Assembly (NCBI GenBank): GCA_025055595.1
Contig: JANWWU010000032.1
Span: 1-40,724 of the forward strand
Direction: 5' to 3'
Length of the DNA stretch: 40,724 nucleotides
DNA from: Planctomycetota bacterium
Lineage (GTDB): Bacteria > Planctomycetota > UBA11346
The notes below the pieces were generated by a model. That model was given only the letters and a program-made list of their open reading frames with translations. It searched no databases and was not told the origin of the DNA. The translations under genes and the position numbers were made by a program. Of this stretch, positions 1 to 40,724 are shown piece after piece; the stretch's first letter is position 1, and every line of letters starts with the position of its first letter.

Positions 1-972
1 GAGATCGCGCAGGCAGCGGTTGTCGCGGCAGGTGCGAAACAATGGCGTGCCATGACAGGGACGGCACGCCGCCTCTCCTTCGAGGATGACGATCGGCCCC
101 TCGCCGCGGGGAGCGAAACGCCGCGGGTCGGTGGGGCCGAAAATGACGAGCAGCGGGCAGCCGACGGCAGCGGCGATGTGCGCAGGCCCTGTGTCGACCG
201 AGATGCAGGCCTTGCAGGCGGCCAACAGCGCCGGCAGCTCGTCGAGCGGTACGCGGCCGGTCAGGTCATGCGCCCGCTCACGCCAGCGCTCAGGCAGGGC
301 GCCGATGATCGATTGCGCCTCGCGCCGCTCGGGAGCGGAGCCGAGCAGGATCACGGCATCGCCATCGCCGGCGGCGAGGATCTCGCTGCACAGGCGCGCC
401 CACTGCTCGGGAGCGAGGCCCTTCAGGTTCGGCTGCTTGCGCCACCAACGATGGGTCAGCGAAGAACCGGCTTGAACGGCGATCACGCGCTGCCCGTAGC
501 GGCGCAGGCGTTGCTGCGCCTGGCGGCGCAAGGCGTCTGGAATGCTCAGCCTCGGCCATGGATCGCTGATCTCGAGGCCGATATCGGCAGCAGCGGCTCG
601 AAAGGCATCGACCGCATGACCGTCGCTCGGCACCGGTACGACTTGGAGGCGTTCGCGAGTGACGACGCCGCGCACCCAGGCCGCGATCCGCGTGGTTTCC
701 GAGCTGAAGATCAGCACTCGTTCATACTCCTGGGCCCGCAGCTGGCGGCCCAGGCGCCAGCGCGCGCCGCCAAGCAGCCAGTCCTGCCATGCGGGCAGAT
801 TCGGCTTGGCCAGGGTGTGGATCTGCCCGAGCCACGGCTCGTGGGCGAGCAGCGCGCGCGCCCAGGGCCGAGCGCAGAGGTCGAGGGGGCCCTGCGCGGC
901 GAGCGCGCGCAGGAAGGGCGTCAGCATCACCAGGTCGCCGACGCGCGCAAAGAAACAGCAGAGGGTCTTCAT
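1..972 (-). CDS. Glycosyltransferase family 9 (heptosyltransferase-like), 3' end cut by window edge
   Basis: The reading frame is open from the ATG at 972 down to base 1, giving 324 codons without a stop, so the C-terminus lies outside the window. The translation begins MKTLCCFFARVGDLVMLTPF, the usual GT9 N-terminus, in which the first strand is followed by a G-D-hydrophobic turn. Near residues 255-285 it carries SVDTGPAHIAAAVGCPLLVI followed by FGPTDPRRFAP, the nucleotide-sugar binding signature of ADP-heptose:LPS heptosyltransferases. The family transfers heptose or a related sugar to LPS core at the inner membrane. It starts 4 bp after the stop of the GT2 gene upstream, so the three sugar transferases form one operon. 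The exact donor and acceptor cannot be read from sequence. On the other strand the same bases give only arginine-rich shadow frames. Confidence 0.85.
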   Translation of the reverse strand, partial: MKTLCCFFARVGDLVMLTPFLRALAAQGPLDLCARPWARALLAHEPWLGQIHTLAKPNLPAWQDWLLGGARWRLGRQLRAQEYERVLIFSSETTRIAAWVRGVVTRERLQVVPVPSDGHAVDAFRAAAADIGLEISDPWPRLSIPDALRRQAQQRLRRYGQRVIAVQAGSSLTHRWWRKQPNLKGLAPEQWARLCSEILAAGDGDAVILLGSAPERREAQSIIGALPERWRERAHDLTGRVPLDELPALLAACKACISVDTGPAHIAAAVGCPLLVIFGPTDPRRFAPRGEGPIVILEGEAACRPCHGTPLFRTCRDNRCLRDL

Positions 973-976
973 CGGT

Positions 977-1801
977 TCAGCGGGCTGAGGGACGCCAGTC
1001 GGCGCGGATCCAGCGCGCGGGATCGGCGAGCCAACGATCGATGCCGTGCACGCAGCGCGTCGCGCGCGTCGTCAAGGTCCGCTGCAGGATGCCGTCGTTG
1101 GCTGAGAGCTGGGCGCGGCTGCGCTCGGGGTGCCAGAGATGCCAGGCGATCGCCGCCTGGCGGAGGTTGCGGCGGACGACGCCGGCGTGAATGAGGCGGG
1201 CGGCCAGCTCGTTGTCCTCGCGACCCCAGCCCTGCATCTCGCCGTCGAAGCCGTTGACCGCCAAGAGATCCTCGCGCCAGAACGCCTGATGGCAGCCGCG
1301 GACGCTGAGCGGATCGCGCGAGGGCCAGGCCAGGCAGCGCGCCAGCGTCAGCGAGCGCCACTGCTTCCAGCGCCGGCGCACGCCGCTCTGCCACCACGCC
1401 GGCAGGGCGCCGGGGTCGGCCAGCAGGGCCGCGCTGCGCTCCTCGGACAGCGGAATGCGCGAACCCTGGACAAAGCTGCCGGGACGCGCGCAGGCGAGGT
1501 GGTCGGCGACGCAGCGCGGATGCAGCAGCATGTCGCCGTCGATCGAGATCAGGTAGGAGCTGCGCGCGGCGGCGATCGCCTTGTTGCGGATCTCGGCGAG
1601 GCGGAAGCCCTCGTCGGGATGCCAGACGTGGGCGAGCGGCAAATCGCGAAATTCCTGCAGCGTCGCCGCGGTCTCCTCGCCCGAACCATCGTCGGCGATC
1701 AGCACCTCGTCGGGACGGCGCGTCTGCGCGCGCACGCTGTGCAGCACCGCGCGCAGCGCCGCCGGCCACTGATAGGTGCTGATGATCAGCGCGACGCGCA
1801 T
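977..1801 (-). CDS. Glycosyltransferase family 2 with galactosyltransferase-type C-terminus
   Basis: The protein has 274 residues and begins MRVALIISTYQWPAALRAVL. It has a GT-A fold with the nucleotide-sugar motif IADDGSGEET near residue 40 and a DxD-type metal site in SIDGDMLLHP near residue 90. The C-terminal motif GWGREDNELAARL near residue 210 matches the conserved C-terminal region of beta-galactosyltransferase and chondroitin-synthase-like GT2 enzymes, where the Glu-Asp pair contributes to acceptor binding or catalysis. The frame stays open upstream, but that part is the shadow of the neighbouring gene. The ATG at 1801 gives the family start and overlaps the preceding gene by 16 bp, which suggests translational coupling. 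It probably adds a sugar to cell-surface polysaccharide or LPS core. The substrate is unknown. Confidence 0.85.
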   Translation of the reverse strand: MRVALIISTYQWPAALRAVLHSVRAQTRRPDEVLIADDGSGEETAATLQEFRDLPLAHVWHPDEGFRLAEIRNKAIAAARSSYLISIDGDMLLHPRCVADHLACARPGSFVQGSRIPLSEERSAALLADPGALPAWWQSGVRRRWKQWRSLTLARCLAWPSRDPLSVRGCHQAFWREDLLAVNGFDGEMQGWGREDNELAARLIHAGVVRRNLRQAAIAWHLWHPERSRAQLSANDGILQRTLTTRATRCVHGIDRWLADPARWIRADWRPSAR

Positions 1802-2598
1802 GCCGACTCCGCCGCCAGTTCCGCGAGGCGCGCGCGCTTGAGCGCCGAGCTCAAGGCGGTGATGCAGGCCGCGATCACGCCCGGCGTGCCGTCGCAGATG
1901 CCGAGGCGCCAGACGAGATCGCGCAGCAGGTACACCGGCAACGCCAGCGGAATCAGCCAGGTCCGCGCCGCTCGCCCGCGGCGCTGCTCGGCCCACAGGT
2001 CGACATAGCGCGCCGCTTTGCGCAAGTGCTCAGTCACTGTCGGATAGCTGTGGTGTTCCAGCCAGCCGCTGGCGCGCGCGACGGGCCCAGCGCAGCGCAG
2101 GCGCTCATGCACCGCGTCATCGCTCCACTGCGCGGACCCGCGCCGATAGAGCCGCAGCACGCGATCGCGCGCGAAGGGACGGTACCAGCGCAGCGGCCGC
2201 CCCATGTACCAGGTGCGCCGCGGGAAGCTGACCGCCGCGATCCCGCTGCGCTCCCACTCCTCCCAGCGCACGCGCAGCTCCGCGATCAGCGCCGCCGAGC
2301 ACCGCTCGTCGGCATCGAGCATGCAGATCCACGGCTGCGCCGCATGCTGTTCCGCCAGCTGCCGCTGCCGTCCGAAGCCGTGCCAACCCATCGCGACGAC
2401 GCGCGCGCCGTGGGCGGCGGCGATCGCCGGCGTGCCATCGCTGCTGCCGCTGTCGATGACCAGGCGCTCGGCGGCCCAGACTGCGCTCTGCAGGCACGGG
2501 CCGAGGCGGGCGGCCTCGTTGCGCGCGAGGACGATCACCGACACCGGCAGCGCTGCGTCAGGCACGGCTCCACCTTGCGAAGCGCCGGACGCGCACAA
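1786..2598 (-). CDS. Glycosyltransferase family 2, WaaE/KdtX-like (LPS core beta-glucosyltransferase type)
   Basis: A 270-residue protein. It has the GT2 start PVSVIVLARNEAARLGPCLQ near residue 16, VIDSGSSDGT near 48 and MLDADER near 95, which are the nucleotide and metal sites. RTWYMGRPLRWYRPF followed by DDAVHERL near residues 128-165 is characteristic of the WaaE/KdtX group, which transfers glucose onto inner-core heptose. The C-terminal hydrophobic stretch LIPLALPVYLLRDLVWRLGI near residue 220 is typical of the group and probably lies on the membrane. It is the first gene of the minus-strand operon and is divergent from purL, with only about 45 bp in between. An in-frame start a few codons downstream is possible. 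The donor sugar is inferred only from family resemblance. Confidence 0.85.
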   Translation of the reverse strand: MCASGASQGGAVPDAALPVSVIVLARNEAARLGPCLQSAVWAAERLVIDSGSSDGTPAIAAAHGARVVAMGWHGFGRQRQLAEQHAAQPWICMLDADERCSAALIAELRVRWEEWERSGIAAVSFPRRTWYMGRPLRWYRPFARDRVLRLYRRGSAQWSDDAVHERLRCAGPVARASGWLEHHSYPTVTEHLRKAARYVDLWAEQRRGRAARTWLIPLALPVYLLRDLVWRLGICDGTPGVIAACITALSSALKRARLAELAAESACASR

Positions 2599-2642
2599 GG
2601 CGCGAGGCCTGGCAGCGCTGCTTGCTGCTCTATCGTGCCGCC

Positions 2643-5522
2643 ATGCCCGTCGTCCGCATCGATGTCTGTCCGCTGATCCCGGCTGTCGACCAGCATCTGC
2701 TGCGCGAAGCCGCGCTGCTTGGGCTGACGCGGATCACCGCCCTCTATCGCAGCCGCTACTACCTGCTGCGCGGCGCGTTGGATGCCGCGACCGCCGAGCG
2801 CCTGGGACGCGAGCTGCTCGCCGACCCGATCGTCGAGCGCGTCCTGCTGCGGCCCCCGCCCTGTCCAGGCCGCCGCGTCATCGAGGTGCAGCGCCTGCCC
2901 GGCGTCATGGACCCGGTCGAGGCCTCGGTGATCAAGGGCGCGTCCGATCTCGGCATCCGCCTCGATCTGGTGCGGGTCGGCACCCGTGTCGAGGTCGCCG
3001 GCGGCAGCGACGCTGATCTCGAGATCTTGGCCTGGGGCGCCCTGGCCAACCGCGCGATCGAGGAGGTAGCGATCGATCCCGCCGAGCCGATCCGCCTGCG
3101 CGAACCCGCGGGCAACGCGCGCCAGCAGCGTCTCGAGGTGCCGATCCGCCACCTCGATGATGCGGCGCTGCTCGAACTGTCGCGCCGCGGCTGCCTCTCG
3201 CTCGACCTCGAGGAGATGCGCGCCATCCAGGCCCACTACCGCGCGCTCGGCCGGGAGCCGACCGATGTCGAGCTCGAGACTCTGGCCCAGACCTGGTCCG
3301 AGCACTGCGTGCACAAGACGCTGAAAGGCCTGGTCCGCTACACCGGTCCGGAAGGCGAGGACGGACCGCCGCGCACCCGTCTGATCGACAACCTGCTCAA
3401 GAGCACGATCGCCAGCGCCACCGCCGACATCGCCGCGCCCTGGTGCTGGTCGGTGTTCCGCGACAACAGCGGGGTCATCGACTTCGATGGCGCGTGGGGC
3501 GTGTGCATGAAGGTCGAGACCCATAATCGCCCCTCGGCGATCGAGCCCTACGGCGGGGCCAACACCGGGCTCGGCGGCGTGATCCGCGACATCATGGGCA
3601 CCGGCATCGGCGCCAAGCCGGTGTGCAACACCGATGTCTTCTGCTTCGCGCCTCCCGAAACCGCCGACAGCGCGCTACCGCCCGGCGTCATCCCGCCGCG
3701 CCGCCTGATGCAGGGCGTCATCGCCGGGGTGCGCGACTACGGCAACCGCATGGGCATTCCGACGGTCAACGGCGCCGTGCGCTTCGATCCGCGTTATGTC
3801 GGCAACCCGCTCGTCTACTGCGGCACGGTCGGCCTCATCCCCCGGTCCTGCGTCGACAAGCAGGCCCAGGTCGGCGACTGGCTCGTCGTGATCGGCGGCC
3901 GCACCGGCCGCGACGGCATCCACGGCGCGACCTTCAGCTCCGCCGAGCTCTCCGAGCGCTCGGCGCAGACCAGCGGCGGCGCCGTGCAGATCGGCAACGC
4001 GATCGAGGAGAAGCGCTGCCTCGACGTGCTGCTGCAGTGCCGCGACGCCGGCTGCTTCCATGCCCTGACCGACTGCGGGGCCGGCGGCCTGTCGAGCGCC
4101 TGCGGCGAGATGGCCGCCGAGCACGGCGCCGAGATCTTCCTCGAGCGCGTGCCGCTGAAGTACGCCGGCCTCTCCTACACCGAAGTGTGGATCAGCGAAA
4201 GCCAGGAGCGGATGGTCGCCGCCGTGCCGCCAGCGAAGCTCGAGCAGTGCCTGGCGATCTGCGCGGCTGAAGGCGTCGAGGCGACGGCGATCGGCCGCGT
4301 CACCGACAGCGGCCGGCTCCTCCTGCGCTGGCACGGCACAGTGGTCGGCGAGCTCGACATGCGCTTCCTGCACCACGGCCTGCCGCGCCGCGAGCGGCTC
4401 GCCGTCTTCACGCCCCCGCTCGAGCAGCCGGCCGTCTTCGATCGCCCGAGCGACCTCGCGCGCCTGCTGTGCGACCTGCTCGCCCGACCCAACCTCGCGA
4501 GCAAGGAGTGGATCATCCGCCAGTACGACCACGAGGTGCAGGCCGGATCGATCGTCAAGCCGCTGGTCGGCGCCGCCCACGACGGTCCTTCGGACGCTGC
4601 CGTCGTCGCCCCCCTGCTCGGCAGCCAGCGCGGCCTCGCCATCGCCTGCGGCCTCAACCCGAGCTACGCCGACATCGATCCCTGGCACGCGGCCGCGGCC
4701 GGCATCGAGGAGGCGCTGCGCAACCTGGTCTGCGTCGGTGCCCCCCTCGAACGTGTCGCCCTGCTCGACAACTTCTCCTGGGCCAAGTGCACGGATCCCC
4801 AAGTATTCGGCGCCCTGGTGCGGGCCTGCGAAGCCTGCGCCGCCTACGCCCGCTACTACGGCACGCCCTTCATCAGCGGCAAGGACTCGCTGTCCAACGA
4901 GTTCACGTGGGGCGAGCGGGTGATCCGCATCCCGCACACCCTGCTGATCAGCGCGCTCGCCGTCGTGCCGGATGTGCGGCGCGCGGTGACGATGGACCTC
5001 AAGCGGCCCGGCGACCTGCTGCTGCTCGTCGGCTTGACCCGTGAAGAGCTCGGCGGCAGCGAGTTCCTCGCTCTGGTCGGCGGCCGCGGCGGGCGCGTGC
5101 CGCGGGTCGACCGCGCGCTCTCCAAGCCGATCCTCGAGGCGGTGGCGCAAGCGATCGCCGCCGGCTGCGCTGTCGCCGCGCACGACTGCAGCGAGGGCGG
5201 TCTTGGGCCGGCGCTGGCCGAGATGGCCTTCGCCGGGGGCTGGGGGCTGACGGTCGATCTCGCCGCCGTGCCGCGCGCCGGGGTCGACGATCCGCTGATC
5301 GTGCTTGTCAGCGAGAGCCAGAGCCGCATTCTGCTCGAAGTGCCGCCCGAGCGCCTCGCCGAGGCCCAGCGCCTGCTCCGGGGCCTGCCGCAGGCGGTGA
5401 TCGGTCGCGTCGAACCGCGTCCTGAACTGGCCCTCCGCGGTCTCGGCGTCGACTGTCAGATCCCGCTCGCCGCGCTCAAAGAAGCCTGGCAGCGGCTCAG
5501 CCGCAGCTTCGCCGCGCGCTGA
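2643..5522 (+). CDS. purL: Phosphoribosylformylglycinamidine synthase, fused PurS-like/PurL protein
   Basis: Catalyses the ATP- and glutamine-dependent conversion of FGAR to FGAM in purine synthesis. I use the ATG at 2643 (959 residues); a TTG 21 bp upstream is in frame but less likely. Residues about 1-140 are two PurS-like alpha/beta repeats, the second containing PGVMDP. Next come the linker helix TDVELETLAQTWSEHCVHKT and a two-fold repeat of AIRS-like ATP-binding domains, with KVETHNRPSAIEPYGGANTG, DCGAGGLSSACGEMA, NFSWAKC and GKDSLSNEF. The protein ends without the C-terminal class-I glutaminase of the roughly 1300-residue proteobacterial PurL, so a separate PurQ must supply ammonia; none is in the window. 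PurS is normally a separate 80-residue subunit in the small-PurL system, and here it appears fused and duplicated. Confidence 0.95.
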   Translation: MPVVRIDVCPLIPAVDQHLLREAALLGLTRITALYRSRYYLLRGALDAATAERLGRELLADPIVERVLLRPPPCPGRRVIEVQRLPGVMDPVEASVIKGASDLGIRLDLVRVGTRVEVAGGSDADLEILAWGALANRAIEEVAIDPAEPIRLREPAGNARQQRLEVPIRHLDDAALLELSRRGCLSLDLEEMRAIQAHYRALGREPTDVELETLAQTWSEHCVHKTLKGLVRYTGPEGEDGPPRTRLIDNLLKSTIASATADIAAPWCWSVFRDNSGVIDFDGAWGVCMKVETHNRPSAIEPYGGANTGLGGVIRDIMGTGIGAKPVCNTDVFCFAPPETADSALPPGVIPPRRLMQGVIAGVRDYGNRMGIPTVNGAVRFDPRYVGNPLVYCGTVGLIPRSCVDKQAQVGDWLVVIGGRTGRDGIHGATFSSAELSERSAQTSGGAVQIGNAIEEKRCLDVLLQCRDAGCFHALTDCGAGGLSSACGEMAAEHGAEIFLERVPLKYAGLSYTEVWISESQERMVAAVPPAKLEQCLAICAAEGVEATAIGRVTDSGRLLLRWHGTVVGELDMRFLHHGLPRRERLAVFTPPLEQPAVFDRPSDLARLLCDLLARPNLASKEWIIRQYDHEVQAGSIVKPLVGAAHDGPSDAAVVAPLLGSQRGLAIACGLNPSYADIDPWHAAAAGIEEALRNLVCVGAPLERVALLDNFSWAKCTDPQVFGALVRACEACAAYARYYGTPFISGKDSLSNEFTWGERVIRIPHTLLISALAVVPDVRRAVTMDLKRPGDLLLLVGLTREELGGSEFLALVGGRGGRVPRVDRALSKPILEAVAQAIAAGCAVAAHDCSEGGLGPALAEMAFAGGWGLTVDLAAVPRAGVDDPLIVLVSESQSRILLEVPPERLAEAQRLLRGLPQAVIGRVEPRPELALRGLGVDCQIPLAALKEAWQRLSRSFAAR

Positions 5523-5554
5523 GCAGCGCCCGGCAACCGGCGCCATCAAGGGCT

Positions 5555-5631
5555 TGGCGACCTGGATGGGACTTGAACCCACGACCTCCGCCGTGACAGG
5601 GCGGCGCTCTAACCAACTGAGCTACCAGGCC
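5555..5631 (-). tRNA. tRNA-Asp(GTC)
   Basis: Read on the minus strand, the molecule has a 7-bp acceptor stem (GGCCTGG with CCAGGTC, one G-U pair), a D arm, an anticodon stem CCGCC/GGCGG around the loop CTGTCAC with anticodon GTC, and the T loop TTCAAGT. The discriminator is G and CCA is encoded. It lies 36 bp downstream of the tRNA-Val gene on the same strand and is convergent with purL. Confidence 0.96.
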
Positions 5632-5666
5632 ATGAGGCACTGCCCAAAGAAGCACCGAGAAAGAGC

Positions 5667-5742
5667 TGGTGGGCGATGCAGGATTCGAACCTGCGACACC
5701 CCGCGTGTAAGGCGGGTGCTCTGGCCGCTGAGCTAATCGCCC
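5667..5742 (-). tRNA. tRNA-Val(TAC)
   Basis: Minus-strand cloverleaf with acceptor stem GGGCGAT/ATCGCCC, anticodon stem CCCGC/GCGGG around the loop CTTACAC (anticodon TAC) and T arm GCAGG-TTCGAAT-CCTGC. CCA is encoded after discriminator A. It lies 68 bp downstream of grpE and may be co-transcribed with tRNA-Asp. Confidence 0.96.
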
Positions 5743-5795
5743 GCGACGGCCGCCGCCCTACCGCGCGGCGAGAAGGAGATTCTGCGCAACGAAGC

Positions 5796-5809
5796 GGCCT
5801 TGCAAGGCC
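5796..5809 (-). terminator. Short perfect palindrome directly after grpE
   Basis: GGCCTTGCAAGGCC is a perfect 14-bp palindrome that begins at the base next to the grpE stop codon. It can form a hairpin of 5-6 bp, but no clear T run follows. It could end or attenuate dnaJ-grpE transcription before the tRNA genes. The evidence is weak. Confidence 0.3.
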
Positions 5810-6370
5810 TCATTTGGCGACGATGACCTGGGCGCTGCGGACGAGGTGCTCGCCGAGCTTCCAGCCGCTGCGATGGACATGGAGGATGGTGCCGCGCGGG
5901 ACGCCCGGGCGTTCCTCCTCGGCGAGCACCTCGTGCACTGCGGGATCGAAGAGCCCCTCGCAGGCGACCGGCACGATGCCCGCCGCCGCCAGGCTGCCGC
6001 GCAGGTTCTCGCGGATCATCGTCACGCCTTGCGCGAACTCGGCGAAGGCCTCGGGCTTGGCGCTGGCGAGCGCGCGCTCGAGGTTGTCAAGCTGGTCGAG
6101 AATCGGCCGCACGAAGCGAGCGACCGCGCGCTGCGCCGCCTCGTCGGCCTCGCGTCGCAGGCGGCGGCGCGCGTTCTCGAAGTCGGCCTGCTGCCGCATG
6201 CAGCGCTCGCGCCATGCGGCGACCTGGGCTTCGAGTTCCTGGACCCGCGCCGCCAGCGGATCGCTGTCGGGCGCCGGTGGCGCCTCGCTTGCCGGCGCCT
6301 CGCTCGCCGGTGAAGCGGGCGCCGCCGGCAAGTCCGAGGTGGGCTGACATGCAGCCTGAGGCTCGTTCAT
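5810..6370 (-). CDS. grpE: Nucleotide exchange factor GrpE
   Basis: 186 residues. GrpE releases ADP from DnaK in the cytoplasmic Hsp70 cycle. The first 40 residues are a low-complexity tail rich in Ala, Pro, Ser and Glu. A long coiled coil follows (about 45-105, LAARVQELEAQVAAWRERCM then QQADFENARRRLRREADEAA). The C-terminal beta-wing domain has AGIVPVACEGLFDPAVHEVL and ends with GWKLGEHLVRSAQVIVAK, the family signature. A good ribosome binding site, AGGGAGAG, precedes the ATG. It follows dnaJ by 15 bp in one operon. dnaK is not in the window. Confidence 0.95.
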   Translation of the reverse strand: MNEPQAACQPTSDLPAAPASPASEAPASEAPPAPDSDPLAARVQELEAQVAAWRERCMRQQADFENARRRLRREADEAAQRAVARFVRPILDQLDNLERALASAKPEAFAEFAQGVTMIRENLRGSLAAAGIVPVACEGLFDPAVHEVLAEEERPGVPRGTILHVHRSGWKLGEHLVRSAQVIVAK

Positions 6371-6385
6371 AGGCTCTCTCCCTGA

Positions 6386-7501
<1,116 letters not shown>

Positions 7502-7586
7502 GGCTGTGTCAGGTTGGCTGAGCCTTCCGGTTGTCTAGCACACGCCGCGCCATTGCCCGGCGGCCGGCGGCGCAAGCATCGCCGCC

Positions 7587-9437
<1,851 letters not shown>

Positions 9438-9440
9438 AGC

Positions 9441-10385
9441 TCACGCCAGCGGCTCGAGGCCCGCCGGTACCCAGGGCTGAAGATCCGCGGGCAGCGGCGC
9501 CGTGCACACGAGCTCGCCGCCGCGGGGATGCGGAACGACCAGGCGCCAAGCGTGGAGGGCGTGGCGGCGCAGGCCGGGAGCGCCGTCGGCCAGGCCCGGA
9601 GGCCAGGTGCGGCTGCGGCCGTAGAGCGGATCGGCGAGCACGGGATGGCCGAGATGGGCGAGGTGCACGCGGATCTGGTGGGTGCGGCCGGTGCGCGGCC
9701 GCGCCTCCACCACGCTGTAGCCGTCGCCGCGCGCCCGAACGAGGAAGAGGGTCTCGGCCTCGCGGGCCTCGCCCTCGCCGAGGCGCCGCACGGCGCGCTT
9801 GCGGAAGTCGCGGGGATCGCGGCCGATCGGGGCCTCGCAGCGCAGGACATCGGCGCGCGGACGGCCGGCGCAGAGCGCGAGGTACTGCTTGCGCACCCGC
9901 CGTTCGGCGAAGGCCGCCTGCAGGAACGCCAGGGCCTCGGCGCTGCGGGCGACACAGATCACCCCGCTGGTCTCGGCGTCGAGGCGATGGACGAGGCCCG
10001 GGCGCCAGGCCTCGCCGCCGGAGCGCGCGTCCGGCCAGCGCCAGAGCAGGGCGTTGACCAGGGTCCCGCGGGTATGGCCGATCGCTGGGTGCACGACCAT
10101 GCCAGCCGGCTTGTCGACGACGAGCAAGTGTTCGTCTTCGTGCAGGACGGAGAGCGGGATGTCCTCGGGCTCGACGCTCGCCGGCTCGACCTCGGGGACC
10201 TCGATGCTGACCAGCTCCCCGCCCGTCAAGCTGCGACCAGCGCGCGCCTTCCCGGGGTAGATCGCGCAGCGTCCATCATCGAGCAGGCGCTGGACGAGCG
10301 AGCGGGTGCAGCCGAGCGCCGCCGCGAGCCAGACATCGAGGCGCTGTCCAGCGGCTTCCCGCGGCACGCGCAGCTCCTGCCACAT
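9441..10385 (-). CDS. rluD: RluA/RluD-family 23S rRNA pseudouridine synthase
   Basis: 314 residues from the ATG at 10385; the frame continues upstream only as the antisense shadow of the kinase gene. An S4-like RNA-binding domain occupies about 1-75 (REAAGQRLDVWLAAALGCTR). The catalytic domain contains the family motif HRLDAETSGVICVARS near 135, whose Asp is the nucleophile that attacks the uracil glycosidic bond. EARPRTGRTHQIRVHLAHLG followed by HPVLADPLYG near 235 completes the active site. RluD modifies helix 69 of 23S rRNA, but the specificity (RluA, RluC or RluD type) cannot be settled from sequence. No clear Shine-Dalgarno precedes the ATG. Its 3' end comes 3 bp after the stop of the convergent sigma54 activator gene. 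Confidence 0.88.
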   Translation of the reverse strand: MWQELRVPREAAGQRLDVWLAAALGCTRSLVQRLLDDGRCAIYPGKARAGRSLTGGELVSIEVPEVEPASVEPEDIPLSVLHEDEHLLVVDKPAGMVVHPAIGHTRGTLVNALLWRWPDARSGGEAWRPGLVHRLDAETSGVICVARSAEALAFLQAAFAERRVRKQYLALCAGRPRADVLRCEAPIGRDPRDFRKRAVRRLGEGEAREAETLFLVRARGDGYSVVEARPRTGRTHQIRVHLAHLGHPVLADPLYGRSRTWPPGLADGAPGLRRHALHAWRLVVPHPRGGELVCTAPLPADLQPWVPAGLEPLA

Positions 10386-10487
10386 GAGAAGCGCATTGTC
10401 GTGGCTGATCCACTGCCGCCAGGTGGTTGCAAGGCGACGCTTGCTCTTGAACGCTTGCCCTTGAGAAGGACTCCACCGAGGGGAAAA

Positions 10488-12848
10488 ATGCGGTGTCCCC
10501 GACTGCTGCCCGCCATCGCGATCCTGTTCTTCCTCGGAGCGGCCCCTTGGACGAATTCGAGTGGCATCATCGCCGCGGAACACGCGAGCGTCCCCCGCGT
10601 GTTCGTCCTGGTCAGCTACCATGTCGGCCAGGACTGGGCGGACGCGGTGGCTGCAGGGCTCAAAGAGGCCCTGGACGGCGTCGCTGAGCCGGTGTTCATG
10701 CATCTCGACCACAAACGCTATCCCTGGCCGGCGATGGCGCAGGAGCGGTTGGCGCTCGCCAGTGCTCTGCGCCAGTTCTCCAAGGCGAAAGCCGTGGTCG
10801 TCGTCGACGATCTGGCGCTCAACTTGGCGCTCGAGCACCGCGAGCTCTTGGCGCCCGATGTGCCGATCGTCTTCTGCGGCATCAACTACTATGATCCGGC
10901 GAAGCGCCCGCCCAACACGACCGGCGTCGTCGAGGCATATGACCCTGCCGGCGGCGTCGCCCTGGCCGTTACCCTGCAGCCGCAGGTCGAGCGGATTGTC
11001 GTCGTCAACGACAACACCGAGACCGGCATCGCCAATCGCCGCAAACTCGATGCCCTGCCGGCTTCGGCATGGAAGGGCCGCAAAGTCGAATACATCGGCG
11101 AAGGAACCTGGGAGGAAACCGAAGGCGTCCTGCGCAGCTTGCATCCGCAGCGCGACGCCGTGCTGCTGCTGTGCTGGAACCGGGATGCCAGCGGCCAGAC
11201 CCAGAGCCACGAGGATGCGGCGATGCGCGCCGCGAAGATCAGCGCCGCCCCGGTCTACGGAGTCTGGAGCTTCCAGCTCCCTCGCGGCATCGTCGGAGGC
11301 AGTCTCTTCGATGGCCGCATCCATGGCGCTGAAGCCGGCGAGCTCGTGCGAGCAGTGCTCGCCGGCACTCCCGCAGATCAGATCCCGGTGCGGATGCAGC
11401 CCCGCCTGACGCTCGCCGTCAACGCGCAAGGGCTCGAAAAGTATGGCATTCCGCTGTCGCGGGTGCCGCCCTCGGCAACGATCGTCAACTATGTGCCCGG
11501 TTTCTGGGAGCAGCACAAGGACGTCATCTTGATTGCGACCGCGGTCGTGGCGGCCCAGGCCTTCACCATCGGGTGGCTGCTCGTCACCATGGAGCGGCGA
11601 CGCCGCGCCGAGGAGGCGCGCCGCGAAGCGGAGACGCGCCTGCGGCAGGCCGATCGCTTGCAAGCCGTCGGCCAGCTGGCGGCCGGTATCGCGCACGACT
11701 TCAACAATGTGCTGACCGCCATTCTCGGCAATGCTGAACTGCTGTCATTGCGTTTGCGCTACGACAGCACGCTGCGCAACCACGCTCAAGTCATCGTCGG
11801 CGCCGCGCAACGAGCGGCCGGAACGGTGCGCAATCTGCTGATCTTCGCGCGCGGCGCCGCGCAGTCCGTCAGTAAGGGCTGCGAAGTCAAGCCGCTGATC
11901 GAAGAGACGGCGTCGCTCCTCGAGCATGCCTTGGGGCGCAGCGTCGGGCTCAGCAAGGATCTGGCGCCGGACACCGGATCGATCGGCATCGATGGTCACG
12001 AGCTGCAGCAGATCCTCGTCAATCTGGCGCTGAATGCCCGCGATGCGATGCCTAACGGCGGCCAGCTCGAGTTCTCGTGCCGGCGTGTGCAGGTAGAAGG
12101 CTCAGAAGCGCAGAAACTCGACCTGGTCCCCGGCGACTGGGTCCGCATCAGCGTCCGCGACACCGGAACCGGCATCCCGCCTCATATCCTCGACCGCATC
12201 TTCGATCCGTTCTTCACCACCAAACCGATCGGCAAGGGCACGGGCCTCGGGCTCTCGGTCGTGCATGGAATCGTCACGAAAGCGGGAGGCCGCATCCGCG
12301 TCGAGAGCGAGGTCGGCAAGGGCACGACCTTCCATCTGTGGTTCCCGGCCATCAAGGAAAGCAGTACGCGCCGCCGCACGACGATAGCCCACGATGCCCT
12401 CGCCGGGCTGCGGGTTCTGTTCGTCGATGACGATCACGTTGTACGCCAGGTGATCACCGGCATGCTGCGCACGCTGGGGGCCCACGTGCATGCCTTCGCC
12501 GATCCCGCAGAAGCAGAGCAGTGGTTCGCTGCTAACAGCCAGGTTATCGACACCGCGCTGCTCGATGGCGACATGCCTGGAATCCCAGGCTGGCAGCTGG
12601 CGTCCCGCCTGCGCGAGCAGCGCCGCGATCTCTTCATCGTCGCCATCACGGGCGTCAAAACGCCGGAGAGCGAAGCCGCATGGAACGAAGCCGGGGTGAC
12701 CGTGATCCTCGAAAAGCCGGTCTCGACGATGCAGCTGGCGGAAGGGCTCACGAAGAATCCGGCGCTTGCTGGCAAGCGGCGGGAGGAGTCGCAGCCGCCG
12801 CAAACAGGGGCCGCACCGGAACCCCCGCAGCGCGCATCGCCAGCTTGA
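10488..12848 (+). CDS. Hybrid histidine kinase with ABC-substrate-binding-like periplasmic sensor
   Basis: 786 residues from the ATG at 10488, which has GAGGGG as ribosome site. A signal peptide or first membrane segment covers about 3-30 ([14 protein letters not shown]). A periplasmic domain (about 35-340) resembles ABC_sub_bind binding proteins, with a Rossmann-like [20 protein letters not shown] and [15 protein letters not shown]. One membrane helix lies at about 343-368. The dimerisation/phosphoacceptor box is [20 protein letters not shown] with His403. The HATPase domain has [30 protein letters not shown] and [14 protein letters not shown]-terminal receiver domain (about 645-760) has Asp693 as the phosphoacceptor, an acidic cluster VDDDH, and Thr and Lys in AITG and EKPV. 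No partner regulator is adjacent. The last 101 bp overlap hisF tail to tail. Confidence 0.9.
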
Positions 12849-13578
12849 TGTCGCCGACCGTGTAGTGGCCGTAGTGGACCATGCTGGCGACCAGCGCGGC
12901 ATCGGCGCCGCCCTCGGTGACCGCGGCGACGCAGTGCGCGGGCTCGCCGCCGCCGCCGCTGGCGATCACCGGCACGGCGACGGCATCGGCGATCAGCCGC
13001 GTCACCCTCAGCTCGTAGCCCTGGCGCACGCCGTCGGTGTCGATCGCGTTGAGGCAGATCTCGCCCGCCCCCCGCGCCACCGCTTCCTTGGCCCAGGCGA
13101 CGGCATCCCGTCCCGTCGGCGTGCGCCCGCCATCGATCACCACCTCGTAGCCCGAGGGGATGTCGCGTGACGGCGAGCAGCGCCGCACATCCATGCCGAG
13201 AACGATGCACTGGCTGCCGAAGGCGCGTGCGCCGCGCGTGATCAGCTCGGGATCGCGAACTGCCGGGCTGTTGATCGAAACCTTCTCGGCGCCAGCCAGC
13301 AGCACGGCGCGCATCGTCTCGAGGTCGCGGATGCCGCCGCCGACCGCGAAGGGAATGAAGATGCGCTCAGCGACGCGGCGCACGACATCGAGAAACAGCG
13401 TCCGTTTCTCGGCGGACGCTGTGATGTCGTAGAAGACGAGCTCGTCAGCGCCCTGGGCATCGTAGCGCGCGGCGAACTCGACAGGGTCGCCGAGATCGAC
13501 ATTGCCCTGGAAGCGCACGCCCTTGGTGACGAGCCCCGCTCGCACATCGAGGCAGACGATGACGCGCTTGCAGAGCAT
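12748..13578 (-). CDS. hisF: Imidazole glycerol phosphate synthase cyclase subunit HisF
   Basis: 276 residues. HisF uses ammonia from HisH to convert PRFAR to imidazole glycerol phosphate and AICAR in histidine synthesis. The (beta/alpha)8 barrel is recognised by [10 protein letters not shown] with catalytic Asp11, [46 protein letters not shown] (the second catalytic Asp, about 130), [14 protein letters not shown] and PVIASGGGG. The family normally ends near residue 255; here about 20 Ala/Pro-rich residues follow that lie antisense to the end of the kinase gene. After Asp11 the usual DGR is AGL. No hisH or other his gene is near. It begins 6 bp after rpsD, so both are probably one transcript. 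Confidence 0.93.
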
Positions 13579-13584
13579 CGCTGC

Positions 13585-14199
13585 TCACTGCGCAAAGTAC
13601 TCGATCACCTTCTGGATGTCGACCGTGATCGGCACCTGATCGCGGCCCGGGATCGCCTTGACGGTCACAGTCAAGGTGTCGATGTCGATCTCGAGGCCGC
13701 TCGGCCGCTCGCGCAGCGGGCTGTTGACGGTGATGCGGATGTCTTCGCGATTGCGCGCCGACTCCCGCACCTGGAAGACATCGCCGACCGCCAGCACCTG
13801 GCTCGGGGTCTTGGCGCGCTTGCCGTTGAGGTTGACATGACCGTGGCTGATCAGCTGGCGCGCCGCGGGAATGGTCCGCGTCAGCCCCGCCCGCCACACC
13901 AGGTTATCGAAGCGTCCCTCGAGCAGCGCCAGCATGTTGGCGCCGGTGTCGCCGGGCATGCGCAGGGCCCGCTGATAGACCAGGCGCAGGGCGCGCTCGG
14001 TCAGCCCGTAGTGGAAGCGCAGCTTCTGCTTCTCGCGCAAGCGCAGGCCGTACTCACTGAGCTTGCCGCCCGTGCGCTTCGTCGGTCCATGCATTCCGGG
14101 GATGTTGGGGCGCTTGGCCGCTGACTTGGTCGTGAGGCCTGGCAGCTCGCTGCCGAAGCGGCGCACTTTGCGCAGGCGGGGCCCGAGGTAGCGGGACAT
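13585..14199 (-). CDS. rpsD: 30S ribosomal protein S4
   Basis: 204 residues from the ATG at 14199, which has GGAGAG just upstream; the frame extends further but without relation to S4. The N-terminus MSRYLGPRLRKVRRFGSELP lacks the zinc-binding cysteines, so it is the C-minus type. The S4 RNA-binding domain (about 93-155) includes RFDNLVWRAGLTRTIPAARQ and ISHGHVNLNGKRAKTPSQVL. S4 nucleates 16S rRNA folding. It stands alone with hisF and is not in the usual S13-S11-S4-rpoA group, so it needs its own promoter; a candidate lies at 14282-14310. Confidence 0.97.
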   Translation of the reverse strand: MSRYLGPRLRKVRRFGSELPGLTTKSAAKRPNIPGMHGPTKRTGGKLSEYGLRLREKQKLRFHYGLTERALRLVYQRALRMPGDTGANMLALLEGRFDNLVWRAGLTRTIPAARQLISHGHVNLNGKRAKTPSQVLAVGDVFQVRESARNREDIRITVNSPLRERPSGLEIDIDTLTVTVKAIPGRDQVPITVDIQKVIEYFAQ

Positions 14200-14281
14200 G
14201 CTCTCTCCTTGCTGACGGGGTGCTGCCGGCCCGGGCCGGCCGCGGCGTGCGGGGCCAGGGTGACGGCGGGGAAGGAAAGCA

Positions 14282-14310
14282 TTAGTATGGGACTCTTCGT
14301 CGCGCGGCAA
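14282..14310 (-). promoter_or_regulatory. Candidate sigma70-type promoter for rpsD-hisF
   Basis: On the minus strand TTGCCG (14310-14305) and TACTAA (14287-14282) are 17 bp apart and about 85 bp upstream of rpsD. The match to TTGACA/TATAAT is only moderate, but this is the single AT-richer spot in the 5' region. Confidence 0.4.
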
Positions 14311-14433
14311 GGGTGGTTTCACCTCGCTGCTGCCAGTGCCACATGAGTCGCTCCTCGAGCGCACGCGTGCGGCGCTGTCCCGCCCAAGCGACCCGGCCCT
14401 GAAGCCAGTTCACTGATCGTTTGCTCAAAAAAT

Positions 14434-14448
14434 GCACAGCGATCGTGC
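14434..14448 (+). promoter_or_regulatory. NtrC-type enhancer site upstream of amtB
   Basis: GCAC and GTGC separated by 7 bp (GCACAGCGATCGTGC) match the core of the NtrC binding consensus, GCAC-N7-GTGC. The site is about 110 bp upstream of the -24 element, a usual enhancer distance. It lies in the 394-bp gap between rpsD and amtB (14200-14593). That gap otherwise holds the two promoters and small palindromes at 14361-14370 (GCACGCGTGC) and 14510-14519 (CTGTCGACAG), and no gene that I can see. Confidence 0.6.
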
Positions 14449-14543
14449 CCGCCTCCGCGCTGCTGAACCGCAGCCAAGCATGGCGATCAACGCATTGCCT
14501 GGCAACGATCTGTCGACAGCGAGCGCAACCGCGGCCAGCGCGC

Positions 14544-14559
14544 TGGCGTAGCGTTTGCA
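14544..14559 (+). promoter_or_regulatory. Sigma54 (-24/-12) promoter of amtB-glnK-glnA
   Basis: TGGCGTAGCGTTTGCA fits TGGCACRNNNNTTGCW, with the invariant GG and GC exactly 12 bp apart. The start of transcription is expected near 14570, about 24 bp before the amtB start codon. The nitrogen-assimilation genes downstream are classical sigma54 targets. Confidence 0.75.
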
Positions 14560-14593
14560 TGCCGCGCGCTGTCCATCCCACGAAAGGATGCCT

Positions 14594-15949
14594 ATGTCGA
14601 GAACCCTACCCCTCCTGACGGCGCTGCTCGCCTCGACGGCTGCCTTCGCTGACGAAGCGACCGCGGCAGCCGCCAGCACGCCCACCCTCAACAGCGGCGA
14701 CACGGCGTGGATGCTGACCGCCACCGCGCTGGTGCTGCTGATGACGATCCCCGGCCTTCTCCTCTTCTATGGCGGCCTCGTCCGGGCGAAGAACGCGCTC
14801 TCCGTCCTCATGCAGTGTTTTGCGATCACCTGCCTGGTCACAGTGATCTGGACGCTGTACGGCTTCAGCTTGGCGTTCAGCACCAGCGGCATGGAGAAGG
14901 GCGTCGTCAACCTGCACTCCTTCGTCGGTAGTCTCGACCGGGCGCTTGGCGCCGGGATCAGCAAGGATGCAGGCAACCTCGTCTTCGGCATCCCAGAGTC
15001 GGTGTTCTTCGTCTTCCAGCTGACCTTCGCGATCATCACTCCGGCGCTGATCGTCGGCGCCTTCGCCGAGCGCATGAAGTTCAGCGCGATGCTGCTGTTC
15101 ATGGCGCTGTGGGTGACGCTCGTCTACTTCCCGATCGCCCACATGGTGTGGAGCGGCGATGGTGCGCTGATGTGGGATTGGGGCGTCCTCGACTTCGCGG
15201 GCGGCACCGTCGTCCACATCAATGCCGGGGTCGCCGGACTGATCTGCGCGCTGATGCTCGGCCCCCGCAAGGGCTACCCGGAGCGGGCGATGAAGCCGCA
15301 CAGCCTGGTCCTCTCGGTGGTCGGAGCCTGCCTGCTGTGGATCGGCTGGTTCGGGTTCAACGCCGGTTCAGCGGTCGCCGCCGACATGAACGCCGGCATG
15401 GCGATGCTGGTGACGCAGGTCGCCACCGCCACGGCAGCGTTGTCCTGGATGGTCTGCGAGTGGCTCCGCTTCGGCAAGCCGAGCGTGCTCGGCATCATCT
15501 CCGGCGCGGTCGCCGGCCTGGTCGCGATCACCCCGGCGTCCGGCACCGCCGGCCCGATCGGGGCGCTGATCATCGGGGTCGTCGCCGGCCCGCTGTGCTT
15601 CGCCGCCGTCGCCTTCCTCAAGCGCGCGCTCGGCTATGATGATTCGCTCGATGCCTTCGGTGTCCACGGCGTCGGCGGCTTCGTCGGCGCGATCCTGACC
15701 GGCGTCTGCGCCGCGCCCGCCCTCGGCGGCTTCGGCAGCGTCGGCACGCCAGACGGTCCGTCGATCGGCGCCCAGGTCTGGACGCAGTTCCTTGGCACGC
15801 TCGTCACCATCGCGTGGAGCGGGATCGGCACGGCGATCATCCTCGGCATCGTCAACGCCCTGATCGGCCTGCGCGTCAGCGCCAGCGAAGAGGAAGAGGG
15901 CCTCGACCTCACGCAGCACGGCGAAGAAGCCTACGCGCACAGCGCTTGA
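14594..15949 (+). CDS. amtB: Ammonium transporter AmtB
   Basis: 451 residues from the ATG at 14594, which has AAAGG at good spacing; an ATG 6 bp earlier sits too close to that site. A signal peptide (about 1-20, TLPLLTALLASTAAFA) is followed by 11 predicted membrane helices. Family signatures include GGLVRAKNALSVLMQ, FAFAERMKF-like FAERMKF, WDWGVLDFAGGTVVHINAGV with the first pore histidine, GWFGFNAGS and DAFGVHGVGGFVGAILTG with the second pore histidine. AmtB conducts ammonium into the cell and is closed by the PII protein at low need. It is the first gene of the sigma54-driven operon; glnK follows after 51 bp, the standard amtB-glnK pairing. Confidence 0.96.
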   Translation: MSRTLPLLTALLASTAAFADEATAAAASTPTLNSGDTAWMLTATALVLLMTIPGLLLFYGGLVRAKNALSVLMQCFAITCLVTVIWTLYGFSLAFSTSGMEKGVVNLHSFVGSLDRALGAGISKDAGNLVFGIPESVFFVFQLTFAIITPALIVGAFAERMKFSAMLLFMALWVTLVYFPIAHMVWSGDGALMWDWGVLDFAGGTVVHINAGVAGLICALMLGPRKGYPERAMKPHSLVLSVVGACLLWIGWFGFNAGSAVAADMNAGMAMLVTQVATATAALSWMVCEWLRFGKPSVLGIISGAVAGLVAITPASGTAGPIGALIIGVVAGPLCFAAVAFLKRALGYDDSLDAFGVHGVGGFVGAILTGVCAAPALGGFGSVGTPDGPSIGAQVWTQFLGTLVTIAWSGIGTAIILGIVNALIGLRVSASEEEEGLDLTQHGEEAYAHSA

Positions 15950-15976
15950 GCCTTCCTTCCTTGGACGATCACCTAA

Positions 15977-16348
<372 letters not shown>

Positions 16349-16368
16349 ACGCGCGCTCGGACGAGAGC

Positions 16369-16405
16369 GGGAAGCGACTGCTGCGTCATGCAGCAGTCGC
16401 TTCCC
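16369..16405 (+). terminator. Perfect 16-bp hairpin between glnK and glnA
   Basis: GGGAAGCGACTGCTGC (16369-16384) and its exact reverse complement (16390-16405) flank the 5-base loop GTCAT. A run of C, not T, follows. This may be a partial terminator, an mRNA stabiliser or a processing site that sets different levels of glnA relative to amtB-glnK. Confidence 0.6.
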
Positions 16406-16459
16406 CCCTGCGACAACGCACATAATGAACCTTCACACCTCTCACCACGAGGAGACCCC

Positions 16460-17869
16460 ATGAGCATCGAAAAAGCCTTGCAACTCGCCAAGGATCACGG
16501 CGCCAAATATGTCGACATCATGTTTGGCGACATGTTCGGCACCCTCAACCACTTCACGATCACCGCCCGGCGCCTGACGCCGGAGCTCTTCGAAGAAGGG
16601 TTGCCCTTCGACGGCAGCTCGATCCGCGGCTGGCAAGGCATCGAGAAGTCGGACATGAACATCAAGCCGGATCCGGCGACTGCCTTCATTGATCCGTTCC
16701 GTGAGCAGCCGACGATCTGCTTCTTCGGCGACATCTACGATCCGCGCACGGGCCAACGCTATGGCCGTGACCCGCGCGGCATCGCGCACAAGGCGCTCGC
16801 CTACCTGAAGAGCACCGGCATCGGCGATGTCGCTTACTTCGGCCCCGAGCCCGAGTTCTTCATCTTCGACCATGTCCGCTACGCCTCGGAGCCCAAGGGC
16901 GCCTTCTACTTCATCGATAGCGAAGAGGCGGTGTGGAATACCGGCTCCGAGGAGTACCCGAACCTCGGCCAACAGATCAAGCACAAGCAGGGCTACTTCC
17001 CAGCGACGCCCGCCGACCGCCTGATGGACCTGCGCAGCGAGATCACGACCAACATGCAGACCATGGGCATGGAGGTCGACCTCCATCACCATGAGGTGGC
17101 GACCGCCGGCCAGTGCGAGATCGGCATCAAGTTCGGGACGACGGTCACCGCCGGCGATGCCGTCCATAAGTACAAGTACGCGGTGAAGAACACCGCATAT
17201 CGCCATGGCAAAACCGCGACCTTCATGCCCAAGCCGATGTTTGGCGACAACGGCAGCGGCATGCACACCCACCACTCGATCTGGAAGGGCGAGAAGAACA
17301 TCTTCGCCGGCAACGGCTATGCGAAGCTGAGCCAGGAAGCGCTGTGGGCGATCGGCGGCATCCTCAAGCACGGCCGCTCGATCCAGGCGATCACCAACCC
17401 CTCGCTCAACAGCTATCGCCGCCTGGTCCCGCACTTTGAAGCTCCGGTCAACCTCGCCTACAGCGCGAGCAACCGTTCGGCTTCGATCCGCATCCCGCAT
17501 GTCGGCAGCGACAAGGCCCGCCGCTTCGAGTTCCGCTGCCCCGATTCGTCCGGCAGTCCCTACCTGGTATTCGCGGCGATCCTGATGGCGGCGATCGACG
17601 GCATCAAGAACCGCATCGATCCCGGCCCGCCGATGGACAAGAACATCTACGACCTGCCGCCCGAGGAGCTGGCGAAGATCCCGAGCACCTGCGGCAGCCT
17701 CGAGGAGGCGATCAGCGAGCTCGAGAAGGACAAGGCCTGGCTGACCGCCGGCGATGTCTTCACCGAGGACTTCCTCGATGCCTACCTGTCGTACAAGAAG
17801 GCCAACGAGGTCGACCTCAACCGCTTCCGGCCCAACCCGCTCGAGTATGTCCTGTACTACGACTGCTGA
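16460..17869 (+). CDS. glnA: Glutamine synthetase type I (GSI-beta)
   Basis: 469 residues, the same length as the enterobacterial enzyme. It makes glutamine from glutamate, ammonia and ATP as a cytoplasmic dodecamer. The N-terminal beta-grasp domain contains EEGLPFDGSSIRGWQ. Active-site and metal motifs are FFGPEPEFFIF-like YFGPEPEFFIF, DLHHHEVATAGQCEIGIKF, GSGMHTHHSIWK, NPSLNSYRRLVP and EFRCPDSSGSPY. Tyr397 in NIYDLPPEE is the adenylylation site, so activity is probably switched by GlnE. The ATG at 16460 is chosen for the ribosome site GAGGAGA; an upstream in-frame ATG lies in the hairpin. It closes the amtB-glnK-glnA operon and is followed by a strong hairpin. Confidence 0.97.
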   Translation: MSIEKALQLAKDHGAKYVDIMFGDMFGTLNHFTITARRLTPELFEEGLPFDGSSIRGWQGIEKSDMNIKPDPATAFIDPFREQPTICFFGDIYDPRTGQRYGRDPRGIAHKALAYLKSTGIGDVAYFGPEPEFFIFDHVRYASEPKGAFYFIDSEEAVWNTGSEEYPNLGQQIKHKQGYFPATPADRLMDLRSEITTNMQTMGMEVDLHHHEVATAGQCEIGIKFGTTVTAGDAVHKYKYAVKNTAYRHGKTATFMPKPMFGDNGSGMHTHHSIWKGEKNIFAGNGYAKLSQEALWAIGGILKHGRSIQAITNPSLNSYRRLVPHFEAPVNLAYSASNRSASIRIPHVGSDKARRFEFRCPDSSGSPYLVFAAILMAAIDGIKNRIDPGPPMDKNIYDLPPEELAKIPSTCGSLEEAISELEKDKAWLTAGDVFTEDFLDAYLSYKKANEVDLNRFRPNPLEYVLYYDC

Positions 17870-17902
17870 TCGCTGAGCGGCCACCCGCTCGACGCGACGA
17901 AG

Positions 17903-17926
17903 CGGCCCCGGCGCTCGCCGGGGCCG
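17903..17926. terminator. GC-rich hairpin between convergent glnA and adhE
   Basis: CGGCCCCGGC and GCCGGGGCCG form a perfect 10-bp stem with the loop GCTC. TGTCGTTCTCT follows on the plus strand. It is placed between two convergent genes and could serve both. Confidence 0.65.
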
Positions 17927-17957
17927 TGTCGTTCTCTGCGTGCTCGCGCGCGCGGAC

Positions 17958-20570
17958 TCAGCCGCCCGACCAGGCCGCGCGATACAACGCGCGCAAGTCC
18001 TCGATCAGCGGCGCGCGCGGGTTGGTGCCGAGGCACTGGTCGTCGAAGGCGCGCTCCGCCAGGCTGTCGAGCGCCGCGAAGTAGGCAGCCTCGTCGACTC
18101 CCGCCTCGCGCACCGAGCCCGGCAGCTGCAGCTCGCGGCGCAGGTTCTCGACGGCTCGCGCGAGCAGCTCGCACCGCGCGCGCTCGTCGTCGCCACCGAG
18201 GCCGAGCGCTTCGGCGACCCGCGCGTAGCGCGCCGCGGCCAGGGGCCGGTCGTAGCGGGCGAAGGCGGCCTGCCGCTGTCCGGCCTCCGCGGCGTTGTAG
18301 CGGATGACCAGGGGCAGAAAGATGCCGTTCGCCACCCCGTGCGGGATGTGGAAGCGCGCGCCGAGCTGGTGCGCCAGGGCGTGGCAGACGCCGAGGAAGG
18401 CGTTGGCGAAGGCCATGCCGGCGAGCGTGGCGGCGAGGTGCACCTGTTCGCGCGCAGCGCGCGCCCGCTCGCCCTCCCGCCAGGCGGTCGGCAAGTGCGC
18501 AAAGAGCAGGCGCACCGCGTCCAGCGCCTGGCCGTCGGTGAAGGGCGTCGCGCAGACGCTGACCAGGGCCTCGAGGGCGTGCGACAGCGCATCCATGCCG
18601 CTGGCCGCCGTCAGCGCCCGCGGCTGGCGCGCGGCGAGCTCGGCGTCGACGATGGCGATGGTCGGAGTCAGCGCGTAGTCAGCGAGCGGGTACTTCACCC
18701 CATCGGGGCCAGTGATCACGGCGAACGGCGTGACCTCCGAGCCCGTGCCGCTGGTCGTCGGGATGGCGACGAACCAGGCGGCAGCGCCGAGCGGCTCCAG
18801 CCGCTGGATGCGCTGACGGATGTCCATGAAGCGCATGGCGACAGCGGCGAACGCTGCCTGCGGCTGTTCGTACAGCAGCCACATCGCCTTGGCGGCATCG
18901 ATCGGGCTGCCGCCGCCGAGCGCGACGATGGTGTCGGGACGCACAGCGCGCAGGAAAGCGGCGCCGCGCTCGACGGTCGCTAGATCTGGGTCAGGGCGTA
19001 CCTCGCTGAAGGTCTCGACGCGCAGGCCCTGCCGCTCGAGCAGCGCGCGCACCCGCCGCTCGTAGCCGAACTCGACCATCGTGCGATCGGTCACGATCAC
19101 CGCACGCTGCCGTTCGGCGAGGTCGGTCAGCGCATGCTCGAGGCAGCCCCAGCCGTGGTAGACGCGCGGCGGCACGCGGTACCACTGCATCCGTGCGCGC
19201 CGCTCGGTGACCGTGACCCGGTTGAGCAGCTGCTCGACGCCGACATTGCCGGCGAAGGCATTGCCGCCCCAGGTTCCGCAACCGAGGGTCAGCGACGGCG
19301 CCAGCCGCTGATTGTAGAGATCGCCGATCGCGCCGTGGGAGCTCGGCTGGTTGACCAGCAGCCGGGCGACCGGCACGGCGTGCGCCATCGCGCTGACGCG
19401 GTCCTGGTGGTGTTCAGCGGTGTAGATGACGGCAGTGTGGCCGAGGCCAGCGAAGGCCACCAGTTCGGCGCAGCGCGCGATGCCGGCGCGCCAGTCGCCG
19501 ACGCGGTAGAGGGCGAGCACTGGCGACAGCTTCTCCCAGCTCAGCGGTTCCTCGGGCCCGACGGCATCGGCGACCGCCATCAGCACGCGTACGCCCTCGG
19601 GCACGACGATGCCGGCTTGGCGCGCGATCGCCGCTGCCGGCTGGCCGACGATCGCCGGATTCAGCCGTTGCCCGCGCTCGTCGCGCTGCACCAGCACTGC
19701 GCGCAGGCGCTCGCGATCTTCGCCGGTGACGAGATAGGCCCCCTGCCGCGCCAGCTCGCGCAGCACGGCGTCCCAGGCCGCATCGACGATGACCAGGGCC
19801 TGCTCGGAAGCGCAGATCACCCCGTTGTCGAAGGTCTTGCTGAGCATCACCGAGGCCGCGACCTGCTGCGGATCGGCGCTCTCATCGACCAGGGCCGGAG
19901 TGTTGCCGGCGCCGACACCGATCGCCGGCTTGCCGCTGGCGTAGGCGGCCTTCACCAGGCCCGGGCCGCCGGTCGCGAGGATCAGGTCCACCGCCGGATG
20001 CCGCATCAGCGCCTGGGTCAGCGGTAGCGTCGGATTCTCGAGGCAGGCGATCAGGCCCTCGGGAGCTCCCGCCGCCGTCGCCGCCTCCGCGGCCAGCCGC
20101 GCCGCCAGCGCGGTGCAGCGTGCGGCGCGCGGGTGCGGGGCGATGACGATGCCGTTGCGCGTCTTCAAGGCGAGCAAGATCTTGAAGATCGCCGTCGAAG
20201 TCGGGTTGGTCACCGGGGTGATCGCCGCCACGACGCCGACCGGCGCGAGCACGGTGCGCACTCCAGCCACCGGATCGTAGCCGACCTCGCCGACGGTGCG
20301 CGCGTCGCGGTAGGCGTGGCAGATCGTCTCGCTCGCGAAGTGGTTCTTGATCACCTTGTCCTCGAGCACGCCCATCCCGGTCTCCTCGACCGCGGCGCGC
20401 GCCAGCTCGATCCGTGCGCGATTCATCGCCGCGGCGGTGCGGACGAAGATCTCGTCGACCTGCTCCTGCGAGAAGCCGGCATAGCGCTGGGCGGCGCGGC
20501 GCACGCCGAGCACGCAAGTCTCGAGGGCCTGCAAGGCTTCGGAGGCCTCGTGGGGATGGGCTGCGATCAT
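17958..20570 (-). CDS. adhE: Bifunctional acetaldehyde-CoA/alcohol dehydrogenase AdhE
   Basis: 870 residues, full length. It reduces acetyl-CoA to acetaldehyde and then ethanol with two NADH and usually forms spirosome filaments. The N-terminal aldehyde dehydrogenase half (1-440) has VGVVAAITPVTNPTSTAIFK, GVGAGNTPALVDESAD and the catalytic Cys in KTFDNGVICASEQ. The linker includes GTWGGNAFAGNVG. The C-terminal iron-dependent alcohol dehydrogenase half has VALGGGSPIDAAKAMW, PTTSGTGSEVTPFAVI, ALTAASGMDALSHALEA and the iron ligands in NAFLGVCHALAHQLGARFHIPHG. A strong AAGGAGG precedes the ATG. It is divergent from rex with 259 bp between them, which fits control by Rex. Reoxidising NADH as ethanol competes with the hydrogenase encoded opposite. 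Confidence 0.97.
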   Translation of the reverse strand: MIAAHPHEASEALQALETCVLGVRRAAQRYAGFSQEQVDEIFVRTAAAMNRARIELARAAVEETGMGVLEDKVIKNHFASETICHAYRDARTVGEVGYDPVAGVRTVLAPVGVVAAITPVTNPTSTAIFKILLALKTRNGIVIAPHPRAARCTALAARLAAEAATAAGAPEGLIACLENPTLPLTQALMRHPAVDLILATGGPGLVKAAYASGKPAIGVGAGNTPALVDESADPQQVAASVMLSKTFDNGVICASEQALVIVDAAWDAVLRELARQGAYLVTGEDRERLRAVLVQRDERGQRLNPAIVGQPAAAIARQAGIVVPEGVRVLMAVADAVGPEEPLSWEKLSPVLALYRVGDWRAGIARCAELVAFAGLGHTAVIYTAEHHQDRVSAMAHAVPVARLLVNQPSSHGAIGDLYNQRLAPSLTLGCGTWGGNAFAGNVGVEQLLNRVTVTERRARMQWYRVPPRVYHGWGCLEHALTDLAERQRAVIVTDRTMVEFGYERRVRALLERQGLRVETFSEVRPDPDLATVERGAAFLRAVRPDTIVALGGGSPIDAAKAMWLLYEQPQAAFAAVAMRFMDIRQRIQRLEPLGAAAWFVAIPTTSGTGSEVTPFAVITGPDGVKYPLADYALTPTIAIVDAELAARQPRALTAASGMDALSHALEALVSVCATPFTDGQALDAVRLLFAHLPTAWREGERARAAREQVHLAATLAGMAFANAFLGVCHALAHQLGARFHIPHGVANGIFLPLVIRYNAAEAGQRQAAFARYDRPLAAARYARVAEALGLGGDDERARCELLARAVENLRRELQLPGSVREAGVDEAAYFAALDSLAERAFDDQCLGTNPRAPLIEDLRALYRAAWSGG

Positions 20571-20685
20571 CGCGTCCTCCTTGTATCAGAGAATCTGTTC
20601 TTGAATTTTATGGAGCGCCGAGCGCTGCCAGCGCATGTCGCGGCGCCGCGCTCAGCGATGCTGCCGGCCATCGAGTGTCATTGAG

Positions 20686-20708
20686 GAATCCGCATTGCTT
20701 GCGGATTC
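20686..20708. promoter_or_regulatory. Inverted repeat in the adhE-rex gap, candidate Rex operator
   Basis: GAATCCGCA and TGCGGATTC are exact 9-bp arms around the spacer TTGCT. The same GCGGATTC word recurs at 20752-20759 and a variant, AAATCCGT, at 20793-20800. The site is about 115 bp upstream of adhE and about 120 bp upstream of rex. It does not match the common TTGTGA-N6-TCACAA Rex box. A hairpin terminator is the other possibility. Confidence 0.45.
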
Positions 20709-20786
20709 TCGCTCGGTGATCGCGGCGATTTCGTCATGCGAGCGGCGGCGGGCGGATTCGCCCGGAGCGCTCGGGGTCCGGCGCGA

Positions 20787-20792
20787 TATAAA
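20787..20792 (+). promoter_or_regulatory. Possible -10 element of rex-hyd operon
   Basis: TATAAA in the local AT-rich stretch 20786-20812, about 40 bp upstream of rex. No convincing -35 hexamer is seen at 16-18 bp. On the other strand TAAAAT at 20611-20606 could be the -10 of adhE. Confidence 0.3.
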
Positions 20793-20829
20793 GAAATCCG
20801 TACCGATAAAACATGCGCGGTAACGGCCG

Positions 20830-21471
20830 ATGATCGCCCTCATGACCCATCCCATCTCGATGCCGAGCCTGCGCCGCCTGCCATTGTATCTGCGGCTGCT
20901 CGAGCAATGGCGAGCCGCCGGCCGCACCCAGGTCAGCTGCACGCATTTCGCCGACGCCCTGGGCCTCGATCCGACCCAAGTGCGCAAGGACCTCGCGGCC
21001 GCCGGCGCCAGCGGCCGGCCGCGCGTCGGCTACGACCTCAAGCAGCTGCGCGACACCCTCGCACGCTTCCTCGGCTGGGACAATCCCGGCGAGGCCTTCC
21101 TCGTCGGCAGCGGCCCCCTCGGCCGGGCGCTGCTCGCCTACGAGGGCTTCGCCGCCCGCGGGCTGACCATCGTCGCGGTCTTCGACCGCGCTCCGGCGGC
21201 GCAGGAGCGCATCGGCGACAAGCCGGTGCTGCCGCTTTCTAAGCTGCCCGATCTCGTCCGCCGGATGCATGTGCGGATCGGCATCCTGGCGGTGCCGGCG
21301 GCCGAGGCCGAAGCGGTGGCGCGCACCATGGCCGAGGCCGGCATCCGCGGGATCTGGAACTTCGCGCCCGTCCGCCTCGACCTCGGACCGCGCATCGTCG
21401 TCGAGCACATCGATCTCGCCCAGTCGCTGGCCGTCCTGCGCCATCGGCTGGCCGCCCTGGAGGAGACATGA
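20830..21471 (+). CDS. rex: Redox-sensing transcriptional repressor Rex
   Basis: 213 residues. Rex leaves its operators when NADH is high, releasing fermentation and hydrogenase genes. The N-terminal winged helix (about 10-75) shows LPLYLRLLEQW and LGLDPTQVRKDLAAAG, the conserved recognition-helix core RKDL. The segment after it reads AAAGASGRPRVGYDL, where most Rex proteins have SYFGEFGTRGVGY, so DNA preference may differ. The NADH-binding Rossmann domain has FLVGSGPLGRALLAY near 95 and a C-terminal swapped helix. Alternative start at 20842 (MTHPIS); no strong ribosome site decides. Its stop overlaps the next start by 4 bp (ATGA), so it is co-translated with hydC, and divergent adhE is a likely target. 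Confidence 0.93.
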   Translation: MIALMTHPISMPSLRRLPLYLRLLEQWRAAGRTQVSCTHFADALGLDPTQVRKDLAAAGASGRPRVGYDLKQLRDTLARFLGWDNPGEAFLVGSGPLGRALLAYEGFAARGLTIVAVFDRAPAAQERIGDKPVLPLSKLPDLVRRMHVRIGILAVPAAEAEAVARTMAEAGIRGIWNFAPVRLDLGPRIVVEHIDLAQSLAVLRHRLAALEET

Positions 21472-21979
21472 GCACCTGCTGCGCCCCCCCATCGACGGCC
21501 GCGCGCCGCTTCGCGCGCGTCACCGAGATCCTCGCCCGGCACCGCCACGATCCGGCGGCGCTCGTCCCGATCCTGCAGGAAGTGCAGGAGGTCTACCGTT
21601 ACCTGCCCGAGGAGGTGATGGCCTACATCGCCACCGACCTCGGCCTGCCGCCGGCGCGCGTCTTCGGCGTCGCCACCTTCTACGCGCACTTCGCCCTCGC
21701 CCCCAAGGGCCGCTTCGTCATCAAGCTGTGCGACGGCACCGCCTGCCATGTCAAGGAGTCGCAGCCGATCCTCGACGCCCTGCGCCAGCGCCTCGGCCTC
21801 AGCGAGCGCAAGACCACCACCGACGACCAGCTGTTCACGGTCGAGACCGTCAGCTGCCTCGGAGCCTGCGGCCTGGCTCCGGTGATGCTGGTCAATGACG
21901 ACGTCCACGGCCAGATGACGCCGCAGTCGGCCTTGCAACTCGTCGAATCGCTGATCGCCAAGCACGCCAAGGAGACCCC

Positions 21980-21983
<4 letters not shown>
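21468..21983 (+). CDS. hydC: NADH-dependent hydrogenase subunit HydC (NuoE-like [2Fe-2S] protein)
   Basis: 171 residues. The family has an N-terminal helical bundle (PILQEVQEVYRYLPEEVMAY) and a C-terminal thioredoxin-like domain binding one [2Fe-2S] cluster through four Cys, seen here in LCDGTACHVK and VSCLGACGLAPVM. FGVATFYAHF near residue 65 is the NuoE signature. In HydABC it sits beside the flavin subunit HydB. The start overlaps rex by 4 bp and its stop overlaps hydB by 4 bp. The NDGVHGQM-like end (NDDVHGQMTP) is typical. It could also be called NuoE, but hydA downstream makes a hydrogenase subunit far more likely than complex I. Confidence 0.93.
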
Positions 21984-23872
<1,889 letters not shown>

Positions 23873-23883
23873 AAGGAGGGATC

Positions 23884-25890
23884 ATGCCGACCACCGCCAC
23901 CGCCACCTGCACGATCGACGGCCGCGAGGTCGCGATCGCTGGCCAGCGCAACCTGCTCGAGGCGATCCGCGCCAGCGGCATCGATCTGCCGACCTTCTGC
24001 TACCACTCCGAGCTCTCGGTCTATGGGGCCTGCCGGCTGTGCCTGGTCGAGATCGAGGGCCGCGGCGTGCAGGCTTCGTGCACCATCGCGCCCGAGCCGG
24101 GAATGGTCGTGCGCACCCAGACGCCGCAGCTGCGCCGCCTGCGGCGCACCAACCTCGAGCTGCTGCTCGCCAACCACCAAGGCGACTGCGCGTGCTGCGA
24201 CAAGAGCGGGTCCTGCCGCTTGCAGGACCTCGCGCTGCGCCTCGGCGCGCAGCGCGGGCGCTTCGTCCGCACCGTGCCCGAGCGCCAGCCGGATCGCTCG
24301 AGCCCGGCCGTCCACCGCGATCCCGGCAAGTGCATCCTGTGCGGCGACTGCGTCCGCGTCTGCGACGAGGTGCAGGGCATCGGCGCGCTCGACTTCGCCT
24401 TCCGCGGCGAGCGCACGGTGGTGCAGCCGGCATTCGGCAAGCCGCTGGCCGAGAGCGACTGCGTCCACTGCGGGCAGTGCAGCCGGGTGTGCCCGACCGG
24501 CGCCCTGATCCCGGCCAACGATGTCGAGCGCGCCTGGCAGGCCCTCTCCGACCCGGCGCGCTGCGTCGTGGTGCAGGTGGCGCCCGCGGTGCGGGTCGCC
24601 CTCGCCGAGGCCCTGCGCCTGCCGCCGCACGCCGACGCCCTGGGCCTGCTCGCCGCCGGCCTGCGCCGCCTCGGCGCGCACCGCGTCTACGACACCGCCT
24701 TCGCGGCCGATCTGACGGTGATCGAGGAGGGCAACGAGTTCGTGCGTCGCTGGCGGCACGGCGAGCGCCTGCCGATGTTCACCAGCTGCTGTCCGGCCTG
24801 GGTGGCCTGCGCCGAGAAGCACCTGCCAGACTGGCTGCCGCACCTGTCGAGCTGTCGCAGCCCGCAGCAGATGCTGGCCTCGGTCCTGCGCCGCCACCCC
24901 GACGCCGTCGGCGATCCGCGGCCGCTGACCGTGATCTCGATCATGCCGTGCACCGCCAAGAAGTTCGAGGCCGCGCGCGCGGAGTTCTGCCGCGACGGCC
25001 AGCCGGATGTCGACCTCGTCCTGACCACCCAGGAGGCGGCGCGCCTGCTCGCCAGCGCCGGCCTCGATGTCGCGCGGCTCGATCCCGAGCCGGCCGATCT
25101 GCCGTTCGGGCTGAAGACCGGGGCCGCCGTGCTCTTCGGCATGAGCGGCGGCGTCGCCACCGCCGTCCTGCGCTACGCGTCGGCGGTGCTCGGCGACGGC
25201 CGGCTGCGCCACCACGACTTCCGCGAGCTGCGCGACGGCGACGGCCTGCGCCTCGCCGAATGCGCGCTGGCGGGCCGCACGCTGCGCGTCGCCGCGGTCA
25301 GCGGCCTCTCGGCGGCGCGTCGCCTGCTCTCGGACCTGCGCTCCGGCCGCCTCGCCGTCGACCTCGTCGAGGTCATGGCCTGTCCGGGAGGCTGCGTCGG
25401 CGGCGCCGGCCAGCCGGTGGACCACAGCGGCGAACAGCGCCTGCGCCGCGCCCAGGCGTTGGTCGCCGCCGACCGCAGCGAGGTGATGCGGATGAGCGCG
25501 GAGAACCCCGCGGTCGGCAGGCTCTACGAGACCTGCCTCGAGCGGCCCGGCTCGCACACCGCCGAGGAGTGGCTGCACACCCGCTACCAGCCGCGGCGCC
25601 GCCTCGGCGATCTCGACCTGCTGTTCACCCAGGGCGAACGCAGCGGGCGCCTGCTGGTCCTCGCCTGCCTCGGCACCAGCTGCCACCTGCGCGGCGGCCC
25701 GCGCCTCGTCCAGCAGCTGATCGAGGCCGTCGAGGCCCGCGGTCTGCAGCAGCGCGTCGAGGTGCGCGCCACGTTCTGCCTCGAGCGCTGCGGCGAGGGG
25801 CCGAATGTGCGGGTCGGCGAGCGCCTCGTCGAGCAGGCGAGCGTCGAGCGCGTGCTGGCGGCGATCGACGAGCAGCTGGGGAACGCCTGA
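23884..25890 (+). CDS. hydA: [FeFe]-hydrogenase catalytic subunit HydA (group A, bifurcating type)
   Basis: 668 residues from the ATG at 23884 behind a strong AAAGGAGG; the longer open frame upstream is a shadow. It makes or consumes H2 at the H-cluster in the cytoplasm. N-terminal domains: NuoG-like [2Fe-2S] (FCYHSELSVYGACRLC), His/Cys [4Fe-4S] (HQGDCACCDKSGSCRL) and two [4Fe-4S] clusters (CILCGDCVRVCDE, CVHCGQCSRVCP). The H-cluster motifs are complete: TSCCPAWV with proton-relay Cys302 and ligand Cys303, MPCTAKKFE with Cys356, and MACPGGCVGGAGQP with Cys500 and Cys504. An extra C-terminal thioredoxin-like [2Fe-2S] domain (about 580-668, CLGTSCHLRG, FCLERCGEGP) matches the T. maritima-type HydA. 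Maturases HydEFG are not in the window. Confidence 0.97.
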   Translation: MPTTATATCTIDGREVAIAGQRNLLEAIRASGIDLPTFCYHSELSVYGACRLCLVEIEGRGVQASCTIAPEPGMVVRTQTPQLRRLRRTNLELLLANHQGDCACCDKSGSCRLQDLALRLGAQRGRFVRTVPERQPDRSSPAVHRDPGKCILCGDCVRVCDEVQGIGALDFAFRGERTVVQPAFGKPLAESDCVHCGQCSRVCPTGALIPANDVERAWQALSDPARCVVVQVAPAVRVALAEALRLPPHADALGLLAAGLRRLGAHRVYDTAFAADLTVIEEGNEFVRRWRHGERLPMFTSCCPAWVACAEKHLPDWLPHLSSCRSPQQMLASVLRRHPDAVGDPRPLTVISIMPCTAKKFEAARAEFCRDGQPDVDLVLTTQEAARLLASAGLDVARLDPEPADLPFGLKTGAAVLFGMSGGVATAVLRYASAVLGDGRLRHHDFRELRDGDGLRLAECALAGRTLRVAAVSGLSAARRLLSDLRSGRLAVDLVEVMACPGGCVGGAGQPVDHSGEQRLRRAQALVAADRSEVMRMSAENPAVGRLYETCLERPGSHTAEEWLHTRYQPRRRLGDLDLLFTQGERSGRLLVLACLGTSCHLRGGPRLVQQLIEAVEARGLQQRVEVRATFCLERCGEGPNVRVGERLVEQASVERVLAAIDEQLGNA

Positions 25891-26162
25891 TGCCCAAGCC
25901 GGTGATCGAGATCTGCCTCGGCTCATCGTGCTTCGCGCGCGGCAGCAACCGCTACCCGCAGGCCGCCGCCCGCTGGCTGGCGGCGCACGGCATCGCCGCC
26001 GAGCTGCGCGGCCGGCGCTGCCGCAAGGCCTGCGCCGATGGCCCGATCGTCGCGATCGACGGCGTCGAGCACCAGGTGCCGGACCTCGAGGCCCTGCACC
26101 GCGCGCTCGCCTCGCTGATCGATGCCGCGCCCCAGTCCGTCATCCAACGCAGCCGCGCATAG
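25890..26162 (+). CDS. Small thioredoxin-like [2Fe-2S] ferredoxin
   Basis: 90 residues starting MPKPVIEICLGSSCFARGSN. The four cluster cysteines are in ICLGSSCFARG and RRCRKACADGP, the layout of the NuoE C-terminal domain and of the extra domain at the end of HydA. The start overlaps the hydA stop by one base (TGATG), so translation is coupled. Similar small [2Fe-2S] proteins occur in hydrogenase operons of anaerobes. It may carry electrons between HydABC and the sensor HydS encoded next, but that is inference. It might equally be an extra HydABC subunit. Confidence 0.85.
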   Translation: MPKPVIEICLGSSCFARGSNRYPQAAARWLAAHGIAAELRGRRCRKACADGPIVAIDGVEHQVPDLEALHRALASLIDAAPQSVIQRSRA

Positions 26163-26227
26163 GCGAGCGGCGAGCGCGCCTGCGGCCTGCGACGGCGGCA
26201 TGAACGCTGGAGAATGCAGACGAACGT

Positions 26228-27904
26228 ATGGAACGACGCGCGCCCGTCAGCACCGATCCCGCGCAGTGCCAGGACTGCTACCGCTGCCTGCGCGCCTGTC
26301 CGGTGCAGGCGATCAGCGTGGCCCAGGGGCATGCGCAGGTGCGCCCCGAGGCCTGCATCGCCTGCGGGCGCTGCGTCGCCGCCTGTCCGCGGCGCGCCAA
26401 GCGCGTGCGCGACGACCTGCCGGCGGCCCGCGCCGCGGTCGCCGCCGGCAACGCGATCGCAGCGCTGGCGCCGAGCTGGGTCGCCGCCTTCCCCGGCCTC
26501 GGACCCGAGCGCTGCAGCGCGGCCCTCGCCAGGCTCGGCTTCTGCGCGGTGTCGGAGGTCGCGGTCGGCGCCAGCGCGGTCAGCGCGGCGACCGCCGAGC
26601 TGCTGCAACGCGCGCCGCAACGGCTGTGGCTGTCGACCGCCTGCCCGGCCGCCGTCGCCTGGGTGCGCCGCCACCGCCCGGAGCTGGTGCCGGCGCTGGC
26701 CCCGATCGCCTCGCCGGCCGCCGTCCACGCGCGGATGCTCGCCGCCGCCCGACCCGGCTGCCGGGTGGTCCTGATCACGCCGTGCATCGCCAAAAAGCGC
26801 GAGGCCGACGCCCACCCCGAGCTCTGGGCGGCAGCGATCTCCTTCGCCGACCTCGCGCGCTGGTGGCAGGAGGCCGGGATCAATCCCTGGACCCTGCCGC
26901 CCGGCGAGCCGTTCCTCTTCGCCGAGGACGGCGGTGGCCGACGCTACCCGCTCGAAGGCGGCATGCTGCAGAGCCTCGCCGCTCGCCATCCGCCGAGCAT
27001 GCTCGCCACGGTCAGCGGCGTCGATCACTTCGCTGCAGCCTGCGATGGCCTCGGCCAGCACGATGCCGCCACCTTCGTCGAGCTGAGCGCCTGCTCCGGC
27101 GGCTGCATCCAGGGCCCGGGCATGCCCGAAGGCGCGGGCGGGCTGCTGCGCCGCCGGCGGGCGGTGCTGCAGGCTCCGGTCCCGGAGGCGCGCGGCTGCC
27201 CGCCTGCGGTCGACACCGCCGCCCGCTGGTTCCCGGAGCCTGAGGCCACCCCCGAACCCGATGAGCGCTTCCTGATCGCCGCGCTCGAGCGCATCGGCAA
27301 GCGCCGCGCCGAGGACGAAGCCAACTGCGGGGGCTGCGGCTACGAAGCCTGCCGCGCCTTCGCGCGCGCGATGTGCGCCGGACGCGCCGAGCCCGAGCAG
27401 TGCGTGACCTGGATGCGGCGCCTGGCTCAGCGTCAGGCCAACGCCCTGCTGACCGCGATGCCCGCGGCCGCCGTCCTCGTCGACCGCCAGCTGCGGATCA
27501 TCGAGTGCAATCGCCACTTCGTGCGGCTGGCTGGCGGCGAGGAGCGCGCGTCGCCGGGGACCGCGCTCGGCGGGCCGCCGACGCTCGCCCGCCTGCTGCG
27601 CCATGTGCTCGACGGCGGATCCGAGATCGTCAACCGCGAGCTGCGCTGGGGCAGCCGGGTGCTCAGCGCCTCGCTGTTCAGCGTCGAGCCCGGACAGGTC
27701 GCCGGGGCGGTGCTGATCGACATCACCGAGCCGGCGATGGGGCGCGAACAGGTGGCGGCACGAGCGCGCGAGGCGATCGAGAAGCACCTGGCGACGGTCC
27801 AGCGCATCGCCTACCTCCTCGGCGAGAACGCGGCCGAGACCGAGGGCCTGCTGGCGCAGATCGTCGACGCCTACGCAGCGCAGGACGGCGATGGTCAGGC
27901 CTGA
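26228..27904 (+). CDS. hydS: Putative sensory [FeFe]-hydrogenase HydS (H-cluster domain plus PAS)
   Basis: 558 residues. N-terminal pair of [4Fe-4S] motifs (CQDCYRCLRACPVQA, CIACGRCVAACPRRA; about 14-58). The H-cluster domain (about 75-335) keeps all four H-cluster cysteines: Cys139 in STACPAAV, Cys186 in TPCIAKKRE, and Cys289 and Cys293 in SACSGGCIQG. The residue before Cys139 is Ala138, where catalytic hydrogenases such as HydA upstream have the proton-relay Cys; this change is typical of sensory enzymes. A further [4Fe-4S] motif (NCGGCGYEACRAFARAMCAG, about 365-390) leads to a PAS domain (about 410-510) and a helical tail. The family is thought to sense H2 or redox state. Its 3' end overlaps the phosphatase gene by 14 bp, pointing to a signalling pair. 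Confidence 0.92.
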   Translation: MERRAPVSTDPAQCQDCYRCLRACPVQAISVAQGHAQVRPEACIACGRCVAACPRRAKRVRDDLPAARAAVAAGNAIAALAPSWVAAFPGLGPERCSAALARLGFCAVSEVAVGASAVSAATAELLQRAPQRLWLSTACPAAVAWVRRHRPELVPALAPIASPAAVHARMLAAARPGCRVVLITPCIAKKREADAHPELWAAAISFADLARWWQEAGINPWTLPPGEPFLFAEDGGGRRYPLEGGMLQSLAARHPPSMLATVSGVDHFAAACDGLGQHDAATFVELSACSGGCIQGPGMPEGAGGLLRRRRAVLQAPVPEARGCPPAVDTAARWFPEPEATPEPDERFLIAALERIGKRRAEDEANCGGCGYEACRAFARAMCAGRAEPEQCVTWMRRLAQRQANALLTAMPAAAVLVDRQLRIIECNRHFVRLAGGEERASPGTALGGPPTLARLLRHVLDGGSEIVNRELRWGSRVLSASLFSVEPGQVAGAVLIDITEPAMGREQVAARAREAIEKHLATVQRIAYLLGENAAETEGLLAQIVDAYAAQDGDGQA

Positions 27905-29045
27905 ACGCTTCATCGAGGTCGGCTGGTCGCAGCGCGCCAAGCACGGCCAGCGCGTGCCCGGCGACACGATCGTCGTGCGCCGCCTGCCCGAGGAGGGTCG
28001 CCTGGTCGGGGTGCTCGCCGACGGCCTGGGCAGCGGGGTCAAGGCCGCCGTCCTGTCGACGCTGACCGCGACCATCGCGGCCCGCCACGCCGCGGTCGGC
28101 CGCGACATCCGGCGCGCCGCGGAGCTGATCGCCCGCGCCTTGCCAGTGTGCTCGGTGCGCCGCATCGGCTACTCGACCTTCACCATCGTCGATGTCGGCG
28201 ACGACGGCACGGTGTGCGCGTTCAACAGCGGCAATCCGGCGATCATCCAGGTGCGCGGCGCGGCGAGCGCGGCTGTCGGCGACGAGGGCCCCGGCCTCCA
28301 CGCCTCCGCCGTCGCCCTCGCCGAGGGCGATCGCCTGCTGGTGTGCAGCGACGGCGTGACCCAGGCCGGCATGGGCCGAGCCGACCTGCCCTTCGGCTGG
28401 GGCCTCGACGGGCTGCAGCGCTGGCTGCAGGAGCAGCTGGCCGCGCGCGCCGACGCCAGCGCCCAGGCGCTCGCCGAGGCCGTCGTCGCCGCCGCGACCG
28501 CGTACGACGGCGAGCACGCCCGCGACGACACCAGCTGCCTGGTCGTCCACCTGCGCCGGCCGCGCCACCTGACGGTGATCACCGGCCCGCCCTACGACAG
28601 CGCGCGCGACGCGGAGATCGCCGCGCTGTGCCGCGACGCCCCCGGCCGCGTCGCGATCTGCGGCGGGACCACTGCCGACATCATCGCCCGCGAGCTCGAC
28701 CGCCCGCTGATCCCCGACGACGCGCCGCCCGACCCCGAGATCCCGCCCTGCTGGCGCATGCCCGGCGTCGCCCTGGTGACCGAGGGGATGATCACGCTCG
28801 CCGCGGTGCTGCGCCTGCTCGAGGCCGGACCGCCCTGGCCGCGCGCCCAGCACGGGGCGGCGCGCCTGCTCGAGCTGCTGCTCGACAGCGACGTCATCGA
28901 CCTCGTCGTCGGCACCCGCGTCAATCCCGCGCATCAGGACCCCTCGCTGCCGGTCGAGCTCGGGATCCGCCGCAATCTGCTGCGCGCGATCGCCGCTGTC
29001 CTCGCCGAACGCTACGCGCGGGCGGTCAGCCTGCGCTTCGTCTAG
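27891..29045 (+). CDS. SpoIIE/PP2C-type serine/threonine phosphatase linked to HydS
   Basis: 384 residues. Residues 1-225 form a SpoIIE-type PP2C domain: GDTIVVRR, VLADGLGSGVKAA and LLVCSDGVTQAG with metal-binding Asp residues, and DDTSCLVV near 220. The remaining 160 residues (ICGGTTADIIARELDRPLIP, VALVTEGMITLAAVLRLLE and VVGTRVNPAHQDP) are not part of PP2C. I recall a similar C-terminal extension in phosphatases next to HydS in Clostridia, but know no function for it. The gene starts inside the end of hydS, so both proteins are made in fixed ratio. The likely role is to pass the HydS signal on by removing a phosphate from a regulator outside the window. No anti-sigma factor or antagonist gene is adjacent. 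Confidence 0.9.
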   Translation: MVRPERFIEVGWSQRAKHGQRVPGDTIVVRRLPEEGRLVGVLADGLGSGVKAAVLSTLTATIAARHAAVGRDIRRAAELIARALPVCSVRRIGYSTFTIVDVGDDGTVCAFNSGNPAIIQVRGAASAAVGDEGPGLHASAVALAEGDRLLVCSDGVTQAGMGRADLPFGWGLDGLQRWLQEQLAARADASAQALAEAVVAAATAYDGEHARDDTSCLVVHLRRPRHLTVITGPPYDSARDAEIAALCRDAPGRVAICGGTTADIIARELDRPLIPDDAPPDPEIPPCWRMPGVALVTEGMITLAAVLRLLEAGPPWPRAQHGAARLLELLLDSDVIDLVVGTRVNPAHQDPSLPVELGIRRNLLRAIAAVLAERYARAVSLRFV

Positions 29046-29064
29046 TCGCGCTTCACCCGCCGGC

Positions 29065-29084
29065 CGCGGCTTTAGGAAGCCGCG
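29065..29084 (+). promoter_or_regulatory. Hairpin covering the typA ribosome binding site
   Basis: CGCGGCTT and AAGCCGCG form a perfect 8-bp stem with the loop TAGG, ending 3 bases before the typA ATG. The Shine-Dalgarno-like AGGAAG (29074-29079) lies partly in the loop and partly in the 3' arm. It may restrain typA translation or end the hyd transcript, though no T run follows. Confidence 0.45.
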
Positions 29085-29087
29085 CAC

Positions 29088-30949
<1,862 letters not shown>

Positions 30950-30962
<13 letters not shown>

Positions 30963-32515
30963 TCGGCTTCTTCCCAGCGCAGCTCGCCGAAGCGCGCCCA
31001 GCGTTGGCGGCGGTGCCGGTCGTAGGCCGCGCAGCCGATCACCGCTCCGGTGAAGCGCCACTGCTCGCGGTAGTCGTCGCCGTAGGGCGCCAGCGGAAAG
31101 CGGCCGCCGATCGCCTGCCACGGGCCGTCGCCGGCGGCCCACGACCAGGAGATGCCCTCGGCCGCGACCTCGACGGCGAGGCGCAGCGGACCGGCGGCAG
31201 GCGCGGGCGCGAACTCCGGCTCGCTCCACTGCCCGGCGTCGAGCCGGGTCAAGCGCAGGCAGCGCCCGCCGGCGCCGTCGCCGCTGACCAGCAGCGCCAG
31301 CTGCTCGTTGCTGTCGTAGCGGACGAGCAGGCCGGCCATCTCGTCGGGGCTCGTCGGCTGGTAGTCGAGCCGCAGCGAGCAGCGCGTCGGCAGCTCGCTG
31401 AGGCGGCGCGCGATCACGCTCTGCTCGTGGCAGCTGGTCGGCGGATCGCGGCCGCGCAGGGCCAGCACCGCGCCGTCCCAGGCATACCACTGCGGGTCCG
31501 GCGCATCGCGCAGGCTGAGGAAGCCGGCGGGCAGGATCCCCGGCAGGGCATCATCGAGCGGCCCATGCCAGGGCGCGGGCGGCAGGTTCGGCGCCGGCAC
31601 GCGCGGCGGCAGCAGGACGCCGCCCGTCGCCAGCCGCGGCCAGCCCTCGACCCAGGCGATGGGAGCCAGCGCCGTCTCGCGCCCGAACACGCAGCTGCCG
31701 TCGGCGAGGGGCCGCGCGCACAGGCAGGCCAGCCACCAGCTACCGTCGGACAGCCGCGCCAGGCTGGCGTGCCCGGCCTTCTGTAGGGGATGCGCGGGGT
31801 GTCCGCGGCTCGTCACCAGCGGGCCGGCGGGGTCCGTCTCGTAGGGGCCCTCGATGCGGCGGCTGCGCGCCACCGTCGCCCGGTGCTGCCACTTCGTGCC
31901 GCCTTCGGCGACGACCAGGTAGTACCAGCCCTGGTGGCGGTAGAGCCGCGGGCCCTCGACCGCGCCCGCCCCGCTGCCGCGGTAGATCAACTGCGGTTCA
32001 CCGGCGAGGGCGCAGCGCGCGCGGTCGAAGGGCGCGAGGACGACGCCGGCCATGTGGTCGCGGCCCGGACGCGGGTCGAGCAGCATCGAGAGGAACCAGC
32101 TGCGGCCATCCTCGTCGTGGAACAGCGCGGGATCCCAGCCCCACCACGCGAGCGGCACCGGCTCGCTCCACGGACCAGCGATCGTCGGCGCCGTGCTGAC
32201 CAGGCAGACGGCGTCCATCATCGGCCAGTGCCGGGTGCGCACCAGGGCTGTGGTCAGCCAGAAGCGGCCCTCGCACCAGCTGAGGTCGGGGGCCCACAGG
32301 CCGCCGGAGTCCGGCACGCCGCGGAGGTCGACCTGGAAGCGCGCGCTGAACGCCGAGCCGCAGGGCCGCCAGTGCACGAGGTCGCGGCTGTGGTGCAGGG
32401 CGATGCCGGGGAACCACTCGCAGGTCGAGGTCGCGAGGTAGCAGTCGTCGCCGACCGTGCACAGCGCGGGATCGGGATGGAAGCCGCGCAGCACGGGGTT
32501 GCGGATCGTCGCCAT
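30950..32515 (-). CDS. Glycoside hydrolase family 43 (xylosidase/arabinofuranosidase type)
   Basis: 521 residues. A five-bladed propeller (about 1-310) begins IRNPVLRGFHPDPALCTVGD, whose Asp in HPDP is the general base. WAPDLSWCEGRFWL holds the pKa-modulating Asp and AGAVEGPRLYRHQGWYYL the general-acid Glu. Residues about 325-521 form a beta-sandwich with DYREQWRFTGAVIGCAAYD at the end, as in GH43 beta-xylosidases with the C-terminal module. No signal peptide, so it probably acts in the cytoplasm on imported oligosaccharides. The start at 32515 overlaps the upstream stop by one base (TGATG). The substrate is not decidable: xylo-, arabino- or other furanosides. Confidence 0.9.
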
Positions 32516-34167
32516 CAGGGCACCGGGCGCTGCTCGCCGTGGCGCTGCAGGAAGCGCGCAATCGGCCCGAGGGCCAGCGGATCGACGCGCGCGCGCAGCG
32601 CCAGGGCCCAGGGCCGCAGCTCGGTCGGGCTGGCGGTGAGGTCGTCGAACACCGCGTGCATCAGGCGGTGCTGGTCGAGCGGATCGGCATCGAGCGGCAG
32701 CTGCCCAGCGGCCTGCAGGGCGACGCGCTGGCGCAGGGCCGGCAGCGCCGTGCGCTCGGGGTCGCGCGCCAGGTCGTAGAACAGCGCGCGCAACACCCAG
32801 GGGTCGGCGGTCTCCGCGGCCTCGCGCCGCCAGCTCGCCGCGTCCTTGCCGCGGACGGCGCCGATCCGCTGCAGCAGCACCGCGCGCGCGCTGGCCGGGT
32901 CCGGCTCCCCGGGGATCGCGAAGGTCGGCTGGTCCCAGGCCAGGCGCGCCAGGCGCTGCAGCAGCCAGCGTCCGCGCAGCCCGCCCTCGCTGCGCAGCCG
33001 CGCCAGCAGCGCCTGGTCGGGCAGGGCCGCCAGCACCTCGGGTCCGGGGCGCCACAGCCAGTCCTCGAGCAGGTCGGCCGCTTCCTGCAGGCTGGGGACG
33101 CTGCGCAGGCGATCCTGCAGCGCGCTCAGCGGCAGCGGCGGCTCGCGCTCGCGCCGCCAGCGCAGCACCAGGGCGCCCTCGGGCAGCGCGAGCACGAGCT
33201 CGAGCTGCCCCGCGTCGGCGCGCAGCCCGGCCAGCAGCGGGGCCTCGGCGAGCGCCGCCATGTCCGTCGTCACCCGCGCGAAGCCGTCGCCCGGCGCGGG
33301 GCAGAGCGCCGCGTAGCGCACGCCCTCGGCCGCGACGCGCAGCGCGCCGTCGGCCGCCACCGTCAGCGGCTCAGAGACGAAGCCGACGCGGCCGCCGGCG
33401 AGGACCAGCGGCACCGAGAGGCGCCTGCAGGCCGCGAGCAGGCCCGCGACCTCGGCGGCGCCGCTCACGCGCGGCCGCGACAGCGCCGGGTCCCAGCCCG
33501 CGGGCGTATCGAGGTAGACGATCCAGGGGCTGAGGTCGCGGGCGATCGCGAGATCGGCCTGTGCCCGATCGGGCGCCGCCGGCAACCCGAGCACGCCGAG
33601 CCGCAGCCCGTGCCGCCAGCGCGCCGGCATGCCGTCGCCGACCGCTGCCAGGCCCGGCTCGTCGTCGGCGACGATGGCGATCGGCACGCCCCCTTCCCAG
33701 CCGCCGCGGCCGAGCTGCGCCGGCGCCCCGGGGCCGAGCACCAGCGCCAGGTGCGGCTCGCCGCCGAGCGCCTCGCTCAGCCGCCGCCAGTCCTCGGCAT
33801 CCGGCCAGGCGTGGGCGGCGAGCAGGGCGAGGCGCACCGGCTGGGCGTCGGCCGCCAGCGGCGGCCGCAGGCGCGCGCCGAGCTCCTGTCCGCCGACGCG
33901 CAGGCGCAGCGCGCCAGCGCTGCCGCGCGGCAGGCGCAGGACGAGCACGGCCTCCGCGCCTTCGCCATCGCGGTACGGATGGCGGACGGCGTCGATCGCC
34001 AGCTCGCGGCCCTCGAGCGCGAGCGCCTCGGCCGTCGCCTCGCCGCGCAGCGCGACGGCCAGCCGCGGCGCGCCCTCGGCGTCGTGCCACCACCACGGCC
34101 CGCGGAGCACCGCGCCCTCGCCGGCCAGCGCGCCGACCGCGGCCAGCAGGACGAGCCAGAGCCTCAA
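32515..34167 (-). CDS. Secreted protein of unknown function
   Basis: 550 residues if translation starts at the TTG at 34167, which overlaps the glgB stop by 4 bp. The N-terminus has a signal peptide (LWLVLLAAVGALAGEG). About residues 20-110 look like a beta-sandwich (GPWWW, LVLRLPRGSAGALRLRVGGQEL). Residues 110-330 alternate strands and helices in a way that recalls the calcineurin-like phosphoesterase fold after an Ig-like domain (LALLAAHAWPDAEDWRRL, HLALVLGPG). The metal-binding Asp, Asn and His expected there are not visible, so it would be an inactive relative; this is a weak inference. The last 170 residues are helical. I do not recognise the family. It lies between glgB and the GH43 gene in one operon, so a role in glucan or glycan handling is possible. 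Confidence 0.75.
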   Translation of the reverse strand: MRLWLVLLAAVGALAGEGAVLRGPWWWHDAEGAPRLAVALRGEATAEALALEGRELAIDAVRHPYRDGEGAEAVLVLRLPRGSAGALRLRVGGQELGARLRPPLAADAQPVRLALLAAHAWPDAEDWRRLSEALGGEPHLALVLGPGAPAQLGRGGWEGGVPIAIVADDEPGLAAVGDGMPARWRHGLRLGVLGLPAAPDRAQADLAIARDLSPWIVYLDTPAGWDPALSRPRVSGAAEVAGLLAACRRLSVPLVLAGGRVGFVSEPLTVAADGALRVAAEGVRYAALCPAPGDGFARVTTDMAALAEAPLLAGLRADAGQLELVLALPEGALVLRWRREREPPLPLSALQDRLRSVPSLQEAADLLEDWLWRPGPEVLAALPDQALLARLRSEGGLRGRWLLQRLARLAWDQPTFAIPGEPDPASARAVLLQRIGAVRGKDAASWRREAAETADPWVLRALFYDLARDPERTALPALRQRVALQAAGQLPLDADPLDQHRLMHAVFDDLTASPTELRPWALALRARVDPLALGPIARFLQRHGEQRPVP

Positions 34168-36380
34168 CTCGGCGCTTCCCAGAACACGGCGCCGAGCGGC
34201 GGCAGCGTGACGCGCAGCGTGTAGGGGAAGACGCCGCGCCGCTCGGTGCTGGTCGCCAGCAGCGGCGGGTCGACCAGGCCGGAGCCGCCGTAGCGCAACT
34301 CGTCGCTGCTCGTCAGCTGCTTCCACGGCCCCGGCGTCCACACCCCGAGCGGGTAGTCGCGGCGCGGCACCGGCGTGAAGTTGAAGGCGGCGAGGATGTC
34401 GGGCTGGCCCGGGCACTTGCGGAGGAAGGCAAGCACCGACTCCTGCCAGTTGTCGCAGTCCACCCACTGGAAGCCATCGCGGTGGTCGTCGCGGGCGTGC
34501 AGCTGGGGCTTCTGCTTGTAGAGCGCCAGCACGGTGCGCAGGAAGGCGGTGATTGCGGCGCGCTCCGGCTCGGCGGCCTCGTGCCAGTCGAGGTTGCGCG
34601 CCCAGTCCCACTCGCGGCCCTGGCCCCATTCCCCGCCCATGAACAGCAGCGGTCGTCCCGGCACCGCGATCTGATAGGCGAAGAGCAGGCGCAGCTGGGC
34701 GCGGCGCCGCCACCAGTCGCCCGGCATCTTGTCGATCAGGCTGCGCTTGCCGTGCACGACCTCGTCGTGCGACAGCGGCAGCACCCAGCGCTCGTCATAG
34801 GCGTACCACTGGTGGAAGGTGATCCGGTTGTGACAGCCGCTGCGCATCACCGGATCCTGCGCCAGATAGCCGAGCGTGTCGTGCATCCAGCCCATGTTCC
34901 ACTTGAGATGGAAGCCGAGCCCGCCGAGCTCGCTCGGCGCCGTCACCCCGGCCCAGGCCGTCGACTCCTCGGCGCAGAGCACGACGCCGGGGAACTCGCG
35001 GCGCACCGTCGAGGTCAGCTCCTGCAGGAAGCTCTTCGCCTCCTCGTTGGCGTTGCCGCCGTAGTCGTTGGGGATCCACTCGCCGGGCCGGCGGTCGTAG
35101 TCGCGGTACAGCATCGAGGCGACGGCGTCGACGCGCAGGCCGTCGATGTGGTAGTGCCGGCACCAGTGCAGGGCGGCGGCGATCAGGAAGTTGCGGACCT
35201 CGGGGCGGCGGAAGTTGAAGACGCAGGTGCCCCAGGTCTTGTGCTCGCCCTCGCGCGGGTCCTCGTACTCGTAGCAGCAGGTGCCGTCGAAGCGCGCCAG
35301 GCCGAAGTCGTCCTTCGGGAAGTGTCCGGGCACGAAGTCGATGATCACGCCGAGGCCGGCAGCGTGGCAGCGATCGATGAACCAGCGCAGGTCGTCGGGG
35401 CTGCCGTGGCGGCTGTTCGGCGCGTATTGGCCGGTGACCTGGTAGCCCCAGCTGCCCTCGTAGGGATGCTGGGCGATCGGCAGCAGCTCGAGGTGCGTGT
35501 AGCCGAGGTCGGTGACATAGGGGATCAGCCGCTGCGCCAGCACCCGCCAGTTCGGCCAGGCATGCGGCTCCTCGCCGCGCATCCACGAGCCGATGCACAC
35601 CTCGTAGATCGACATCGGGCCCTGCAGCGGATCGCGCTGGCGGCGCGCCTCCATCCACGCCTGATCGGTCCAGGCGAAGCGGTCGGGCTCGGCGACGATC
35701 GAGGCGGTCGCCGGCGGGCGCTCGGCCTGCCAGGCGCAGGGATCGGCCTTGACGCGCAGCTGGCCGTCGCGGCTGCGGATCTCGTACTTGTAGAGCATGC
35801 CGGGCTGCACGCCGGGAATGAACAGCTCCCACACCCCGTAGGGCTGGCGCAGGCGCATCGGATGCCAGCGACCATCGAAGCCGTTCCAGTCGCCGACGAC
35901 CGAGACGCGCGCGGCGTTCGGCGCCCACACCGCGAAGCGCACGCCCTCGACGCCGTCGACAGTGCAGAGATGGGCGCCGAGGACCTCGCCGAGGTGGCAG
36001 TGATGCCCGGCGCGGAACAGATCGAGGTCGAAGTCGGCGAGCTGCGGCCAGAAGCTGTAGGGATCGGCGACCAGCCACTCGCGCTCGTCATCGCCGTGAT
36101 AGCGGACGGCCAGCCGATAGTGGAAGCGCTCGCGCGCCCCCGGGATCGGTCCCTCGAAGAGCCCGTCGGTGTGGCGGCAGTGCAGCGGGAAGCGCGCGCC
36201 GTCGCTGCTGCGGACGACGCTGACCGCGGCGCCGTGGCGGATCCAGGCCCGCGCCCACAGCGTCTCGCCTTCGAAGTGCAGGCCGAGCACGGAGAAGGGA
36301 TCGCCGACGCGCGCCTCGCGCAGCGCCGCGACGAGATCATCGGAGAGCGGCATGCCGGCGATCGTAGATCGCTCGCCCAT
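34164..36380 (-). CDS. glgB: 1,4-alpha-glucan branching enzyme GlgB
   Basis: 738 residues, against 728 in E. coli. It forms alpha-1,6 branches in glycogen (GH13_9). An N-terminal CBM48 pair (about 20-215; FAVWAPNAARVSVVGDWNGFDGRWHPM) precedes the (beta/alpha)8 barrel. Motifs: LPIAQHPYEGSWGYQVTGQYAP, GLGVIIDFVPGHFPKD, HIDGLRVDAVASMLYRDY with nucleophile Asp, VVLCAEESTAW with acid/base Glu and LPLSHDEVVHGKRS with the third Asp. A C-terminal beta domain follows. The start at 36380 is chosen for the longest frame; 36353 (MPLSDD) is an alternative and neither has a clear ribosome site. No glgA, glgC or glgP is adjacent. It is divergent from the CoaB-like gene with 79 bp between. Confidence 0.96.
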   Translation of the reverse strand: MGERSTIAGMPLSDDLVAALREARVGDPFSVLGLHFEGETLWARAWIRHGAAVSVVRSSDGARFPLHCRHTDGLFEGPIPGARERFHYRLAVRYHGDDEREWLVADPYSFWPQLADFDLDLFRAGHHCHLGEVLGAHLCTVDGVEGVRFAVWAPNAARVSVVGDWNGFDGRWHPMRLRQPYGVWELFIPGVQPGMLYKYEIRSRDGQLRVKADPCAWQAERPPATASIVAEPDRFAWTDQAWMEARRQRDPLQGPMSIYEVCIGSWMRGEEPHAWPNWRVLAQRLIPYVTDLGYTHLELLPIAQHPYEGSWGYQVTGQYAPNSRHGSPDDLRWFIDRCHAAGLGVIIDFVPGHFPKDDFGLARFDGTCCYEYEDPREGEHKTWGTCVFNFRRPEVRNFLIAAALHWCRHYHIDGLRVDAVASMLYRDYDRRPGEWIPNDYGGNANEEAKSFLQELTSTVRREFPGVVLCAEESTAWAGVTAPSELGGLGFHLKWNMGWMHDTLGYLAQDPVMRSGCHNRITFHQWYAYDERWVLPLSHDEVVHGKRSLIDKMPGDWWRRRAQLRLLFAYQIAVPGRPLLFMGGEWGQGREWDWARNLDWHEAAEPERAAITAFLRTVLALYKQKPQLHARDDHRDGFQWVDCDNWQESVLAFLRKCPGQPDILAAFNFTPVPRRDYPLGVWTPGPWKQLTSSDELRYGGSGLVDPPLLATSTERRGVFPYTLRVTLPPLGAVFWEAPS

Positions 36381-36459
36381 CCTGCCACAGGCAGCCGCGG
36401 CCCCCGCGCCGGCGCCGCGCCGCGCCGTGACACGCGCGCCAGCCGCGCAGGCTGACGGT

Positions 36460-37095
36460 ATGCCGCGACCGGTCCTGCTCGTCGGCGGCGCCCCGCGGGT
36501 GCCGATCGATGCCGTGCGCTGCCTCGTCGCGAGCGCCAGCGGCGCGACCGCGCTGGCGCTGGCGCAGCTGCTCGCCGCGCGCGGCCGGCGCGCCGACCTG
36601 CTGCTGGCCGGCGACGCCCAGCCGCAGGCCGCGGCCTGGGCGCGCTACGGCACGCGCCAGGAGCTGGAAGCGCGGCTTGCCGCCTGGATCGCCGAGCACC
36701 CCGACGGGGCGGTCGTGATGAGCGCCGCGGTCAACGACTACGAGCTCGCCGGCGTCGAGTGGCGGCGCGGCGCCGCCGCCGGCAGCCTCGCTGGGAACGA
36801 GAAGCTGCCGAGCGGCTGCGACGAGGTGCTGATCCGCCTGCGGCCGGCGGGCAAGCTGATCGATCGCCTGCGCGATCTCGGGCTGCGCGGCCCGATCGTC
36901 GGCTTCAAGTACGAGGCCGCCGCCACCGTGCTGGCCAGCGCCGCCGCGCTGCGCGCGCGCGTCGGCGCCGCCTGCGTCGCCGCCAACAGCCTGTGCGGAC
37001 GCGTGCACGCCCTGGTCGATGCCGAGGGCAGCGAGCCGTGCGCCGACCGCCGGCAGTTCCTCGAGCGCCTCGCGGCGCGGATCGCCGCCCTGTGA
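36460..37095 (+). CDS. coaB: Stand-alone CoaB-like phosphopantothenate-cysteine ligase
   Basis: 211 residues, matching the C-terminal half of bifunctional CoaBC (DNA/pantothenate metabolism flavoprotein domain). CoaB joins cysteine to 4'-phosphopantothenate with a nucleotide triphosphate during CoA synthesis. PIDAVRCLVASASGATALAL near 10-30 corresponds to the nucleotide-binding loop, MSAAVNDYELAG near 88-99 to the conserved AAVxDY, then NEKLPSG and KLIDRL near 128 and VGFKYEA, as VGFxxET, near 147. The flavin decarboxylase half CoaC is absent here and must be elsewhere. SASGA replaces the more usual RSSG-type loop. Its stop overlaps the GTG of the transporter gene (GTGA). Confidence 0.75.
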   Translation: MPRPVLLVGGAPRVPIDAVRCLVASASGATALALAQLLAARGRRADLLLAGDAQPQAAAWARYGTRQELEARLAAWIAEHPDGAVVMSAAVNDYELAGVEWRRGAAAGSLAGNEKLPSGCDEVLIRLRPAGKLIDRLRDLGLRGPIVGFKYEAAATVLASAAALRARVGAACVAANSLCGRVHALVDAEGSEPCADRRQFLERLAARIAAL

Positions 37096-38045
37096 GCGAG
37101 TTCCTGCGCCGCCACTGGTTCCTCGTCGCCTACGCCTTGGTCGTCGCGCTGGCGCTCGGCTTCCCGCAGGCGATCGCGCGCGGCGGCAGCCTGCACCTCG
37201 AGCTGTGGACGCCGTGGTGCATCGCCGCGATCTTCTTCGTCTCCGGCCTCGCGCTCTCGCCGGCGGTGCTGCGCGAGGCCGCGGTCGACTGGCGCGCGCA
37301 CCTGCTGGTGCAGGGCATCTGCTTCGCCGGCGGGGCGGCGCTCGGCTGGCTGCTGGTGCGGCTCGCCGCCCCGCTGGGCCTGCCCGCCGACCTCGGCGCC
37401 GGCCTCCTGCTCGTCGCCTGCCTGCCGACGACCATCGCCGGCTGCGTCGTGATCACCGCCCTCGCCGGCGGCAACCGCGCGATCGCCGCGATCGGCGCGG
37501 TCGTCGGCAACGCGCTCGGCCTGCTGGTGACGCCGCTGCTCGCCCACGCCCTGCTCGCCATCGAGGCCGAGCTGTCGCTGCCCGCGGTCATCGGCAAGCT
37601 GGCGCTGATCACGCTGCTGCCGCTGCTGCTCGGCCAGGCCCTGCGCCAGCTCGCGCCGGCGGCCTGCGAGGCGCGCCGCCACTGTTTCAGCGTCGTCAAC
37701 GGCGTCCTGCTGCTCAGCATCCTCGGCAGCGTCTTCGCCGACCTCGCGCTGGCCGGGCGCAGCGCCGGCCTGCTCGCCGCGCTGCCGCTGTGCCTGGCGC
37801 TGTTCTCGCTGCTCTTCGCCCTCGGCTGGTCGCTGCCCGCGCTGCTGGCGATGCCGCGCCGCGACCGCATCGCGATCGCGATCACCGCCAGCCAGAAGAC
37901 GGTGACGCTCGGCGTGCCGCTGGCCCACGCCCTCGGCGCCGACGGCCCGGCGGTGCTGCTGCCGCTGGCGCTCTACCACGCGGTGCAGATCGTCGGCGGC
38001 TCGCTGCTTGCCGGCCGCCTGCACAGCACGGCGGAAGGCGCCTGA
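37092..38045 (+). CDS. Bile acid:sodium symporter (BASS)-like membrane transporter
   Basis: 317 residues from the GTG at 37092, which overlaps the previous stop by 4 bp. About nine to ten hydrophobic segments, starting HWFLVAYALVVALALGFPQA. The core has IFFVSGLALSPAVL, VACLPTTIAGCVVITALAGGN and ITASQKTVTLGVPLAHALG, matching the SBF-like group (YfeH/RCH1 type) with the cross-over motifs in TM4 and TM9. Eukaryotic RCH1 proteins affect calcium balance, while the bacterial substrate is unknown. Translational coupling to the CoaB-like gene hints at a link with an organic acid or pantothenate-related solute, but that is only context. A hairpin follows 9 bp after the stop. Confidence 0.83.
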   Translation: MSEFLRRHWFLVAYALVVALALGFPQAIARGGSLHLELWTPWCIAAIFFVSGLALSPAVLREAAVDWRAHLLVQGICFAGGAALGWLLVRLAAPLGLPADLGAGLLLVACLPTTIAGCVVITALAGGNRAIAAIGAVVGNALGLLVTPLLAHALLAIEAELSLPAVIGKLALITLLPLLLGQALRQLAPAACEARRHCFSVVNGVLLLSILGSVFADLALAGRSAGLLAALPLCLALFSLLFALGWSLPALLAMPRRDRIAIAITASQKTVTLGVPLAHALGADGPAVLLPLALYHAVQIVGGSLLAGRLHSTAEGA

Positions 38046-38054
38046 AACGACGGC

Positions 38055-38071
38055 GCCCCGCGCTGCGGGGC
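38055..38071. terminator. Hairpin between transporter gene and tRNA-Val
   Basis: GCCCCGC and GCGGGGC pair around GCT. It lies between the convergent transporter gene and the tRNA-Val 3' end and could end transcription on both strands. There is a short TTT on the minus side (GTCGTTTC). Confidence 0.5.
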
Positions 38072-38072
38072 A

Positions 38073-38149
38073 TGGTGGTCTTTACAGGACTCGAACCTGT
38101 GACCCCTACCATGTCAAGGTAGTGCTCTAGCCAACTGAGCTAAAAGACC
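38073..38149 (-). tRNA. tRNA-Val(GAC)
   Basis: Minus-strand cloverleaf: acceptor GGTCTTT/AAAGACC, anticodon stem CTACC/GGTAG around TTGACAT (anticodon GAC) and T arm ACAGG-TTCGAGT-CCTGT. CCA is encoded. It lies 65 bp downstream of gatB, and is the second valine isoacceptor in the window beside TAC. Confidence 0.96.
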
Positions 38150-38214
38150 GGCCGCGCGGCCCCTACGGCGCGGGGCGAGCAGGCATTATCCGCACCTGCG
38201 CGCCCTGACAAGGC

Positions 38215-39657
38215 CTAGAGCCCGAGCTGGCGGCGGATCTCGGCCTGCACCGCCTGCGGCTGGGCCTTGCCGCCGGAGAGCTTCATCGTCACCCCGACCA
38301 GGCGGCCGATCGCCTTGTCGTTGCCGGCGCGCAGCTCCGCCGCCGCCTTCGGCTCGGCGGCGATCGCCTGCGCCACCCAGGCGGCGAGCTGGGCGCTGTC
38401 CTGCACCTGGATCATCCCGCGGCTGGCGAAGTACTGGGCCGGCGGCTCGCCGCTCGTCAGCAGCGCGTCGAGCTCGGCCTTGGCGACGACGCGCGCCACC
38501 TGCCCGCTCTCGACCAGCGCGATCACCGCCGCAAGCAGCGCCGGCGGCAGCGCCTCGGCGATCGGCTTGCCGGTCTCGGCGACGCGGCGCAGGGCCTCCT
38601 CGCGCGTCCAGTTGGCCGCCAGGCGCGGCGGCGCGCCGCGCCGGATCAGGTCCTCGACGAAGTCGGCGACCGCCCGCTCCTGGGTCAGCTCGCGCGCCGC
38701 CGCCGGCTCGATGCCGTAGCGCTCGCAGAGCCAGCGCTCGCGCTGCCGCGGCAGGTCGGGCATCGCGGCGCGGATCGCGGCGATGCGCTCGGCGCTCAGG
38801 CGCAGCGGCGGCAGGTCGGGATCGGGGAAGTAGCGGTAGTCGGCCGCGTCTTCCTTGCCGCGCATCGGCCGCGTGACCTTGGCGTCGGGATCCCAGAGCA
38901 CGGTGCAGCGCTCGATCTCGTGCGCGCGCCCGGCCCGGCACAGCGCGCTCTGCCGCGCGATCTCGTAGGCGATCGCCGCTTCGACATGGCGCAGCGAGTT
39001 GAGGTTCTTGATCTCGACCCGGGTGCCGAGGCGCTGCTCGCCGCGCCGGCGCACGCTGACATTGGCGTCGCAGCGCAGGCTGCCTTCCTGCATCTCGCAG
39101 TCCGAGACCCCGACCCAGCGCAGCACGCGCCGCAGCTCCCAGAGGTAGGCATAGGCCTCGGCGGGACTGCGCAGGTCGGGCTGCGAGACGATCTCGATCA
39201 GCGGCACGCCGGCGCGGTTGAGATCGACGCGCGACCAGGGCCCCCGCTCATCGTGCATCAGCTTGCCGGCGTCCTCCTCGAGGTGGATGCGGACCAGCCC
39301 GATGTCGCGCGTCCCGCCCTCCGGCAGGTCGATGGTCACCGCCCCGCCCAGGCAGTAGGGACGCTCGTACTGGCTGATCTGATAGCCCTTCGGCAGGTCG
39401 GGATAGAAGTAGTGCTTGCGCTCGAAGAGCGAGCGCTCCTGCACCTGTCCGCCGAAGGCCAGGGCCGCGCGCACCGCCAGCTCGACCGCGCGCGCGTTGA
39501 CCACCGGCAGGGCGCCCGGCAGGCCGAGCACCGTCGGATCGATCAGCGTGTTGGGCGGAGCCCCGAAAGCCGCGCGCGCCCCGCTGAACAGCTTGCTCTC
39601 CGTCTGCAGCTGGCAGTGCACCTCCAGGCCGATCACCGCCTCGTAGTCTGCATCCAT
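38215..39657 (-). CDS. gatB: Aspartyl/glutamyl-tRNA amidotransferase subunit B
   Basis: 480 residues. With GatA and GatC it converts Glu-tRNA(Gln) and/or Asp-tRNA(Asn) to the amidated forms. The start MDADYEAVIGLEVHCQLQTE is canonical. Kinase-domain signatures follow: LPGALPVVNARAVELA, FERKHYFYPDLPKGYQISQY, IGLVRIHLEEDAGKLMHD, DLNRAGVPLIEIVSQPD and MQEGSLRCDANVSVR. The region from about 300 holds the helical and tRNA-binding YqeY domains and ends AVQAEIRRQLGL. Presence suggests that glutamine or asparagine charging is indirect. gatA and gatC are not adjacent. Confidence 0.97.
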   Translation of the reverse strand: MDADYEAVIGLEVHCQLQTESKLFSGARAAFGAPPNTLIDPTVLGLPGALPVVNARAVELAVRAALAFGGQVQERSLFERKHYFYPDLPKGYQISQYERPYCLGGAVTIDLPEGGTRDIGLVRIHLEEDAGKLMHDERGPWSRVDLNRAGVPLIEIVSQPDLRSPAEAYAYLWELRRVLRWVGVSDCEMQEGSLRCDANVSVRRRGEQRLGTRVEIKNLNSLRHVEAAIAYEIARQSALCRAGRAHEIERCTVLWDPDAKVTRPMRGKEDAADYRYFPDPDLPPLRLSAERIAAIRAAMPDLPRQRERWLCERYGIEPAAARELTQERAVADFVEDLIRRGAPPRLAANWTREEALRRVAETGKPIAEALPPALLAAVIALVESGQVARVVAKAELDALLTSGEPPAQYFASRGMIQVQDSAQLAAWVAQAIAAEPKAAAELRAGNDKAIGRLVGVTMKLSGGKAQPQAVQAEIRRQLGL

Positions 39658-39731
39658 GCCCGCAGGCTACGGCCCGGCCGGCCTGCTCCACCGCGGCCTT
39701 CCCCGACGGCGGCCCGCGCCAAGGTGCCGGC

Positions 39732-40577
39732 ATGGCCGAGGACCGCGCCCCCCTGCTCGCGATCGAGGACCTGCGCATCGCCTTCGGCGAGCGCGAGGTC
39801 GTGCACGGCGTCTCCTTCGCCGTGCAGGCCGGCGAGATCGTCGCCCTGGTCGGCGAGTCCGGCTCCGGCAAGAGCGTGACCGCGCTGAGCGCCCTGCGCC
39901 TGCTGCCGCCGCCCGCGCGCTATCCCGCGGGCCGCATCCGCTGGCAGGGCGAGGACATCCTGGCGATGGACGAGCGCCGCCTGCAGCGCCTGCGCGGCGG
40001 CGAGATCGCGATGATCTTCCAGGAACCGATGAGCGCGCTCAACCCGACGATGCGGGTCGGCCGGCAGATCGAGGAAGTGCTGGAGATCCACAGCGCGCTG
40101 CCGGCGCGCGAGCGTCAGCAGCGGGTCGGCGCGCTGCTCGCCGCCGTCGGCATCGCCGACCCTGAGAGCCGCCGCCGCGCCTACCCGCACGAGCTCAGCG
40201 GCGGCCAGCGCCAGCGCGTGTGCATCGCCATGGCCCTCGCCGGCGAGCCGCGCCTGCTGATCGCCGACGAGCCGACCACCGCCCTCGATGTGACGATCCA
40301 GGCGCAGATCCTCGAGCTGCTGCGTCGCCTGCAGCGCGAGCGCGGGCTCGCCGTCCTGTTCATCACCCACGACCTCGTGCTGGTCCAGGAGCTGGCGCAG
40401 CGCGTCGTCGTCATGCGCCACGGCCGCGTCGTCGAGCAGGGCGCCGTCGGCGAGGTCTTCGCCAGCCCGCGCCACCCCTACACGCGCGCCCTGCTCGCCT
40501 GCCGCCCCCGCCTCGACGAGCGCCGCGAGCGCCTGCCGACCGTGCCCGAGGAGCTCGCCGAGCAGCCGGCCGACTGA
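39732..40577 (+). CDS. Peptide/nickel ABC transporter ATP-binding protein (OppD/DppD type)
   Basis: 281 residues. Walker A GESGSGKS near 41-48, Q-loop [19 protein letters not shown], signature LSGGQRQRV near 157, Walker [15 protein letters not shown] and the switch FITHDL. The C-terminus [20 protein letters not shown] is a shortened oligopeptide/dipeptide extension; OppD proteins usually reach 320 or more residues. It would energise uptake of peptides or similar solutes with permeases and an OppF partner. None is in the window, and the next gene runs convergent, so the rest of the system must be elsewhere or upstream genes are not linked. Divergent from gatB, about 75 bp apart. Confidence 0.92.
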
Positions 40578-40597
40578 GCGGCCCGCCGCGCGCGGGG

Positions 40598-40724
40598 TCA
40601 GCGGCGGCGGGCGATGGGGAAGTCGGGGACGGTGCTCGGCGCGACGTAGGTCGGGCTCTGCACGCCGTCCGTCAGCTGCCGCACGCGCTCGGCGATGTAG
40701 CCATGCAGCCGCGTGTGCGTCAAG
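40598..40724 (-). CDS. C-terminal fragment of a probable caspase-family (peptidase C14) protein
   Basis: Only the last 41 codons are in the window; the 5' part is beyond the right edge. The end reads HTRLHGYIAERVRQLTDG, then VQSPTYVAPSTVPDFPIARRR and the stop at 40600-40598. The pattern of a YIAERVxxLTxGxQxP helix followed by a PSTVPDFPIA tail resembles what I recall at the end of bacterial metacaspase-like proteins, which often carry this after the catalytic domain. The His-Cys catalytic dyad is not visible in this fragment, so the call depends on this tail alone. Confidence 0.45.
   Translation of the reverse strand, partial: LTHTRLHGYIAERVRQLTDGVQSPTYVAPSTVPDFPIARRR

Follow-up and report, generated by a model that had tools for sequence, protein, structure and literature searches.

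To which partner does a sensory-type [FeFe] hydrogenase pass its signal, and through which part of the protein? In fermenting anaerobes the balance of acetate plus H2 against ethanol changes with the H2 level, and the question is raised by an operon in the window, as we call the whole stretch of 40,724 nucleotides from a Planctomycetota bacterium that was analysed, where the gene of such a hydrogenase, hydS, overlaps by 14 bp the gene of a SpoIIE-type phosphatase. The pairing as such is already known from Ruminococcus albus (HydS and its phosphatase) and from Thermoanaerobacterium (hfsB/hfsC); an earlier, sequence-only reading of this DNA had named Clostridia, Thermotogae and ruminococci as groups in which it occurs. 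Beyond that reading, the present analysis describes a conserved C-terminal domain of the phosphatase, the replacement of the HydS tail by a histidine kinase in related proteins, and an adhE gene divergent to the operon. A 2026 study regards it as critical to find out which partners sensory [FeFe] hydrogenases have (PMC13104023); the strict linkage, the kinase-for-tail exchange and the C-terminal domain supply a concrete partner, an interface and a domain that can be tested. The exchange and the uncatalogued domain make the question of H2 signalling more testable, and this also bears on the engineering of hfsB strains for ethanol.

HydS and its operon

The hydS gene (26228–27904, + strand) encodes a protein of 558 aa, characterised by Pfam, an alignment of 31 sequences and a residue check, in which two N-terminal 4Fe-4S motifs (matching Fer4_10 in Pfam) are followed by the H-cluster domain, a C-terminal FeS motif, a PAS domain and a conserved helical tail, the last three being present as the sequence-only reading had listed them. 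The H-cluster ligands C139, C186, C289 and C293 are all kept and the proton-relay position is occupied by A138 in place of Cys, as had been claimed; the relay cysteine ascribed to HydA of the same operon, Cys302, is likewise found when HydA is read from the ATG at 23884 (Cys302/Cys303). Two further second-sphere sites at which catalytic and sensory enzymes differ, the CpI M353 and M497 positions (PMC10055695), hold T184 and S287, so that all three second-sphere residues altered in sensory enzymes are also altered in HydS. The T. maritima enzyme, TmHydS, resembles the window protein in its Ala at the relay position (A131), its Ser at the M497 position and its FeS and PAS domains (PMC10055695), and differs from it in having Gly177 where the latter has Thr184.

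The C-terminal FeS motif (C367/C370/C375/C392) matches PF04060 above the cut-off (E 2.6e-8) and its four cysteines are invariant across the 31 aligned sequences, while the PAS domain is matched by PAS_8 with E 2.8e-4 and 21.1 bits, slightly under the 21.8 cut-off. The helical tail (residues ~505–548; 27740–27871, + strand), with the motif IAxLLGExxAETE, is proposed, from its conservation and its absence from kinase-fused versions, to be a docking linker for the phosphatase; its mean pairwise identity (0.48) exceeds that of the H-cluster domain (0.43) and of the PAS domain (0.35). Sensory (group C) [FeFe] hydrogenases are marked by H-cluster cysteines that are kept, by replacement of the relay Cys and the second-sphere Met, and by a C-terminal 4Fe-4S motif followed by PAS, and HydS carries all of these marks. 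A sensory-type HydS that is functionally tied to the phosphatase is supported by their linkage, matching trees and mutual presence and absence, given below. The protein probably detects hydrogen gas; we infer both H2 sensing and control of the phosphatase from homologous proteins and from the genetics of other species.

On the + strand the operon runs from rex, coding for a redox-sensing repressor (20830–21471; NF003994, above cut-off), through the NuoE-like hydC (21468–21983) and the NuoF-like hydB (21980–23872), both recognised by Pfam, to hydA (23884–25890; NF040763, TIGR02512, PF02906), the catalytic group A subunit of a hydABC-type operon. A small thioredoxin-like [2Fe-2S] protein gene (25890–26162; weak PF01257 match) stands directly 5' of hydS, as it does in many relatives, and hydS and the phosphatase gene are followed by a GTPase gene that we take to be bipA/typA. 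HydA itself bears an extra C-terminal thioredoxin-like [2Fe-2S] domain (25613–25887), and a second HydABC-like cluster lies elsewhere in the genome (G000:C60:2202-6107, minus strand). Beside the operon and divergent from rex is adhE (17958–20570, − strand; NF010378, 1176 bits, above cut-off), encoding a bifunctional acetaldehyde/alcohol dehydrogenase; an adhE gene is also found near the pair in R. albus (L117), and an ORF cluster resembling adhE is present in two further loci (L034 and L041). The window gene is likely a member of the regulon, and its position accords with that and with the published H2/ethanol phenotype. No Rex box of the form TTGTGAA-N4-TTCACAA was found within three mismatches across the whole window.

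HydS and the phosphatase form a tightly linked unit

HydS-like proteins were matched in 48 of the 392 genomes of the same phylum that were searched; the loci counted here come from these genomes, from plasmid records and from a single clostridial contig that is labelled viral. The phosphatase gene is the next gene after hydS in 35 of the 37 assessable loci with a PAS-type HydS, a count from which one locus ending at HydS (L052) was left out, and in 30/31 scored pairs the distance from the HydS stop to the modelled phosphatase start is −21 to +29 nt. The two exceptions are a locus in genome G232 (L054), with no adjoining phosphatase and where the gene after HydS is presumably EIIA-like, and Acetoanaerobium noterae, whose phosphatase is encoded 884 kb from HydS. 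The latter enzyme, which carries the C-terminal domain (L118:10001-11179), adjoins CoA-transferase-like genes.

The trees of the two proteins match closely (Mantel r 0.85, reached in 0 of 2000 permutations). Shared ancestry adds to this correlation, and the stronger argument for pairing is given by genomes with two pairs, in which each HydS stays with its own phosphatase clade (for example in L042, at 6983 and 16091). The pairing goes far beyond chance and recurs in dozens of genomes, so that the two genes make up a near-obligatory unit; the sequence-only reading had staked its proposal on their conserved co-occurrence in relatives, and this is what was seen. One HydA-HydS-phosphatase set, from a probable clostridium, lies at the edge of an IMG/VR contig (L115, 3300010275_000261) that also holds a recombinase and phage-like genes, and appears to be host DNA next to a probable prophage.

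The phosphatase and its C-terminal domain

The phosphatase gene (27891–29045, + strand) encodes 384 aa. Its product starts directly with a serine/threonine phosphatase domain of the SpoIIE/PP2C type (residues 1–220; 27891–28551; PF07228, SpoIIE E 4e-15 in Pfam), and no sensor or linker of its own precedes this domain. The metal-binding aspartates D25, D44, D154, D212 and D213 are all kept, and the metal-ligand Asp are invariant in the alignment. The AlphaFold2 model of the domain (pLDDT 82) is matched by Foldseek to SpoIIE (5mqh, E 2e-14), so that the PP2C fold and the metal-binding Asp that define the SpoIIE/PPM phosphatases are both present. The family and the overlap with hydS are thus as the sequence-only reading had them.

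That reading did not describe the remaining part of the protein, a C-terminal domain of about 160 residues (~222–384; 28554–29045, + strand) with the motifs TGPP, CGGTTA, (L)VTEG and VGxxxN and a mean pairwise identity (0.43) somewhat above that of the PP2C domain (0.38). With the domain of the window phosphatase as query, Pfam gave no match and a profile search of the PDB gave nothing significant (best E 0.076); it is an uncatalogued conserved domain, absent from Pfam, and no description of it was found within the papers open to search. The AlphaFold2 models were built with three sequences as input; for this domain they predict a confident Rossmann-like fold (pLDDT 88) in which the conserved motifs follow strands, and from the order of motifs and secondary structure their placement appears pocket-like. 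Foldseek returned only weak, generic Rossmann-like matches in the PDB, none below E 0.001 (best E 4.8e-3, TM 0.36), which did not serve to identify the fold, and nothing significant among viral proteins.

The same domain is found on the phosphatases of R. albus, Monoglobus and A. noterae. Of the 392 genomes 30 carry it, exactly those whose HydS has PAS and tail, against 0/18 of the genomes whose HydS-like matches lack them (Fisher 1e-13), a group in which the matches end before or just inside the PAS domain and about two may be ordinary hydrogenases and not sensors. Several of the matches to the domain on other contigs lie at contig ends.

Signal route, target and competing readings

In eight loci of the same phylum that were examined (L061–L068), the 4Fe-4S, H-cluster and FeS part of the protein is fused to a histidine kinase, recognised by eye from the HisKA-like motif ASMGQLxAGxAHExNNPLG, and the PAS domain, the tail and the phosphatase are all absent. 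One such fusion (L065:7999-10236) is followed by a radical SAM/BATS (HydE/HydG-like) ORF, and several of the eight loci contain ORFs like it. Work on RsbU has shown that PPM phosphatases are switched by helical linkers, which have been argued to be exchangeable with those of histidine kinases (PMC12143880). The replacement of PAS and tail by a kinase is the exchange expected from such a shared helical-linker toolkit (PMC12143880), and suggests that the HydS tail is a helical linker that controls the phosphatase in trans. RsbU and RsbP of B. subtilis belong to the same PP2C family, and control through a helical linker that could be interchanged with those of histidine kinases has been proposed for this type (PMC12143880); the window phosphatase differs from them in that it lacks both a linker and a sensor at its N-terminus, the end of a separate protein being the putative linker, and in its C-terminal Rossmann-like domain. 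On the simplest reading, the HydS tail would be an RsbU-like linker supplied by a separate polypeptide.

The best explanation, in which we have somewhat better than even confidence, is that HydS and the phosphatase make one split signalling unit leading from H2 through the phosphatase to a distant target. The H-cluster would bind H2 with slow turnover, as A138, T184 and S287 imply, and the change would pass through the C-terminal FeS domain and the PAS domain to the helical tail; this would dock on the phosphatase and switch the PP2C domain on or off, as the in-trans counterpart of the N-terminal coiled-coil linker of RsbU and RsbP. The active phosphatase would dephosphorylate a protein encoded elsewhere, with the C-terminal domain selecting the target or reading a second, small-molecule signal, and the expression of the fermentative hydrogenase and adhE would then track H2. 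More tentatively, the C-terminal domain might be an undescribed domain of Rossmann type that takes an input or selects the target, and that is the defining feature of H2-sensor phosphatases across phyla; the unit would then be a split two-input switch, with H2 entering in trans through the HydS linker and the C-terminal domain responding to a metabolite or to a docked target.

Genetic data come from the hfsABCD cluster of Thermoanaerobacterium, which, like the window, encodes a HydS with PAS and a serine phosphatase, there tied genetically to adhE expression (PMC5707799, PMC11837493). In T. saccharolyticum, deletion of the HydS homologue hfsB raised adhE 2-3 fold and increased ethanol, and no such rise was seen on deletion of the phosphatase gene hfsC, of hfsD or of the whole hfsABCD (PMC5707799); no clean hfsB hfsC double mutant was found in the text consulted. 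In R. albus, co-culture with an H2 consumer lowered the cluster of adhE, catalytic hydrogenase and HydS 111-fold (PMC6776011). Taken together these data suggest a restraint of the phosphatase by HydS, which H2, or loss of HydS, would release. Several observations count against the split unit: the HydS of L054 and that of A. noterae have no phosphatase beside them, no Rex box was found in the window, hfsD behaves like hfsC (PMC5707799), and the C-terminal cluster of TamHydS stays unreduced under 1 atm H2, which makes a redox relay through that cluster doubtful, though TamHydS has no PAS domain (PMC13104023).

A classical partner switch, in which the phosphatase would dephosphorylate a distant RsbV-like STAS protein and so release a sigma factor that an RsbW-like kinase holds, with HydS doing no more than tune the activity, is rather unlikely but is the foremost of the alternatives. 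A PP2C domain of SpoIIE/RsbU type is in keeping with it, as is the genome, which encodes RsbW-like ATPases, STAS proteins, other SpoIIE phosphatases and an orphan single-domain RsbV-like STAS with a conserved Ser (G000:C105:11670-11960). Against this, the ORF clusters that recur near the pair included none recognisable as STAS or RsbW, the co-encoded or specifically co-occurring STAS and RsbW of an RsbU-V-W system were not found, and at least one other SpoIIE phosphatase of the genome (on C52) adjoins RsbW/STAS genes of its own. The orphan STAS was rejected as a specific partner, being found irrespective of HydS (matched in 21/23 genomes of the class, pair present or not). As no anti-sigma antagonist recurs in the pair loci, any such target is encoded elsewhere, which agrees with the distant target that the sequence-only reading had deduced from an antagonist-free operon. 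In the search it had called for, of genes that co-occur with the pair, the only recurring ORF clusters to be recognised were those of rex, adhE, hydABC, the [2Fe-2S] protein and a second hydrogenase, and no recurring third gene qualified as the target.

Less probable still is a HydS that works as a slow catalytic hydrogenase or redox valve and is fed by the [2Fe-2S] protein, with the phosphatase answering a redox or metabolite signal through its C-terminal domain and not H2. HydS-type enzymes do turn over H2 (PMC10055695), the [2Fe-2S] gene often stands just before hydS, and the predicted Rossmann-like domain has conserved, ligand-pocket-like loops at strand ends; the full set of sensory second-sphere changes in HydS argues against it, and the histidine kinase swap points toward signalling. 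The FHA-sigma54 activator at 7587–9437, which had been put forward as the endpoint, has an FHA domain and lies on the same contig 18 kb off, but it is a very improbable read-out, since full-length homologues occur with and without the pair (7/9 and at least 10/14 genomes of the class, respectively) and do not lie near HydS in other genomes.

For the split unit, the closest described counterpart compared here is the pair on plasmid pRUMAL01 of R. albus 7 (RUMAL_RS17375/RS17380), whose proteins are about 28-31% identical to those of the window. Gene order (with an 8 nt overlap), HydS domains, the phosphatase C-terminal domain and the presence of rex and adhE in the cluster are shared with the window. 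It differs in that HydS has a Cys before the first H-cluster ligand (ISSCC) where the window has Ala138, the downstream gene encodes a separate hydrogenase-like protein, and two [2Fe-2S] genes and a kinase-fold (APH/RIO) gene lie upstream. No equivalent of the kinase-fold gene was found in the window operon; in R. albus it immediately precedes the [2Fe-2S] and HydS genes (L117:7040-7789), and its product is a possible candidate for an opposing kinase.
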